Assembly: GCF_900128965.1 (NCBI RefSeq)
Contig: NZ_FQUL01000012.1
Coordinates: forward strand, 1 to 61,476
DNA length: 61,476 nt
Direction: 5' to 3'
Source of the DNA: Ferrithrix thermotolerans DSM 19514
Lineage (GTDB): Bacteria; Actinomycetota; Acidimicrobiia; Acidimicrobiales; Acidimicrobiaceae
Made by a program: the position numbers and the translations under genes. Shown one piece after another: positions 1-61,476 of this stretch. The notes beneath the pieces were generated by a model, which worked only from the letters and a program-made list of their open reading frames with translations, did no database searches and was not told the DNA's origin. Numbering within the stretch: the first letter of the stretch is position 1; every line of letters begins with the position of its first letter.

Positions 1-403
1 TGACCGTCGAGGGAGAGACACCAGTTGCTGCTGCCATGCTCGCCGTTGACCAATGGGTCGAGCCGTCCGGTGGGGCGGTTGTCGTCGTCAACTCGATGAT
101 CTTGGCGATCGTGTCATCCCCATAGATACGTGGCGCCCCAGATCGTGGCGCATCGGCAAGCGTTGCGACCCCGAACAGAGCGAGCCTTCTTCTCCACAGC
201 GAGACCGTCTGTGCAAAGAGCGAGAGCCGTCGTGCAATCTCGACGGTCCCTACCCCCTCGTCTGTGTAGAGCGCGATCTTGGCGCGACGAACGTGTGCCT
301 GTGGGGCCGTCGTCCGACGAACGAGTGCTTCGAGACGCGCCCGCTCCTCAAATGAGAGCTTGACGTGGTAGACAATGGACCGCCCGCCGACGCGCTTCTT
401 CGG
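1..403 (-). pseudogene. IS630-family transposase, N-terminal fragment
   Basis: Read on the minus strand, this frame is open from position 403 to the left window edge. It encodes a helix-turn-helix N-terminus (KLSFEERARLEALV, then VRRAKIALYTDEGVGTVEIA, then LSLFAQTVSLWRRR) typical of IS630-type transposases, followed by the linker ending TGVSPSTV. No good start codon follows the in-frame TAG at 404-406, so the 5' end looks damaged or fused to neighbouring debris. The catalytic DDE domain would lie left of the window. The family call rests on the motif pattern only. Confidence 0.6.
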
Positions 404-496
404 CTACTTGGTGTGCGCCTCGACGTGTCCCATCAGTGAACCCCTTGCAAGGGAGAGACCAGATAGTACCCTTGGAGAGAATGAAACACCATCCTC

Positions 497-844
497 TCAT
501 TGTAGGGAAATTGTAGGGAACTTGTGGCACAGGGCACTGGTGTCCACATCACTCCATGACGGGGAAGAACAGTTCCCATCTCTACACTCCCACCTACGTT
601 TGTGCCAGATGAGCCTGACGGGACGGCCAAAGCTTTGTAGGTCATAGAGCTCTACCAGGGAGGTGGTTCCCTTGGAGTAACTCATCCCATTACAGACTGG
701 GCATTTTGGCCGTTCACCTCGACACTCGATATGGACTCGCAAGGGTGCCTTTGAGCCCTCATCAGCTGGATCCTCAACCCCAATCAAATTGACATCCTTT
801 AACCCGAGCAAGATCTCTGCAATTCGGATAGGAGTTTGTTGCAC
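497..844 (-). pseudogene. ISL3-family transposase, N-terminal ~100 residues only
   Basis: It starts at a GTG with GGAGG six bases upstream. The N-terminus carries the ISL3 zinc-ribbon pattern: CRGERPKCPVC, then LQSFGRPVRLIWHKRRWEC, then a further Cys pair (CRDGNC). A full ISL3 transposase is around 400 residues or more and has a DDE catalytic domain. This one stops at 115 codons, with the last dozen residues unlike the family. The catalytic part is absent, so it cannot be active. It was probably cut by an insertion or deletion joining it to the IS630 fragment. Confidence 0.7.
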
Positions 845-968
845 AGGGGTCCTCCAGGTTTTGAGTTCTAGCTAACCCCATTCTGGCAGAACCCCTGTGC
901 CTCTCTCAAGTTCACCCCTGGTGCGTGGCTACACCTGACTAAATTCCCCACTTAAATCCGAAGTCCCG
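497..968 (-). mobile_element. ISL3-family element, truncated left-hand copy
   Basis: One terminus lies at about 967-968 (read on the minus strand it begins GGGACTTCGGATTTAAGTGG). About 125 bp of non-coding end sequence then leads to the transposase start at 844. The same end, inverted, appears at 61348-61476. The homology with the right-hand copy begins abruptly at the GGGACTTCGG boundary, and flanking bases differ, which defines the terminus. The element is truncated inside the transposase gene, near 500-530, where the IS630 debris begins. Confidence 0.75.
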
Positions 969-973
969 ATAAA

Positions 974-1351
974 GTGCTCCTCAGCGTCGATGAGGCGGCG
1001 ATCCTGCTTGGGATCACTCGATCAACGGCCTATCGAGCGATCGCAACGGATACCTTCCCAGTTCCCATCATCAAAGTCGGCGGGCAGTGGCGTGTCTCGC
1101 GAGAGGCGCTTCGACGAATTCTGGATGGGGAGGCGCCAGGGGCTTACCAGCCGGCCTGCAAACAGAATTCACAGATTGCGCTTACCAGAGCCAAGAGCGA
1201 TCTTCAGACACGAGAGCCAGCTCAGTCGGAATCTGTCGTCTGCCCGGCCTGTGGTTTTCCGAGATCCGCGTCCATGGGGGTTCCCTCTCCAAGCTGTCGA
1301 CCCATATGTTCGGCTGCACGCCTATCTTCTTCGGGAACCGAGTCGGTGTAG
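974..1351 (+). CDS. Excisionase-like helix-turn-helix protein, 5' end cut by ISL3
   Basis: The first ~55 residues form a MerR/excisionase-type helix-turn-helix (LLSVDEAAILLGITRSTAYR, then VGGQWRVSREALRRILDGE) of the kind carried next to tyrosine integrases. The only in-frame start, GTG at 974, sits six bases from the ISL3 terminus and has no convincing ribosome-binding site. The original promoter and perhaps the first codons were therefore replaced by the insertion. The C-terminal ~65 residues have no recognisable domain and overlap the 3' end of the convergent integrase gene by 130 bp, so the natural end may be shorter. It is probably a relic of the same integrative element as the integrase. 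Confidence 0.55.
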   Translation: MLLSVDEAAILLGITRSTAYRAIATDTFPVPIIKVGGQWRVSREALRRILDGEAPGAYQPACKQNSQIALTRAKSDLQTREPAQSESVVCPACGFPRSASMGVPSPSCRPICSAARLSSSGTESV

Positions 1352-2443
1352 TGGCGAGCCATAACCGAATTTGTCCACCCGAGTCGCGACTGCTTCTGCT
1401 TCTCTGAGATCACAGCATCGAGCGCAGTTGCTTGAAAGTGCCGCAGTGAATGTAGGTGGATATCTCTGGCGATCTGCGAACGCGCCCTTGCCTTCATAAA
1501 ACCATGCGAGATCGAGTCGGGATGAGGCGGTGTCGAGCCACCTGGCGCAAAGGAAAAGGCGAAGGCGTTGGCATCGAGTGTCAAATCCGCATCCTGATCT
1601 AAGTTCCCTTGGATCTCGCGCAGTCTGAGAAGTTCATCCAGGGTTCGCTCATCGATTGCAACACTTCGTATGCTGGCCCTCGTCTTTGGCGACTTTACAG
1701 TTGCGCTCCCCTTATTCGATACAATCGACTCATCAATGCGAATGGTGCCGAGTGTGAGATCACAATCGTTCCAACGGATAGCACAGGCCTCGCCCCTACG
1801 CATGTCGGTGGCAGCGATGATGCGAAGAATACAACTGGTTCGTGGATCCAGGCTTTGGGCTGCAACAAGCAACCTCTGCACCTCATCAAGTGAAGGAGCC
1901 CTCACTGGCGTGTGAGACTCAATCGACCAACTAGGCATCTTGGTATTTGCAATTGGGTTGGGCAAAGCCCCACCGCTCCACTTTCGAGCCAGACGGCACG
2001 CTCTTCCAAGTACCGCTCTGACTCGGCGGACACTTGCCTCAGCGAGTCCTTCGTCCTTCAAGCTTCGAAGGTACTTCTCAACGTCATAGGATGACAACGA
2101 GGAGATGCGTCTTCGACCAATGGAGTCTCTGATCTTCACCTTCCATAGACTCTCGTATCTACGTGTCGTGGATGGAGAAAGATCTGCCCAGCCATTGTCG
2201 CGCCAGGCAATGATCGCGTCATTGATGGTGGTGGTCGAATTCTATTGTAATTCGGTCTCAACGATTGGTGCTGGCTTTGCCTCCTGCTCCGAGACCAGCC
2301 GGGCCAAGCTCTCGTTCGGCCTGGCGCTTCGTGCCGCGGAAGCGAACGTAGCGATGCTTGACCTTTCCCAGGCTGTCTCGACCCACGAACACACGCAGTT
2401 CCCAGGTGTCCGGTTAGGCCACGAGCCGCATGCTTCCTGCCAT
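1222..2443 (-). pseudogene. Tyrosine recombinase/integrase, broken in its N-terminal third
   Basis: The intended start is ATG at 2443, preceded by GGAGG with five-base spacing. The protein then stops at TAA (2414-2416), loses frame by one base near 2300-2312, and meets a TAG at 2242-2244. Joining the frames gives a normal integrase: an Arm-binding N-terminus (DTWELRVFVGRDSLGKVKHR), a SAM-like core-binding domain, and a catalytic domain. The 3' part from 2139 downwards is open for 305 codons and keeps the catalytic set: Arg in DMRRGEACAIRW, LHSLRH, and Tyr in MARHYTD, with LGW in place of LGH. The gene starts 80 bp from the 3' end of tRNA-Ile, the usual place for an integrase of a tRNA-integrated element. 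It is inactive as read. Confidence 0.85.
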
Positions 2444-2523
2444 CGATTCCTCCAACTTCAAACCCCTTGTTGGGTTTTCTGATGGGTTCATCTTTTCACA
2501 AGTAAGGCCTATAGCCTCTGACC

Positions 2524-2599
<76 letters not shown>

Positions 2600-2603
2600 C
2601 TAG

Positions 2604-2676
2604 CTCCGGGGGAGAGACTCGAACTCTCAACCTAACGGTTAACAGCCGCTTGCTCTGCCGATTGAGCTACCCCGGA
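2604..2676 (-). tRNA. tRNA-Asn(GUU)
   Basis: The minus strand gives a cloverleaf with acceptor TCCGGGG paired to CCCCGGA, D-stem GCTC/GAGC, anticodon loop CTGTTAA (anticodon GUU) and T-arm GAGAG-TTCGAGT-CTCTC. CCA is not encoded. It lies four bases upstream of tRNA-Ile, so the two are probably one transcript. Confidence 0.9.
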
Positions 2677-2721
2677 ATCTCAAACTACGCTAGCAGGTGT
2701 CGTGGTAAAATCATGCCAACT

Positions 2722-3630
2722 TTAGTCGCGAACTGCTGCTTTTAACTGCTCCACAACGTCAGAGCGTCTGAGCCTATTTATAGCTCGGGTCTCGATCTGT
2801 CTAACACGTTCGCGCGACACCGAGAACCGTTTGGAGGTCTCCTCCAGGTTATGAATCTTGGAGTCGTCAAGCCCAAATCGAAACCTTAGAATCTCCTGCT
2901 CGTGCGGGGTAAGCGCAGACATGCTCTTCTCGAGAGCCTCCCTTAGGTCTTGTCTTAAGATGGATTCATCAACAGGTTCGCTTTCTTCATCGCTATATAC
3001 CTCTAGCAACGTAGCATCTCCCTCCTGCGATAGAGGGGACTCCAAGGAGACGACGTCAAGGAGGAGACGGCTGAGCTCCCCGAACTTCTCAACCGATACC
3101 CCCATAGCCTTTGCAACTTCCTCAACTGAAGGCTCTCGCCCAAGGCGTTGCTCAAGGTCTCTTCGCACCTTGTTTAATTCGACGAGTTGATCATGGACGT
3201 GAACTGGAACTCGAATACCTCTGCCTTGTCCTGTGATGGCGGCAGACATGGCTTGCTTTATCCAGTGCGTCGCATAGGTAGAGAAACGGAATCCCCTGTC
3301 AATATCAAACTTCTCCACCGCTCGCATAAGACCCAGATTTCCCTCTTGTATGAGATCGAGCATCGGGATACCTAGTCCCTGGTATCTCCTCGCAATAGAC
3401 ACCACTAGACGCAGGTTTGCTCTTGTGAACTCCTCTTTGGCTTCCTCAACCCTTTTGAACAAATCCTTTTCTTCGTCGGTGAAGCTCTTTTGGTCTCGAC
3501 CAAGAAGATGCCAGCCACTTTTGATCGTTCGCGCTAATTCGATCTCGCGTTCAAGAGAGAGAAGGGGGGTCTGCCCTATCTCCTTTAGATAAGCTTTCAA
3601 GGAAGCGTCTTGGACTGAGTTTCCATTCAT
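2722..3630 (-). CDS. RNA polymerase sigma factor, SigA/RpoD family (group 1 or 2)
   Basis: The 302-residue protein directs RNA polymerase to promoters. Region 1.2 is at ~8-40 (LKAYLKEIGQTPLLS), region 2 at ~70-140 (NLRLVVSIARRY, LDLIQEGNLGLMRAVEKFD), region 3 at ~150-225, and region 4 with its helix-turn-helix at ~240-300 (RFSVSRERVRQIETRAINRL). Region 1.1 is absent. It lies 34 bp downstream of dnaG, the macromolecular-synthesis operon arrangement, which argues for a primary sigma factor. However, the promoter-melting motif usually read as YATWWIRQA is YATHWIKQA here (His122, Trp123). That could mean a group 2 factor or a lineage variant. Confidence 0.9.
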   Translation of the reverse strand: MNGNSVQDASLKAYLKEIGQTPLLSLEREIELARTIKSGWHLLGRDQKSFTDEEKDLFKRVEEAKEEFTRANLRLVVSIARRYQGLGIPMLDLIQEGNLGLMRAVEKFDIDRGFRFSTYATHWIKQAMSAAITGQGRGIRVPVHVHDQLVELNKVRRDLEQRLGREPSVEEVAKAMGVSVEKFGELSRLLLDVVSLESPLSQEGDATLLEVYSDEESEPVDESILRQDLREALEKSMSALTPHEQEILRFRFGLDDSKIHNLEETSKRFSVSRERVRQIETRAINRLRRSDVVEQLKAAVRD

Positions 3631-3664
3631 CTAATTCCCACCGTATAAGTGTCCTAGCTTCACT

Positions 3665-5473
3665 CTACTTGCTAGATCTGACCTCCAATAACCAAGAGAT
3701 AAGCTCACCGGTGTGTGCAGGCACATCCACACCCGAACCAATAGCTTCAACCAGTCTCCTAGCCTGCGCAATCCGCGACGACAGCGTCAAAAGATCCCCC
3801 TCAACATCGCCTCTTTTTAGACGCTGGGTTATCGACTCAAGCTCGTAGAGAGCCTCCCTTGAAACGAATGTCGCCAAAACATCTAAGATCTCCGAGACCG
3901 GTGGATCGGCGATCAACCGATAAAAAAGGTCGGAGAGATCGCCACCTACGTCAGACAGTCTTGAAGCTGCTTCAGACACAGAGGAGCAGTTACCAACGAT
4001 CGTTGCAAGCTCAGCAAACTCCGATACCCTAAACAACTGGGGCACGACGATCTCCGAAAGCTCCCCTGGATCATTTATAAGATGCCTTAGTGTCTCCAGG
4101 GCAGCTCTATCCCCCTCGGAAACGGCCCATCGCCCCTTTGTCTGCGCGTCTTCTGACGGGACTCCCCGCCTTGCAACTTTAGCCCGCCGCTCGACACGGC
4201 CTTTTAGCTCGGAAAAGCTAATCTTGGTCGCATCTGCGATCAGTCCAAGATACTCCGATCGTACAAGTGGAGATGGGTGTTCGATCAGCATGGAGATAGC
4301 TTCGTCTGCGACCTTCGCTCTTTGTTCAGAGGTGGTCATGTCAGCACCTTCAAACAACCTTGACAACCTAAACATAAGATAGGGAGACGCATCTTCTATC
4401 ATCTTTGGAAGTAACTCTGGGTTGTCCTTGGCAACTTCAGCAGGATCCTTACCATATGGAACCTTTGCAACGTAGATCTGGATGTTAAAGTTCTTTTCAA
4501 ACTTGTAAAACCGCTCCGCCGCATTTTGTCCAGCACTGTCTGCGTCGAATGATAGTACTATGCGTTTGGCAAAGTTCTTGAGTCGTTCAAAGTGCTCGTC
4601 AGAGAGAGCGGTCCCACAAGTAGCGACCGCGTTTTCTACACCGGCCTGCCAAAGTCCGACAACATCGGTATAGCCCTCGCAAACGACCACTTCGTTCCTA
4701 GCGACGATCGTGGAACGAGCTAGGTCTAAACCATAAAGTACGCGTCTCTTATGGTAAAGATAGGTCTCCGGTGAGTTTTTATACTTGGGGAGCGGGTAAC
4801 TGCTCTTTTCTTGAATCTCCGGCAAGATCCTGCCTCCAAATGCTACGACACGTCCAGTGGCATCAGAGATAGGAAACATCACCCTGCCGCGAAAGTGATC
4901 TCGCACCAGCCCGCGGTCGTCTTTGTAGCCAAGGCCAACTTCTACAAAATCTTCGGCCGAGGCGCCTATGGCTCTTTGTAGTAGATCAGCCTCTTCTGGA
5001 GCAAATCCTATGCCAAAGCGATCTATCGCCTCTTGTGTGATACCCCTAGACCTAAGGTACTCCCGTGCCTCTCTTCCAACCGTGTTATCCGCAAGAGTTT
5101 TGGCAAACCATTGTTGCGCTCTAGAGAGCAAGGAGAGATGGCTCTCTCTCTTGCTCTTGGAGGCCTTTGAAGGTGAGGAAACCTCAATTAGCTGTATTCC
5201 AGATCTTCTAGCTAGATGCTCAAGAGCCTCTTGAAAATCGACTCTTAGGGTCTGCATTACAAATGAAATAGCGTCACCTGATGCCTGACAGCCGAAGCAG
5301 TAGTAGAGACCTTGTTCGGGATTCACAGAGAACGACGGTGTGCCTTCAGAGTGAAACGGACAAAGCCCCACAAACCTTCGACCCACTCTCTTTAGGGGTA
5401 CCTGCTCACTCACTAACGCCACCATATCGGTAGCGGTTAAGACCCTCTCCTTGTCGTCGTCTGAATAGGCCAT
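3665..5473 (-). CDS. dnaG: DNA primase
   Basis: It makes the RNA primers for lagging-strand synthesis. The 602-residue protein has the N-terminal CHC2 zinc finger (Cys38, His41, Cys59, Cys62), then the catalytic core with the TOPRIM fold (VVVCEGYTDVVGLWQAGVEN, then the acidic IVLSFDADSAGQ at ~265-320). The C-terminal ~150 residues form the weakly conserved helicase-binding domain. Length is normal for the family. The sigma factor gene follows 34 bp downstream, so the two are probably co-transcribed. Confidence 0.95.
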   Translation of the reverse strand: MAYSDDDKERVLTATDMVALVSEQVPLKRVGRRFVGLCPFHSEGTPSFSVNPEQGLYYCFGCQASGDAISFVMQTLRVDFQEALEHLARRSGIQLIEVSSPSKASKSKRESHLSLLSRAQQWFAKTLADNTVGREAREYLRSRGITQEAIDRFGIGFAPEEADLLQRAIGASAEDFVEVGLGYKDDRGLVRDHFRGRVMFPISDATGRVVAFGGRILPEIQEKSSYPLPKYKNSPETYLYHKRRVLYGLDLARSTIVARNEVVVCEGYTDVVGLWQAGVENAVATCGTALSDEHFERLKNFAKRIVLSFDADSAGQNAAERFYKFEKNFNIQIYVAKVPYGKDPAEVAKDNPELLPKMIEDASPYLMFRLSRLFEGADMTTSEQRAKVADEAISMLIEHPSPLVRSEYLGLIADATKISFSELKGRVERRAKVARRGVPSEDAQTKGRWAVSEGDRAALETLRHLINDPGELSEIVVPQLFRVSEFAELATIVGNCSSVSEAASRLSDVGGDLSDLFYRLIADPPVSEILDVLATFVSREALYELESITQRLKRGDVEGDLLTLSSRIAQARRLVEAIGSGVDVPAHTGELISWLLEVRSSK

Positions 5474-5801
5474 CGTGCCAAGTTATCTTAGTGCTGTTGC
5501 GGGCCACATCTGAGATCTCCTTGGCAGGACCCATCCAGCTCTAAAAAGTTACCTAACTCTGGCTCTCAACGAGACCCCCTATTACCTCCTTCACCTGCGA
5601 TCAGATGAACGCTGCACCGCAGCACACAATAGATGCGAACTCCAAATCTGCAAGTGCGACGGCCAGTTTTGGGTGTTTTAAGGACCACCCAAAGAGCTAT
5701 CGGAGTTCAAAACAATCAAAACTACTGGGACGATATAGGATGATTGAGACTGCTTATTTGTTATCTGTCTTCGGCAATACTCTAAATCAAAGGTACCACA
5801 T
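5474..5801 (+). other. Intergenic region between divergent dnaG and the B12-type regulator
   Basis: This 328-bp stretch must hold the promoters of both genes. I see no convincing gene: a 68-codon frame at 5605-5811 looks like chance and runs into the regulator. I could not assign a clear -35/-10 pair or an operator. Confidence 0.5.
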
Positions 5802-6653
5802 ATGGACTTGAAAGACGCGGCAAACCAGTTGGGAGTACACTACCAAACCGCCTATCAGTGGGTGAGGGAAGGAAAGTTGCGCGCGGAAAAAATCGGAGCA
5901 TCTTACAACGTTGACGAGGAAGACCTTCGTCAACTCATCCAACAACGGTCCAAACCCGCACCACCGCCCCCAAAGGTCAAGGTCAGAGACTGGCACCAGC
6001 AGAAAGAGAAGCTACTTGGACACCTGCTAAGAGGCGAGGAACTCCAAGCGCGATCACAGGTGCAGCGCCTGGCCGATGGTAACGTCTCAGTAGTGGAGAT
6101 CTGCGAGCAGCTACTGAGTCCTGCACTAGCGGAGATTGGAGAGAGATGGGCAGAAGGATCTCTCACGATAGCCGAGGAACATAGAGCATCCGCCATCGTT
6201 GAACGATCCCTTGCAAACCTCATGCTAAGCCCAGCTGGACGCCCTAAGGGGGTGGTCGTGGTAGCCACTCCACCAGGAGACGAACACTCTCTTCCAGCCA
6301 CTATGGCCACAGCAGCTCTTCGCAACAACCGATGGATTACTCATCATCTAGGTACACAGGTCCCAGCAGATGACCTTGTCAAGATCTCAAAAGATACGGG
6401 GGCCGATCTAGTCGTACTAACCGTTACCAACCCCCAAGCCCTTCAAGCAGCCAAGTCCCTCGAAAAAAGACTCGAAGAAGAAGGGATCCCATATCTAACG
6501 GGAGGCATGGGATCCAGACTAGGAGATCTGCTCGCCGCTATCGAGGCAAAAAGCTGGACCAATAGCAGTTCTAACGCTTTGAGCGAAGAACCGCATGCGC
6601 AGCGGAGAGACGAGCGATCGGCACACGGTACGGAGAACAGCTTACGTAACTAA
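5802..6653 (+). CDS. CarH-like regulator: MerR/excisionase HTH plus B12-binding domain
   Basis: Residues 1-48 form a DNA-binding helix-turn-helix (MDLKDAANQLGVHYQTAYQW). Residues ~68-142 are the helical B12-capping domain, and ~150-250 the Rossmann-like B12-binding domain. The capping domain has Trp116 followed nine residues later by Glu126-His127, the Wx9EH pattern of CarH photoreceptors. His162 in PPGDEHSLPATM is at the place of the cobalt-ligating His, although the glycine of the usual E/DxHxxG is proline. CarH proteins use adenosylcobalamin to sense light and repress genes in the dark; here a light or B12 role is inference. The last ~27 codons overlap the 3' end of convergent ppdK. Confidence 0.8.
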   Translation: MDLKDAANQLGVHYQTAYQWVREGKLRAEKIGASYNVDEEDLRQLIQQRSKPAPPPPKVKVRDWHQQKEKLLGHLLRGEELQARSQVQRLADGNVSVVEICEQLLSPALAEIGERWAEGSLTIAEEHRASAIVERSLANLMLSPAGRPKGVVVVATPPGDEHSLPATMATAALRNNRWITHHLGTQVPADDLVKISKDTGADLVVLTVTNPQALQAAKSLEKRLEEEGIPYLTGGMGSRLGDLLAAIEAKSWTNSSSNALSEEPHAQRRDERSAHGTENSLRN

Positions 6654-9192
6654 CTCCAGCTTCATAGAACGTCTCTATCGAGGCTGGATCTCCACCGTGT
6701 TCACCACAGACACCTACCTTTAAGTCAGACTTGGCAGACCTACCTCGTTCGATGCCCATACGCACCAGTTCTCCCACGCCATCTGGGTCGACAACCTTGA
6801 ACGGATTGTTATGCAGAAGTCCCTTTTCGAGGTATGAACTCATGAGACGGCCCTCTACGTCGTCTCTTGAAAATCCGAAAGTCATCTGTGTAAGGTCATT
6901 AGTGCCAAAGGAGAAAAACTCTGCGAAGGTAGCTATCTCTTGAGCTCTAATTGCTGCTCTAGGTGTCTCTATCATCGTACCGATGGTTATATCCAGATCC
7001 TTAGCCCCTAGCTCGTCAATCACATCTTGCGCCCAAGATCGAGCCAGCTTTAGCTCTTCGCTTCCAACAACCAAGGGAACCATGATCTCGACCTTTGGAT
7101 CTCCACCTTCAGCTCGAAGCGTCTGCGCAGCCTGAACGAGCGCTCTCACCTGCATTGCATAGAGACCTGGCTTAATCACTCCAAGTCGGACCCCACGGGT
7201 ACCTAGCATCGGGTTTACCTCATGCCAAGAGCGAGCTGCGCCTAGAAGTCGTTCTTCTTCCTCGCTTAGACCTTCCACTGCCTGCTTTACCATTAAGTGC
7301 TCGACATCGGGCAGGAACTCGTGCAAAGGTGGATCCAACAAACGAACCGTCACCGGCAGTCCACTCATCGCCCTAAGGATCTCGAGAAAGTCATCTCTTT
7401 GTGCAACCCGCAACTCTTCAAGTGCGGCCGCTTCTTCATCTTCGGTATCGGCCAGGATCATCCTCCTAACAATCGGCAATCGATCTTCACGTAAGAACAT
7501 GTGCTCTGTTCTGCAGAGCCCTATTCCCTCGGCCCCAAAAAAAGCCGCCACCGTTGCGTCTTCTCCGTTATCTGCGTTGGCTCTAACTGCAAGTTTGGAA
7601 CGTCTGATCTCATCCGCCCAACTCAGGATCGTGTTGAACTCCGAGGTCGGCTCGGCTGCACTTAGCCTCACGGCACCGAGCACCACCTCACCAGATGTTC
7701 CATCGATAGAGATGATATCGCCGTCGTGCACAGTGGTTTCGCCTACCTGGAAGAATCTTTCAGCCACTTTGATCGCTTCGGCTCCTACTACAGCCGGCTT
7801 CCCCCACCCTCTGGCCACCACAGCAGCGTGTGAGACGAGGCCCCCACGGGTCGTAAGGACGCCCTGAGCAGCCAGCATTCCTTGGACATCGTCGGGAGAG
7901 GTTTCTTTCCTAACCAGGATCACCTTCTCTCCATGTTGAACACGAAGAACGGCATCATATGAAGAAAAACACACTTTACCTACGGCCGCTCCGGGAGATG
8001 CTCCTAGACCCTTGGTTAGCACCTTATAGTTGTCGTCGGCAAACTGAGGGTGAAGGACTTGGTCTAGGTGGTCGCCGGTGATTCGAAGAACCGCCTCCGT
8101 CTTGTTGAGCTTGATCCATTCGTCCTGGGTCATCTCAACGGCCATCTTAAGCGCTGCAACCCCAGTGCGTTTACCCACGCGAGTCTGAAGCATCCAGAGT
8201 TTGCCTTGTTCTATGGTGAACTCAGTATCGCACATGTCTCGGTAGTGGCTCTCGAGTCTGTGAAATATGTCGACGAGCTGATCGAAAACCTCTGGGAAAC
8301 GGTCTTTTAGAGCAACTAGGTGCTCTGTATTCCTTACTCCCGCAACGACGTCTTCACCTTGCGCGTTTACGAGAAAGTCACCGTAGATCCCTTTCTCCCC
8401 GGTAGCTGGATCACGTGTAAAGCCCACTCCGGTCCCAGAGTTGTTGTCACGATTGCCAAAGACCATCGCCTGCACATTTACTGCAGTGCCAAGATCATCG
8501 GAGATTCCCTCTCGTCTTCTATAGGCTTTCGCCCTTTCTCCGTTCCATGAACCAAACACGGCCGAAATGGCCCCTTTTAGTTGAGCAGTTGGATCGCTCG
8601 GAAACTCTTTCGAGGTCTCACGCTCGACAATCTCTTTGAACGAGACAATTAGTGACTTAAGTGCATCGACGGGAACATCGGCGTCGGTCTCTGCGCCCAC
8701 TTTTTCCTTGGTCTCTTCAAAGAGTAGATCCATCTCTGAAGGATCCAGTCCCAGGACAATTCTTGAGTACATCTGGATAAATCTTCTATAGGAGTCGTAG
8801 GCAAATCGTTGGTCGTTCGTCGCCTCGGCCAGACCTTCGACGCTCTCGTCATTTAGACCAAGATTTAAGACAGTGTCCATCATCCCCGGCATCGAAAACT
8901 TCGCGCCAGAGCGAACCGAGACCAATAAGGGGTCATTTGGATCGCCGAGCCTACGACCCATCTTGAGCTCAAGTTCAGACAAGGCCTTCTCTAGTTCGTC
9001 ATCCAGGCCTACGGGCCATCCCGTCTTCAAATACTCTCGACAGGCATCTGTCGATATGGTGAATCCATGAGGCACCGGTAGTTTGAGCACCGATGTCATC
9101 TCTGCAAGATTGGCACCCTTTCCCCCAAGGAGATCTTTCATCTCCATAGGTGCTCTTTCATGGTGAAAGTCAAAGGGATAGATATATCTCAC
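6571..9192 (-). CDS. ppdK: Pyruvate, phosphate dikinase
   Basis: It interconverts pyruvate, ATP and phosphate with phosphoenolpyruvate, AMP and pyrophosphate, usually toward PEP for gluconeogenesis in bacteria. The 873-residue length is standard. The nucleotide-binding N-terminal domain begins with LLGGKGANLAEMTS; the phosphohistidine domain has the catalytic His in TRGGLVSHAAVVARG (~450); and the C-terminal TIM-barrel has SFGTNDLTQMTFGFSRDD and the catalytic Cys in GVCGEHGGDP (~825). It is monocistronic or follows glyQS after 111 bp. Together with acetyl-CoA synthetase elsewhere in the window it would support growth on small organic acids, which is inference. Confidence 0.95.
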   Translation of the reverse strand: MRYIYPFDFHHERAPMEMKDLLGGKGANLAEMTSVLKLPVPHGFTISTDACREYLKTGWPVGLDDELEKALSELELKMGRRLGDPNDPLLVSVRSGAKFSMPGMMDTVLNLGLNDESVEGLAEATNDQRFAYDSYRRFIQMYSRIVLGLDPSEMDLLFEETKEKVGAETDADVPVDALKSLIVSFKEIVERETSKEFPSDPTAQLKGAISAVFGSWNGERAKAYRRREGISDDLGTAVNVQAMVFGNRDNNSGTGVGFTRDPATGEKGIYGDFLVNAQGEDVVAGVRNTEHLVALKDRFPEVFDQLVDIFHRLESHYRDMCDTEFTIEQGKLWMLQTRVGKRTGVAALKMAVEMTQDEWIKLNKTEAVLRITGDHLDQVLHPQFADDNYKVLTKGLGASPGAAVGKVCFSSYDAVLRVQHGEKVILVRKETSPDDVQGMLAAQGVLTTRGGLVSHAAVVARGWGKPAVVGAEAIKVAERFFQVGETTVHDGDIISIDGTSGEVVLGAVRLSAAEPTSEFNTILSWADEIRRSKLAVRANADNGEDATVAAFFGAEGIGLCRTEHMFLREDRLPIVRRMILADTEDEEAAALEELRVAQRDDFLEILRAMSGLPVTVRLLDPPLHEFLPDVEHLMVKQAVEGLSEEEERLLGAARSWHEVNPMLGTRGVRLGVIKPGLYAMQVRALVQAAQTLRAEGGDPKVEIMVPLVVGSEELKLARSWAQDVIDELGAKDLDITIGTMIETPRAAIRAQEIATFAEFFSFGTNDLTQMTFGFSRDDVEGRLMSSYLEKGLLHNNPFKVVDPDGVGELVRMGIERGRSAKSDLKVGVCGEHGGDPASIETFYEAGVSYVSCSPYRVPIARLSAAHAVLRSKR

Positions 9193-9303
9193 TCAAGCTC
9201 CTAAAATCGCCGACAACCCATTTAGGGACGCCAGCCTAAAACGACGATGAACAGATCACTTAACAATATCAGAGAACTGCATAGAACGGCTATCTTGAAC
9301 GTC

Positions 9304-10617
9304 TTAGTTGGGCCAGGTCCTTACTCTTAGTGAGATATGGTCGTAGAGTTCCGAAATAGGAATCCTAATCTGCTGCGTAGAGTCCCGGTCCCGAACCGTA
9401 ACAGCACCATCGGTAAGGGTATCAAAATCAACAGTCACGCAAAACGGTGTCCCAATCTCGTCTTGTCGCCTATAGCGTTTCCCGATGGACTGTGTATCGT
9501 CGTAAGCAACGGAGAAAGACTCCGAGAGTTCGCCATAGATCCTCTCTGCAACCTCTTTCAGCTCGGGTTTTTTAGAAAGAGGAAGGACACAGACTGTATA
9601 GGGCGCAACTCGGGGATGAAGGCGTAAAAGAGTACGCTTTTCCCCTGCTACCTCGTCTTCACTGTAACCTGCGATCAAAAAAGCCATCATGGTGCGAGTT
9701 GCTCCAGCGGCAGGCTCAATTACATAGGGAAGATATCTCTCTCCGCTCGTCTGATCGAAGTAGGTCAAATCCTCGCCCGAGGCGTTCATATGGGCCCTTA
9801 GGTCGTAGTCCGTTCGGTTAGCGATACCTTCAAGTTCACCCCATCCCCAGGGAAACAGAAACTCAACATCGACGGTCCCAGCTGAGTAGTGAGAGAGTTC
9901 TTCCTTGTCGTGATGGCGTAGTCTTATCATCTCTTTGGGTATTCCAAGGCTAAGGTACCAGTTGTAGCGTTCGCCATACCAGTACTCGTGCCACTTCACC
10001 GCTTCACCGGGATGAACGAAGTACTCCATCTCCATCTGCTCGAACTCCCGTGTCCTAAAGACAAAGTTTCCCGGTGTTATCTCGTTTCTAAAGGACTTAC
10101 CAACCTGTGCAATCCCAAATGGAGGTTTGAGGCTTAGGGATTGCTGAACCAACTTGAAGTTTACGAACATTCCCTGCGCTGTCTCTGGCCTTAGATACGC
10201 AACGGCGGCTGCGTCCTCCACGGGACCCACGAAGGTCTTAAACATCATATTGAAAGCACGCGCATCTGTGAGATCTGAAGAGCCACACTTGGGACACACA
10301 CCATCGATATGGTCTGCACGCCATCGCTCCTTGCAGTTCCGGCAGTCAACTAACGGATCGGTAAAGTTGGCAAGATGTCCCGAGGCCTCCCAAATCTTAG
10401 GGGAAGACAGGATGGCTGCGTCGATCGGTACGACATCTCTCCTTTTTTGCACCATGTCCATCCACCAAGCTCCCTTTACCTTCTGGAGCATCAACGACCC
10501 CAGCGGACCGTAGTCGTAGGTAGATCGAAAACCACCGTAAATCTCGGCAGAGGGAAAGATAAAACCTCTTCGTTTACACAGACTTACTACCTTATCCATA
10601 AGATCAGAAACTGCCAT
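9304..10617 (-). CDS. glyQS: Glycyl-tRNA synthetase, single-chain dimeric type
   Basis: It charges tRNA-Gly. At 437 residues it is the eukaryote/archaea-like alpha2 type found in Actinomycetota, not the alpha/beta tetramer. Class II motifs are visible: motif 2 around GKSFRNEITPGNFVFRTREF, with the glycine-pocket region following (EMEYFVHPGE), and motif 3 in the C-terminal part (GATRTMMAFLIAGY). A zinc ribbon is at ~93-115 (CRNC, then CPKCG). The C-terminal anticodon-binding domain starts near 345 (VAPYTVCVLPLSKKPE). Confidence 0.95.
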   Translation of the reverse strand: MAVSDLMDKVVSLCKRRGFIFPSAEIYGGFRSTYDYGPLGSLMLQKVKGAWWMDMVQKRRDVVPIDAAILSSPKIWEASGHLANFTDPLVDCRNCKERWRADHIDGVCPKCGSSDLTDARAFNMMFKTFVGPVEDAAAVAYLRPETAQGMFVNFKLVQQSLSLKPPFGIAQVGKSFRNEITPGNFVFRTREFEQMEMEYFVHPGEAVKWHEYWYGERYNWYLSLGIPKEMIRLRHHDKEELSHYSAGTVDVEFLFPWGWGELEGIANRTDYDLRAHMNASGEDLTYFDQTSGERYLPYVIEPAAGATRTMMAFLIAGYSEDEVAGEKRTLLRLHPRVAPYTVCVLPLSKKPELKEVAERIYGELSESFSVAYDDTQSIGKRYRRQDEIGTPFCVTVDFDTLTDGAVTVRDRDSTQQIRIPISELYDHISLRVRTWPN

Positions 10618-10736
10618 AGGAGCTAACTATAAGCGCCGAGGTGCTAAGCAAGCGCAGTTGCACAGATATTTGTATCCCCTAGTCGGTCGAAAGAGCCTGG
10701 GGAATCCACGGCCCCCTAAAGCAGCCCACTACCGAG

Positions 10737-11462
10737 TTAGAAGATCTCGGATCCTCCCCGGTGGAGCGAGAGGGAGGCTAGTTTCATAGAAAGCGACTGT
10801 TCAAAGTACCGCATGACAACGGTCTCAAACTCCCGACTAAGTACCGTGTCTTTCATGGCCAATACCGCTCCAGTTCTACCGACAAGAACCGCCCTCATCA
10901 TCTCGACAACCTCAGAGGGTATCGGCGCTGTCACATGCTTTCTGCAAAGTCCATAGCTATGGAGGTAGTCCAAGGCGACGACGTTCGGGCTTCCACAAAG
11001 GCCACACCCATCGAGCTGCGGAGCTAGTCCTTCGAGCGAGAGAACTCTAAGAGCAAATACAGACAGAAAGTTTGGACTATCTTGAACCGAGAGCGTCCTA
11101 AGAGCCCTTGTAGCCAGCTCGTAAAGGGCAGACAGATCTTGACCATCGAAGCTTACCTTATCTACTATCTCAACCACAGTCGAGGCTTTAATGAGTTTGT
11201 CAAGCTCCTCGTGGAGTTCTGCGTTTAAAGACACCACCTCTGCCTGTCGCAAGGTGTCAAGCTCGCCCCTTCCCTTCCAGATCGACGCAAAGACCTCGGT
11301 AAAAGGCTCTACTCTACCACCAAACTTGCTCTTTGACTTGCGTGCGCCCTTGGCTACAACTCTTACTTTTCCGTGTTGTTTCGATATGCATGAAAGAATT
11401 CGATCGGCTTCTCCAAGTTTGTAGGTTCTAAGAACCAAAAGTGAGTCTTTGTACTCACTCAT
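10737..11462 (-). CDS. recO: DNA repair protein RecO
   Basis: RecO works with RecR to load RecA on gapped DNA. The N-terminal OB-fold begins SLLVLRTYKLGEADRILS and continues VVAKGARKSKSKFGGRVEP. The C-terminal helical domain contains a zinc-binding cluster (CGLCGS with a later C in YGLCRKH). The 241-residue length is normal. The start ATG overlaps the stop of a small upstream membrane-protein gene, which implies translational coupling. Confidence 0.93.
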   Translation of the reverse strand: MSEYKDSLLVLRTYKLGEADRILSCISKQHGKVRVVAKGARKSKSKFGGRVEPFTEVFASIWKGRGELDTLRQAEVVSLNAELHEELDKLIKASTVVEIVDKVSFDGQDLSALYELATRALRTLSVQDSPNFLSVFALRVLSLEGLAPQLDGCGLCGSPNVVALDYLHSYGLCRKHVTAPIPSEVVEMMRAVLVGRTGAVLAMKDTVLSREFETVVMRYFEQSLSMKLASLSLHRGGSEIF

Positions 11463-11634
11463 CTTTCGGCTTGGAGCGGCTTCTCACCATCTTTCTACGG
11501 CCTCCCACAAATATCAAAAACGGAAGAACCACAATAAGCACCAGCGGAGCCACAAGTTGATGGACACCTAGTGCGACCATAACGATCATTACCACGACTA
11601 GTAGAAGCACTAGTAACATGTAAAGAGTCGTCAT
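11455..11634 (-). CDS. Small membrane protein (59 residues) overlapping recO
   Basis: This short gene starts at ATG 11634 (MTTLYMLLVLLLVVVMIVMV). Its stop TGA (11455-11457) lies inside the first codons of recO, an 8-bp overlap. The protein has one long or two short hydrophobic helices (residues ~3-50) and a basic tail (GGRRKMVRSRSKPKDE), so the C-terminus is predicted cytoplasmic. It lies between uppS and recO on the same strand and is part of that operon. I do not recognise a family. Confidence 0.6.
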   Translation of the reverse strand: MTTLYMLLVLLLVVVMIVMVALGVHQLVAPLVLIVVLPFLIFVGGRRKMVRSRSKPKDE

Positions 11635-11689
11635 AGACGGTCCCTAGAGGTAATTTGATCTACATCCAAAAGTCATCCTCCCCAGATAA

Positions 11690-12442
11690 CTAGACAGCAC
11701 CGTATCGCCTGTCTCTTCTTTGATACTCAAGGACAGCTTCAAAGAGGTGTTCACGTCTAAAGTCAGGCCAGAGAACCTTCTGAAACACAAGTTCTGAATA
11801 CGCCATCTGCCACAGAAGAAAGTTAGAGATTCGGTGTTCACCAGAGGTTCGAACTATTAGATCTGGGTCCGGCATGTCAGGAATGTACATTCGAGCCCTA
11901 ATCGCCTTTTCATCTATCTTCTCAGGATCGATTCCGTCGCGCACGCACTCTCTGACCGCATCTACGATCTCGGCTCGTCCTCCATAGTTGAACGCCATCG
12001 TAAGGTTTAACTTGGAGTTGTGCTCCGTCATCTCGAGCGACTTGTCCATCTCCTTGATTACCGACCTAGGCACTCTCCAGTCACGTCGCCCCGCAAAGCG
12101 AATCCTTACGCCAAGATCGTTCAGTTCGTCTCTTCGTCGCCGTAGCAATCCTCGGTTAAAACCCATAAGAAACCTAACCTCATCCGGAGGTCGCTTCCAG
12201 TTCTCAGTCGAGAACGCATACATGGTCAGCCACTCTACACCAAGATCCAAGGCACCCAGCACTGTGTCAAAAAGAGCCTCCTCACCCGCCGCATGACCTT
12301 CAGTCCTAGGTAAGCCTCTGTTCTTTGCCCAACGCCCATTGCCATCCATCACGCAACCAATATGTTTTGGAATACGAGTGAAGTCGATCTTTGAAAGCGC
12401 ATTTGGCAAATCCGTCACTCCTTTGACTTTAGTGCACGGCAC
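11690..12442 (-). CDS. uppS: Isoprenyl transferase (undecaprenyl diphosphate synthase family)
   Basis: This cis-prenyltransferase condenses isopentenyl diphosphate to make the polyprenyl carrier lipid for cell-wall synthesis. The signature is present: HIGCVMDGNGRWAKNRGLPRTEGHAAG with the catalytic Asp, then YAFSTENWKRPPDEV, and near the C-terminus DPDLIVRTSGEHRISNFLLWQ. The length of 250 residues is typical. The start is a GTG at 12442, six bases after the preceding gene; an alternative GTG at 12421 has AAAGGA just before it. Confidence 0.93.
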   Translation of the reverse strand: MPCTKVKGVTDLPNALSKIDFTRIPKHIGCVMDGNGRWAKNRGLPRTEGHAAGEEALFDTVLGALDLGVEWLTMYAFSTENWKRPPDEVRFLMGFNRGLLRRRRDELNDLGVRIRFAGRRDWRVPRSVIKEMDKSLEMTEHNSKLNLTMAFNYGGRAEIVDAVRECVRDGIDPEKIDEKAIRARMYIPDMPDPDLIVRTSGEHRISNFLLWQMAYSELVFQKVLWPDFRREHLFEAVLEYQRRDRRYGAV

Positions 12443-12448
12443 ACACTC

Positions 12449-12931
12449 TCACGCCTCAGCCTTTGTCAACTCCGACCTTAAGTGGAGCTGGCGGTCATGG
12501 CCCACTGCAGCCATATGAAACTCACAGACAAGTTCAAGGTCCCGTACCTTATAGGTTCGTAAAGTCTCAGATACAGACTTGGCAGTCGGAGTCGTCACGA
12601 CCTTGTAAGACCTGAACTCCATTAGAGCCGTATCTTCTTCTTCGAAGTAGGCGCCCTCTGCTATCTCAGCGACACCAGTTGGCTGTATAAGCAATAGCTC
12701 AAGACGAGAGTCCCCAACTACCCTAATATATCCGACCTCCTGATGAAGTGGTGTTTGTCCATCGGTCTTCTTAGTCTTTTGTTCAAGCCTTATAAAAGGG
12801 CGCCCATCGGAGAAGAGGCTAAGGGTCTCTAGGTATTCAAAGGGCTCGATCGTCGGATAGACACCTTTCCCCCTACCTTGGAAAACCCCTTGGAGACGCT
12901 CAAATATCGACAAATCTTCCTCCTTTACCAA
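12449..12931 (-). CDS. Nitrobindin-family heme-binding beta-barrel protein
   Basis: The 160-residue protein matches the nitrobindin/THAP4-like family, ten-stranded barrels that bind ferric heme and isomerise peroxynitrite. Visible features are FQGRGKGVYPTIEPFEYLETL (with Phe where the usual motif has Trp), PLHQEVGYIRV, and a C-terminal MAAVGHDRQLHLRSEL whose second His is the expected heme ligand. It sits six bases upstream of uppS and 41 bp downstream of era, in the same operon. A stress role near iron chemistry is inference. Confidence 0.8.
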   Translation of the reverse strand: MVKEEDLSIFERLQGVFQGRGKGVYPTIEPFEYLETLSLFSDGRPFIRLEQKTKKTDGQTPLHQEVGYIRVVGDSRLELLLIQPTGVAEIAEGAYFEEEDTALMEFRSYKVVTTPTAKSVSETLRTYKVRDLELVCEFHMAAVGHDRQLHLRSELTKAEA

Positions 12932-12972
12932 GAATCCACAGACAACAGCTTACAAACGAGCAAAACGGGTAG

Positions 12973-13815
12973 CTAAAGTCCCCGACCGTCCAAGAATGCA
13001 CTATTTCTCTGCCAGTTTCTTTCGACCTTGACGAAGAGTTCGAGAAACAATCTTCCACCGAGTTCCTCCCGGGCTGCGATACCCACCTTCTTCAAAGTAC
13101 CGCCACCTTTGCCTATAACTATGGGCTTTTGTGACTCTCGTTCTACGACGATCTCAACGCAAACATGTGGAGGATCGTACTCGGTAACCGTGCAATATAT
13201 AGAGTGTGGTAGTTCATCTTTCAGCTCAACCAAAAGCTTCTCACGTACTATCTCCGATATCCGGAAAAGCTCGTCTTGATCCGACAGCATCTCGTCGGGG
13301 TAGTAGAGGTAAGGGTCTACGCATCTTCCCTTGAGTTCAGCCAACAGAGCGTCTACTCCATATCCAGTCTTGGAGGAGACAGGAAAGTAGCCCTCCTTAT
13401 TGAACTCACCGAGACGCATAAGCTGTTTGGCGATCTGAGGCTTTGAAGCTATATCGCATTTGTTCAGTACGACAAGAGCATTACTGGGTGTAATCTCTAA
13501 CACTCTAGTATCACCTGGACCCACATCCTTGGTTGCATCGATCACCACGAGATGTATGTCAACGCCCTCTGAGGCTTCTGTTGCAGCAAGGTTTAGCCGC
13601 CGCCCAAGTTCGGTCTTTGGTCTGTGGATACCTGGAGTATCTACGAAGATAAGCTGAGTCTCGGAGTCGGTCCTGATACCTCTTACCTGTCGTCTAGTTG
13701 TGTTGGCGGAAGACGCCACTATGGATACCTTATGGCCACAGAGGCGATTTACCAAGGAAGACTTTCCAACGTTGGGTCTACCCATTACTGCTATGAACGC
13801 AGATCGTTGCGTCAT
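12973..13815 (-). CDS. era: GTPase Era
   Basis: Era binds the 3' end of 16S rRNA and helps assemble the small ribosomal subunit. G1 is GRPNVGKSS, G3 DTPG, G4 NKCD, and the C-terminal KH domain carries KPIVIGKGGGTLKKVGI. The length of 280 residues is normal. Its ATG overlaps the stop of the upstream CorC/HlyC gene by four bases; ybeY and phoH lie further upstream, the common phoH-ybeY-corC-era order. Confidence 0.95.
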   Translation of the reverse strand: MTQRSAFIAVMGRPNVGKSSLVNRLCGHKVSIVASSANTTRRQVRGIRTDSETQLIFVDTPGIHRPKTELGRRLNLAATEASEGVDIHLVVIDATKDVGPGDTRVLEITPSNALVVLNKCDIASKPQIAKQLMRLGEFNKEGYFPVSSKTGYGVDALLAELKGRCVDPYLYYPDEMLSDQDELFRISEIVREKLLVELKDELPHSIYCTVTEYDPPHVCVEIVVERESQKPIVIGKGGGTLKKVGIAAREELGGRLFLELFVKVERNWQRNSAFLDGRGL

Positions 13816-15137
13816 GACGACTCGACAGTTTCGTCAACCCTGGCTACGTGCACTTTCTCAACGCGACGGGAGGTGACCTGATCAGCCCTAAATAAAAATC
13901 CTGATGTCTCTACCTCTTCTCCGCCTACCGGCAGGTGTCCGAGCAGTCCAAGCAACATGCCACCAACGGTATCCCAGTCCCCTTCCGGCAGATCAACGTC
14001 TAGGAGTTCCGAGAGATCGTCAACGGACATCGACCCTGATACCTCCCACTCACCGGGAGCGATCTCAAGAACCTCCTGTACTTCGTTGTCGTACTCGTCG
14101 GTGATGTCGCCGACGAGTTCCTCCAAGAGATCCTCCAAAGTTACAAGCCCAACGGTTGAACCATACTCGTCTATTATTATCGCCATGTGAAACTTACCGT
14201 TTTGCATGTCCCTTAGCAGCTCAGCGACGGGTTTCGTCTCCGGAACAAAGTGAGCGGGCCTGATAAGCGGCTCTATCGTCATATCCCGTTCACCGTCTCG
14301 TTCAGCTCGAAGGAGGTCCTTGGCAAATACTATGCCCACGACATTGTCCAGGGATCCCGAGTAGACTGGAACCCTTGAGATACCTGCTTCTAAAATGAGG
14401 TCGACCACCTCTGACACGCTCTGCGAGATCGAGGCAGAGACGACGTCAGGCCTTGGGACCATGACCTCTCTTGCGACTGTGTCCCCAAAGTTAATGACCG
14501 AGTGGATCAGCTCCCGCTCCTCATCTTCGATGACCTCTCCCTCTAAAGCCGCATCCGCCATCGCTAGCAGCTCTTCCTCGCTAACGGTCCCATAGGGATC
14601 AAACTCTCCAGGTATCAAGAGTCTTGCAAGTCCAATTACCAGGGATGACACCAGCGCTACCGGTGGAAACTTGACTAAAAACTGAACTACCTTCGCGCTC
14701 CGAATAGCAGCTTTATCTGGTTTTCTGACCGAGATGTTCTTTGGTAGGGCTTCTCCGAGGATGAAAATTACCACCACCTCGAAGACCGTCCCAGCTAAAA
14801 CCCCAAAACCACCAAAACGAGCCGCGGCTACGACCCCGACTAAAGTGGCAGCGACCAGCTGACAGATCAGCGTTAGCAACAGAATCGGATTTAAAAACTT
14901 CGGAGGATCCGCCATCAGGTCCAAGAGACGCTCCGAACCTGGAACTCCCTTTTCTTGCAGAGCCAGCGCCCTTATCTTTGACATACGCACCAAAGCCGTC
15001 TCGGCGTAGGCCAAGAACGCAGCGAATCCCACTAAGGCTATAGCAACGAGAATCATGATCGAATCCGAGAGAGACCAGCCTCCCCTGGGTTTTATAAGAC
15101 TGAAGATAGGTGAAAAAAGTTGTAAATGAGGTTCCAT
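13812..15137 (-). CDS. CNNM/CorC/HlyC-family membrane protein with CBS pair
   Basis: A 441-residue membrane protein. The N-terminal DUF21 domain (~25-200) has hydrophobic helices such as IMILVAIALVGFAAFLAYAET; a tandem CBS pair follows at ~215-335 (VMVPRPDVVSASIS, then DEYGSTVGLVTLEDLLEELVG); and a C-terminal CorC_HlyC domain sits at ~350-430. Family members are linked to magnesium and cobalt efflux, and the old name haemolysin is misleading. It overlaps era by four bases and follows ybeY after 31 bp. Confidence 0.9.
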   Translation of the reverse strand: MEPHLQLFSPIFSLIKPRGGWSLSDSIMILVAIALVGFAAFLAYAETALVRMSKIRALALQEKGVPGSERLLDLMADPPKFLNPILLLTLICQLVAATLVGVVAAARFGGFGVLAGTVFEVVVIFILGEALPKNISVRKPDKAAIRSAKVVQFLVKFPPVALVSSLVIGLARLLIPGEFDPYGTVSEEELLAMADAALEGEVIEDEERELIHSVINFGDTVAREVMVPRPDVVSASISQSVSEVVDLILEAGISRVPVYSGSLDNVVGIVFAKDLLRAERDGERDMTIEPLIRPAHFVPETKPVAELLRDMQNGKFHMAIIIDEYGSTVGLVTLEDLLEELVGDITDEYDNEVQEVLEIAPGEWEVSGSMSVDDLSELLDVDLPEGDWDTVGGMLLGLLGHLPVGGEEVETSGFLFRADQVTSRRVEKVHVARVDETVESS

Positions 15138-15168
15138 AGTTAAACGTCACGAAGTAGCCACAGCGCTA

Positions 15169-15711
15169 CTATCTCTGCAACTCTCCATCAAAATAGTACG
15201 CCTTCAGATAAACATCTTCCTTGGCCTCCATAACCTCAGCCTCGCCCTCTTCTTCGTGATCCATTCCCCGAAGGTGGAGTATTCCATGGACCAACAGCAG
15301 CGCAATCTCATCATCTAGGGTACCTCTGTGGAGTCGGTCTCCTTTATGCTCGAAGCAGTTTCTGCTGGCAACGGCTGGGCATATAACTACATCACCTAAC
15401 AGGACCTTCGGCCGGTCAAACATGGGCGACGTGAACTCTGGACCACTTGATCCATTGTCGGGAACTCTGCCTGAGTCCGCCTCCTCAACTGCAATTGGAA
15501 ATGACAAAACATCGGTTGGACCTTGCTTACCCATATAGCGTTCGTTCAACTCCGAAATCACAGACTCTTCTACGAACATCACCGCAAGTTCGGCGTTGGG
15601 TACAACCTTCTCAGCCTCAAGTACCGCAAGCGCCAACTCTTGCCATCTAAAGACGTCTATCTCGAACTGACCCTGCTCGTTTGAGACGAAGACCTCAGGG
15701 ACGATATTCAT
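15169..15711 (-). CDS. ybeY: Endoribonuclease YbeY
   Basis: YbeY takes part in 16S rRNA 3' maturation and ribosome quality control. The zinc-binding HxxxHxxxxxH signature is present as HGILHLRGMDHEEEG, preceded by the conserved GPTDVLSFP. The length of 180 residues is slightly long for the family because of a loop at ~75-95 (EEADSGRVPDNGSSGPEF). The start overlaps the stop of phoH by four bases. Confidence 0.93.
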   Translation of the reverse strand: MNIVPEVFVSNEQGQFEIDVFRWQELALAVLEAEKVVPNAELAVMFVEESVISELNERYMGKQGPTDVLSFPIAVEEADSGRVPDNGSSGPEFTSPMFDRPKVLLGDVVICPAVASRNCFEHKGDRLHRGTLDDEIALLLVHGILHLRGMDHEEEGEAEVMEAKEDVYLKAYYFDGELQR

Positions 15712-16673
15712 AGATTCCTCTCTCTGCTTCTCTCATCGGCTGCACCATCGTAGGCTTTCACTATCGCAGAGACTATAGGATGTCTCACCACATCCCTCGA
15801 ACCTAAGTGGACAAAGGCAAGGTCGTCTACGCCCGAGAGAGTCTCCTCCAAGCCAACCAAACCCGAACGACCGTTGGGCACGTCGATCTGCGTGGTATCA
15901 CCGGTTACTACCACTTTGGAGCCAAATCCGATTCGTGTAAGGAACATCTTCATCTGTTCGGGGGTGGTGTTTTGTGCCTCGTCCAAAATGATGAAGCTAG
16001 AGTTCAAGGTACGTCCTCGCATAAATGCCAGCGGAGCTACCTCGATAGTTCCTCTTTCCAAAAGTCTCTGGGTTACCTCTGGCTCTAAGATATCATATAG
16101 AGCATCGTATAGTGGTCTTAGGTAGGGGTCTACCTTGGCCATTAGGTCACCTGGTAAAAAACCGAGCCTCTCGCCTGCCTCTACAGCGGGTCTGGTGAGG
16201 ATGATGCGGCTCACGGATTTCTGCTGCAACGCCTGAACTGCTAGTGCTACTGCGAGGTACGACTTCCCCGTTCCAGCAGGACCGATTCCAAAGGTTATAA
16301 CGTTATTAGCGATCGCCTCCACGTACCTCCTTTGGCCCAACGTCTTGGGTTTGACCGCCTTACCACGAGCAGAACGAAGTAGCTCCAAGTTGACGATATC
16401 AGAGGGCACCTCATTCGCCTTGATCATGTCTATCGTTCGTGCAAGGTTATACTTCTCTAGCAGTTCCCCGTTTTCAACCAGGACAATAAGCTCTTCAAAG
16501 AGTTTGGCGACCGACGGAGCTTCACTCCCAACTATCGCTATCTCATTGCCTCTAGCCGTAATAGCGACGTCAGGGAAGGCACTCTGCACCGCTCGGAGGT
16601 GCTCATCGTTCATTCCAAGGATCGCCAGCATGGTTTGATTCTTAGGCACAATCAAATTCACCCTATCGGTCAA
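15708..16673 (-). CDS. phoH: PhoH-like ATPase
   Basis: A 321-residue PhoH-family protein with an N-terminal KH-like region and a P-loop ATPase domain. Walker A is GIGPAGTGKSYLAVALAV, Walker B is SSFIILDEAQNTTPEQM, and MFLTRIGFGSKVVVTGDTTQ follows. PhoH proteins are associated with RNA metabolism and co-occur with ybeY, as here. It is the first gene of the leftward operon ending at recO, with a 144-bp intergenic region to the divergent gene at 16818. Confidence 0.92.
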   Translation of the reverse strand: MTDRVNLIVPKNQTMLAILGMNDEHLRAVQSAFPDVAITARGNEIAIVGSEAPSVAKLFEELIVLVENGELLEKYNLARTIDMIKANEVPSDIVNLELLRSARGKAVKPKTLGQRRYVEAIANNVITFGIGPAGTGKSYLAVALAVQALQQKSVSRIILTRPAVEAGERLGFLPGDLMAKVDPYLRPLYDALYDILEPEVTQRLLERGTIEVAPLAFMRGRTLNSSFIILDEAQNTTPEQMKMFLTRIGFGSKVVVTGDTTQIDVPNGRSGLVGLEETLSGVDDLAFVHLGSRDVVRHPIVSAIVKAYDGAADERSRERNL

Positions 16674-16817
16674 GGGTCACCGTACATTTCTCCTCTACGA
16701 GGCTCTTCGTTTCAAACAACTGCGCTTAGCATCTCCCTTATAACTAACACGATACCGCAAATCTTCTCGAGATCTCTTAGTACAAACACTAGAGAGGCAA
16801 TATAGTTCGCCGCTCCG

Positions 16818-17417
16818 ATGCCGAATACTAAGGAGATGACAGAGAGACCCAAGGTCAATGATTCACCGATCGATCCTCATCTGCTTCGACTCAACACAGA
16901 GCTCGAAAGCTCTCAGAGGTATCAGGAACATGTACGACAAAGAAGAGAAAGGGCGGAACTGTACGACACGCTAGCCTTTGATCACGTTCTAGCTGATATG
17001 CGCCATAGGCGTCAACCGGTCAAGATCTTCGATCAGATGGGGCGTCCAACGATCGGCTTTGTCTTTAGTCTAGGAAAAGACTTCATAACACTTCTTACTG
17101 AGGGAGGCACGTACCGCCTTGTCACGAAGGAGTCGATCGCCTCGCTGTGCCTGTCTACCCACTTAGAAATACTATGGCCTAAAGGAAACGGTGCCCTAAG
17201 CTTTGAAAAATCACACCTATCAGCACTAGCTTACATTGACTCAACCGTTGCGCTCCATCAGAACATGCGAATAGAGTACCTACGTAACATCCAGGCGGTC
17301 ACGGGAGCCTTCGAGGGATGCATCTCTGATGCGGTGATACTTTCTCGTGACTCTGAGACCTACCTATTTCCAATTAGACACATAGGCGCTGTGAGTTGGA
17401 GCTTTATTAATCCTTGA
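16818..17417 (+). CDS. Uncharacterised actinobacterial-type protein next to the pilus locus
   Basis: The 199-residue soluble protein has a charged N-terminal helix (residues ~20-65, rich in Arg and Glu) and a middle portion, ~70-115, reading RRQPVKIFDQMGRPTIGFVF, then LGKDFITLLTEGGTYRLVTKESI. That resembles small SH3/LSm-like beta folds. I recall similar proteins beside Tad and BldC-like genes in Actinomycetota but cannot name a family. It converges on the BldC-like gene with almost no gap. Confidence 0.6.
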   Translation: MPNTKEMTERPKVNDSPIDPHLLRLNTELESSQRYQEHVRQRRERAELYDTLAFDHVLADMRHRRQPVKIFDQMGRPTIGFVFSLGKDFITLLTEGGTYRLVTKESIASLCLSTHLEILWPKGNGALSFEKSHLSALAYIDSTVALHQNMRIEYLRNIQAVTGAFEGCISDAVILSRDSETYLFPIRHIGAVSWSFINP

Positions 17418-17418
17418 G

Positions 17419-17640
17419 TCACTCGTCCCTCGCTACATCGACTTGCTCGTAAAGATGACGTAGCTGACCTGGTGCTATACGAACGGACTCTAGGTAGCGT
17501 TGTACATCACTGCTTTTCACGCGTATAACCCGTCCTATCTGATACGCCTCGATACTGCCTTCGTCGATCAACCTATAAAGGGTCCTGACCGTAACACCTA
17601 ACTCTTCAGCTGCTTCCTTCGTGCTCATCCACTCTGACAT
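17419..17640 (-). CDS. BldC-like excisionase-type DNA-binding protein
   Basis: The 73-residue protein is a single MerR-like winged helix-turn-helix: STKEAAEELGVTVRTLYRLI, then IGRVIRVKSSDVQRYLESV, ending with the family-typical tail IAPGQLRHLYEQ. BldC proteins bind direct repeats as head-to-tail oligomers. I chose ATG at 17640, which has GAGG nine bases upstream; a longer frame reaching 17724 runs through the repeat and is unlikely to be translated. It is divergent from the pilus operon, whose promoter lies about 180 bp away, so it may control both. Confidence 0.8.
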   Translation of the reverse strand: MSEWMSTKEAAEELGVTVRTLYRLIDEGSIEAYQIGRVIRVKSSDVQRYLESVRIAPGQLRHLYEQVDVARDE

Positions 17641-17652
17641 CTCTTTACCTCT

Positions 17653-17683
17653 AATAATACGATTCGCAAATAATACGATTCGC
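17653..17683. promoter_or_regulatory. Perfect 15-bp direct repeat, period 16, upstream of the BldC-like gene
   Basis: AATAATACGATTCGC occurs at 17653-17667 and again, identically, at 17669-17683. The pair lies 13 bp upstream of the start codon of the BldC-like gene and overlaps its leader. Head-to-tail repeats are what BldC-type proteins recognise, so an autoregulatory operator is plausible. That function is inference; the repeat itself is directly visible. Confidence 0.6.
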
Positions 17684-17816
17684 CCACGAAGCTCAACGCC
17701 ACGCAAGTGATGACGAAGACGCACGAGCTAACAATTGATCACATTTCATTACATTTAGCCTACAGCTTCGGCGTCTTCAAACAGGTTTGCATAAGGTGCA
17801 AAATTACAGAGATCGA

Positions 17817-17846
17817 TTGACAGAGACATCTCGGAGCTGTTAATAT
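17817..17846 (+). promoter_or_regulatory. Sigma-70-type promoter for the pilus operon
   Basis: TTGACA at 17817-17822 is followed after 18 bases by TAATAT at 17841-17846. The cpaB-like start is 35 bp downstream with a GGAGG at 17868-17872. Both hexamers are close to consensus. Confidence 0.65.
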
Positions 17847-17880
17847 CTCACCTAGCAAGGATGCTACGGAGGATCATGGA

Positions 17881-18669
17881 ATGATATCTAAGGAGCGGAT
17901 TACTCCTCTTTTCGGGCGTGTCAAAGTCAAGGCCCGCCCAAGTAAAGCCCCAATTGAGCGATCACTAAGTGCTAAAGGGAAAGTTCCACGGTTAGTCAGA
18001 GACTTCCTGGCACCTACTCTTCTCATAACAGTAGGAGTTCTCATACTCATCGGTGAACATAGCGCAGCACCCCAACGGACGCAAGTAGTTGTTGTTGCAC
18101 AGACACCGATCGAAAAGGGGGCGGTAATAACCGCTGGCGAAGTGAAACTTGAAAGTCTTGGGGTCTCTCAAGAGCTAACTAATACCTTTGCCGGCCTCAA
18201 CGAGGTTTTAGGCCAGACCTCAAATACCAACATACCCAAAGACGGGATAGTCGGCTCTTCGATGATCAAGGGCAGCAACTCATCCCCCTCTGGATATCGG
18301 CTCGTGACTGTTTCAGTACCTCTAGATGTCGTACAGGCGGAGCAGATAGTTCCCGGGGATCGAGTCGACATTAGCGCCACATTCACAGCTTCGGCATCCC
18401 CGATGACAGAGTTGCTCGCGCCGAAGGTGCTGGTGAGAGAGGTTTATACTCCTCCGAGCACGTTGAGTGGCGTCTCCGTCTCCGACGTGGTGGTGGCTGT
18501 AAAAGATGAGGAAGAAGCGCTTGCCATACTCTACGGAGAGAGTGCCGGCAAGATAGCAGTAGTGGATTCAACCGAAGCAGATGCTGCGCAAGCCGGCTTA
18601 TCATATCCCCCCTTACTTCCTTCGAACGCCACCAACCCAGCAACCCCAGGAACAAATGCCGCAGGATAG
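17881..18669 (+). CDS. SAF-domain pilus assembly protein, CpaB/RcpC-like
   Basis: The 262-residue protein has a basic cytoplasmic N-terminus, one membrane helix at ~43-60 (FLAPTLLITVGVLILIG) and an extracytoplasmic SAF domain (VVVVAQTPIEKGAVITAGEV, then NIPKDGIVGSSMI). A second beta-rich segment, LVTVSVPLDVVQAEQIVPGD, matches the CpaB C-terminal domain. The C-terminus is a low-complexity Pro/Thr/Asn tail. In Tad systems CpaB supports the secretin or an outer channel; its partner here is unknown. It is the first gene after the TTGACA/TAATAT promoter and overlaps the next gene by 14 bp. Confidence 0.8.
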   Translation: MISKERITPLFGRVKVKARPSKAPIERSLSAKGKVPRLVRDFLAPTLLITVGVLILIGEHSAAPQRTQVVVVAQTPIEKGAVITAGEVKLESLGVSQELTNTFAGLNEVLGQTSNTNIPKDGIVGSSMIKGSNSSPSGYRLVTVSVPLDVVQAEQIVPGDRVDISATFTASASPMTELLAPKVLVREVYTPPSTLSGVSVSDVVVAVKDEEEALAILYGESAGKIAVVDSTEADAAQAGLSYPPLLPSNATNPATPGTNAAG

Positions 18670-19990
18670 GCCCCTAGACCACAGGTCCCCTAAAGTGGAG
18701 TCTTATGCCTCGCAAAAGACCCTTATCGCCTGTGTGTCTGAAATCGAGTACGACTGGATAACTGAGGTGTTTCGATCGGTCATCCCCCTAGCCGCTCACG
18801 TCCAGGTGCTCTGGATAAGACACGAATCAGAGTTAGGAGACTTTCTCAGCTCAGGAGTTAGAACCTTCCTTGTCTTTGATGCAAATGAGTATCCCTCGAT
18901 CGCAACCCACTCAAATACCGACAACTACGAACTAGAGATCCCAGATACTGTCCTTCAAGTGCTCGATAGGGTTCGAAACCTGGTCTTTGTAACCGAGCTT
19001 AGACAAGAAAGAGATCAAGGAGATGAAGTAGTTGAACTCAGGGTTCAAGAACCAAAGGTGGTATTTCACTCCTCATCAAAAAAGAACGCCTTAGGGCGGA
19101 AGAGTCCCTCGGCCAAAGACACAACTGCGCCTACCGCCCTAGAACACCCAGTTCAGGGGGGATTAGCAACTGTGGCAATCGTTATGGGTCCAAGGGGGTC
19201 GGGAATTAGCACGGTGTCTTCTGTTATCGCCACCGGTCTAGCGAAGGTTGGTCCTACTGCCCTGGTAGAGCTGACACTTGACTGCGACCTCGCTTACCTT
19301 CACGGAGTAGATCCACTAGCACCGACCCTTTCGGAGTATCTAGCCCAAAGCGGCAACGAAGAATCCACGAAGCCCCTCCTAATGATCGATGAGCTAACTA
19401 ACGTCGCACCAGGATTTGACTACTGCCTTATCCCTGGAGTCTGGGATCCAAAACACATCACTTTGATGGAACAAAGGGGAATAATTGAGCTTATAAAGGC
19501 CTTGAGAGCACGCTTTTCATATCTGGTGTGCGAGGTGCATCCCTATTTAGCCAGACCCTATGACTACGAAGATCTAGGTAGCCCACTCATGGCTGATATC
19601 GCACTTTCTGTATCGAGTCACCTCACTTTAGTAACCCAACAAGACCCCAAGTGGATCTACGCCATATCAAAGATCCTTACGGACCTGGTAGAGAAGAAGG
19701 AGGCTCCGTCGTCGTGGTCGATCGTAATAAACCGGTTCAAGGATCAACGAGCTGAACGAACGAGGCTAAAGAGAGACATCTCTCAGATACTTTCACTAAC
19801 TACACTCGGGTCACGTTACGAGGGCATAGACGCCCCCATCCACTTCGCCAAGGAAAGAAAGGGCGCTTTCCCGTCTTTGTTAGCGCAAGACGTGGCTGGG
19901 GTAGTTTCCACGATCACCGCACTCGCTCCGAAAGACCATACTGAATTGGACGACGGTCGTGAAAGCCTCACGCCTGTAACCCTGTTTTAA
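18656..19990 (+). CDS. CpaE/TadZ-like MinD-superfamily protein
   Basis: I chose ATG at 18656, which has AGGA upstream and overlaps the cpaB-like stop; the frame is open further up but inside cpaB. The first ~125 residues resemble a receiver-like domain (LIACVSEIEYDWITEVF). A MinD-like domain follows from ~165: VAIVMGPRGSGISTVSSVIA stands where the Walker A motif belongs, then LVELTLDCDLAYLHG. The usual lysine pattern KGGxGK(S/T) is not present, so ATP binding is doubtful. CpaE/TadZ proteins position the pilus at the cell pole. Specific role here is inference. Confidence 0.75.
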   Translation: MPQDRPLDHRSPKVESYASQKTLIACVSEIEYDWITEVFRSVIPLAAHVQVLWIRHESELGDFLSSGVRTFLVFDANEYPSIATHSNTDNYELEIPDTVLQVLDRVRNLVFVTELRQERDQGDEVVELRVQEPKVVFHSSSKKNALGRKSPSAKDTTAPTALEHPVQGGLATVAIVMGPRGSGISTVSSVIATGLAKVGPTALVELTLDCDLAYLHGVDPLAPTLSEYLAQSGNEESTKPLLMIDELTNVAPGFDYCLIPGVWDPKHITLMEQRGIIELIKALRARFSYLVCEVHPYLARPYDYEDLGSPLMADIALSVSSHLTLVTQQDPKWIYAISKILTDLVEKKEAPSSWSIVINRFKDQRAERTRLKRDISQILSLTTLGSRYEGIDAPIHFAKERKGAFPSLLAQDVAGVVSTITALAPKDHTELDDGRESLTPVTLF

Positions 19991-19997
19991 CCTCGAT

Positions 19998-20852
19998 TCA
20001 GCCGACAGCTGTGAACCAATCCCCTTTGCTCTCCACCTCTCCAGTTCTTATGAGATAGTCAAGAGCAGCCATCGTTGTGGCGGAAGCCGCCCACAAGATC
20101 GGATCTTTGAGATCTCCGTAGATTCCCTTTACGATCTCAGATAGGGTAACCGGCCGTTCCTTTAGTCTCATGACCTGTGCTATCTGCGCTAGCCTCTTAC
20201 GTCGATGATCCAGGTAGTACTCGATGACCTCTTGACCTAAGCCTCTGCTCATAGATGGCCCGTGTCCAGGCTGGATAGTTGAGTAATCAATCTTCAAAAC
20301 CTTCTCTAAAGACTCTAGGTACCTTGTCAGATCCCCATCGGGATGAGCAACTACGGTAGTACCTCGCCCCAAGATATGGTCTCCACTTAGCAGGTTTCCC
20401 TCTGGGTCCAAGAAACATAAGTGATCTTTACTGTGGCCAGGTGTATAGAGAACCTCAAGGCGAACTCCTCCTAGCAACCTATGCCCCTGCGTCAAGGGCT
20501 CATATCCCATATGAGCTAACTCGGGGTGCGCAAAGGCCGGCACCTCCCATCTCCTTACGAGAGATAGGACTGACTCTGCGTGGTCTATATGGGAGTGGGT
20601 AACGACTATCCCTCCTACCTTGGCCCCAACACTAGCTATCTCGCCTTCGAGTGCATCTAGGTGAGATGAGACGCTGGGACCTGGGTCCACAACCAGGACA
20701 CGGTCTTTCGACTCTGAAAATATTAGATATGAGTTCGTACCGTCTAAGGTCATTGGAGAGGGGTTTGGAGCCAACACCCTTGTAATTGCTTCTGACGGGT
20801 GCTCTATCGGCTGCAGTTCGACTATCGAGAGACTCTGCCTAGGGTCTTCCAC
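19998..20852 (-). CDS. Metallo-beta-lactamase-fold hydrolase
   Basis: The 284-residue protein has the metal-binding signature THSHIDHAES (~82-91), a further ligand in YTPGHSKDHLCF, and SGDHILGRGT, followed by a C-terminal winged-helix-like region (~215-280). The layout resembles LACTB2-type endoribonuclease or thioesterase-like hydrolases; the substrate cannot be told. It lies on the minus strand between the cpaE-like and cpaF genes, splitting the pilus locus and converging on the upstream half after 7 bp. Confidence 0.85.
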   Translation of the reverse strand: MEDPRQSLSIVELQPIEHPSEAITRVLAPNPSPMTLDGTNSYLIFSESKDRVLVVDPGPSVSSHLDALEGEIASVGAKVGGIVVTHSHIDHAESVLSLVRRWEVPAFAHPELAHMGYEPLTQGHRLLGGVRLEVLYTPGHSKDHLCFLDPEGNLLSGDHILGRGTTVVAHPDGDLTRYLESLEKVLKIDYSTIQPGHGPSMSRGLGQEVIEYYLDHRRKRLAQIAQVMRLKERPVTLSEIVKGIYGDLKDPILWAASATTMAALDYLIRTGEVESKGDWFTAVG

Positions 20853-20939
20853 TTACTGACCTCCTGCAAGCTAGGCCACTACACATTCACAAACACCTTA
20901 CCAACAGCGCTCCCTACGTGATCCAGGTCCCAGTTTTGC

Positions 20940-20969
20940 TTGACAGATCTCATCTTGATCTGAAATAAT
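20940..20969 (+). promoter_or_regulatory. Probable promoter of the cpaF operon
   Basis: TTGACA at 20940-20945 is followed after 18 bases by AATAAT at 20964-20969, 48 bp before the cpaF start. The same -35 and the same 18-bp spacing occur in front of the cpaB-like gene, which suggests both halves of the locus are driven by similar promoters. Confidence 0.5.
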
Positions 20970-21017
20970 TGGATCAAAAGCATACGCCATGGACGGCTTC
21001 ACATCGAAAGGATTCGA

Positions 21018-22319
21018 GTGCTTGATACAACTGTTCCCGCAGCTCTTGAACACATGCAAACCTCTAGGCCAAAGTCGGAAGAGGTTCTCGCTCTAGCACA
21101 ACGTGTTGAAGAGCAAGTAATCTCTGAAATCGAAAAAGAAAACATCAATATAAAAAGTGCAGACGATGCCGATGCTCTGATATCTCTGATTCGTCGCACA
21201 CTGCGCACCTACGAAGGAGGCAGCTCCTTTAGCTTGACACCTGAGCTTATAAGCCATCTCACTAGTTACATCTGGTCAAATCTCAAAGGTGCCGGACCAC
21301 TTGAGCCGCTGCTTAGAGACGAAAACATCTGGGAGATTGAGATAGTAGCTCCAAACAGGGTATTTATCCGCAGATCCGACGGTAGAAGAGCTAGGGTCTA
21401 CCTTAGTTTCTACGACGACAGCCATGTGCAACGAGTGGTCGCTCGTATGTTAGACCGTTCTCTTAGCACCAACAAGAAGCTCGATCCCGCCCTTGGTATA
21501 CAAGATTCACAGCTTGAAGACGGATCACGCATACATATAGTACACCCCGAGCTCGCCGCAGAAGGGCACATGCTCATCAATATAAGAAAGTTTGCCACCA
21601 CGGAGAAGATCACTCTTTTCGAGCTAGGCCGAGAGGGGTTTCTATCGCCCGAGAGCTGCGACTACCTCACAGAAGCAGCCCGTAGTGGAGCCTCTATAGT
21701 CATAAGCGGAGCACCGGGAAGCGGTAAGACCACCGTCTTGAAGGCGATTTTGAACTCTCTACCTTCGTCGTACCGTATCGTATCAGCCGAAGAGGTACTG
21801 GAACTTCGGTGCAAACTCCCAAACTTCGCTCAGATGCAGACACGGCCGAGGCGTCCTGAGAGGCCGGAGATCGAGTTGAGGACTCTCACAAACGCCTTTT
21901 TGCGTATGACTCCGGACGTTGTGGTCATTGGAGAGGTTCGGGACAGAGAGACTCTCCCTTTCCTAATGACGCTTTCCACTGGGGTTCAAGGTCTTACCTC
22001 TCTACATGCTCGCTCTGCGCGCCACGCACTTGAGCGGTTGAGACTGTTAGCGCAGCTCTCTGAGCGACCCATCACAGCATCAAGCGCAACTCAGTTGGTG
22101 GGAGACTGTCTCGATCTGGTTGTGCACTGTGCACGCCAAGGGGCAAAGGTAGGAGTCAAAGAGATAGTCTCCGTTGAAGATCCTCAGCTCGTGAGGGAGG
22201 AGTGGCTATTTTCAACCACAACGCTCTTTGAACGATCCAGCCTTTTCGAACCCCTAGAGGAGAATGGTCATGCAAAGTTAACCCTTGGTGCACGAACCCG
22301 GGATCATCAGCAACGATGA
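21018..22319 (+). CDS. cpaF: Tad pilus assembly ATPase, CpaF/TadA family
   Basis: This secretion ATPase powers pilin assembly at the cytoplasmic membrane. Residues ~75-220 are the N-terminal domain (LTSYIWSNLKGAGPLEPLL), followed by the C-terminal ATPase with Walker A GAPGSGKTTVLKAIL (~235), an Asp/Glu box, and Walker B VVVIGEVRDRETLPFL, then GVQGLTSLHARSA. It starts at GTG 21018 with AAGGA upstream. Length of 433 residues is normal. The stop overlaps the tadB-like start by four bases. Confidence 0.9.
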   Translation: MLDTTVPAALEHMQTSRPKSEEVLALAQRVEEQVISEIEKENINIKSADDADALISLIRRTLRTYEGGSSFSLTPELISHLTSYIWSNLKGAGPLEPLLRDENIWEIEIVAPNRVFIRRSDGRRARVYLSFYDDSHVQRVVARMLDRSLSTNKKLDPALGIQDSQLEDGSRIHIVHPELAAEGHMLINIRKFATTEKITLFELGREGFLSPESCDYLTEAARSGASIVISGAPGSGKTTVLKAILNSLPSSYRIVSAEEVLELRCKLPNFAQMQTRPRRPERPEIELRTLTNAFLRMTPDVVVIGEVRDRETLPFLMTLSTGVQGLTSLHARSARHALERLRLLAQLSERPITASSATQLVGDCLDLVVHCARQGAKVGVKEIVSVEDPQLVREEWLFSTTTLFERSSLFEPLEENGHAKLTLGARTRDHQQR

Positions 22320-23278
22320 CGACCCACCTGATAAATGCCGCAGCAACAATAATGGTCCTATCTGGGGCCCTAACGCTAGTAAAAGCTCCTAGTACCAAAG
22401 ATCCTTCTACCCTCCCTAGCCTTGGGCCAGGCATCGGTGGGTTCACGAAAGGTACTTACTCCATGGCCCTTAGACGAAAGGCACGAGAGTCCCTTACCAC
22501 TCTTAGACGCCCGAGATCACTGATCTTAATGACTGCTTCAGCACTCTCCTTTTTGGTCATGCCCATGTCAGTATCGTTTGCTATCACGATCTCTAGCCTT
22601 GCTGTATTCACCTCTTGGACAGATACTCAAAAAGAAGGTCTTTCTTCAAAACTCCAAGAGTTGTGGCCACAGCTACTTCATGAGATGTCTATACGGGTTG
22701 CAACCACGGGTAGCTCACTTGGCAGGTGTTTCTTCAACTCCCTTGGGTCTACGCCTTCAGAGTTTATTGACACCTTCAGACAGGCAGAGTCAATATGGCT
22801 GCTTACTGGGGATCTTGAGACCGCATTTAGACATCTTGAGAAAGAACTATCTGACCCCAACTCACAGAAGGTACTTAGAAGAATCCTCACCTACGATCGA
22901 AGCGGCACTCAACGGATTCATGAGCAGATCGAGTTGCTTCGACATGAACAACTACGACGTTTGTACGCGTCCAATGAGCTTAAGACCAAACTAGCGTCGA
23001 TTGCAATCGCACGATACCTAATCGTTATCGTCCCAGTGGTGATGTTCGCTTTGGGTGTAGTTATGTCAGGCACCATGCCAAACCTAAGAACGGGTCTGTC
23101 ACAGGTAGTCTTCTCGCTGTCGATTCTGACTCTGGGAGGATGCTGGTTTTGGACATCGAGGCTCTCACGTCTCCCCGAAGTAAAGCAACTTCAGCACACG
23201 ACATTGACGGCATCTCAGAGAGTCGCAGTGGCTCTCGCACTACAGGTACATAAAAAGAAAAGGGAGAAAGAGGCTTGA
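22316..23278 (+). CDS. Tad inner-membrane platform protein, TadB-like
   Basis: The 320-residue protein has hydrophobic segments at the N-terminus (~5-22), at ~62-95 and two near the C-terminus (YLIVIVPVVMFALGVVMSG, then VVFSLSILTLGGCWFW). A cytoplasmic GspF/T2SF domain lies between them (LHEMSIRVATTGSSLGRCFF, then LTGDLETAFRHLEKEL). This is the TadB arrangement, with TadC following. It overlaps cpaF and tadC by four bases each, which is tight translational coupling. Confidence 0.8.
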   Translation: MTTHLINAAATIMVLSGALTLVKAPSTKDPSTLPSLGPGIGGFTKGTYSMALRRKARESLTTLRRPRSLILMTASALSFLVMPMSVSFAITISSLAVFTSWTDTQKEGLSSKLQELWPQLLHEMSIRVATTGSSLGRCFFNSLGSTPSEFIDTFRQAESIWLLTGDLETAFRHLEKELSDPNSQKVLRRILTYDRSGTQRIHEQIELLRHEQLRRLYASNELKTKLASIAIARYLIVIVPVVMFALGVVMSGTMPNLRTGLSQVVFSLSILTLGGCWFWTSRLSRLPEVKQLQHTTLTASQRVAVALALQVHKKKREKEA

Positions 23279-24135
23279 ACCAATTATCTCTAACCTTATT
23301 GGCGCTTAGTCAAATCACCTTAGCTGTAACCATCTTACGTAGCAGACACTTCGCAACGATGAGTCGCATATCACCAGCTGTCTTATCCATAATGGGACAT
23401 CTCCACAAGAATAACAGGGCAACAACTCCCCGTGCAACAAAGAGGCGTTTGTGGTCTTTAGCTCGTGACAACACGTCACATACAAGGCACATACAACGAG
23501 AGATAAAACAAGGACTAACGGCCTTTGTAAGCCCAAAAACTACGCTTCAGCTTACCTTGACTCTCACGGCTCTAACCTACGTCCTAACATCGTCTACGGT
23601 CTATATGTTACTCACAGCAGTCCTAACACCAGCGATCCTTGTGATCGGGAGCGTCTGTCTTAGAGAACTGCATATCAAGGCTTTGTCCAGGCGTCTCAAC
23701 CTACATCAACCGCTACTTTTTGAAAACCTCACACAGGTTTTAAGCGAAGGGAGGAGTTTCGATGTAGCACTAAAAGCGGCCACCGAAAACTCCGGTTCTG
23801 AGTTTTACCACATATTTGGTCGTGGTCTATCGGAGCCTGTTCCTTATGAGGATCAAAGAGAGTACCTGATCACAGCAGCCAACGTGTTTTCTCTTCCTAG
23901 ACTGCGCCTTTTACTTGAGGTCACAAGGGATCGCCGGATCTCATCAGAGATTCCACAGATAGTCAACGCCGTCAGAGAGGCTGTGTCAGAAGATATTCAT
24001 CGAGACACTTTAAAGTTAGTAGAACACCGCAGTCAACTGGTATGGATTCCGGTATCAATAGCAGTACTAATTCCAGGGACAATGCTTCTCCTAATCCCGC
24101 TATTTAACACCCTGAAAACGCTCGCTAATATCTAG
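23275..24135 (+). CDS. Tad inner-membrane platform protein, TadC-like
   Basis: A 286-residue partner of TadB, starting at TTG and overlapping the tadB-like stop by four bases. Membrane helices are visible at ~1-20, ~85-125 (TLTLTALTYVLTSSTVYMLL) and at the C-terminus (VSIAVLIPGTMLLLIPLFNTL). The T2SF segment is at ~145-255 (FENLTQVLSEGRSFDVALKA). The protein is divergent and the call leans on gene order. Confidence 0.7.
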   Translation: MNQLSLTLLALSQITLAVTILRSRHFATMSRISPAVLSIMGHLHKNNRATTPRATKRRLWSLARDNTSHTRHIQREIKQGLTAFVSPKTTLQLTLTLTALTYVLTSSTVYMLLTAVLTPAILVIGSVCLRELHIKALSRRLNLHQPLLFENLTQVLSEGRSFDVALKAATENSGSEFYHIFGRGLSEPVPYEDQREYLITAANVFSLPRLRLLLEVTRDRRISSEIPQIVNAVREAVSEDIHRDTLKLVEHRSQLVWIPVSIAVLIPGTMLLLIPLFNTLKTLANI

Positions 24136-24185
24136 ACAAAAGATAAAAGATTTGATAGACTAAGTTATCCACGGATGGAGGTATT

Positions 24186-24419
24186 ATGACGAAACGGACT
24201 TTGTCAAAACTTAGTAGACACCTCGACCACATCTTCGTTGTCTTGTCTTTGATACAGACGGGCAAATGGAATCGAGAAGAGGGTGAAGGTGTTATCTCGA
24301 CGGCAATCGTCGTCCTTATTGTCGCATTTTTGGCCGTTGGTATGTGGATCGCATTCAAGGCCATTATGGGGCAGACAACCAATACGATATCGAGTCAGGT
24401 ATCTCAGCTTGGACAGTAA
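24186..24419 (+). CDS. Flp-like small pilin subunit
   Basis: The 77-residue protein has a long hydrophilic leader (residues 1-34) ending REEGEG, then one hydrophobic helix (VISTAIVVLIVAFLAVGMWI) and a short polar tail. Leader, glycine-bounded cleavage site and helix suit a Tad-type pilin precursor, although the usual Glu at +5 of the mature pilin is not obvious. GGAGG lies six bases before the ATG, a stronger site than its neighbours. A possible extra promoter lies upstream (TAGACA at 24133, TAGACT at 24156, 17-bp spacing). I infer it is the main pilin. Confidence 0.7.
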   Translation: MTKRTLSKLSRHLDHIFVVLSLIQTGKWNREEGEGVISTAIVVLIVAFLAVGMWIAFKAIMGQTTNTISSQVSQLGQ

Positions 24420-24831
24420 AGTCCCGTTGCATCAAGGATCCCGAACCTCTAAGAGAGACTCTGACGAGGGAGACGGGATCCTTGCAACGGTCATCTCCCT
24501 TGCTGTCCTACTTATCTGCACCACGTTGACCTTGTCGTTCATAGACTACCTGTACACAGATCTGCAGCTGCAAGGCGTAGCGGATCAAGCAGTTCGGGCT
24601 GCGACTTTGTATCTTGGTCCTAGTGCAACCCTCACCGACAGAACTGAACTAGGTGCCTCGGTAATTTATGCAAAGGAACGTTCTCTTGCGACACCGAGCT
24701 GGTCTTACAGCGACGGAACCTTGACTCTGGTTCTACGCCTTTATCTCACTAACCCCACAGATGAGATACTTCGTAGAATTGGATTCACATACGTCACCGT
24801 TCATGCCTCTGCCGTCATGGAACCCTCCTAG
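24409..24831 (+). CDS. TadE/TadG-like pseudopilin 1
   Basis: About 140 residues. The best start is TTG at 24409, inside the last codons of the pilin gene, giving DSKVPLHQGSRTSKRDSDEG and then a membrane helix (ILATVISLAVLLICTTLTLS). The frame is open further upstream but only as a shadow of the pilin gene. A helix right after a short charged leader is the TadE-like pattern. The remainder (VADQAVRAATLYLG, then a beta-rich end) matches minor pilins loosely. Confidence 0.6.
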   Translation: MDSKVPLHQGSRTSKRDSDEGDGILATVISLAVLLICTTLTLSFIDYLYTDLQLQGVADQAVRAATLYLGPSATLTDRTELGASVIYAKERSLATPSWSYSDGTLTLVLRLYLTNPTDEILRRIGFTYVTVHASAVMEPS

Positions 24832-24949
24832 GCAAATTGCTTTTACCGTCAAAGCAATCAAATGCGTCAATCATCAAGATAAAAAAGACACCCTTGACGG
24901 AAACGGCACAGAAACCCCAGTTAGATCTACCCAGAAAGCGTAGGACAAG

Positions 24950-25477
24950 ATGCGATTTAGATCTTTCTCAAGCGACGAAAAGAAAATACTAACACCTCCA
25001 TCTTCAATAGTTAGGGATTCGTGCTTTACCACAACGAGGACAATCCAAAACCTGGGGGTGTGCTGTCGCAGGCGCCTTAGCAACTCGAGCGGTCTAGCAG
25101 GCGTGGAGTCAGTATTTTTCATTACGGTGCTGGTTATATTCGCCACCTCTTTGGTGGTGTCACTTGCAAGATTGAGCTACGCAAAGGTCATCACCGACAA
25201 TCTCGCCTACAACGCTGCACGCTTGGAGACTCTCGATAACTCCATCTACTTGCCCGGCTCTCTCACCGAAGTCTCTATATTTGGCGAGAGAGTCAAGCTA
25301 ACTTCGCCTGCAGACATTCAGCCCTGTTCGTACATTACCGTGAAGGCCTCCGCCACCTTACCCATCCTTCCCGTTCCATATTTGCGACAGATAACCTACA
25401 TCACCGTGGCATCGACCACCACGCTACCCACAGACGCATACAAGGTTGCACAAAGCCTAGGACTTAACTGCCAGTAA
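24950..25477 (+). CDS. TadE-like pseudopilin 2
   Basis: The N-terminal ~45 residues are basic. They are followed by GLAGVESVFFITVLVIFATS, a TadE-type motif with Glu at the start of the hydrophobic helix, then LSYAKVITDNLAYNAARLE and a beta-rich extracytoplasmic part ending near a Cys (LGLNCQ), which may pair with PCSYITV. The start at 24950 gives an unusually long leader; GTG at 25058 is an alternative. It is an accessory pilus subunit by context. Confidence 0.6.
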   Translation: MRFRSFSSDEKKILTPPSSIVRDSCFTTTRTIQNLGVCCRRRLSNSSGLAGVESVFFITVLVIFATSLVVSLARLSYAKVITDNLAYNAARLETLDNSIYLPGSLTEVSIFGERVKLTSPADIQPCSYITVKASATLPILPVPYLRQITYITVASTTTLPTDAYKVAQSLGLNCQ

Positions 25478-25510
25478 CCACGAGAACAGGCTCTAGGAGA
25501 CCCAAGAACA

Positions 25511-25951
25511 TTGACCTATATAAGTCGAAGGACCCAAGATGGCTCAACACTTGTCATGCTACCAACGTTGTTGCTTATCTTTACTTTATTTATCGTGATC
25601 GCGCTCGACTTCTTATCCGCTGTTTTCGCTCAGAGAACCTTGGATTCCATTAGTACGAACTGCGCTCTAAAGGCAGCACAGGCACTAAGCCCGGCTGCAT
25701 TTTATACAGGTGGCAGTCTTCAGATCTCTCAAACAGAGCTGCAAAGAGACGTCTCAAGCTGCATAACCCTGAGTGCTCAAGCAGAAAAGGTATCTATTAG
25801 CTCCTATCACGCCAGCTATAACGGCGATATTGTGACGGTGATGGTAAGTGAGTTAGTTCATCCTCCACTTTCTCTACATATGATCTCACAGCTCAGATAT
25901 TTCTCGCTAACATCGTACGCAAGTGCGCAGGAGGTCTTATCCGATGGATAG
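25511..25951 (+). CDS. TadG-like pseudopilin 3
   Basis: The 146-residue product of a TTG start at 25511. A short leader (TYISRRTQDGSTLVM) runs into a strong membrane helix (LPTLLLIFTLFIVIALDFLS), then a globular region with two Cys (ISTNCALKAAQ, SSCITLSAQ) that could form a disulphide outside the membrane. Third TadE/G-like protein in a row. Family-level assignment is by architecture and position. Confidence 0.55.
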   Translation: MTYISRRTQDGSTLVMLPTLLLIFTLFIVIALDFLSAVFAQRTLDSISTNCALKAAQALSPAAFYTGGSLQISQTELQRDVSSCITLSAQAEKVSISSYHASYNGDIVTVMVSELVHPPLSLHMISQLRYFSLTSYASAQEVLSDG

Positions 25952-25982
25952 GCACAACGCCGATCTCAAATAAGGTGTTGCC

Positions 25983-26966
25983 ATGGACTCTTACCTTCCA
26001 GCTGAGGCATCCCAGCTCTCCCGACACTGCATCGCTATCGCACAACACCAAGTAGCAGTGGCAAGTGGACAGATGAAAACCGAACAACGCTTCCAGATAG
26101 CCTCGGTCACTTCCTTTGGAGTTGAACCTCTTGAGATGAAGTTTCAGTTCCAACAAGACAGAGACGTAATCTACTTTCTCACAGAGGACGAGTTGCCACC
26201 AAGACCGGCGATCCTTACCTTGATGGACGACACCCCAACCGTCGCAGTGCAGCGACACATCGAGCTTGAGGGGCTAACAAACCTGAGAGACTTTGGAGGC
26301 TACAGCGGTAGCGGGGGTACGGTTCCATGGGGAAGACTTTACCGCTCTGAAAATCTCTCCAAGTTGTCTGATCGACAATGGGAGCACTTAGACCGCCTAG
26401 GGATAACTCGAGTGATCGACCTCCGCAACGCTTCCGAAAAGGAACTGCAACCGACAACTCTGCCTCAGTCATCTAAGGTCGAGCTCCATGAGATAGAGGT
26501 CACGGGTCGAATAAAGGGGTACGACGATGCACTGTTGGCGATAGGCGATGGACATTTGACCGAGATCACTGAGAACGACATCTCAGATATGTATCTCGAT
26601 ATCCTAAACCGCCACATCGACGATCTAGCCTTAGCCGTAGCGCTGGCTGAAAACAACCAAGACGGAGCCACCTTGGTACACTGCACTGCAGGCAAAGACC
26701 GCACGGGTCTTGTCGCCGCTATCTTACAGTTACGAGCTGGGATCTCTCCTCTGCAGGTACAGCGTGACTACTTGCTCTCTAACCTCTATAGAACTCCAGA
26801 TCGCCTGAGGCAGCTTGAGGGCTTCTTCGAGCATCACCGCATAGATCCATTATCGGTGCGACCCTTTCTGGCAGCACCGTGGCAAGCTATGAGTCGGGCA
26901 CTAGAGGAACTAAGCACCAGGCATCCCGACCTTTTGAACTCAAAGGTTGATGCAGATAGCTTATAA
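25983..26966 (+). CDS. Tyrosine-protein phosphatase (Y_phosphatase3 type) with N-terminal extension
   Basis: The phosphatase domain spans ~90-310: EGLTNLRDFGGYSGSGGTVP, VIDLRNASEKE, then the P-loop HCTAGKDRTGL with Cys234 and Arg240 (CX5R). This is the LipA/PtpB-like class that can act on phosphotyrosine, phosphoserine or phosphoinositides. The first ~88 residues are separate: a region with a beta-strand-like pattern (VEPLEMKFQFQQDRDVIYFL) that I do not recognise. It has AAGG before the ATG and follows the last pseudopilin by 31 bp, so it may be in the pilus operon. A role in pilus or adhesion signalling is inference. Confidence 0.85.
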   Translation: MDSYLPAEASQLSRHCIAIAQHQVAVASGQMKTEQRFQIASVTSFGVEPLEMKFQFQQDRDVIYFLTEDELPPRPAILTLMDDTPTVAVQRHIELEGLTNLRDFGGYSGSGGTVPWGRLYRSENLSKLSDRQWEHLDRLGITRVIDLRNASEKELQPTTLPQSSKVELHEIEVTGRIKGYDDALLAIGDGHLTEITENDISDMYLDILNRHIDDLALAVALAENNQDGATLVHCTAGKDRTGLVAAILQLRAGISPLQVQRDYLLSNLYRTPDRLRQLEGFFEHHRIDPLSVRPFLAAPWQAMSRALEELSTRHPDLLNSKVDADSL

Positions 26967-27056
26967 CATCGTAAGGAGCTAACTTGGCTGCAACCAGCCC
27001 TTCACAAGTGATAAGATACCGAGGATATAGGATATAACGCAGGTGGGGGTGTCCAG

Positions 27057-29048
27057 ATGAGCAACAGCGAACAGAACTCTACGATCGAAGCCCTCTTTGT
27101 CGAGGAGCGTCGTTTCCCTCCTACGGAAGAGTTCAAAGCGCAGGCTAACGTCGCATCGGAGTCCATATATGCGGAGGGCAAAGACTTCGAGAACTTCTGG
27201 CGTGCACAAGCTAGCCGAATACAATGGCAAACCCCTTTCAAAGAGACGCTGGACTGGTCAGACGCACCGTTTGCGAAGTGGTTTGTCGGAGGAAGGCTAA
27301 ATATAACCGAAAGCGCACTTGACGTACACGCAAAGTCAACCCCAGATAAGGTGGCATACTACTTTGAAGGCGAGAACGGCGACACCAGGGTAGTTACCTA
27401 CAAAGATCTCTACCACGAAGTATGCAAGTTCGCCAACGCTCTTTCGGATCTGGGCATCTCAAAGGGTGACCGAGTAGCAATATATATGGGAATGGTGCCA
27501 GAGTTTCCCGTGGCCCTTCTTGCGTGCGCTAGGTTAGGAGCCCCCCACTCGGTGATCTTCGGAGGATTCTCTTCGGACTCACTAAAAGACCGTATAATAG
27601 ACGCCTCTGCCAAGGCCCTTATAACTTGCGATGAGTCGTGGCGCAACGGCGGCCGGGTTCCCCTGAAAGAGACAGCCGACGTAGCGCTTTCTGAGACTCC
27701 CTCGGTCGAGCACGTAGTCGTCGTACAAAGAACGGGTGCCCAGGTTAAAATGGTTGAGGGACGTGACCACTACTACCACGAACTCATAAAGGACGCCGAT
27801 GACGAGCGACCAGCCGAGTCGATGGACTCAGAGGATCCGCTATTCATACTCTACACCTCGGGAACCACTGCGAGGCCGAAGGGTATTGTGCATAGCACCG
27901 GAGGATATGCAGTTGGAGTAGCAACGACGCACTCGATGGTATTCGACATCAAAGAGGACGACATTTATTGGTGTACAGCGGACGTCGGCTGGGTTACAGG
28001 GCATAGCTACGTAGTGTACGGTCCCCTAATCAATGGTGTCTCAAGCGTCCTATTTGAAGGAGTTCCTCAATTTCCTGACAAGGACCGTTACTGGGATATC
28101 GTGGAGAAGTACAAGGTAACACAGCTCTACACCGCACCAACTTCTATTCGTACCTTTATGAAGTGGGGCACAGAGTACGTAACAAAACATGACCTCTCTT
28201 CCCTCAGAGTGATCGGAACAGTTGGAGAGCCGATCAACCCTGAAGCCTGGATGTGGTACCACGAATACGTCGGGAACAGTAGGTGCCCCATAGTCGACAC
28301 GTGGTGGCAGACCGAGACAGGGCACATGATGATCGCTCCCCTTCCGGGGGTAACCACAACCAAGCCTGGATCAGCCACGATTCCTCTTCCAGGTATCAAC
28401 GTCGAGGTGGTCGATCAAAATGGCAATCCGGTTCCAAAGGGGTCAGGGGGGTATCTCGTCATTACACAGCCATGGCCTGGGATGGCACGTACGATCTTCA
28501 ACGACCCACAGCGGTTCAAAGACGTCTACTGGTCAAGGTTTTCAAAGCCAAGCGAGAACAAGTGGGTCTACTTTGCTGGTGATGGCGCCAAAAAGGACCT
28601 AGATGGATACATCTGGTTGCTCGGAAGGGTCGACGACGTCATGAACGTCTCAGGCCATCGAATCTCAACACTTGAGGTTGAGTCCGCTCTCGTCGACCAC
28701 CCAGCCGTGGCCGAGGCGGCGGTTGTAGGAAGAGAAGATCCCACAACCGGACAGGCGATCGCCGCTTTCGTCACCCTAAAGGGCGCCAATCAAGGCAATG
28801 AGGAACTGATAGCAGAACTCAGAGAGCACGTTGCGCAAAAGATCGGAAAGATCGCAAGGCCAGCCTCCATCGTCTTTACCGACGAGCTCCCAAAGACCCG
28901 ATCAGGGAAGATCATGAGAAGGCTCCTTAGAGACATATCTGAGAAGCGGCAGCTCGGTGATGTGACCACATTGGCCAACGCCGATGTCGTAAAAGAGATA
29001 GCTGAACAAGCCGCTAAGGCCGCCCAGAGTTCCAACTCGCAGGAGTAA
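27057..29048 (+). CDS. acsA: Acetyl-CoA synthetase
   Basis: It activates acetate to acetyl-CoA through acetyl-AMP. The 663 residues contain the adenylate-forming motifs: YTSGTTARPKGIVHSTGGYA, a WWQTETG motif, FAGDGAKKDLDGYIWLLGR, and the C-terminal PKTRSGKIMRRLLR, whose lysine is the residue acetylated in regulated Acs enzymes. It is followed by a likely acetate permease, making an acetate uptake and activation pair. A possible promoter, TTCACA then GATATA with 17 bases between, lies in the 90 bp upstream; this is weak. Confidence 0.96.
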   Translation: MSNSEQNSTIEALFVEERRFPPTEEFKAQANVASESIYAEGKDFENFWRAQASRIQWQTPFKETLDWSDAPFAKWFVGGRLNITESALDVHAKSTPDKVAYYFEGENGDTRVVTYKDLYHEVCKFANALSDLGISKGDRVAIYMGMVPEFPVALLACARLGAPHSVIFGGFSSDSLKDRIIDASAKALITCDESWRNGGRVPLKETADVALSETPSVEHVVVVQRTGAQVKMVEGRDHYYHELIKDADDERPAESMDSEDPLFILYTSGTTARPKGIVHSTGGYAVGVATTHSMVFDIKEDDIYWCTADVGWVTGHSYVVYGPLINGVSSVLFEGVPQFPDKDRYWDIVEKYKVTQLYTAPTSIRTFMKWGTEYVTKHDLSSLRVIGTVGEPINPEAWMWYHEYVGNSRCPIVDTWWQTETGHMMIAPLPGVTTTKPGSATIPLPGINVEVVDQNGNPVPKGSGGYLVITQPWPGMARTIFNDPQRFKDVYWSRFSKPSENKWVYFAGDGAKKDLDGYIWLLGRVDDVMNVSGHRISTLEVESALVDHPAVAEAAVVGREDPTTGQAIAAFVTLKGANQGNEELIAELREHVAQKIGKIARPASIVFTDELPKTRSGKIMRRLLRDISEKRQLGDVTTLANADVVKEIAEQAAKAAQSSNSQE

Positions 29049-29190
29049 GAAAAGAACTCATGCTTGGGGCAAAGTCCCGAGCAAGAGTCTGGAGACAACT
29101 AGCTTCACCAGAGAGAAATACAACATATACAAGTCCACAAAGATATAGGGGGATTTATCATACATAAGCACAAATCTTGAAGTCACAGAG

Positions 29191-29778
29191 GTGTCGGTCT
29201 CTTCTGTGGGCGCTACTGCAGATCCAACACCACTTGGACTTGCAGCTTTCGCCATGACAACCTTTGTTCTAAGCGTCTTCAACGCACAGCTTCTACCAGG
29301 TAAGCTTGTACTGGTTGTACTACCGCTCGCCCTGTTTTACGGGGGATTATCGCAGCTACTTGCTGGGATGTGGGAGTTCAAGAGAGCTAATACCTTTGGT
29401 GCCCTGGCATTTACCTCTTACGGGGCGTTTTGGATGGCCTTTGCCGCTTATGTCCACTTCATAGCGGGAGTACTTCCGCCTGCAATTGCTTATAAGGCCA
29501 CGGGTATTTTCTTGCTCGCTTGGACCATCTTTACCTTCTACATGACAATCGCTTCGTTTGGCGTAAGTGGTATCGTAGCAGCGATCTTCGTAGCCCTTGC
29601 GCTGACCTTCTTGGTACTGACCATTGGTACATTTGGCAGTTCGATAGCGATCACCAAGATCGGCGGATACCTTGGGATACTGACCGCTATCTTGGCATGG
29701 TACGGATCCTTTGCTGGGGTTACTAACGCAACATTTGGAAAGACAATACTGCCAACATTTGCTTTTTCGAGATCGTAG
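29191..29778 (+). CDS. GPR1/FUN34/YaaH (SatP)-family acetate permease
   Basis: The 195-residue protein has six hydrophobic segments and begins with the family signature ADPTPLGLAAFAMTTFVLS (usually NPAPLGL), followed by the loop GLSQLLAGMWEFKRANTFGA. Family members carry acetate or succinate with protons. The start GTG at 29191 is the only plausible in-frame start. It lies 142 bp after acsA on the same strand, which supports acetate as substrate. Confidence 0.88.
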   Translation: MSVSSVGATADPTPLGLAAFAMTTFVLSVFNAQLLPGKLVLVVLPLALFYGGLSQLLAGMWEFKRANTFGALAFTSYGAFWMAFAAYVHFIAGVLPPAIAYKATGIFLLAWTIFTFYMTIASFGVSGIVAAIFVALALTFLVLTIGTFGSSIAITKIGGYLGILTAILAWYGSFAGVTNATFGKTILPTFAFSRS

Positions 29779-29795
29779 GAGATACGCATTTACCT

Positions 29796-29832
29796 TTCCG
29801 ATGTACCCTGGAGATATCGGGGTACATCGGAA
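29796..29832 (+). repeat. Inverted repeat, possible transcript end after satP
   Basis: TTCCGATGTACCC at 29796-29808 pairs with GGGTACATCGGAA ending at 29832, a 13-bp perfect stem with an 11-base loop, 18 bp after the permease stop. No T-run follows, so it is not a classical intrinsic terminator. It may stabilise the mRNA end or work with Rho. Confidence 0.55.
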
Positions 29833-30455
29833 ACTACCAACAAAGCGAAACACCGTTCTCCCGATGCATCAAGGACAAGATAGTAAAGGAGACGAGAAGA
29901 GCAAAAAGGGCAATAAGGGTGGCCGCTCAAGGGAGTTTGATAATGAGTTCGACGGGCATACCTTATGGCTTGGAAAAAGTGAAAACCTTACAGCTACTCT
30001 CATTGCTAAACGGCCTTGGCATCTACGAGGTTATTTTGTCTTGCTGAGTAGAAAGGGCTCGCAAGGAACGGCGAGATGTGAGAGAAGATCCGTACCTTAC
30101 TATAAAGATTCGCAGACCTCACCAACCCGTAATAAACATCTCGTGGGTGATGCTTAGGAAGATTATGAGACTATTCTCGGTCCATCATCTCTAGGCCAGA
30201 AAGACCAGCGAAAACTAACGTATCTGTTCATAGATGCCTGCAAGGCTCGAGTCTCTATGTATCTGCACTTTGCCAAATCTGTAACTTCTCATATGTTTCA
30301 TTGCATCGACGGATCGCTGAAGGCCGCTTAGTCTATCAGAGTACATCTATGGTTCGTGATCACAAGATGACACAGCTATCTATCATTTCACGTCCAACGT
30401 TATCGTAGGGAACAGCTCGAGGAAAAGTTATCTAGGGTGCCACTTACCTCTATCA
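29833..30455. other. Long region without a convincing gene
   Basis: About 620 bp between the permease and the convergent membrane protein. A plus-strand frame from ATG 29864 to 30157 (98 codons, beginning MHQGQDSKGDEKSKKG) is very basic and low-complexity at its start, has no clear ribosome-binding site, and resembles nothing I know. The remaining ~300 bp shows no frame, no tRNA and no clear hairpin. It may be a decayed gene or a leader or small RNA region. Confidence 0.35.
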
Positions 30456-31298
30456 TTAAGAGGTGTTTTGAGATCCAAGATCACCGGCCCGTATCATCTG
30501 AGCTGACTTTAGATGCTGCTCAAGACGTTTCTTTGCAAGAATCGATGCCCGAGATGGGTACTTGGCGATGGTCGACTTTGCAGTCGGTGTCGAGTAGTAG
30601 GTATCTACTCCAGCCAAGAACGCCTTCTCCCATGAGCGTACTTGAGATCTAAACTGCAGCGACAGTAATACCCCTAAAGAAACGGTAACCATCAAAACCG
30701 AGAGCCTCAGAGCAGCCCCTCGCCTAGCCTTGGATCTGCTCCGAAACCTTCCTATAATTGAGCTGATATCCTTTCTTGCCGAGTGGTAGGAGCGGAGATA
30801 GTACGCCAATGCATGGAGTCCGAGGAGAAAAAACCAGATCAGAGATAGCAATGTGTGGGCTGCGGCTAGGAAGGTATCTGAGAAGGATGTTGGACCGGCC
30901 ACCACCATCTCGATACCGCTGCCAATTACTAAAACCGTAGTAGCCACCAACAGTGGAGCCAAGATTCGAAGTGGTAACCAAGGGGGGCCCGCTGCGACAA
31001 ACTCTGTATCGCCCGCATAGAACTTGGTAAACCTATAGGCCGCAACTGCAATCTTAGCCAGTACCAGGGGTACAGCGATAAGTCCAATTACGATATGTAT
31101 CCCAACGGCACCGGCGATAAAGGGAATAGTCAAGATCTCTGCGACAAAGACGACCAAAAGAGCCATACCAAAAAGAGCCGAAAACCTCGCACCGTTGGTT
31201 ACTCGTCTACCCTGAAGCTCCAGCTCTTCAGTAAGTTCTTTTTGATGCGCGTGGGGCATGAACGCATCAAATAGTGAAGGGGCGCTTTCAATCTTCAC
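30456..31298 (-). CDS. Cytochrome b561-like membrane protein, uncharacterised
   Basis: The 280-residue protein has four or five membrane helices at ~38-62, 65-90, 108-130, 140-168 and 195-215. Histidines fall where b-type haem ligands would be: one in GIHIVIGLIAVPLVLAKIA, one in AAAHTLLSLIWFF and one in LGLHALAYYL. The stretch AAYRFTKFYAGDTEF with GPPWLPLRILAPLLV is typical of an actinobacterial family with this layout. Haem binding is inferred from His placement only. The C-terminal ~60 residues after the last helix are soluble and basic. Confidence 0.55.
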   Translation of the reverse strand: MKIESAPSLFDAFMPHAHQKELTEELELQGRRVTNGARFSALFGMALLVVFVAEILTIPFIAGAVGIHIVIGLIAVPLVLAKIAVAAYRFTKFYAGDTEFVAAGPPWLPLRILAPLLVATTVLVIGSGIEMVVAGPTSFSDTFLAAAHTLLSLIWFFLLGLHALAYYLRSYHSARKDISSIIGRFRSRSKARRGAALRLSVLMVTVSLGVLLSLQFRSQVRSWEKAFLAGVDTYYSTPTAKSTIAKYPSRASILAKKRLEQHLKSAQMIRAGDLGSQNTS

Positions 31299-31402
31299 CG
31301 GTAACTCACTCCATAACTCTAATAAAAAACAGGCTCTTTATAAGGCTACTTGACATTGGAGAATATGAGCCGAAAACCTTTACCTGGGAGTAAGGATCGT
31401 TG

Positions 31403-32533
31403 TCATTTGTTAGATATGAGCTTCAGCGCCACCATATCTGCAAGCATACGACCATCTCTAGTAAGCGTAAAAAAGCCGTCGGTCTCTTCCACGAGAGCTT
31501 CGAGAGATGATGGAATCTCACCCGCAATCGATCTCTCAACTCCGACGGAGCACCGAATGCCTAATAGGATCTTCTCGATTCGCTCCTGTTCTGAACTTAG
31601 ATGTTCCATCGATGTTATCGCCGACCCCACGTTATAAATTGTCTCCACATACCTCTTCGGAGAGAACTCGTTGGCAGCACGTACTGAGCCGATGAAGCTG
31701 TGCGCTGAGGAACCAACTCCTAGGTACTCACCACGCAACCAGTAGTTCATATTGTGTCTGCACTCTTTGTCGGCCTTCGCCCAGTTAGAGATCTCGTAGT
31801 TATAGAACCCAAGCTCTAAAAGCTCCTCGTCCAGGCGATAGTACCGACTGGCCAGCACATCTTCGTCCTTTACAACCTGGTCTTTCACCAATGTATGTCT
31901 ATATCGATGATGCAGCCTTGTTCGAGGTTCCAATGTGAGCGCGTAGCAGCTTACATGATCCAACCTATCTGCGACCTCCCTAAGTGCAGATACAGTCAGA
32001 TCGAACGAACCCTCATCTTCAGCCCCTGACCCATAGATAATATCTAACGAGAGCTCTAGTCCGAACTCTGCTACCGCGTCTATCGCTTCTATTGCTTGTA
32101 AGACACTGTGACTTCGACCAAAGAATTTTAGAACCTTGTCGTCGAAGGACTGTACACCCAAAGAGATTCTGCTCACTCCCATCTCTTTGTACGACTTTAG
32201 TTTCGCCTTTGTGATGGACTCTGGGTTCGCCTCTAGAGTAAACTCGACTAGCTGGGTCCCATGTAGGACCTCTACTACTTTGTAGAGCTCCGACGGCTCC
32301 AAAATAGAAGGCGTGCCACCGCCAATGTAGAGGGATTTTACGTTGCTGTCGATCTCTGACAGACGCGACCTCAGCTCCTGTGTAAGTGCCTCAATGTAAG
32401 CACTAGAGGAACCGTTGCGAAAGACCTCTACGGAAAAGGCACAGTAGCTACAGACAGCCGCACAGAAGGGAATATGTACGTAAACCCCCGGAGAGTAAGC
32501 AAGCGGATCCTTGCGTAGATCGTCAAGGAGCAC
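31403..32533 (-). CDS. hemW: HemW, radical-SAM heme chaperone
   Basis: It resembles oxygen-independent coproporphyrinogen oxidase, but the short 376-residue form is the HemW haem chaperone. The radical-SAM cluster motif CxxxCxxC is present as HIPFCAAVCSYCAFS (~23-33), followed by YIGGGTPSIL and RISLGVQSFDDKVLKFFGRSH. The C-terminal HemN-like domain has ANEFSPKRYVETI. It begins five bases after the BldD-like gene and is co-transcribed with it. Confidence 0.92.
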   Translation of the reverse strand: MLLDDLRKDPLAYSPGVYVHIPFCAAVCSYCAFSVEVFRNGSSSAYIEALTQELRSRLSEIDSNVKSLYIGGGTPSILEPSELYKVVEVLHGTQLVEFTLEANPESITKAKLKSYKEMGVSRISLGVQSFDDKVLKFFGRSHSVLQAIEAIDAVAEFGLELSLDIIYGSGAEDEGSFDLTVSALREVADRLDHVSCYALTLEPRTRLHHRYRHTLVKDQVVKDEDVLASRYYRLDEELLELGFYNYEISNWAKADKECRHNMNYWLRGEYLGVGSSAHSFIGSVRAANEFSPKRYVETIYNVGSAITSMEHLSSEQERIEKILLGIRCSVGVERSIAGEIPSSLEALVEETDGFFTLTRDGRMLADMVALKLISNK

Positions 32534-32538
32534 AGCGT

Positions 32539-33132
32539 CTACCCGACAAGACGCAGACCGAGCTCCTCCAGCCTTTCAGTCATCTCTCTGACGTTCATCT
32601 CAAGCAGCGCTCCAATGATACGAAGGTCATCGTAGCGAATCGTTATCATTCGACCGTTGAAGTCTTGACGCTGGACCTGAATCATATCCAGGTAACGTTT
32701 CAAAAGATCCCGCTCAGGCCCCCTTACCTGCTGCAACTTGGAGAGATCGATCGTAACCTTGACCTCAGGTTCCCAGCGAAACCTTCTTGGAGAACCCTCC
32801 CGTGACTCGTAGTCATCAATAGTGATTACGTGGTCGATAACCTTATCCGATATCCCTATTCCATTTAGAAACTCGGCCGAACCCCCATCAAATGCGCTGT
32901 CCTGTGGAAGAAGCTGATCCACTGGAACGCTGTAGAGCTGTGCAAGACGCTGAAGCCGAGGTACAGATATCGAGCGCTCTCCCCTCTCGTATGCGCCCAG
33001 TACAGATGCTTTAAACTCTTGACCAGAGGCCATCTCAACCGCCTGAAGTGAAAGTTTCTTCTGCTTCCTCACCGAGCGAAGTCTGCTTCCTACCTTGATA
33101 GCGTACTGATCCTCCACATTCGTCTCATCCAT
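32539..33132 (-). CDS. BldD-like transcriptional regulator with c-di-GMP signature
   Basis: Residues ~12-75 form a Cro/XRE helix-turn-helix (GSRLRSVRKQKKLSLQAVE, then VLGAYERGERSISVPRLQRL). The C-terminal part has R155-Q-D157, eight residues, then R166-Y-D-D169, which exactly fits RxD-x8-RxxD, the c-di-GMP-binding signature of BldD. BldD represses developmental genes as a dimer held by c-di-GMP. At 197 residues it is longer than Streptomyces BldD owing to a middle linker. It is between rsmE and hemW. Confidence 0.8.
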   Translation of the reverse strand: MDETNVEDQYAIKVGSRLRSVRKQKKLSLQAVEMASGQEFKASVLGAYERGERSISVPRLQRLAQLYSVPVDQLLPQDSAFDGGSAEFLNGIGISDKVIDHVITIDDYESREGSPRRFRWEPEVKVTIDLSKLQQVRGPERDLLKRYLDMIQVQRQDFNGRMITIRYDDLRIIGALLEMNVREMTERLEELGLRLVG

Positions 33133-33195
33133 AGACGCCTATATTACACGCTAAGTGGTAACGTCGCAACTTTAAAGGCTATTTTGTAGTTGAAT

Positions 33196-33933
33196 TCAGC
33201 CTTCTTTAATCAACTGCTCGCGAAATGCGACAAGAAGTGCTGCCGAAACCACCGAAGCCGTTTCTACTCTGAGCACCTGAGTTGTCAGCCTGATCTTCGG
33301 CAAAACGGAGAACTCCGAATCTACAACCCCTGACTCAGGACCCACAATCCACGTGCTATAGGCAAAGGAAGGCTTGGTCCCGTTGAAGTCACACAACGCT
33401 GCAGTGGGACCAAATACCTCAATACATCTCTGCGGATCTATCACACCGCCAAATCGCAACGGCCTGGCCCGCTTCGCCTGCATCGATGCCTGATGAGCTA
33501 CTCTGTAAAGCCGAGAGATAGAAGAGGCCCCCAGTTCTTTGCCCGACCGTCGATCGAGAGAAGAGGAGATCAAATACAGCTGGTCTAGACCCGTCTCCGC
33601 CAACTTCTCTACCATGTAGCTAAGACGGTCACCCTTTGGAATGTAACTAGCGACAGTAGTAACTGGAGTTTTCTCTTCCTCGAAGTAGATAGGTCCATGG
33701 AGTGAGAGATCCACGTCTCCCTCTCCCCTCTTAGATGAGATACGAACAATCTTGGCAAGACGAAGGCTCCCCCTCCCATCACCGATAATGATCTCTTCTT
33801 CCGGCTTTGCTCTCCGGGCAGAGATCAAGTGGTGAGCGTCTTCGCCGGAAAGCTTTGGAGATAGAAGGTCACCTACGTAAAATACAGGACCGCCATTATA
33901 GAGCCGCGGATCATCGCAACAATGAGACAACAA
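33196..33933 (-). CDS. rsmE: 16S rRNA m3U1498 methyltransferase RsmE
   Basis: The SPOUT-fold enzyme methylates N3 of U1498 in 16S rRNA. The N-terminal PUA-like part has SGEDAHHLISARRAKPEEEI; the knot region includes VASYIPKGDRLSYMVEKLAE, LIVSS-type segments and the C-terminal cofactor loop WIVGPESGVVDSEFSV, then LRVETASVVSAALL. The start TTG at 33933 is 21 bp after dnaJ; a start a few codons later is possible. dnaJ-rsmE order is common in bacteria. Confidence 0.88.
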   Translation of the reverse strand: MLSHCCDDPRLYNGGPVFYVGDLLSPKLSGEDAHHLISARRAKPEEEIIIGDGRGSLRLAKIVRISSKRGEGDVDLSLHGPIYFEEEKTPVTTVASYIPKGDRLSYMVEKLAETGLDQLYLISSSLDRRSGKELGASSISRLYRVAHQASMQAKRARPLRFGGVIDPQRCIEVFGPTAALCDFNGTKPSFAYSTWIVGPESGVVDSEFSVLPKIRLTTQVLRVETASVVSAALLVAFREQLIKEG

Positions 33934-33954
33934 AGCTCTCTTTGGTAGATCGGA

Positions 33955-35073
33955 CTATCTAAAGGCCGACTTTATCTTCGAGAACAATCCATGTTCATGA
34001 GGTTCGGAGATCTTCTCACCGCGAATCTCCGCAAGACGCGTAAGCAGGTTTATCTCCTCCTCATTCAAGTCCTTTGGAGTCGTCACGATAAGCTCGACTA
34101 AGAGATCCCCGCGACCCCTACCGCCGAAGTTGGGGACGCCTTTGCCCTTGAAGCGCAGAATCTTCCCCGATTGGGTGCCGGGGCTCACGTTTATCTCGAC
34201 CACGTCCTCTAGGGTCTCAAAAGGAAGCTTGGTACCGAGAGCTGCCTGAGATATAGATATATTGAACTGTGCGTATAGATCTTGACCCGAGCGCCTAAAC
34301 ACACTGTGTGGCTCGACATTGACATGAACGTAAAGGTTACCCGGATAACCTCCCCTCGGACCAGCAGGACCCTTGCCGGTAAGCCGTAGGGTCGCTCCAT
34401 CTTCGATTCCGGGCTGTATCTCTATAAGATACGACCGCTCCTCCGTCTTTCGTCCTTCACCTCGACAGTCTGGGCACGGGGTGGTAATAATCTTGCCCTC
34501 TCCATAGCAGGTATCACAGGTGCTAGTGGTCATCATGCGCCCAAGAAGGGTCTGCGTTACCCTCCTTACCTGCCCAGATCCACCACAGCTTTTACAGACA
34601 GAAGGGGTCGTTCCTGGCTTTGACCCTGAACCCGCACACGTTCTACAGGTAACTGGAAGTCTGACGGTTATCTCTTTCTTTGTTCCAAAGATAGCCTCTT
34701 CAAAACGTAAAGAGACGGTGGTTTCAAAGTCCTCACCGTGCCTTATGGGTCTTTGTCCTTGGTCACCCAAGCCACCTCCAAAGGCTTGACCGAAGATGTC
34801 TTGGAAGATGTCACCAAAGTTTGGAGCAAAGAAATCACCGGCTCCCTGGCCTTTGGACCCACTGTCTCCAAAGAGGTCATACTGTCGGCGCTTCTCGGGG
34901 TCACGCAGTGTTTCATAGGCTATAGTCACCTCTTTAAAACGCTCGACCGCAACGGCGTCTCCCCCATTAGTATCGGGATGCAACTCTCGAGCAAGCTTTC
35001 TATAAGCCTTCTTTATCTCATCTTCGGATGCGCTCTTAGAGACGCCCAAAAGCTCGTAGTAGTCAGCCACCAA
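33955..35073 (-). CDS. dnaJ: Chaperone DnaJ
   Basis: Hsp70 co-chaperone of 372 residues. The J domain is at 4-68 with the HPD motif (LARELHPDTNGGD); a Gly/Phe-rich linker follows (GAGDFFAPNFGDIFQDIFG); four CxxCxGxG zinc repeats lie at ~140-210 (CRTCAGSGS, CKSCGGSG, CDTCYGEG, CPDCRGEG); the C-terminal domain has the substrate-binding beta folds. The start follows the hrcA stop directly, so dnaJ is translated as part of an hrcA-dnaJ operon. Confidence 0.96.
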   Translation of the reverse strand: MVADYYELLGVSKSASEDEIKKAYRKLARELHPDTNGGDAVAVERFKEVTIAYETLRDPEKRRQYDLFGDSGSKGQGAGDFFAPNFGDIFQDIFGQAFGGGLGDQGQRPIRHGEDFETTVSLRFEEAIFGTKKEITVRLPVTCRTCAGSGSKPGTTPSVCKSCGGSGQVRRVTQTLLGRMMTTSTCDTCYGEGKIITTPCPDCRGEGRKTEERSYLIEIQPGIEDGATLRLTGKGPAGPRGGYPGNLYVHVNVEPHSVFRRSGQDLYAQFNISISQAALGTKLPFETLEDVVEINVSPGTQSGKILRFKGKGVPNFGGRGRGDLLVELIVTTPKDLNEEEINLLTRLAEIRGEKISEPHEHGLFSKIKSAFR

Positions 35074-36099
35074 TTACCCTTCAACTAGATGCCTACCGAT
35101 ACCCTTACTTACCTGTTCAACCGCTGCCAGAGCCAAGGGATAATTCATTCTAGTTGGACCGATAACCCCTATCGACCCAACCCTTCGTCCATCGATCTCA
35201 TAAGGCGCTATCACTAAAGCGCACTCCGAGAGTGAAGGGACCCCTATCTCGTTGCCGATCGACACGCTTTGCCCTTTTATGAGCATCGACTTCATCAAGG
35301 ATACCACAAGTATCTGCTGCTCTAGAGTCTCCAAGATCTTTTCCACCTTATCAGCGGCCAAGAAGGCAGAGGCGACCTTATGAGCATCGTTTACAAACAG
35401 CTCTTCGGTGGCGGAGTCACTTATCTTTCTAAGGGCGTCTTTGGTCAAAGACAAGACAGGCTCAAGGTTATGGTTTTCAAGCACACAGCTATCGATCTCA
35501 CCGACTGTCTTGCCTCTCATCTCTGAGCTCAGATAGTTTGACAGCTCAACTAACCGAAGATCGAGATCGACCAGACCCTCAGGAACCTCAAAGACCTCCT
35601 TCTCTAAAGAACCGTCAGATCCCACGACGATTACCATCGCAAAGGTAGATGAGATGCTCACCACCTGAACGTGCTTTACAACTACGGTGTTCGGGGGCGG
35701 GGCAGTCACCACAGAGGTAAAGTTGGTAAGCGACGACAGTAACCTGGAGGTGTCTTGAAGGAGGTCTTCGAGTTCCCCCTTCACATGATCGAAAAAGCCC
35801 TGCAGTTGGGAGAACTGAGAAGATCCGAGTGGATTCGGCGAAGAGATGTTATCAACATAGTACCGATACCCTCGATCGGTGGGAACTCTACCAGCACTTA
35901 CATGTGGTTGAGAAAGGTAGCCTTCTTGCTCTAAAGAAGCCATCTCGTGTCTTATGGTAGCGGTTGACGCCTGTACCTCTCCCGTTGCTGCTATCTGTGA
36001 AGAACCTATCGGTTCTGCCAGCTTCACGTACTCATCCACAACCGCCTTGAGTATCGCTGTCTTTCTTGCGTCTAGCCTTTCAGTCACCTGTAATCGCAC
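35074..36099 (-). CDS. hrcA: Heat-inducible transcription repressor HrcA
   Basis: HrcA represses class I heat-shock operons at CIRCE elements. The winged helix N-terminus (RKTAILKAVVDEYVKLAEPIG, then STATIRHEMASLEQEGYLSQ with PHVSAGRVPTDRGYRYYVD) is characteristic. The 341-residue length is normal. I looked for a CIRCE inverted repeat (TTAGCACTC-N9-GAGTGCTAA) upstream and did not see one; CIRCE may sit at groE instead. Confidence 0.95.
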   Translation of the reverse strand: MRLQVTERLDARKTAILKAVVDEYVKLAEPIGSSQIAATGEVQASTATIRHEMASLEQEGYLSQPHVSAGRVPTDRGYRYYVDNISSPNPLGSSQFSQLQGFFDHVKGELEDLLQDTSRLLSSLTNFTSVVTAPPPNTVVVKHVQVVSISSTFAMVIVVGSDGSLEKEVFEVPEGLVDLDLRLVELSNYLSSEMRGKTVGEIDSCVLENHNLEPVLSLTKDALRKISDSATEELFVNDAHKVASAFLAADKVEKILETLEQQILVVSLMKSMLIKGQSVSIGNEIGVPSLSECALVIAPYEIDGRRVGSIGVIGPTRMNYPLALAAVEQVSKGIGRHLVEG

Positions 36100-36210
36100 C
36101 TCGCCGAAGCATACCTATGCTCCTAATCTCTTAGACACATTCTACCCACTAGATTGCCTACATCGCATTGGCAAAGACGATGCCAGAGGTCTCTTACACC
36201 GCCACCAGAG

Positions 36211-36975
36211 CTACCTGACTATATATCGACGTCTTCGATAGACGCGATAAGTGTCTTTTGCGATGCCTGCAACCGCCCGTAGATCAATCGTTGATGAAAC
36301 CCTAGGCCTAATCCACACAGGCGCCTCGACGATCTTCACACCCTGATCTAACTGGTCCAAGGCGAGCAACAGCTCAAGGTCAAAGACGAACCCCGTTTCT
36401 TTCAAAGACGGAGCCACAGAGCTGTAAAGAGAACGTTTCACGAACTTTAGACCGACCTGGGTATCGGTGACGGAGATACCAAAGAGACCTCTCACAAGAC
36501 GTTGATAGGCAAATGAGTATAGGCGTCGAAGCTTTGGGTATGATACCTTGGAGTCGGGGTGGTGCTTTGAGCCGATGAGTACATCACAGTCACGATCCAC
36601 CAAAATATCTAAGTAGATCGGTAGTACCTTAGGGTCGATATCGCCGTCTGCATCCATAAACCCGACATAGTCTCCTTTTGCAAGAGCGAATCCATCCCTG
36701 ATCGCTGATCCCTTACCCGAGTTGGAAGTTCTGCGAATCAACTTAAAGCGTTCATCTGTAATGGAGTCTAATTCTCTGTCGCTTCCATCTGTAGAACCGT
36801 CACACACCGCGATGATCTCAAAGGGCAAAGCGAGGTCGGATACGACCGAGATGGTCTCCTTGACCGTAGGAAGAAGACTTGGGCCCGGGTTGTAAAACGG
36901 CATTACCAAAGATACAACAGGAGTCTGTCTCTCTCTCTTGCCTCTTATCTCAGTCAACTTTGCCACCGACTCCAT
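36211..36975 (-). CDS. Family 2 glycosyltransferase, dolichyl-phosphate mannose synthase-like
   Basis: The GT-A domain has VVSLVMPFYNPGPSLLPTV, VCDGSTDGSDRE and the metal-binding DADGDID (within GDYVGFMDADGDIDPKVLP), followed by DTQVGLKFVKRSLY. The layout matches polyprenyl-phosphate hexose synthases. I chose ATG at 36975, which has AAGGAG seven bases upstream; a longer frame starts at GTG 37038. There are no membrane helices, so it would act at the membrane surface. Substrate unknown. Confidence 0.82.
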   Translation of the reverse strand: MESVAKLTEIRGKRERQTPVVSLVMPFYNPGPSLLPTVKETISVVSDLALPFEIIAVCDGSTDGSDRELDSITDERFKLIRRTSNSGKGSAIRDGFALAKGDYVGFMDADGDIDPKVLPIYLDILVDRDCDVLIGSKHHPDSKVSYPKLRRLYSFAYQRLVRGLFGISVTDTQVGLKFVKRSLYSSVAPSLKETGFVFDLELLLALDQLDQGVKIVEAPVWIRPRVSSTIDLRAVAGIAKDTYRVYRRRRYIVR

Positions 36976-37195
36976 CTGCTCACTCCTTGAGTTACCGTCT
37001 TTAGTTACTAAGATCCCCACAAGAGTTATCGCACACACAACCTCAAAGTATTACACACGGTGTCGAATTTGCTTCAACGTTTCTGCTTAGCTACTCAGCT
37101 AGATCACATCATTTCGTCCCCGGCTCCCAGGACCGGCTGAAGGTTACAAAGCCACGTGCGGTAAAATAAAGAAATAAGGTGAGACGAGGGTGTAG

Positions 37196-38026
37196 ATGTT
37201 AGCAACGTTCGCAATATTTCTCAGAGAGGGCATCGAGGCATCGATAATCGTCTCCGTTTTGATGGCATATCTTAAAAAGACCAACCAAAGCGACGGGGCA
37301 AGAGCTGTAAAGCTAGGGGTTGTAGCGGCTCTCGTAACTGCAGCTCTAGCCGGTACAGTTATCTACGAGACGGTGCACAGCTATGCCGGAACAAGGATGC
37401 AGACGGTTATCGAAACAGCGTCTTACGCCATCGCTGTGATCTTTCTCACATATATGACGTTTTGGATGACAAAGCACTCCAAAGACATTCCCAAGGCTCT
37501 GACCGCCAAGGTTGCAGAGGCTCAGAGCAAAGGCGGGGGTAACGTTGCGCTATTTATCGTGGCTTTTCAGGCGATAGCGAGGGAGTCCCTTGAGGCCATG
37601 GTCTTTACGCTAGCGATCGTACTAGCAAATGGTACCGGAGGTCCCGCTGTTGGAGCGGCTCTTGGGGTGATAGGAACGATCTTCTTCGCAGTGCTGGTCT
37701 ATCGATTTGGTAAGAGGGTAAACCTAGCGGTCGCCTTTAGGGCACTTGGGGCTGCGCTTTTGGTGTTTTCCGCAGCTTTGATTGTAGATATGATAGAGAA
37801 CCTGCAATCACTTGGATGGATAAAGGTCCTAAGCACTCCGCTATGGAACAGCTCTTCCTTGTTGAATGAGTCCTCGAACATCGGAGATATCGCTCACACC
37901 CTGTTGGGTTACGCAGCTCAGCCTACACCACTTGAGATCATCGCTTACGTTACCTACCTGGTTATAGGCGTATCCGTATTCAATCACCTAACCAAGGCAA
38001 AGTCTAGGAAGGTCGTCTCTTCGTAG
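37196..38026 (+). CDS. FTR1-family high-affinity iron permease
   Basis: The 276-residue protein has about seven membrane helices. The first REGxE motif is intact (LREGIEASIIVS); the second is ARESLEAMVF, with Ser instead of Gly. These Glu motifs carry Fe3+ in FTR1/EfeU permeases. No EfeO or EfeB partner follows, so it may act alone or with a remote oxidase. GAGGG lies just before the ATG. The 3' end overlaps the convergent photolyase gene by 23 bp. Confidence 0.85.
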   Translation: MLATFAIFLREGIEASIIVSVLMAYLKKTNQSDGARAVKLGVVAALVTAALAGTVIYETVHSYAGTRMQTVIETASYAIAVIFLTYMTFWMTKHSKDIPKALTAKVAEAQSKGGGNVALFIVAFQAIARESLEAMVFTLAIVLANGTGGPAVGAALGVIGTIFFAVLVYRFGKRVNLAVAFRALGAALLVFSAALIVDMIENLQSLGWIKVLSTPLWNSSSLLNESSNIGDIAHTLLGYAAQPTPLEIIAYVTYLVIGVSVFNHLTKAKSRKVVSS

Positions 38027-39350
38027 CTTCGAACCTAAAGAGCGCCTCTGCTCTCTCTTTCTGATGATCCACCATTGGGTAAGGATACCCAAGAGTATCG
38101 AACCGGTCGTATAGCCAGGGTTCATGTATGTAACTATCGGGAACCTCTCTAAGCTCTAAGACGTATCGGCGAATGTAGTCCCCGTTGGGATCAAACTTCT
38201 TGCTCTGTGCAACTGGATTGAAGATCCGGTAGTACGGAGCAGCGTCTCGCCCTGTCCCAGCCACCCACTGCCATCCATGACTATTCGACGCCACGTCACC
38301 GTCTACTAGGGCTGAGAAGAAGTAGCGAGCTCCTGCCGTCCAGTGGATGTGTAGATCCTTCACCAAGAACGAAGCGGTGATCATGCGGACTCGATTGTGC
38401 ATATAGCCCTCACTAGCTAGTTGACGCATTCCAGCATCGACGATCGGGAATCCAGTCTCACCTTTGACCCACCGCTCATATGCATCTGAGTCGGAACTTT
38501 CAGTCTCCATCGCATCAAAGGCTTTGTTCAGGTTCATCCAGGAGGATTGAGGGAACTGATTCAAAGTCTCGGCGTAGAAGTCTCGCCAGCAGATCTCAGA
38601 TAGAAATCTTTCATGGCGAAAGGGATCTACGTGTGCAACGACCGTTCTAGGGTGCAAAACTCCAAAGTGCAACGCCGCCGACAGCCGAGAGGTACTGTCT
38701 TTTGCTGGAAGGTCTCGTTCGCTCTCGTATCGGTCGATCTTAGAGGTACAGAACTCCTCCAGCCGTCTATGTTCCTTAGTCTCCCCAGCAAGGGGGTCTG
38801 GAACTACCTCGGAGAGATATGTAGGATAGCCACCTTGATGACTAAGGTGTGACCACCTAAACTCCAACCTCTTCGCCACAGCAAGGTTAGGTAGCAGGTT
38901 TGACCAGGCTCTGTAGTAAGGCGTAAAGACCTGGTAGTAAGAGCCATCACCTTTTTTAATGGAACCCAAGGGAAAGGTCGTCGGGTAGTCGACCTCAATA
39001 AAAGCGATCGATCTACCTAACAGAGCTTCCCTAACTCTTTGGTCTCTCCACTTCGAATAATGTGACACATCTCCAGAGACGTAGACGGATTTAGCCTCGA
39101 CGCTGTCGCAAAGATCTAAGAGCACCTTGGCGGGGTCACCATAAGCAACTATGAGACGGTCCTGCATCTGTTCTTTTAGGTCCGAGAGTGCACCTAGGAG
39201 ATAACTCAGACGACGACTTCCTGCCCTACGAAGCACAACTGGGTCCATCACAAAGATGCCGTAGACGCTCTTGCACTCCGCAAAAGCCCTCTGGATGGTA
39301 AAGTTGTCTGCTAGACGTAGGTCTCTTCTAAACCAGACAACGCCTACCAT
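38004..39350 (-). CDS. phr: Deoxyribodipyrimidine photolyase
   Basis: It repairs cyclobutane pyrimidine dimers with blue light. The N-terminal alpha/beta domain (VWFRRDLRLADNFTI) binds an antenna chromophore. The FAD domain has GETGFPIVDAGMRQL, then YMHNRVRMITASFLVKDLHI and GWQWVAGTGRDAAPYYRIFNP, characteristic of class I CPD photolyase. The 448-residue length fits. Its ATG overlaps the lepA TGA by one base (TGATG), so translation is coupled. A blue-light enzyme and a CarH-like photoreceptor homologue occur in the same window but not side by side. Confidence 0.92.
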   Translation of the reverse strand: MVGVVWFRRDLRLADNFTIQRAFAECKSVYGIFVMDPVVLRRAGSRRLSYLLGALSDLKEQMQDRLIVAYGDPAKVLLDLCDSVEAKSVYVSGDVSHYSKWRDQRVREALLGRSIAFIEVDYPTTFPLGSIKKGDGSYYQVFTPYYRAWSNLLPNLAVAKRLEFRWSHLSHQGGYPTYLSEVVPDPLAGETKEHRRLEEFCTSKIDRYESERDLPAKDSTSRLSAALHFGVLHPRTVVAHVDPFRHERFLSEICWRDFYAETLNQFPQSSWMNLNKAFDAMETESSDSDAYERWVKGETGFPIVDAGMRQLASEGYMHNRVRMITASFLVKDLHIHWTAGARYFFSALVDGDVASNSHGWQWVAGTGRDAAPYYRIFNPVAQSKKFDPNGDYIRRYVLELREVPDSYIHEPWLYDRFDTLGYPYPMVDHQKERAEALFRFEATKRRPS

Positions 39351-41140
39351 CAGTCATCCAGTTTCAAAGCCGAGATAAAGGCTTCTTGGGGGATCTCGAC
39401 TCGTCCAATAGACTTCATCTTCTTCTTGCCCTCTTTTTGCTTTTCGAGCAACTTCCTCTTTCTTGAGATGTCGCCACCGTAACACTTAGCTAGTACATCT
39501 TTCCTCCTGGCCTTGATGGTCTCTCTAGCTATCACCTTGCCACCGATCGAGGCCTGAATTGGGACGTCAAAGAGTTGTCTGGGTATCAGCTCGCGCAGTT
39601 TCTGTGCCATCTTCCTTCCGTGATCGTAAGCCTTGGAGCGGTGGATGATGCAAGAAAATGCATCGACCGGTACCCCATTTAGAAGAACATCTAACTTTAC
39701 AAGCTCCGCTTCTTGGTATCCATCTGCCTCATAATCCAAGGAGGCATACCCTTTGGTCCTACTCTTTAGCTGGTCAAAGAAGTCCACTACCACCTCAGCT
39801 AGGGGAATACGGTAGACCATCTCAACCCGATCTGGGGAGATATACTCCATCTTTTGCATAATCCCGCGTCTTTGTTGACTTAACTCCATAAGGGTTCCCA
39901 CGTACTCAGCGGGAGTAATGATGGAGATCTTTAGGTAGGGCTCTTCTATCTTGGCTATGTTGGAGACCGGCGGGAGCTCGGAGGGGTTGTCTACCTCCAC
40001 GGTATCTGGCTTGCCATTTAGGTACACAAGATACTTTACTGAAGGCGCCGTAGCGATGAGATTGAGGTTGAACTCTCTCTCAAGCCGCTCCCGTACGATC
40101 TCCATATGCAGTAGACCTAAAAAGCCGCAACGAAAGCCAAAGCCCAGGGCCTGGGAGGTCTCTGGCTCGTAGGTAAAGCTTGCGTCGTTTAGCTTCAGCT
40201 TGGTAAGTGCATCTCTGAGGTCTGAGAACTCATCACCGTCCACCGGGTACAGTCCGCAAAACACCATGGGTTTGGGGTCCCTGTAACCGGCAAGGGGGGC
40301 CGGAGCCGGATCGTTGAAGTCTGTAACCGTCTCACCGCTTCGTGCCTCGCCTACATCTTTAATTCCTGCTATGAGGTAACCTACCTCACCTGGTCCCAGC
40401 TCAGAGACCGGTGTCGTAGCTGGAAGCCGAACACCGATCTCCTCCACCTCATGGACTGCTTGCGCCTGCATAAATTTGATCTTGGTACCGCTCCTCAGTA
40501 CACCGTTTACCACACGGATCGAAGAGACCACTCCGCGATACTGGTCGTAGTAGGAGTCGAAGATCAGCGCCTGAGTCTTGGCATCGGTGCTACCGCTGGG
40601 GCTTGGAATACGCTCCACGATAGCGTCCAGAAGCTCGGGCACGCCCTCACCTGTCTTGGCTGAGATACGAAGAATCGAGTCCTTATCTATCCCTAAAATC
40701 TTGTCGATCTCCGCAGCATATCGATCTGGGTCTGCAGCTGGAAGATCGATCTTGTTGAGAGCAGCCACTATCTCCAAGTTGTGTTCGATGGCTAAGTAAC
40801 AGTTAGCAAGCGTCTGCGCCTCTATTCCTTGAGAGGCGTCTACGACCAGTACCACCCCTTCGCAAGCGGCAAGAGACCTACTCACCTCATAGCCAAAGTC
40901 AACGTGTCCTGGGGTATCTATGAGGTGGATCACGTGGTCCTTCCACGAAACTCTGACGTTTTGAGCCTTTATGGTGATTCCACGCTCGCGTTCTATATCC
41001 ATCGAGTCCAGATACTGCTCCCGCATCTCTCTTGGATCTACAGCCTTTGTTAGCTCCAAGATTCGATCCGAAAGAGTGGACTTCCCGTGATCGATGTGGG
41101 CGATTATTGATAGATTTCTTATCTGTTTTGGATCGATCAT
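39350..41140 (-). CDS. lepA: Elongation factor 4 (LepA)
   Basis: Ribosome-associated GTPase of 596 residues. G1 is [15 protein letters not shown]2 is in [13 protein letters not shown]3 DTPGHVDF and G4 NKID; the EF-G-like domains follow and the LepA-specific C-terminal domain ends with [20 protein letters not shown]. It is divergent from rpsT, a common arrangement. Confidence 0.96.
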
Positions 41141-41248
41141 TTGCTCAAAAGCTTAGGCGGAGTAGCCCGTTACACAACTAAAAGCTTCTAGACTTGCTAC
41201 GCTGTTACAAAGATTTTCATCGATGAAGAGATTTAGGTAAAGGTAGAG

Positions 41249-41521
41249 ATGGCAAATATAAAGAGCCAAATAAAGCGCAACAAGCAGAACGAGGTAAGGC
41301 GCGAGAAGAACAAGGCCGTGCGCTCCGAACTAAAGACAAGGATCAAGAACGCAGTTACGGAAGCTGAGACCGATACATCATCCGACTCCGCCCTACGTCT
41401 GGCCCTCAAGCGTCTCGACAAAGCAGCCGCTAAGGGCGTAATTCACAAAAATCAGGCCGCTCGACGAAAGTCAAGGCTCCTAAAGCGTGTGGCCGCTCTA
41501 AAGGCGACCCCTAAAGCCTAG
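41249..41521 (+). CDS. rpsT: Ribosomal protein S20
   Basis: The 90-residue basic helical protein begins [20 protein letters not shown] and ends with [10 protein letters not shown], typical of S20, which binds 16S rRNA. AAAGG precedes the start. It is convergent with holA. Confidence 0.95.
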
Positions 41522-41567
41522 GTTACCTACACCGATAAGCTTTAGATCAAAAAGGAGAAGTGGGCAA

Positions 41568-42596
41568 CTATCTCCTCCTAGATATTGCTCTCCTCTGTCT
41601 GCTAAGACATATGGCTGCAAGCCTAGCCACTGCTAACTCTAAAAGCACATAGGGCTCTAAAGAAGACCCACCTCTGATAGACCTCTCCGTCTCTCCCAGT
41701 ATCGTGAAGATCTTTTGGAACGACTGAAGGTCAAGGTTCACTGCCTCCCTCCATATCCTCTCCAATACGAAGGGAGGTGCCTTTGGAGCTGAACCGGTTC
41801 CTCTTTGATATGCGCTTACCCTGTCTTGAGCGGACCTTAGACCTAAAGACGAAAGTGCCGCAAGCTCGACGAACCTTTTTTGTACCACCGTTAGGACTAT
41901 AGGGAACGCTATCTGCGTCTTCTCCAACTTGCGGAGAAGCTCAATAGCCTCTTTAGTCTTCCCCGAGACGATGAGGTCGGGAAGTGCCCAAGGGGCTAGG
42001 TCTTCAATCTCATGCAAAAAGGGTTGTACATCGTCTCTAGATACCTCTGTCTCACCACTTATGGCAGACTCAAGAGTTAGAAGCAAGGAGGGAAGCATAG
42101 ATAGATCCTCTCCCAGTGCCTCCAAGATCACCGTCTTTGCATCTTTACTGAACACGAGGGATGAGCGCGAAAAACAACTTTCAGCGTAGTCTGATCCCCT
42201 CTTTCCTATCTTGGAGACCTCGATCTGACCCTTGTCTTTGAGGTAGCCTTGAAGCGTCTTTGGCAGGGACTTAGAGCTCGAGATTAGCAGGTAGTTTGAG
42301 GTTAGACTATTCTCCATCGCTTCGATAAGAACCTTTGCTTCTGCATCTGAGACCTTAGCGAACCGCAGCACCACTAAGATACCATCTGCAAACATCGGTG
42401 TTTGAGCAAGTTGAGAGAGCGCAGGGACCAAGGTCTCTTCGTTCGCAACAACATCTACGGTCTCAAGGGCAGACACTTTGGACCTAAGTTTTTCCACAGT
42501 TTCATGGGTAAGGTCAAGAAGCTCCACTTCATCCTCTGATACAACTGCGATGAACCTCGCATCAAAACCGTCAGTCAAGTCCGCCTCCAAGACCAA
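41568..42596 (-). CDS. holA: DNA polymerase III delta subunit
   Basis: Clamp-loader subunit of 342 residues. The N-terminal region (FADGILVVLRFAKVSDAEAK) and the three-domain helical C-terminus (ALPDLIVSGKTKEAIELLRK) fit the HolA family. Conservation is weak, as usual for delta; its position beside rpsT, which is often next to holA, supports the call. The first codon, TTG at 42596, is uncertain. Confidence 0.85.
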   Translation of the reverse strand: MVLEADLTDGFDARFIAVVSEDEVELLDLTHETVEKLRSKVSALETVDVVANEETLVPALSQLAQTPMFADGILVVLRFAKVSDAEAKVLIEAMENSLTSNYLLISSSKSLPKTLQGYLKDKGQIEVSKIGKRGSDYAESCFSRSSLVFSKDAKTVILEALGEDLSMLPSLLLTLESAISGETEVSRDDVQPFLHEIEDLAPWALPDLIVSGKTKEAIELLRKLEKTQIAFPIVLTVVQKRFVELAALSSLGLRSAQDRVSAYQRGTGSAPKAPPFVLERIWREAVNLDLQSFQKIFTILGETERSIRGGSSLEPYVLLELAVARLAAICLSRQRRAISRRR

Positions 42597-42668
42597 AGTT
42601 ATAGTCTCCTAAATCCAAGACATCTATATAGTCGTCGCCCTGATCTGTAAGAGGTGAAACAGTTAGAG

Positions 42669-43538
42669 TCAATCTAAAGACTTATGCTCTTTGAATCTTT
42701 GGCCCCACTCCTTTGGATCAAAGATCGCAGAGAGGGTATCTACTACTCTCCTCGTTCCCCTTACGTCGTGTACTCGAAAGATCCTAGCTCCTCGAATCAT
42801 CGAGAGAGCAACCGCCGCTAAAGAAGCCTCTCTGCGAGAGTTTATGTCAAGACCCAAGGACTCACCGAGAAATCCTTTGTTCGACGCTGAGACCAGCAAA
42901 GCATAGCCAAGTCTGGCAAACTCTTCCGTCGCATCAAAAAGCGCTAGAGACTGTTCGGTCGTCTTTCCAAGATCGAACCCGACGTCTATCATCACTGACA
43001 GAGGGGGCAGTCCTGCCTCCTCCGCCATCTTGACACGAGCCATCAAGAAGTCCTTCACCTCCCCGATCAAGTCGCTATATATCGGGTTAGGATCCTTTAC
43101 ACGGGGCCTCAACCGAATGTGGGTAGCAACAACAGCACCCCTAGCCTTAGCAACAGCATCAAGGTACCCAGGATCGGCAAAGCCGGAGATGTCATTTCCA
43201 ATTCGTGCACCAGCTGAAAGAGACTCTTCAATAACCCTAGCCCTCCAAGTGTCTACCGAGATGAGTACGTCGAAACGCTTCGAGAGCGCCTCTACCGCCG
43301 GCACGACCCGATCGAGCTCCTCTTCTTCGGTCACCTCGTCCCCCGGCCCAGCCTTTACGCCTCCGACGTCCAAGATATCCGCTCCCTCTAGCACAAGAGC
43401 TTCGGCCTTCTTGAGGAAGGCGTCGAATGCAAAGTAGCTTCCTTTGTCATAGAAGGAGTCTGGAGTGCGATTTAGAACGCCCATCACCAACGAGGTGTTC
43501 GTTAGATCTAAGGTGTCTTCTCCGACAACTAGCTGCAA
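42669..43538 (-). CDS. Dihydropteroate synthase homologue, FolP2-like
   Basis: The TIM-barrel starts with VMGVLNRTPDSFYDKGSYF, where Arg replaces the usual Val in MGILNVTPDSF. It continues with DVGGVKAGPGDEVTEEEEL, in place of the canonical DIGGESTRPG, and VSASNKGFLGESLG in place of the SRK loop. The VKAGPG form is the one I associate with actinobacterial FolP2 proteins, for which DHPS activity is doubtful. No folK, folB or folE neighbour is in the window. It begins 8 bp after cnoX. Confidence 0.8.
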   Translation of the reverse strand: MQLVVGEDTLDLTNTSLVMGVLNRTPDSFYDKGSYFAFDAFLKKAEALVLEGADILDVGGVKAGPGDEVTEEEELDRVVPAVEALSKRFDVLISVDTWRARVIEESLSAGARIGNDISGFADPGYLDAVAKARGAVVATHIRLRPRVKDPNPIYSDLIGEVKDFLMARVKMAEEAGLPPLSVMIDVGFDLGKTTEQSLALFDATEEFARLGYALLVSASNKGFLGESLGLDINSRREASLAAVALSMIRGARIFRVHDVRGTRRVVDTLSAIFDPKEWGQRFKEHKSLD

Positions 43539-43546
43539 GGGACCAC

Positions 43547-44281
43547 CTAAAAGAGCCTCGAGGTAAGGAGTCTTCGGTAGCGCGCCACGGTCTCCTCGTC
43601 AAAGGGGTACGCATTCAATATGTCAACAAAGCGCTGCCTTGCTGCCTCATCTTTTTTTACCGACTCTAGTAGCTCGTTTAACTCGGCAATCACGTCAACT
43701 GCCGGCTTTGAAAGCTCGGGCAAACCTAGCCGAATCATCGACTTTACCCTCATGATCTCCTGTGTCTCTGGATACTTGGCTAGAAGTGCCTCTGCCTCTT
43801 CGTCACGTCCCGTGGTAAATAGAAACTCCCCTAGACGTGCGGCCACCTTATCGGAGTCAGGCTCCAGCTCATGAGCCTTGCGAAGAGACTCCTCGTCACC
43901 GTTGTCTAAGAGCTCTTCTGCCTCCGAGACAACTGGAGCTAGCTTGGAGACAAACTCTTTGACCTGATGTTCGGGCAAAGCACCGATAAAGGTATCTACT
44001 ACCTGGCCATCTTTTACTGCGAAGACCGCTGGAATAGACTGAACTCGAAAGGCCTGGGAGATACCCGGATTCTCATCGACGTTTACCTTGCAGAGAGCGA
44101 CCTTTCCTCTTGTGTCAGCAACGACTTTTTCTATAATGGGACCCAGCGTTCGACACGGTCCGCACCACGGAGCCCAAAGATCGATGACAACAGGAACTTC
44201 TTTGGATCTCTCTACTACCTCTTGTTGAAACGTGGCATCAGTAACATCAACAGCAACCATATATAAGAAAATAGCTATCAC
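43547..44281 (-). CDS. Thioredoxin-domain chaperedoxin, CnoX/YbbN-like
   Basis: The first ~110 residues are a thioredoxin fold with an intact active site (WAPWCGPCRTLGP) and the cis-Pro segment VQSIPAVFAVKDG. A helical TPR-like domain follows at ~125-240 (LDNGDEESLRKAHELEPDSD, EAEALLAKYPETQE). This two-domain layout is CnoX/YbbN, which protects proteins from chlorine stress in E. coli. The start may be the internal ATG at 44260 (MVAVDVTDATF). It is upstream of folP2 with an 8-bp gap. Confidence 0.85.
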   Translation of the reverse strand: MIAIFLYMVAVDVTDATFQQEVVERSKEVPVVIDLWAPWCGPCRTLGPIIEKVVADTRGKVALCKVNVDENPGISQAFRVQSIPAVFAVKDGQVVDTFIGALPEHQVKEFVSKLAPVVSEAEELLDNGDEESLRKAHELEPDSDKVAARLGEFLFTTGRDEEAEALLAKYPETQEIMRVKSMIRLGLPELSKPAVDVIAELNELLESVKKDEAARQRFVDILNAYPFDEETVARYRRLLTSRLF

Positions 44282-44544
44282 AACGAAAACATCCTGTCAG
44301 TAGTGTCATATCCGCTGCCCTCTCGACGTCGTATCTGACAAAAATAGAGATAGAGTAAGCCCATGCGATCGATAGATAAAGGCACAAATGGGCGCAATAT
44401 TAGATGCTTTGCGACCCTTTACGTTGCAGATTCCGATCGAGAGACGGACAACACTGAAGTTCAGTCTTACCCTTACCCAACCGGCCCCAACGGGTACCTT
44501 TACCACAAAGCACGGAGATATCTCTACCATGGGAGCAGAATCTA

Positions 44545-45567
44545 GTGACCACCCTTGACTTTGACAGAGTCGCTATCTGGATCGAAAGAGTCCAGGACCT
44601 TTACCTACCTCCATACACCTTTGAACTAGTAGCCGGAGGAAGGTCGAATTTAACCTATGTTGTAACCGACAAAGATCAAAGACGATTCATCTTACGCCAC
44701 CCTCCGCTTTCTCACGTTCTCCCCACTGCGCACGACATGGAGCGTGAGTACAAGATCATCTCCGCTCTCTACCATTCGAAAGTTCCGGTACCTAAGCCGA
44801 TCTCACTATGCAAAGACACGAGCGTCACAGATAGACCCTTTTATATCATGGAGTTTGTCGAAGGCAGGATTTTGAGACAGCCCTCAGAGGCAGAGAACCT
44901 ATCGGTGTCGATGAGAAGTCACATATCAGAGTCGCTCGTAAAGACACTGGTTGACCTGCACCTACTAGATGTCAAACAGGTTCACCTGCAAGATCTTGGC
45001 AAGACTGAAGGGTATCTGGAACGCCAACTAAGACGCTGGAGTCACCAGTTTAATAACTCCGCAGCTGAGGTAGGGTTGAACTACCCGATCATAGATATGG
45101 CACATAAGAGACTCGTCGCTTTGACTCCACCCCAGCGATACAGCGGGATAGTACATGGCGACTACAGGCTCGACAACACAGTAATTGGAGATGATGCGCA
45201 GGTAGCTGCAGTGCTGGACTGGGAGATATGCACACTAGGGGACACGTTGGCCGATCTAGGGATGCTCGTTGTCTACTGGAGCGAGGCTGAAGATGAGGTA
45301 ACACTTCTAGCATCAACAACGTCTTTGCCGGGATTCTACAGCCGCTCCCAGGTCATCGATAGGTACGTGAACCTATCCGGTAGAGATCTAAGCGATCTCC
45401 CATACTACGTCTCATTCTCCTACTGGAAGCTTGCCTGCATCCTTGCCGGGGTGTACGCCCGCTACATGCAGGGCGCCCGAGCTGGAGACCCAAGCGACGT
45501 AACTCAATATAAAGCACAGATCTCTTATCTAGGAGAGATGTCGCTATCTCGTCTCGAGGATCTCTAG
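44545..45567 (+). CDS. Phosphotransferase, ACAD10/11- or APH-like kinase fold
   Basis: The 340-residue protein has a kinase-like ATP lobe (FELVAGGRSNLTYVVTDKDQRRFILRHPP split by strand breaks), HGDYRLDN as catalytic loop and VLDWEICTLGDTLADLG as the DFG-equivalent. This subtype is found with acyl-CoA dehydrogenases, where it phosphorylates 4-hydroxyacyl-CoAs. No such partner is here, so substrate is unknown. It starts at GTG 44545. The 263 bp upstream show no other gene. Confidence 0.8.
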   Translation: MTTLDFDRVAIWIERVQDLYLPPYTFELVAGGRSNLTYVVTDKDQRRFILRHPPLSHVLPTAHDMEREYKIISALYHSKVPVPKPISLCKDTSVTDRPFYIMEFVEGRILRQPSEAENLSVSMRSHISESLVKTLVDLHLLDVKQVHLQDLGKTEGYLERQLRRWSHQFNNSAAEVGLNYPIIDMAHKRLVALTPPQRYSGIVHGDYRLDNTVIGDDAQVAAVLDWEICTLGDTLADLGMLVVYWSEAEDEVTLLASTTSLPGFYSRSQVIDRYVNLSGRDLSDLPYYVSFSYWKLACILAGVYARYMQGARAGDPSDVTQYKAQISYLGEMSLSRLEDL

Positions 45568-45586
45568 GACCTAGCCTCGATGAGCA

Positions 45587-48058
45587 CTACACAACGATAT
45601 TGAGAAGTCTTGGGAGCTTGGCTATAACCTTTGAAGGTGCTTTATCTCTAATCACAGCTCGCACCTTAGGAGACGCCAGCGCAAGTTCGAGAGCGTCCTC
45701 GTAGGAGATATCTGAAGGAACTGTAAGTTTATCTCTAAACTTTCCACCTACTTGGATGATGAGCGTGTCTTCAGAGGAGACCAAAAAGGCTGGATCGGCC
45801 TTAGGCCACCCAGTCTTGAAAACCGATCCACCATGTAGACGCTCCCAGACCTCAGACGTCATATGCGGAGCCATCGGAGCCAGCATTTTAATTAGTGAAT
45901 CGACGGCCTCATCGAAGACCTCCTTTGAGACACCTTCAGCGCTTTTACGATATATTGTGTTGGTTAGCTCCATCAGGGCCGCCACAGCGGTGTTGTACGA
46001 CCATCTTTCGTAGTCCGACGTCACCTTGTCGATCGTTTTGTTTACAATCGCCCGAACCTCAAGGTCCGAGTCTGTAGGCTTGCGATCCACAGTAGAGATC
46101 GTTACCCCAGGGAAGCTCTCGGCTTGACCAAGTGCTAGTCTCCACACACGCTGCAAGAAACGGTGACATCCTTCGATAATCGTATCGGTTTGGTCGGTCC
46201 AGTCAAAGCTATCCCCAGGGGGTCCGACAAAGAGGTGAAAAAGCCGCAAAGAATCGGCTCCAACGGTATCAAAGTACGAAAGCGGAGCAACAAGATTTCC
46301 CTTCGACTTTGACATCTTGCTTCCATTTAACCGCACCATGCCTTGCGTGAAGAGACGTTTGAAGGGTTCTCTAAGATCACTTGGCACAAGACCGATATCA
46401 GAGAGTGCCTTGGTGAAGAAACGGGCATAGAGAAGGTGCAAAATAGCGTGCTCAATGCCACCGATGTACTGATCTACGGGCATCCACTTTGCGATTACAT
46501 CTTTGTCGAATGGTTTGTCTTCGGCGAATGGATCTGCAAAACGCAGATAGTACCAAGACGAGTCGACAAAGGTGTCCATGGTATCTGTCTCGCGCTCCGC
46601 TGGACCTCCGCACTTTGGACAGTTGGCCTTTTTGAACTCCGGATGTCTAGATAGGGGTGACTCGCCAGTAGGCAAAAACTCTACGTCATCTGGAGCGATG
46701 ACTGGAAGTTCCTCAAACGGAACGGGGACGTATCCGCAGGTCTTACACTTCACGATCGGGATAGGGCATCCCCAGTACCTCTGTCGTGAGACGAGCCAAT
46801 CCCTCAGGCGATAGTTAACCTTCGACTTACCGATTCCGTTCTCTTCAAGCCACCTTATCGCCCTGTCTTTAGCCTCCGATACTGAAAGACCATTCAGCCA
46901 CTCGCTGTTGATCTTTTCACCTTCACCGGCATAAGCCTCTCCGTCAAAGTTCGTAGGAGGCAACACCGTACGTATAACAGGAAGATCATAAACTTTAGCG
47001 AAGTCGTAGTCTCTTTGATCCTCTCCAGGAACACCCATAACAGCGCCGGTTCCATAGTGAGCAAGTACGTAGTCTGCAACGAACAACGGCACCTCTTTGC
47101 CGTTGAAAGGATTCACCACGTAGCTACCAGTTCTAACTCCCCTCTTTGACTTCGTCATATCGACAGAGAGTCTCTCTATCTCAGAACGCGACCTGACCTC
47201 GTCTAAAAACTCTTCCACCTCAACTTTGCACTCTTTTTTCACCAACCGCCAAAGATCTGGATGCTCAGGAGAGATAACCGCATACGTAATTCCAAATCCG
47301 GTATCAGGACGGGTGGTAAAGACTCTAACCGCCAGGTCATCACTGCCTACAACCTGAAGATCCAACTCCACGCCAACAGACTTACCGATCCAGTTGCGCT
47401 GCATCGTCTTTACCTGTTCAGGCCAGTCAAGATCCTCGATACCTTCCAGCAGCTCATCTGCGTATTCGGTAATTCTAAAGAACCACTGCTCTAGGTCCTT
47501 CTTGATTACTAAGTCGCCAGATCTCTCACAGGTGCCATCTGAAAGCACTTGCTCGTTGGCTAAGACGGTCTTACATCCCGGACACCAGTTGACCGGCGCC
47601 ATCGCCTTGTAAGCTAGCTTAGCCTCATAGAGCTTTATGAAGATGTACTGACTCCACTTCATGTAAGTGGGGTCGTGGCTCTTTAGCTCCCGCCTCCAGT
47701 CATAAACCGCTCCAAGACGTATCAATGAGTCTCGCAACTCCGAGATGCGTGCATCGGTAAAGGTCCGGGGATGGATGCCGGTCTTGATCGCTGCGTTCTC
47801 CGCTGGAAGCCCAAAGGAGTCGTAACCGAGAGCCGAAAGAACCGCTTCGCCATTCATCGCTCTATAGCGAACGTTTAGGTCACCAAAGGTGTAGTTACGT
47901 ACGTGTCCCTGATGAGCTGACCCCGATGGGTAAGGGTACATACACAACACATAGGACTTCTTGCGAGGATCATCCGAAGATACGTCGTACTCTCCGCTCT
48001 CCATCCAAATTCTTTGCCACTTGGGCTCAATCTCTCGTGGGTCAAAGGCTTCAGCCAT
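45587..48058 (-). CDS. leuS: Leucyl-tRNA synthetase
   Basis: Class I synthetase of 823 residues. The HIGH motif is HQGH in [25 protein letters not shown] is intact in [13 protein letters not shown]. The editing domain lies at ~220-400 ([24 protein letters not shown]). The C-terminal end is normal. No T-box or attenuator was recognised in the ~100 bp upstream, which contains a 6-bp hairpin (GACCGA/TCGGTC, 48121-48143) without a T-run. Confidence 0.97.
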
Positions 48059-48189
48059 AAGAAAACACTAGCGTCTAGGTGCACCTATGCCATTCATAAA
48101 CTTTTCTTTCAATAAAAGTTGACCGATCCCACTAAAGTCGGTCACCTCGCAGTCCGATTGTGACTTATTCACAACTGCGGGGAGAGACG

Positions 48190-49092
48190 GTGACACATAC
48201 AATCATCGACAATCAGATATCGTCCTACATCTATAACTACCTTGAAAAGCTTACAGATCCCGACTCCAAACAACTCCTTCAGTACTCGATCAACCTTCAC
48301 AGCGCCTGGACTTCGGTACTTGATAGGCTTGAGGTCAACGACGACGACTCGGTGTTGGACATAGGAACAGGACTCGGCCTTGTGCCGATCGACCTCGGCT
48401 CAAAGACTCTTGCCAAAGTCACGGGATGTGACATATCTCCTAAGTATGTATCTTTAGCGAAAGATCTGTTAGCACGAATCAGGGAGTCAGACATGATCTT
48501 GTCAAACGACTCAATCTCTTTTGATGTCGCTGACATAGAGTCTTTACCTTATGACTCCAACTCATTTTCGAAGGTGATAGTAAGGGAGGTATTTTCCTAC
48601 CTTCAAAACCCAGCTAAGGCCGCTAACGAGATAGCGCGGGTGACAAAGCTCGGCGGAAAGATCATCGTCGAAGACATAGATGACTCTTTGTACATCACCT
48701 ACCCGGAACCGTCACAGTCCTTCGAGCACCTGTTAGACATCGTTCGGAAGCTACAAAGTGACAAAGGAGGTGACCGGAAAGTCGGACGCAAACTCAGCAA
48801 CTACCTCGTAGACGCTGGGCTAAGCGTAACCAAGATCGAAGTTCTCACCGACAGCACACACCTGAACTCCGAACAGATCTGGGTCGAGAAAGAGTTCATT
48901 GCTAGGCAGCTCATAGCTGTGAAACCCGATGCTGTTACACGAGGAATCACCACCATCGACCAGTTCGATCGAGCCTTTAACTCTTGGCTAACAGAAGAGA
49001 TACGTCCGGGATTCCGTATGAACGCAAGAGTACTGGTTTGGGCCGAGAAGAAGATAGACGACTTCCAAAGAAAGGTCTTTTCAATCAGTTGA
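48190..49092 (+). CDS. SAM-dependent methyltransferase
   Basis: Rossmann-fold methyltransferase with motif I VLDIGTGLGLVPIDLGS, an acidic cofactor residue in VTGCDISPKYVSL, motif II SFDVADIESLPYDSNSF and motif III. The rest fits the small-molecule methyltransferase class. I chose GTG 48190, which has GGGGAG at five-base spacing; a frame from GTG 48160 is also open. The 3' end overlaps the convergent MarR gene by 8 bp. Substrate unknown. Confidence 0.82.
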   Translation: MTHTIIDNQISSYIYNYLEKLTDPDSKQLLQYSINLHSAWTSVLDRLEVNDDDSVLDIGTGLGLVPIDLGSKTLAKVTGCDISPKYVSLAKDLLARIRESDMILSNDSISFDVADIESLPYDSNSFSKVIVREVFSYLQNPAKAANEIARVTKLGGKIIVEDIDDSLYITYPEPSQSFEHLLDIVRKLQSDKGGDRKVGRKLSNYLVDAGLSVTKIEVLTDSTHLNSEQIWVEKEFIARQLIAVKPDAVTRGITTIDQFDRAFNSWLTEEIRPGFRMNARVLVWAEKKIDDFQRKVFSIS

Positions 49093-49576
49093 CGCTGTGT
49101 TCTAAGTGATTTGAATTCTCTAGGAACTGATCGACAGCCAACAAGTTAGCCTTGAGTGACTCGACTCTGTCACGTCCAATCACAGACTCTATCTCGTTCC
49201 ACACCTCGTGCGACATTGCGAATACTTTATCTGCGATCCTCTCCCCCTCCTCGGTCAAAGTAACGTCATAACGCCTGTTACTTGTCTCTCTCTTTTCGCA
49301 AAGACCCTTTTCCACTAAAGATTCAAGAGATCGATGAACTGCCATAGGGTCGGTCGCCAGATACCTGGCTCTCGCCCTGGCAGTCATCTTCGGCATCGAA
49401 GCAAGGTTGCGAATGAGCGCCGCCTCGACGGTGCTGAGGTTTAATTCAGCTACTTTTTGGGACCACTGCATCTTGAGCCTCCTAGTGACTTTGGAAAGCA
49501 AGAATCCAGCGTCATTAGTCAATTCGTTACTCGTCTGTCCTCCCACCTGTAGCCTCCTGAACGAAGATTGCGGCAA
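49085..49576 (-). CDS. MarR-family transcriptional regulator
   Basis: The 163-residue winged helix protein has STVEAALIRNLASMPKMTA, the recognition helix region DPMAVHRSLESLVEKGLCEK and the wing SNRRYDVTLTEEGERI. The annotated start lies inside the upstream gene and overlaps it by 50 bp; a shorter start near GTG 49545 or TTG 49520 is likely. It ends a three-gene operon (aldolase, AhpD-like, MarR) and probably controls it. Confidence 0.82.
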   Translation of the reverse strand: MPQSSFRRLQVGGQTSNELTNDAGFLLSKVTRRLKMQWSQKVAELNLSTVEAALIRNLASMPKMTARARARYLATDPMAVHRSLESLVEKGLCEKRETSNRRYDVTLTEEGERIADKVFAMSHEVWNEIESVIGRDRVESLKANLLAVDQFLENSNHLEHSVN

Positions 49577-49919
49577 CGATCTCCACGCCTTTGGAGAATC
49601 TAGGCATACCAGCAGTGATGAGCGTTGTCTCCAAAACCCCCATCATCTCCGCAGGTGTCGCTCCGGCCTTGACCGCTGCCTTCGCATGCATCTCAGCAGG
49701 TTCATAGGCCCCAAGTGCAAGCAACTGTCCGAAGTGAACCAGCTGTTGAATCTTTGTCGGCAGCGGATTCTCAGCTAGGAGTGTCTTGCGAAGACTCTCC
49801 ACTTCAAATATGCTTTCTAACCTATCGGCTAGTTTTGCCAGTTCAAACCGCTTTTGCACAGATTCTGGGAACTTTCCGAAGGTCGACTCGTAACGTTGTT
49901 TGATATCTTCGATACCCAT
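49527..49919 (-). CDS. Carboxymuconolactone decarboxylase/AhpD-like protein lacking both cysteines
   Basis: The 130-residue helical protein matches the CMD/AhpD fold in the segment LLALGAYEPAEMHAKAAVKA, then GATPAEMMGVLETTLI. The peroxidase CxxC of AhpD (in the usual ExxCxxCxxxH) is replaced by Tyr and Ala, and no other Cys is seen. A thiol peroxidase role is therefore unlikely, and a decarboxylase-like or non-catalytic role is more plausible. It starts 2 bp after the aldolase. Confidence 0.75.
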   Translation of the reverse strand: MGIEDIKQRYESTFGKFPESVQKRFELAKLADRLESIFEVESLRKTLLAENPLPTKIQQLVHFGQLLALGAYEPAEMHAKAAVKAGATPAEMMGVLETTLITAGMPRFSKGVEIVAAIFVQEATGGRTDE

Positions 49920-49921
49920 GT

Positions 49922-50587
49922 CTAGTGCCTCACCCTAGCCATAGACTCCCGTACCCTTTGTAGCGCACCTTCAGGAAAGTCAACGCCACCTCCAAGCGCT
50001 GCTGCTGCCAACTCAGCGGCTGCTGCCTCTTCTATTGCGAAGGCGATCGAAGCAGTTTCAGAGACGGAAGAACCGAACACCAACACTCCATGATTAGCCA
50101 ACAGAACTCCTTTGATTGTATTGTCGGCTTTGATCGCATCGACGATACCCTCAATCGACTCTTTAGATCCACGAGGACCCCACTTTGCAACAGGAACAGG
50201 CGATGCCTGCCCGAACCTGAGTAGCGCCTCGTACCTCGAAGGTATCTCTTTGTGAGCCAAAGCAAACGCTGTAGCATGTGGAGAGTGCGTATGAAGCACG
50301 CAGTTAGCTGTCTCAAGATTGCTGTAAACCGCTGCATGCATGGTTAGGATCTCAGCGTTCGTTGGTTCGACGGAACCTTCCAAGACCTCTGCATCGAGAT
50401 TCACCAACGCAAAAGAGTTCTCGTCTAAGTCCATAGCTCCTCCCTTAGTTCCAATAAGAAAGGTATCTAAAGACACTCTGGCGCTCAGATTGAGATGTTT
50501 TGACGGGGTAAGGATAGTTGAGTTTACAACTCGATCCCTAAGTCCTAGCAGTTCTCTTACAACTTCTTCGTTAGCCAACTGTACCAC
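49922..50587 (-). CDS. Class II aldolase/adducin-family protein
   Basis: The 221-residue protein has the zinc-binding HTHSPH motif (VLHTHSPHATAFALAH) and a third His in LLANHGVLVFG, with a catalytic-type Glu in PTNAEILTMHAAVY. The family includes fuculose-phosphate aldolase and related decarboxylases. It begins the operon with the AhpD-like and MarR genes. Substrate is unknown; a small hydroxylated acid or sugar phosphate is likely. Confidence 0.85.
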   Translation of the reverse strand: MVQLANEEVVRELLGLRDRVVNSTILTPSKHLNLSARVSLDTFLIGTKGGAMDLDENSFALVNLDAEVLEGSVEPTNAEILTMHAAVYSNLETANCVLHTHSPHATAFALAHKEIPSRYEALLRFGQASPVPVAKWGPRGSKESIEGIVDAIKADNTIKGVLLANHGVLVFGSSVSETASIAFAIEEAAAAELAAAALGGGVDFPEGALQRVRESMARVRH

Positions 50588-50735
50588 TCCTAATTTATAG
50601 ACAAATCTACATTTCTAAGATGTGTCAACCGCAACTAAAACAAGATATTCCCATCTCATGAAAATCAAAGTTTCATACTCCGAGCCAAGCCGAATCAAGG
50701 TTCTAAACAACTATGATGAATTGGCACAAACGTTT

Positions 50736-50813
50736 GGGGGTGTAGCTCAGCTGGTAGAGCGCTTGACTGGCAGTCAAGAGGTTTCGTGGGTTCGAGTCCC
50801 ATCACCTCCACCA
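50736..50813 (+). tRNA. tRNA-Ala(GGC)
   Basis: The cloverleaf has GGGGGTG paired to CACCTCC, D-stem GCTC/GAGC, anticodon stem CTTGA/TCAAG around CTGGCAG (anticodon GGC), T-arm GTGGG-TTCGAGT-CCCAT, and an encoded CCA. The variable loop is seven bases (AGGTTTC), two longer than usual, giving 78 nt. Its 3' end faces the accessory island. Confidence 0.9.
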
Positions 50814-51625
50814 CAAACCTATAGCTCATAGCTGTCATCTGATGGCCGGGTGCTCCGCTTCTCTTTGCTCCGGTTGCCTGCGTGGTTGCATATAGATTTA
50901 GATCTCCGATTAACCTCATCGTGACATCTGATGTCATGGTCCCCAAAACAATCTTCGGCTAAGTTTTGCCGCTTCTAAACGGCCCAGCCATCCCTTTACC
51001 GCTCGTGTGTCTCGGATAGCGGCGGATGAACGTCCCCTGCACAACTACACCGCAACAGGCAAGATTCACCAGTCGAGCGGCCACCCCCTGTGATCGGGTG
51101 TCCAAGCAGCCAATCTGGGCTGGTGTCCGATAGTGATTGTGGAGATGAACAACCGTCAGAACTCAACCAAAGTCCCTCCTTTCCCCAGTCTTCTAGCCCA
51201 TGCAGGTGAGCATTTCGCATGCCTACGGTAGGCATCTCTTTTTTTGACCCGTCCCTGTAAAAGACAGAACAAGATCCATCGAGGTACCTCAAGCTAAAGA
51301 CGGTGACGAATGTCGTCCACTCTGGCGGAAGTGACGTCGATTATCTGTTCTAAAGTGTAATGCCTCCTACCAAGGGAAATAGGCACGACACGACCTAAGC
51401 ATCCCACGATGCGAGGGTGATATCGGTCTCGTGGATCGTTGGGGCTAGGCGACCCTTTCTGCTACGTTGATCTCGAATCCAAGTGAAACTACTTCCAACG
51501 AACCACTTGGGAGACATCGAACGTTGGCATGGATCAAATACCCGTGCCTGCCGGTCAACGGTCCCCCTCAAATACAGTCACGGTCAATGTCGAGATGCAC
51601 GACTGTTTGTGCGGTAATAGACCCG
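50814..51625. other. Non-coding stretch between tRNA-Ala and the cupin/ABM pair
   Basis: About 810 bp with no supportable gene. A minus-strand frame at 50996-51292 (98 codons) is rich in Ser, Gly and Cys and looks like chance. One intrinsic terminator-like hairpin lies at 51219-51245. The base composition shifts to richer GC near the right end. Confidence 0.5.
51219..51245 (+). terminator. Intrinsic terminator
   Basis: ATGCCTA at 51219-51225 pairs with TAGGCAT at 51229-51235 across the loop CGG, followed by CTC and a run of seven T (51239-51245). It lies ~400 bp after tRNA-Ala, with no gene between them, so it may end a tRNA-containing transcript or be a relic. Confidence 0.6.
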
Positions 51626-52021
51626 TTATTGGCAGCGGCCATCTCCGTCCGTGGCATTCCTGGGGATAGCAGTACCCTGTTGGGCCGGAAACAGCGACGA
51701 GTTCATGGAGTAGTCCCGGTCGACCGTGGCAATTCGCACACGGTAGTCCTGGTACCAGATTTCGCGCCCCTTCCGCTGGGCAAGGCAATGGGCAGCCACT
51801 TCTTTCCATGCTTGTGCAGCCGCTTGGTCCACCCAGTAGGAGACCGTGATCCCAATGTCATCGCGAGCGGATTCCACACCCAAGAAGCCCGGCTGCTTCG
51901 ATGCCAACTCGTTCATCGACTCCGCCATGGCCACGTAGCCGTTATCCCCCTCGGTCCGTGTCGAAGTGAAGATGACCGCAACGTAAGGCGGCTCGGGAGT
52001 GTCTGCAAACGTCGTGGCCAA
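51626..52021 (-). CDS. Antibiotic biosynthesis monooxygenase (ABM)-domain protein
   Basis: An ABM-type ferredoxin-like fold begins at PEPPYVAVIFTSTRTEGDNG, then MAESMNELASKQPGFLGVES, ISYWVDQAAAQAWKEVAAH and DYRVRIATVDRDYS. The start is uncertain; I use TTG 52021, five bases after the cupin stop, although the frame is open to 52087. It is paired with a cupin gene. These small enzymes often work on quinones or haem-like substrates, but none can be named. Base composition is higher in GC than the chromosomal neighbours. Confidence 0.7.
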   Translation of the reverse strand: MATTFADTPEPPYVAVIFTSTRTEGDNGYVAMAESMNELASKQPGFLGVESARDDIGITVSYWVDQAAAQAWKEVAAHCLAQRKGREIWYQDYRVRIATVDRDYSMNSSLFPAQQGTAIPRNATDGDGRCQ

Positions 52022-52025
52022 GGCG

Positions 52026-52337
52026 CTACACGCTACCCTTACGCTCCACGACCAGGATCCGGGCTGCCGGGACGGGATGGGCGACATGCTGGTCGCCTTC
52101 CTCTGCTACGCACACCCGGCCGGGGGTCAGCCGCTCGACCCGCTCCTTGCCCTCGTCGCGGTAGTGCATGTCGACCGCACCCTCGAGGAACACGAACACT
52201 TCGCTGCCGTCGTTGACGTGCCAGCGGTAGGGCTGATCGGTCCAATGCACCCGGACGGTCACACCATCAATTTCGGCCAGGTCCAGCGCACCCCAGGCCT
52301 GATCTGCAACGAAATCGGTGGTATCGACGAAACGCAT
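52026..52337 (-). CDS. Single-domain cupin
   Basis: The 103-residue protein has cupin motif 1 around HWTDQPYRWHVNDGSEVFVFLEG (split) and motif 2 around PGRVCVAEEGDQHVAHPV. The metal-ligand His residues are in place (WHVNDGSE, QHVAHP). It lies just upstream of the ABM gene on the same strand. GC-rich relative to the rest of the island. Function unknown. Confidence 0.75.
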   Translation of the reverse strand: MRFVDTTDFVADQAWGALDLAEIDGVTVRVHWTDQPYRWHVNDGSEVFVFLEGAVDMHYRDEGKERVERLTPGRVCVAEEGDQHVAHPVPAARILVVERKGSV

Positions 52338-52697
52338 GCGACCATCCTAGTCCGAAGCCCCCCGCCGGTCTCGATTTATGCCCAAATTGCGCCTTGAGTG
52401 ACACTGAACGCCTCGATCGCTGTGATGAATGAGATCCTCGGTATCTGGCCTTTGGCTCATAGCCATTGCTAGCGCGTCGGTGGCTAGCCCACTCTTTGGG
52501 GAGTTGGCCACCTTCTGCCCGACGATATGGGTTTCACTCCGCCAAGGCTACCCTTGCATTAGTGAGCAAGCTTCTCGGACCGACTGACTTGAAGTTACCC
52601 CATGAAAGGGCGCGTTTATCCACATGAGTGTCAATAGAGACGTGTGTACTTGCGGATGTCGCAATGTCCAATGGGCGTGCTTTGAAAGGGAGCAGCA
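52338..52697. other. Region without a recognisable gene
   Basis: About 360 bp. A minus-strand frame at 52534-52728 is a shadow without codon structure. A ribosome-binding site for the following lipoprotein (GGGAG at ~52688) lies at the right end. Confidence 0.4.
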
Positions 52698-53316
52698 ATG
52701 AGTACGTCTCTATGGTTGGTTGGTGCAATCTTGCCGCTTGGCCTTTTAGGAGCCTGCGGCAGCACTTCGAGTGTTAGTAGTGGTACCCCACAGCCAAGTC
52801 AAACGAGTACTTCAAACTAAAGTTCCCAATCGAATTCCAGCAGCACGAGCACTCCAGCAAAGTCCAACGCGCCTTATGCCTTGGGCACCACAGTAAAGGT
52901 ACCGGAAACTTTTGACGGGGTTTCAAGCGTACAAGTTTCGGCTTGTTACCCCGGTGTAACTGACACGAGTAGCCTCGGTCTCACTCCTAGTTCTGGACAC
53001 GTCTGGGATGCAATAGTTGCAACTGAGTGTGCTGGTACAGGAGGATCTTCCACCGGCCGGAACCCTACTGACTTTTCAGTCATTCTGTCCAACGATTCAA
53101 CAGCGTCAGTGAGTTTTTCAGCAAGCTTGGCCCAGTTTGGTGGTCCATTAGCTCGGCGGGAGCTCGGCTGCGCTTGCGGCTGGCCAATGCAGTAAGGGCT
53201 GGGTTGTATTCTCGGTGCCCAACGGGACAACCCCACTCAAGGTTGAATTTAGCGGTACAAGTGCCAGCTCCAGTGCCTCTAATAGTGACGTCCGATGGGC
53301 AATCCCACAAGGTTGA
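52698..53316 (+). pseudogene. Lipoprotein with DUF4352-like domain, broken by a stop and a frameshift
   Basis: It starts at ATG 52698 with GGGAG five bases upstream. A signal peptide with lipobox is present (LPLGLLGACGSTSS), then a Ser/Thr-rich linker. An in-frame TAA sits at 52818-52820. The same frame then continues with an extracellular domain (TVKVPETFDGVSSVQVSACY, then DFSVILSNDSTASVSFSASL). Near 53140-53160 the frame shifts, and the third frame completes it: AALAAGQCSKGWVVFSVPNG to the stop at 53314-53316. Two lesions in an otherwise open gene mean a recent pseudogene. Confidence 0.8.
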
Positions 53317-53349
53317 AAATCACCTCTCTAACTTAATGCCTCTTGCTAG

Positions 53350-53674
53350 TTCTTTACTATTTTTCAACACAAACTCCTGTTGGGGGTCACGAGTCCAGGC
53401 GTATTCACGAATGTTGTGTACGAACCGACTTCAAAAACGTTATCGGAGCCAGTTTGGGTGGCGGTTGATAACCAGTTAACCATTCGGGTGTGATTCGTAC
53501 TTAGATGTCAGTAATCAAGTTAGCTGGAGTTTTGCCAAGGTCGTCGGAGCACCAAGGATTGTGCCGGCACCCATTGCTTTGGGTGCCGGCATTAACTCAA
53601 CTGATAGTCATGGCCTAGCTCTAGGCGGTGTAGGCGCATTGGCGTACCACGTCGGGAGTGGTGACCCCATATGA
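53350..53674 (+). pseudogene. Degraded secreted-protein fragment
   Basis: A plus-strand frame reads VTSPGVFTNVVYEPTSKTLS, then EPVWVAVDNQLTIRV and a stop. One frameshift later it continues DSYLDVSNQVSWSFAKVVGA, then LALGGVGALAYHVGSGDPI before a stop at 53672-53674. The composition suits an extracellular protein but I do not recognise a family. It may be the end of the same locus as the lipoprotein upstream. Confidence 0.4.
53563..53590. repeat. GC-rich inverted repeat
   Basis: GCCGGCACCC (53563-53572) pairs with GGGTGCCGGC (53581-53590) across eight bases. No T-run follows, and it lies in the degraded fragment's apparent frame. Confidence 0.5.
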
Positions 53675-54029
53675 TCCACCTCTAACGTGAGAGGATCGAC
53701 CATAACAGAGACAGAAAGCGTTTTTTAGAGTGAAAACCGATCCGACTTCAGAAGCGACCAGCTATGGCAGACACTAGACGTATGCCGGGCCATCTTGACG
53801 CTGGAGACCAACAGGTGTTGTCCAGTCCCGATGTAGTCAGAGCCTTGCTGCGATCTCCTTGGCTACAAATTCGTGTCATAGAAAATGTCGCAGAATTCTA
53901 AGCAACCACGACTGTTCTCGACAACTGCTGAACACAATACCCACTCTGAACAGCGCTGATGCAAACTCATGATCTTTATTTAAGAGCCCAAGAGCCAAAG
54001 TTGGAGCAAGAGGCCAAAGAGACCCTAGT

Positions 54030-54612
54030 GGGCCTTGGCAAGCGACTGGCTGAGCTGGGTCGGAAGCTCAGTTCAGATGAGACGTCAAATCGCGTACTGC
54101 CAGGATGCAAACCGAAAAGGCTCCTGTGAGCACGAGCAGCTTGACTTCCTTGGGTACCGCTTCCGTCCTCGGCTAGCCAAGAATCGAAGGTGTCGGTTCT
54201 TCGTCGGTTTCGCACCGGCGATCAGCGACACCGCTGCCAAGGAGATACGTCACCAGATCAGACGATGGCGTCTTCATCTCCACAGCGACATAGAGCTTGT
54301 ACAACTCGCAACGTTTGTCAAAATGTGATCGTGCGAGGATGGATCAACGATTACGGACGCTTCTATTCCGTCCCGGTTGGTCCGGTCCCTCCGATGAATC
54401 GACAGATATCTCATTCGTTGGGCCAAACGCTAGTACAAACGACCTCTTACCGGTCTTCGGCGGGCACTGAGGTGGTTGCGCAAGGTCAAACGACACTCAC
54501 CAACCCTCTTTGCTCACTGGTCACAGGTGCACACGCCCTTGCCGGCTAGATGATAAGAGACTGTCACGTCCGGAATCTGTGAGAGCCAGGTGAGACTCCC
54601 CCGGTCACTCGG
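54030..54612 (+). pseudogene. Group II intron reverse transcriptase/maturase remnant with intron 3' part
   Basis: The plus strand carries the C-terminal maturase segment: QIAYCQDANRKGSCEHEQLD, FLGYRFRPRLAKNRRCRFFV, then RRWRLHLHSD. One frameshift later it reads VIVRGWINDYGRFYSVPV, all typical of LtrA-type proteins. The reverse transcriptase core (YADD) is missing and at least two frameshifts are present. Downstream, TCACGTCCGGAATCTGTGAG and the paired CCAGG...CCCCCGG (54564-54604) match the RNA that usually follows such maturases. The element is dead. Confidence 0.75.
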
Positions 54613-54769
54613 CATTACTAGTCCGAAGCTGTACCCAGTGTTCGGCGCCGAAGTCATAGAAGGCCAGGAGGGTATCGGTATCTAAGGTGCGCCAGTGAGC
54701 AGCCTTTGGGTACTTGGCCTCGCACTTGGTCTCAATCGTTGCGATAGCCCGCTTGGCATGATTTGGAAA
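54605..54769 (-). pseudogene. IS256-family transposase, short internal fragment
   Basis: On the minus strand, about 53 residues read HAKRAIATIETKCEAKYPKA, then TLLAFYDFGAEHWVQLRTSN and stop. AFYDFxAEHWxxLRTxN is the conserved IS256 segment just before the catalytic Glu region, where the family continues with PIESTFATVR. Here the frame stops after NAE because the intron tail begins. A 3'-truncated fragment. Confidence 0.7.
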
Positions 54770-55005
54770 CACTTGACTTTGAGAAAAGAAACGACATTTG
54801 GTGTCAATGAGCCATCTTCATCTATCGTCATCCCACTGCAGGACCACACAAGCATAGATCCTAGAACAACGATGGTTCAAACAAGTTGAGCTCATGCCAG
54901 GTGTCCTCCAAGAAACGATAGGACATCGGGCCTCAGCGAATGTTCGCAATTAACACCACCGAACAAAGGTCATCATTCTGGCTCATCAGCAACTTCTGGT
55001 ATATC
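54770..55005. other. No recognisable feature
   Basis: About 235 bp with no supportable gene on either strand, between the IS256 fragment and the 3' end of the amber-containing membrane protein gene. Confidence 0.4.
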
Positions 55006-56136
55006 CTAGAGGTCGGCCTTCTCTTCAGGAGTCAACGCGTCAATGGCGCGCCAGTATTCGATCTCTATTGCATCTAAATCATCTGTAGCCCTTCGCGCCG
55101 CCTTTAGCTCTTTCTTCGCTGACTTGACAAATACAAGACGCTCTTTCTCGCTTGCTTCAGCATGACGAGCAGCCGCATTGATCCTTGCGGCAAAATCGAA
55201 AGCAACCGGACCAGCGTTCTTGCCTGGAGGAAATACCGCCACACCATTTACCTCAGGTCCTTCAATGGAAACATAGGCATGTCCAGAGCGGATCTTCTTT
55301 GGAGCCGCCAGCGAGAAAGTCCCGAACGCAAGCATCCGTGTAACGGTAAGCCTCTGGCGTTCGAGAGTAGCGTCATCGGCCCTTGCGCTGACTCCAATGA
55401 TCGAACCGCCACCCTACGGAGTTTGGATCCACCGCTCGTAGACAACGACTCCTCCACCAGAACAAATTCGTTTACCCTTTGGATCTGCGAAATACTTCAA
55501 TGTCGCCTCAGCCGCATTTACTTCTGTGCCATACTCATCCCATGCAGCTGGATATCGCTGCTGAAGATCTCTTGCTTGGAGGTATTCAGGGCTTGGGTGG
55601 CGGCGCCGTCGAGCCAACCCAATCTGAGCTTTGGTAACCTTGGTCGCCTTGGATGTTAGCCTTCGCGCAAGGTACATCACCAGTTTGGCTAACAGGAAGA
55701 CTATGAGAGCAAGCTCGAGGAACGAACCAACGCCGAAGACTGCCTTGGCAAGAGAAGAACGGCTCACCTGCGTGAGAGAATCAACGATGAACAGGGCAAG
55801 AATGGCCAAGAACGCGCTAGGTACTTGATGTTTGGCAATTGCCTTTCGAATATTTTTCAGGCCATGCTTGGTTGTCCCACCAACGCCTCCAAGACTCTCC
55901 AATGGATGTTCATGGCGATCGACACTCGAACCATCCGACCGACTTGACGAGTTGGCTGAAATTCCTCCCAAGGATTTGGACTCAGATTCCCGTTGCTCGT
56001 CAACGTGGTCCAACCCGGGCAGAACCTGCATCTCAGTTGATGACCCCAATCGTAAAGAGTCGTCCGAGGCGGCCGCGCTGTCTCCATGTGGAAACTCATG
56101 TACATTCTCGACACCTTCGTTAGCGTCCGTCATCAT
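55006..56136 (-). pseudogene. Membrane protein gene with a single in-frame amber codon
   Basis: Read as one frame, this is a 376-codon gene with one TAG (55414-55416) at codon 241. Both sides stay in the same frame and lack other stops: 240 codons before and 136 after. The N-terminal ~95 residues are acidic and Ser-rich. Two membrane helices follow (VPSAFLAILALFIVDSL and SFLELALIVFLLAKLVMYLA), then a basic linker and a PH-like beta region that runs through the stop (GGGVVVYERWIQTP, stop, GGGSIIGVSARADD). The C-terminus is a charged helix. Either a recent nonsense mutation or amber read-through. Family not recognised. Confidence 0.7.
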
Positions 56137-56789
56137 TCCCCCAACTCCGCCTCATCAGCCATATCATCTTACGTTAGGCCAGAATCAGCAGGTGGTTTCC
56201 AGTTTGCACCTACGAGATCATAGCGCCGCAAAAACACTAGATGTAGCCGCGACAGCAAAAACCCTACCAGCCCGGAGGCAATTTGGACTTGCTCAACCAA
56301 GGTGACAAACGCAGCTGGCAGACCATCAAGAAAGAGGTCGCTACTCACGTGAGGGACACCCTCATGCTCACCAACGACCAGGGGGTTTTCTTCTCCCTAC
56401 TCGACTCCACCATGCTCGCGTGAGGCACACTCCGACGACCGACGTTGGTGGATCCTCGGAAATAGTTGATAATCCCAGTTACACTCGCCGACAGCTCATG
56501 CGAAAGGCAAGACCACGTCGGGCAGGTCCTCTACGAGGTCGCTCTCAGGCACAATCGAGAGAGTCAAAGCGGTCACCCCCACGAGCTGATCGAGAATACC
56601 TACACTGAGTCAGCTACTCCGTGGAATTGACCAACTTCACCCCAAGAAACGGTATGAGAACATGCACGAGCGGGCCAATGGCGATTGCGTATGTGAGCGT
56701 ACCAAAGCCAACCCGTCCACTTAAACTGGTTAGGCTCAGCCCTCTGATCACGCACGAGCTCCCGCCGGTGCGTCTGCTTGTGTGCACCA
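56137..56789. other. Debris region without an intact gene
   Basis: About 650 bp. A plus-strand frame near 56278-56422 reads GDKRSWQTIKKEVATHVRDT, then LMLTNDQGVFFSLLDSTMLA before a stop; it has no start and may be a remnant of an unknown gene. From ~56620 onward the plus strand seems to be transposase debris merging into the IS3 remnant. Confidence 0.35.
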
Positions 56790-57414
56790 CAAGCGGGTGG
56801 AGTGGCTCATAGGCAAGCTCGGCATCTACGCCACCACCCCGAAGCGCTTCCGAGCGCACCACGAGGCGCGAGGACACTCTGCTTGTAGACCTTGTCGGCT
56901 GAGGACTTCTCCCCTGAAGAGCCGAACCGGCGCTATGTGAGTGACAGCACTGAGCAGAGCTTCCGCTCCCTCGCCACGATGGCCGATCTCGGCTCTCGCA
57001 GGGTCGTGGGCTCGTCTCTTGGGAGCAGGATGCCCGATGACCTCGTCGTCGAGTCGATCGAAACAGCCCTTCGCACCCGTGGCAGCCTGGCTGGTGCGAT
57101 CGTTCGGGGAGCGACAGGGGCGGTCAGTACCTCTCCAAGAGGGTTCGCCAGCTCCTCGTAACCCTTGGGGTGCACCAGTCGGCTGGGAGGGTGGCCAACT
57201 GCTAGGACGACGCTGCTGCGGAAGCGTTCTTCGTGACGCTGAAGCGCAAGCTCGTAGCAAACGAGCGCTTTGGCGGCCTAGAGCGAGGCGAGACGTGCCA
57301 TCGCTGCCTGGATCTGAGCACTACAACCCCGAGCGGCTGCACTCCGCGATTGTCTACCTGCCCCCGGTCGACTACGAGCTTCGCTACGCTCGGGAGGGCA
57401 TCGCAGTTGCGTAA
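56790..57414 (+). pseudogene. IS3-family orfB transposase, multiply frameshifted
   Basis: Pieces of an IS3 integrase-core protein can be read in successive plus frames: GKLGIYATTPKRF at ~56810; FSPEEPNRRYVSD, then GSRRVVGSSLGSRMPDDLVV at ~56900-57060; DRGGQYLSKRVRQLL with the DDE Asp at ~57110; DDAAAEAFFVTLKRKLVANE with the catalytic Glu at ~57205; and EHYNPERLHSAIVYLPPVDY at the end. At least three frameshifts and internal stops separate them. It is inactive. Confidence 0.8.
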
Positions 57415-57603
57415 TTGTGACTATCAAGCAAATGAGGGGAGGGCCAGAGGAGGTTCCCAAGGAGTAATCTCTGTGTCTACTGCTTCTCGTTCACCTCACT
57501 AAGGCATAGCGAATGACGGGTTACGAAACGCTCGGTAGGTATCTTCAAAACACCCTAATAGCTTCAACAATCCGGCTTCACAATTGAGGACTACTGTGGA
57601 CCC

Positions 57604-59028
57604 ATGACAACATCCTATCGTCATCTTTCGCTTGCCGTGTGCACGGTGCTTCTCAGCGCGGCGCTCCTGACCGCCTGCAGCGGTGCATCCACAACGTCGA
57701 CGCCGGCGATACACGGAGCTACATTGGACGTAAGCGAGGGAGCATCCCACTCGGTGGTCGCGCCGTTCAACGGGACCAATCTTGACTATTCCGGAATGGC
57801 AGAACCGTACGACAAGACATCAGTGAGCAACGCAGTGACCTCGTTGGCGCCAGGAACGATCCGGTACCCGGGCGGGGCTATCTCGAACTACTGGTATTGG
57901 CAGACCGGAAGTGTCAATCAACCACCATCGACGACCACAGCCGTGACCGGAAAGACCAAGACCACACCGGGCCGACAGCGCACGTACGGATTCACCTTGT
58001 CTACGCTCAAACAACTCGCCAGCGCGACCGGCGCTGTCCCCATATTTGACCTCAACGTCATGACCTCCACGTTAGAAGATCAACTCCAGATGCTGCGGAC
58101 TGCAGCGAAGCTAGGGCTTCCTGTTAGATATGTCGAGCTTGGCAACGAATTCTACTTGTCCAACTCCAACTATGTTCACGCCTTTCCAACGGCAGCTTCC
58201 TATGCGGATATGGTCGCGTCATGGGCACCGGCCATACGCGATGCCTTCCCGAACGTACAGATCGCTGCGGTAGCAAGTGCGTCAACCACTACCCCCCGTG
58301 AACAAGGTTGGAATTCGACACTCCTCAGTATCGCTGGGAATGACATTAACGCTGTTACATTGCATGACTATCCTTGGATTCACGGCTCAGCGAAGAGACC
58401 TCTTTTGCCGGAAGCTCTACTAGCGGGAGCAAGCATCGAGTGGCAGCCCGTTGAACACGTCATCAACTCGTTGCCGTCACACCTGTCGGTGTGGTTGACC
58501 GAGTACAACCTGAGTATCGGCGATCTCGCTCTGGGTTCTCCTGCACTGGGGACCACGTGGGAGCACGGCTTGTACGTCGCTGGGCTCGACATGCAGGAGT
58601 TGACATCACCACGAGTTGTGCTCACTGACTACTGGGATCTCTTTGGATCAACTGAAGACGCACAGTTCTCGAAGACGATCCCGCCGGTGATAACGCCTGC
58701 GGGTAGTGCGAGCAAACTGATCAATCAAGCGATGAAGGGCGCTACGGATATCACGGTACTTTCTATTGCTCATGACCCAACAATGGAAGGATCCGTGCAG
58801 TCGGTGAGCGGAATCAAAGTGGCTAACGCTTCTGGAGATGACAGACTGATCCTCGTCAACCTTGGATCAAGTTCTGTTACGCTTGCCTCAGATGGACTAA
58901 TCCCAACAGGTGCGTCTGTGAAGCACTTAGGTGGTCCGCTTTTGTCGAAAGCAGTCAATGTGAAGTCATCACATGCAACGAGCGACCTGAAGTTGCCCTC
59001 ATATTCAGTGACGGTGGTCTCATGGTAA
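57604..59028 (+). CDS. Secreted glycoside hydrolase-like lipoprotein
   Basis: The 474-residue protein has a signal peptide with lipobox (SAALLTAC, Cys25), so it is predicted to be membrane-anchored outside the cell. A TIM-barrel of the GH-A clan type follows: TIRYPGGAISNYWYWQ, VELGNEFYL with Asn181-Glu182 as acid/base, and VWLTEYNLS with Glu300 as nucleophile. A beta-rich domain closes it (LILVNLGSSSVTLASD). The pattern resembles GH39/GH51/GH79-type enzymes; substrate unknown. It is intact, in contrast to its neighbours. Its ribosome-binding site is weak. Confidence 0.7.
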   Translation: MTTSYRHLSLAVCTVLLSAALLTACSGASTTSTPAIHGATLDVSEGASHSVVAPFNGTNLDYSGMAEPYDKTSVSNAVTSLAPGTIRYPGGAISNYWYWQTGSVNQPPSTTTAVTGKTKTTPGRQRTYGFTLSTLKQLASATGAVPIFDLNVMTSTLEDQLQMLRTAAKLGLPVRYVELGNEFYLSNSNYVHAFPTAASYADMVASWAPAIRDAFPNVQIAAVASASTTTPREQGWNSTLLSIAGNDINAVTLHDYPWIHGSAKRPLLPEALLAGASIEWQPVEHVINSLPSHLSVWLTEYNLSIGDLALGSPALGTTWEHGLYVAGLDMQELTSPRVVLTDYWDLFGSTEDAQFSKTIPPVITPAGSASKLINQAMKGATDITVLSIAHDPTMEGSVQSVSGIKVANASGDDRLILVNLGSSSVTLASDGLIPTGASVKHLGGPLLSKAVNVKSSHATSDLKLPSYSVTVVSW

Positions 59029-59306
59029 CTGTTGACCCCGACTTTTCACGCAGCCATTTGAGCTGACCGAACCGCTCCGGATTTCATAGCGCTCTCAAGG
59101 GCCATCGAACGGTCGAGGCATCAGCCATCTGCGGCGACTGATCAAGCTGTCCGATGCCCCTGACGGACGGCTTGGGGATCGGTATCCGACACGGTGCTGG
59201 GGTGCCTGCTAGCGGGACTTTCCTGGCTAGCAAGATCGACTCCTCCATTACCCCTGCTAAGGATGGGTAAGTGGTATCGATTTCTGTAGTACCTAGGTGG
59301 AGTGAT
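59029..59306. other. No recognisable feature
   Basis: About 280 bp between the glycosidase and the first hsdR-like fragment. No gene or clear hairpin was seen. Confidence 0.4.
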
Positions 59307-59411
59307 TTACCGCTTGGGGGCGTAGCGATCTAACTCGAAGATGGTGAAGCCCAATTCCTAGAAGAGAGCCATGATGTGGTGTTCGACGGCGGTTTGGTTG
59401 ACGTAACTCAT
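59307..59411 (-). pseudogene. HsdR-like N-terminal fragment with amber codon
   Basis: ATG 59411 reads MSYVNQTAVEHHIMALF, then TAG (59358-59360), then ELGFTIFELDRYAPKR and TAA. MxxxNxxAVExxxxxLFxELGF is the usual beginning of type I restriction HsdR subunits; the TAG falls where the family has Gln. Only the first 35 codons remain. It starts 10 bases downstream of the RhuM/Doc stop, the usual order RhuM then HsdR. Confidence 0.5.
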
Positions 59412-59421
59412 AATCTTTGCC

Positions 59422-60405
59422 TCATGGTACGGGTGGCAGGGCCAGCATGTTCTCGATCAGCCGAATCATCACGTCCTTATTCCTGGCGTCAGACTCGGCC
59501 ACAAGCAGAGCTAGTGCCGCCAGCCCCACATCGTTGACGACCGGTGCACTGTTGCGGATCAGACGACCATTGCGGGCCAAGAAATCCACGAACAGGAAGG
59601 CCCCGCTGCGCTTGTTGCCGTCAGCGAAGGGATGATTCTTGATGACGAAGTACAGCAGGTGCGCAGCCTTGGTCTCAACGCTCGGGTAGGCAGGCTTACC
59701 GAAGACGGTTTGTTCTAAATTGCCGAGAATGGCGGCAAAGGCATCACCACGTTCGAGCCCAAACAGATCCGACGCCTCGCCCCGAACCATCAGATCGGCC
59801 TTCAGACGAGCGACAGCGGCGCGAGCCTCTGCTAGCGTCGGCAGCACCCCGCCCGGGCTACCCGCTGGCACAGCGAGCAGTCCCTCGTCGTAGCGTTGTA
59901 GCCACAGGAAGGTCTGCGTGTAACGAGCAATCACGTCCACCAGCCCGCGCCCCAGCTCCGCAGTTAAGGTCTCACCGGCTGCGGCCTTCTTCACCAGCGC
60001 CAGCGCTGCCTCCAGCTCAGCGGCGTTGTGCTCGAAGCGCTGACGGTCGAGGCTGTAGCCTTGGGTGAGATGGTTGCGCAACACGCGCGTGGCCCACTGG
60101 CGAAAGCGCGTGGCGTGGGTGGAGTTCACGCGATATCCCACTGAAATGATGACGTCAAGATTAAAGTATTCCACGAGGTAAGTCTTGCCGTCCGCAGCAG
60201 TGGTTGCATTTTTTGCAACCACTGCATCCCGATCCAGTTCCCCGCTAGCAAAGATATTGCGCAGGTGGCGAGAGATCACCGACTTGTCACGACCGAACAG
60301 GGCGGCCAGTTGCTGCAGGCTAAGCCAGACGTTTTCGTGCTCGACGCGTACCTCGACACGGACCTCGCCGCCTTCGTAGATCACGATTTCAGAGGTGGGT
60401 TCCAT
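59422..60405 (-). CDS. RhuM-like protein with C-terminal Fic/Doc domain
   Basis: The N-terminal ~130 residues match the RhuM family (VWLSLQQLAALFGRDKSVIS, RHLRNIFASGELD, YNLD-like EYFNLDVIISVGYRVNST, FRQWATRVLRNHL). The C-terminal ~150 residues carry a Fic/Doc motif, HPFADGNKRSGAFLFVDFLA, with the catalytic His and the phosphate-binding GNKR. Doc-type proteins phosphorylate EF-Tu, while Fic proteins AMPylate; which applies is not visible. Such RhuM genes commonly sit inside type I restriction loci. I chose ATG 60405; GTG 60414 is possible. GC is higher than in flanks. Confidence 0.85.
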   Translation of the reverse strand: MEPTSEIVIYEGGEVRVEVRVEHENVWLSLQQLAALFGRDKSVISRHLRNIFASGELDRDAVVAKNATTAADGKTYLVEYFNLDVIISVGYRVNSTHATRFRQWATRVLRNHLTQGYSLDRQRFEHNAAELEAALALVKKAAAGETLTAELGRGLVDVIARYTQTFLWLQRYDEGLLAVPAGSPGGVLPTLAEARAAVARLKADLMVRGEASDLFGLERGDAFAAILGNLEQTVFGKPAYPSVETKAAHLLYFVIKNHPFADGNKRSGAFLFVDFLARNGRLIRNSAPVVNDVGLAALALLVAESDARNKDVMIRLIENMLALPPVP

Positions 60406-60517
60406 AGGCTTCACGATCCGGATGGTTACTATCGGAGCCGGCTACGTTGGTGTCGGCCAGTTCTCGGTGCAGGGCAATCGCGTGGTGTTCGACAGCGGCT
60501 TGGTTGATCTTAGTCAT
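60389..60517 (-). pseudogene. Second HsdR-like N-terminal fragment, upstream of rhuM
   Basis: ATG 60517 reads MTKINQAAVEHHAIALHREL, then ADTNVAGSDSNHPDREAYGT, and stops at 60389-60391, overlapping the RhuM start. The first ~20 residues match the HsdR N-terminus; the remainder does not. It closely resembles the fragment at 59307-59411 in DNA over the first ~60 bp, so the RhuM gene sits between two direct copies of an hsdR-type 5' end. Confidence 0.5.
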
Positions 60518-61347
60518 CACAGGCCTGTGGCATCCCATCTATCTAAAGCCACCTCCTGCAGTTCCCGTTCTACTTTGCTCGACATTCTCCGAGTGAAATA
60601 TCCCCGAAGCACTCGACCCATATAGTCCAACGCTTATTTGGACCCTTGATGAGCGGGCACTATAACAGTCTCTACGCAAATCATAGTGTTGTAGAACTAT
60701 TTCCTAGTAGTTACCAACCATCACTTCATATTCTGTCTGATTGAACTTCTGATTTGAATCAAGGCACTTACCACCAGACTTTGAACAACAAGCCGTATAT
60801 TTAAAAGCTTGCAATGCACCAGAAGGGAACGAAACATAACGCGCCTCCAACTCTTTTGTGCTTGTGTCCTCGAACCTAATTGTCATAAGTCGATTTAGAG
60901 CAAGACCTTATTCCACATTTTGAGATTGTCAATAGCATTTACGGTAGAGGTGAAGTAGGAAGTATTTCGATAGATCCTCAGCTTATTCACTAACAGCATG
61001 GTTCCCAGTATGACACGTGAACTGCCACTACTCTCGATATCCCGCTTCGACTGCCAAAGTAACACTGGCCTCCAATAATCAACATGATGCTCTCCATGTC
61101 GATCAACGATATCTCAACTGACTTCAGCCACGTCGAAGGTCTTTTTCATCACCCAATACGTAAGATACTAAGACACACAGACACAGACGTAATCTCGGCC
61201 AGCATTAAGATCGCTCATCCTATTAGACTAATAACGTCACATCCTGTCGCGCAACTAGCCGTATTGATTGGACTTCTAGCATCCCTCTTACTTCTTCGTT
61301 TACACCTGGACCTGAAAGAGGTTCTGCTTGAGGTACACGGACTATGC
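60518..61347. other. Low-information region before the right-hand IS
   Basis: About 830 bp. On the minus strand a short frame running into the hsdR-like start reads MGRVLRGYFTRRMSSKVERE, then LQEVALDRWDATGL, with TGATG overlap; it may be the end of a lost gene. Another minus frame at 60704-60886 (60 codons, with four Cys) has no known similarity. The plus frame at 61084-61377 has a hydrophobic helix but runs into the IS terminus and is probably chance. Confidence 0.35.
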
Positions 61348-61476
61348 CGGGACTTCGGATTTAAGTGGGGAATTTAGTCAGGTGTAGCCACGCACCAGGG
61401 GTGAACTTGAGAGAGGCACAGGGGTTCTGCCAGAATGGGGTTAGTTACAACTCAAAACCTGGAGGGCCCCTGTGGA
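61348..61476 (+). mobile_element. ISL3-family element, right-hand copy (5' end only in window)
   Basis: The terminus GGGACTTCGGATTTAAGTGG begins at 61349. The sequence then follows the left copy (968 down to 842) almost base for base, with small differences (for example GTTACAACTC versus GCTAGAACTC). GGAGG and a GTG at 61472-61474 mark the start of its transposase, which continues past the edge. It is inverted relative to the left copy, so the window is bracketed by the two IS ends. Confidence 0.8.

Follow-up and report, generated by a model that had tools for sequence, protein, structure and literature searches.

The window, that is, the whole stretch of 61,476 nucleotides of Ferrithrix thermotolerans DSM 19514 (contig NZ_FQUL01000012.1, positions 1 to 61,476), carries a Tad-type pilus locus on the plus strand. 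Its first gene, cpaB, is divergent from a small gene encoding a 73-residue helix-turn-helix (HTH) protein, and the gap between the two contains a perfect direct repeat, the pilus promoter and the start of the pilus mRNA leader. A pilin gene lies 6.3 kb downstream of cpaB in the same locus. The features are as follows.

17419-17640, minus strand: gene for a 73-residue winged-HTH protein of HTH_17/excisionase type, a conserved divergent neighbour of cpaB (from family matches, structure model and neighbourhood)
17653-17683, no strand: tandem duplication of 15 bp + 1 + 15 bp with a period of 16 bp, species-specific, with no function supported
17733-17757, no strand: remnant of a block conserved in congeners (TTGATTATC..TTTC..CATT; from alignment and motif count)
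17817-17846, plus strand: cpaB promoter, TTGACA-18-TAATAT (from cross-genome conservation)
17853-17866, plus strand: hairpin 1, TAGCAAGGATGCTA, whose loop holds the CsrA-type site CAAGGATG, near +1 of the pilus mRNA (from conservation and fold)
17868-17872, plus strand: cpaB Shine-Dalgarno sequence GGAGG (from sequence)
17873-17885, plus strand: hairpin 2, ATCATGGAATGAT, with a second CANGGA 19 nt past that of hairpin 1 and overlapping the start codon (from conservation and fold)
17881-18669, plus strand: cpaB/RcpC-like SAF-domain pilus assembly gene, first of the Tad locus (from family matches)
24169-24178, plus strand: CsrA-type site CCACGGATGG with CACGGATG, overlapping the pilin Shine-Dalgarno sequence (the CCANGGANGGAG pattern spans 24169-24180; from comparison of pilin leaders)
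24186-24419, plus strand: Flp-type pilin gene (from the pilin search)

In the Tad locus, the SAF match exceeds its cut-off with RcpC and CpaB matches below theirs, and the T2SSE match exceeds its cut-off with a TadA-type ATPase match below. The pilin of the window has no Pfam match, and we take it to be Flp-type from its sequence; pilin matches (E up to 0.1) were obtained in all 42 family genomes. A predicted CpaB/RcpC protein, TadA ATPase and Flp pilin were thus all found, and the locus is assigned as a Tad/Flp pilus locus. No plasmid record matches the region, and no Rfam family matches positions 17400-18700. Relatives are referred to below by genus labels (g1 to g8); G000 is the window genome, and G001-G003 belong to the same genus.

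The HTH protein matches best the families HTH_17 (Pfam, E 4e-16) and excisionase (TIGR01764), and is 75-79% identical to its counterparts in the three congeners (MAFFT alignment). The structure model (pLDDT 89) has a winged-HTH fold of 73 residues with no dimerisation or effector domain. In a fold search with this model, Xis of phage Pukovnik ranked best and RdfS next, with BldC chains from rank 10 (PDB entry 6ama). Mycobacteriophage Pukovnik Xis was also the top sequence match in the PDB (E 0.057), and no BldC chain was returned up to E=10. The preliminary description had called the protein BldC-like. The folds are related, but the naming after BldC is doubtful: because of the HTH_17 and TIGR01764 assignments and the higher ranks of Xis and RdfS, the protein as modelled is BldC-like in fold, yet not specifically BldC.

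Relatives of the HTH protein were found in 36 of the 40 genomes searched, its own included. In 23 of 27 genomes having a cpaB match, the HTH gene points away from cpaB at a distance of up to about 1 kb, which agrees with the earlier placement of this gene with the pilus locus and makes a link between the regulator and the pilus plausible. The exceptions are G011, in which the genes are 2.4 kb apart, and G020, G028 and G033, which show no such pairing; the stretch of about 2.4 kb in G011 (contig C190, 3604-5984) looks like an insertion. No integrase was seen among the neighbours of the HTH gene. A gene of 199 codons (16818-17417, plus strand), with no Pfam match, is convergent with the HTH gene in the window, and in several relatives frames resembling its C-terminal part adjoin the HTH gene.

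The pilus promoter (TTGACA at 17817-17822, TAATAT at 17841-17846, spacer 18) had been proposed from the window sequence, and its conservation across 16 genomes of five genera, with a TTG-type -35 and a TANNNT -10 element, substantiates it. The -35 element is of the TTG type in all 16, reads TTGAC in 15, and a plain TTGAC pattern recovers 15 of the 16; the survey of cpaB leaders used the looser form TTG[AC][CG] to take in G010. A TANNNT sequence, read by eye, lies between the -35 element and GCANGGANGC in every case. The element GCANGGANGC itself is located 31-33 nt past the -35 pentamer, at the expected mRNA positions of about +1 to +10, in 16/16 genomes of g1, g2, g5, g6 and g8. Its columns read G,C,A,.,G,G,A,.,G,C without variation across the 16 leaders and the other two vary; the variable positions are therefore the two N of CANGGANG.

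CANGGA recurs in all 16 genomes, at either the ribosome site or the start codon. The two sites are separated by 19 nt in g1, 23 in g2, 18-19 in g6 and g8, and 94-108 in g5, so that the distance is 18-23 nt in nine genomes and 94-108 nt in the seven of g5; two of the latter (G007 and G013) have another CANGGA between the two. The combined pattern GCANGGANGC-N6-13-CANGGANTG gave 11 matches in the 42 family genomes, eight of them at cpaB, and its reversed control gave one.

In the window genome and in G001-G003, the two sites are each predicted to form a small hairpin that shows GGA in its loop. Over all leaders, the prediction of hairpin 1 is confident in 7 of the 16 and poor, at 18% or less, in nine. 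At its third pair A-U, U-A and G-C are all seen, and it is unpaired in seven leaders; the level of covariation was reached by 2 of 500 shuffles. With confident folding in seven leaders, weak folding in nine and a third pair unpaired in seven, the predicted hairpin 1 is supported, not proven. In hairpin 2, the inner pair and the start codon differ jointly between G001 (A-U, TTG) and G000 (U-A, ATG); the alignment of this hairpin has only five distinct rows.

A related site is found at the pilin gene. The pattern CCANGGANGGAG is present at the pilin ribosome site in 15 of the 16 genomes from g1, g2, g5, g6 and g8 and in none of the 14 from g3 and g4, the same distribution as that of the cpaB element. 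These counts were made over a fixed region in the 30 genomes, none from g7, for which a pilin locus was assigned among the 42 with a pilin match, and the site fails the fixed rule in G004, where it lies at a contig edge. Eleven of the 15 positive leaders (L178-L189, from g5, g6 and g8) contain another CANGGANG 23-24 nt further on, where the pilin coding region has just begun; in the other four, from g1, the fixed region is too short to show it.

The short form of the CsrA consensus is CANGGANG, and the csrA and flagellin genes carry the motif as well. GCANGGAGGC lies at the ribosome site of the main csrA gene itself in all 19 copies listed from family f1 and in the window genome, with the leader variant ACGC..GCGT in G017 and G021. 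Among six csrA paralogues listed, GCANGGATGC spans the start codon in L058, L061 and L062 but not in the other three; two csrA genes from outside the family have no site of the GCANGGATGC type. The flagellin ribosome site contains CAAGGAGG in 12/12. CANGGA occurs at the ribosome site of 13/13 cpaB, 7/7 flagellin and 16/148 other genes, counting only genes that pass an open-frame and Shine-Dalgarno rule, which retained 13 of the 16 cpaB genes and 7 of the 12 flagellins and admitted some doubtful frames among the others. The genomes are related, and the counts of sites throughout are not counts of independent events. As a separate observation, a glycosyltransferase-like gene of the window (36214-36975, minus strand; region to 37005) has CTCAAGGAG (CTCA-AGGAG-TGAG) at its ribosome site, possibly a CsrA-type site. 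Its CAAGGAG is kept in the two closest homologues (G001 and G002); of the five more distant homologues listed, two have CANGGA in a different context and three have none.

A csrA match was found in 32 of the 42 family genomes, including all 16 with the pilus leader and 16 of the remaining 26. The match is full-length in 15 of the 16 leader-bearing genomes and frameshifted in the window genome. In the 16 genomes for which the CsrA protein was listed, the two conserved segments (LVLTRKASQSI-like and VHRQE-like), presumably RNA-binding, are intact. The csrA gene of the window genome (contig C81, 68181-68332; L056) is frameshifted after about 19 codons; it adjoins a cheA-like frame and a fliW-like frame that looks intact, and its leader hairpin is kept. 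The frameshift could stem from the assembly or be a genuine loss, and in the latter case the switch discussed below would be dead in the window species, and the leader either a relic or serving another protein. Genomes of g3 and g4 that have csrA lack the pilus sites.

CsrA usually controls the flagellum. We consider it likely that the repeat of the gap is a recent duplication and that the CsrA-type sites in the pilus mRNA leader and at the pilin reflect control of the pilus at the RNA level by CsrA, with FliW. The motif is read as CsrA-type because the invariant positions of GCANGGANGC match the CsrA consensus; csrA and flagellin carry the same motif where ribosomes bind. For CsrA/RsmA, the available part of PMC7652899 gives the SELEX sequence RUACARGGAUGU and an ANGGAN loop as recognition elements. 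Transcription would start about 7 nt past TAATAT, so that the mRNA would open with a small hairpin showing A(N)GGA in its loop, and the second CANGGA would cover the cpaB ribosome site or start codon. As on glgC, one CsrA dimer may bind both cpaB sites and keep the ribosome out, and a separate CsrA-type site over the pilin ribosome site would repress pilin translation. Since csrA adjoins fliW in a flagellar and chemotaxis region, FliW might free the targets of CsrA once flagellin has been exported, and production of the pilus would then be coupled to the state of the flagellum. Bridging by CsrA is optimal above 18 nt and has a reported range of 10-63 nt (in the part of PMC7652899 available to us); the spacing of 94-108 nt in g5 exceeds this range and speaks against simple bridging in that genus.

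Alternatively, the conserved element might work as DNA rather than RNA, serving as an operator at +1 to which the adjacent HTH protein perhaps binds. Its distance from the promoter is fixed even though that to the ribosome site varies in g5, and the RNA hairpin is weak in 9 of the 16 leaders, as this proposal would allow. However, the same core is found at the csrA ribosome site, and CANGGANG at those of pilin and flagellin, a placement that is sensible only in RNA. The second cpaB site, moreover, tracks the start codon and not the promoter, and g3 and g4 have the HTH gene without the element. We therefore regard a DNA operator at this position as unlikely.

It is also quite improbable that the sites are strong ribosome-binding sequences combined with a stabilising 5' hairpin and act with no regulator. 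AGGAGG is the ordinary ribosome-binding core, a stem at +1 is able to protect an mRNA, and a stem is shown by the fold in 7 of the 16 leaders. The rarity of CANGGA at the ribosome sites of other genes (16/148) argues against this explanation, as do the fit of the invariant positions to the CsrA consensus and the location of the first cpaB site apart from the Shine-Dalgarno sequence. What is conserved in the gap is best accounted for by CsrA-type control of the Tad pilus.

The repeat comprises two exact copies of AATAATACGATTCGC, at 17653-17667 and 17669-17683, separated by one base as first described. The distance to the ATG of the HTH gene (17640, minus strand) is 12 bp, rather than the 13 bp given before, and the -35 element of the pilus promoter was found 134 bp beyond the repeat, in keeping with the earlier estimate of about 135 bp. 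When the upstream 140 bp were shuffled 300 times with dinucleotides preserved, no shuffle matched the level of the repeat, and its Tandem Repeats Finder (TRF) score of 62 is that of the top perfect array among 17 rows in the window. Comparable two-copy repeats (reached by at most 2 of 300 shuffles) are nevertheless not uncommon in the window, occurring in 8 of its 439 tiles of 140 bp, the AATAATACGATTCGC repeat counted in. With up to one mismatch, AATAATACGATTCGC is found in the whole genome only at these two copies, with no third, and with two mismatches at one further place, which is not above the reversed-pattern control. The repeat is missing from all three genomes of the same genus. The distance between the HTH gene and the pilus hairpin is 219 nt in the window genome versus 191-200 nt in G001-G003, and in the alignment the congeners' gaps fall at the position of the repeat. 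The repeat is most simply read as a recent 16-bp tandem duplication within the leader of the pilus-linked winged-HTH gene, probably without a dedicated function, and the repeat itself is of little importance.

Repeats before the HTH gene were also seen elsewhere. G001 (L007) has an unlike short direct repeat, TTATATGCTT, of period 15, 21 bp before the gene and at nearly the same place (2/300 shuffles); G002 and G003 have no notable repeat upstream of the gene. In G011 and G017 (L013 and L012), the direct repeat GATGATTAT has a 10-bp period, nearer to a BldC-type arrangement than the 16-bp repeat, and lies about 70-95 bp before the gene. Direct repeats as a general feature of the HTH gene were considered and rejected: 5 of 30 genomes reach the level of at most 2/300 shuffles, but with unrelated sequences and periods, and a notable upstream repeat is absent in the other 25. 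A better candidate for the promoter or operator of the HTH gene is the block containing GATNATC, which is present at -76 to -90 of the gene in 6 of 17 genomes of family f1 (G001-G003, G011, G017 and G021), a number reached by 0 of 200 shuffles; GATNATC itself is lost in the window genome.

BldC protomers occupy 9-bp direct repeats, AATTXXXX(C), according to the available part of PMC5859096; the 16-bp repeat has a different period and no AATT. The earlier suggestion of an operator, in which the 73-residue protein would assemble head-to-tail on the repeat and control both its own gene and the pilus promoter, is very unlikely: the repeat does stand right before the gene and well above chance, other repeats exist at the same place in G001 and upstream in G011/G017, and proteins of the BldC/RdfS type bind AT-rich DNA by shape with little consensus, RdfS repressing its own promoter (in the accessible part of PMC11963761), but neither the three congeners nor the rest of the genome have a copy, the period is 16 rather than 9 bp or one helical turn, and the repeats in G001 and G011/G017 differ in sequence, period and place.

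It is possible, and proposed here tentatively, that in actinobacteria of the Acidimicrobiaceae type the CsrA-FliW flagellin switch has been extended to the Tad pilus. The assembly operon and the pilin would both carry sites, mostly paired, and pilus and flagellum would be made or withheld together, the arrangement having been gained or kept in five genera and being absent in two. If this holds, iron-oxidising acidophiles would coordinate swimming and attachment to surfaces through a single RNA-binding protein. Our search of the open-access literature found nothing on CsrA targets in Acidimicrobiia, nor on a Tad pilus as a target of CsrA, and in the available part of the Geobacter FliW paper pilin is named in the reference list alone.

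The HTH protein resembles Streptomyces BldC, as described in the available part of PMC5859096, in being a small winged-HTH protein with no effector domain and a related fold (6ama), but it is closer to phage Xis and RdfS by sequence and fold, and 9-bp repeats are absent before its gene. Pukovnik Xis and RdfS are its best fold matches, Xis being also the best sequence match in the PDB; the window gene is instead kept beside the pilus locus across families, with no integrase seen nearby. For CsrA, the three systems compared are those of PMC7652899, in the part available to us. The cpaB leader resembles Escherichia coli glgC in having A(N)GGA in a predicted small hairpin loop shortly before the Shine-Dalgarno sequence, a second site at the ribosome site and, outside g5, a spacing that would suit one dimer. 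Unlike in glgC, the putative target belongs to a Tad pilus locus of an actinobacterial lineage, and the hairpin would stand at the extreme 5' end. In E. coli, CsrA bound to the 5' end of the flhDC leader protects that mRNA, and the first cpaB site is likewise expected at the very 5' end; this likeness would mean activation by 5'-end protection, not repression, as the alternative direction of control. The arrangement of csrA beside fliW, with CAAGGAGG at the flagellin ribosome site, is that of CsrA-FliW-hag in Bacillus subtilis, with the difference that here the pilus genes carry sites too.
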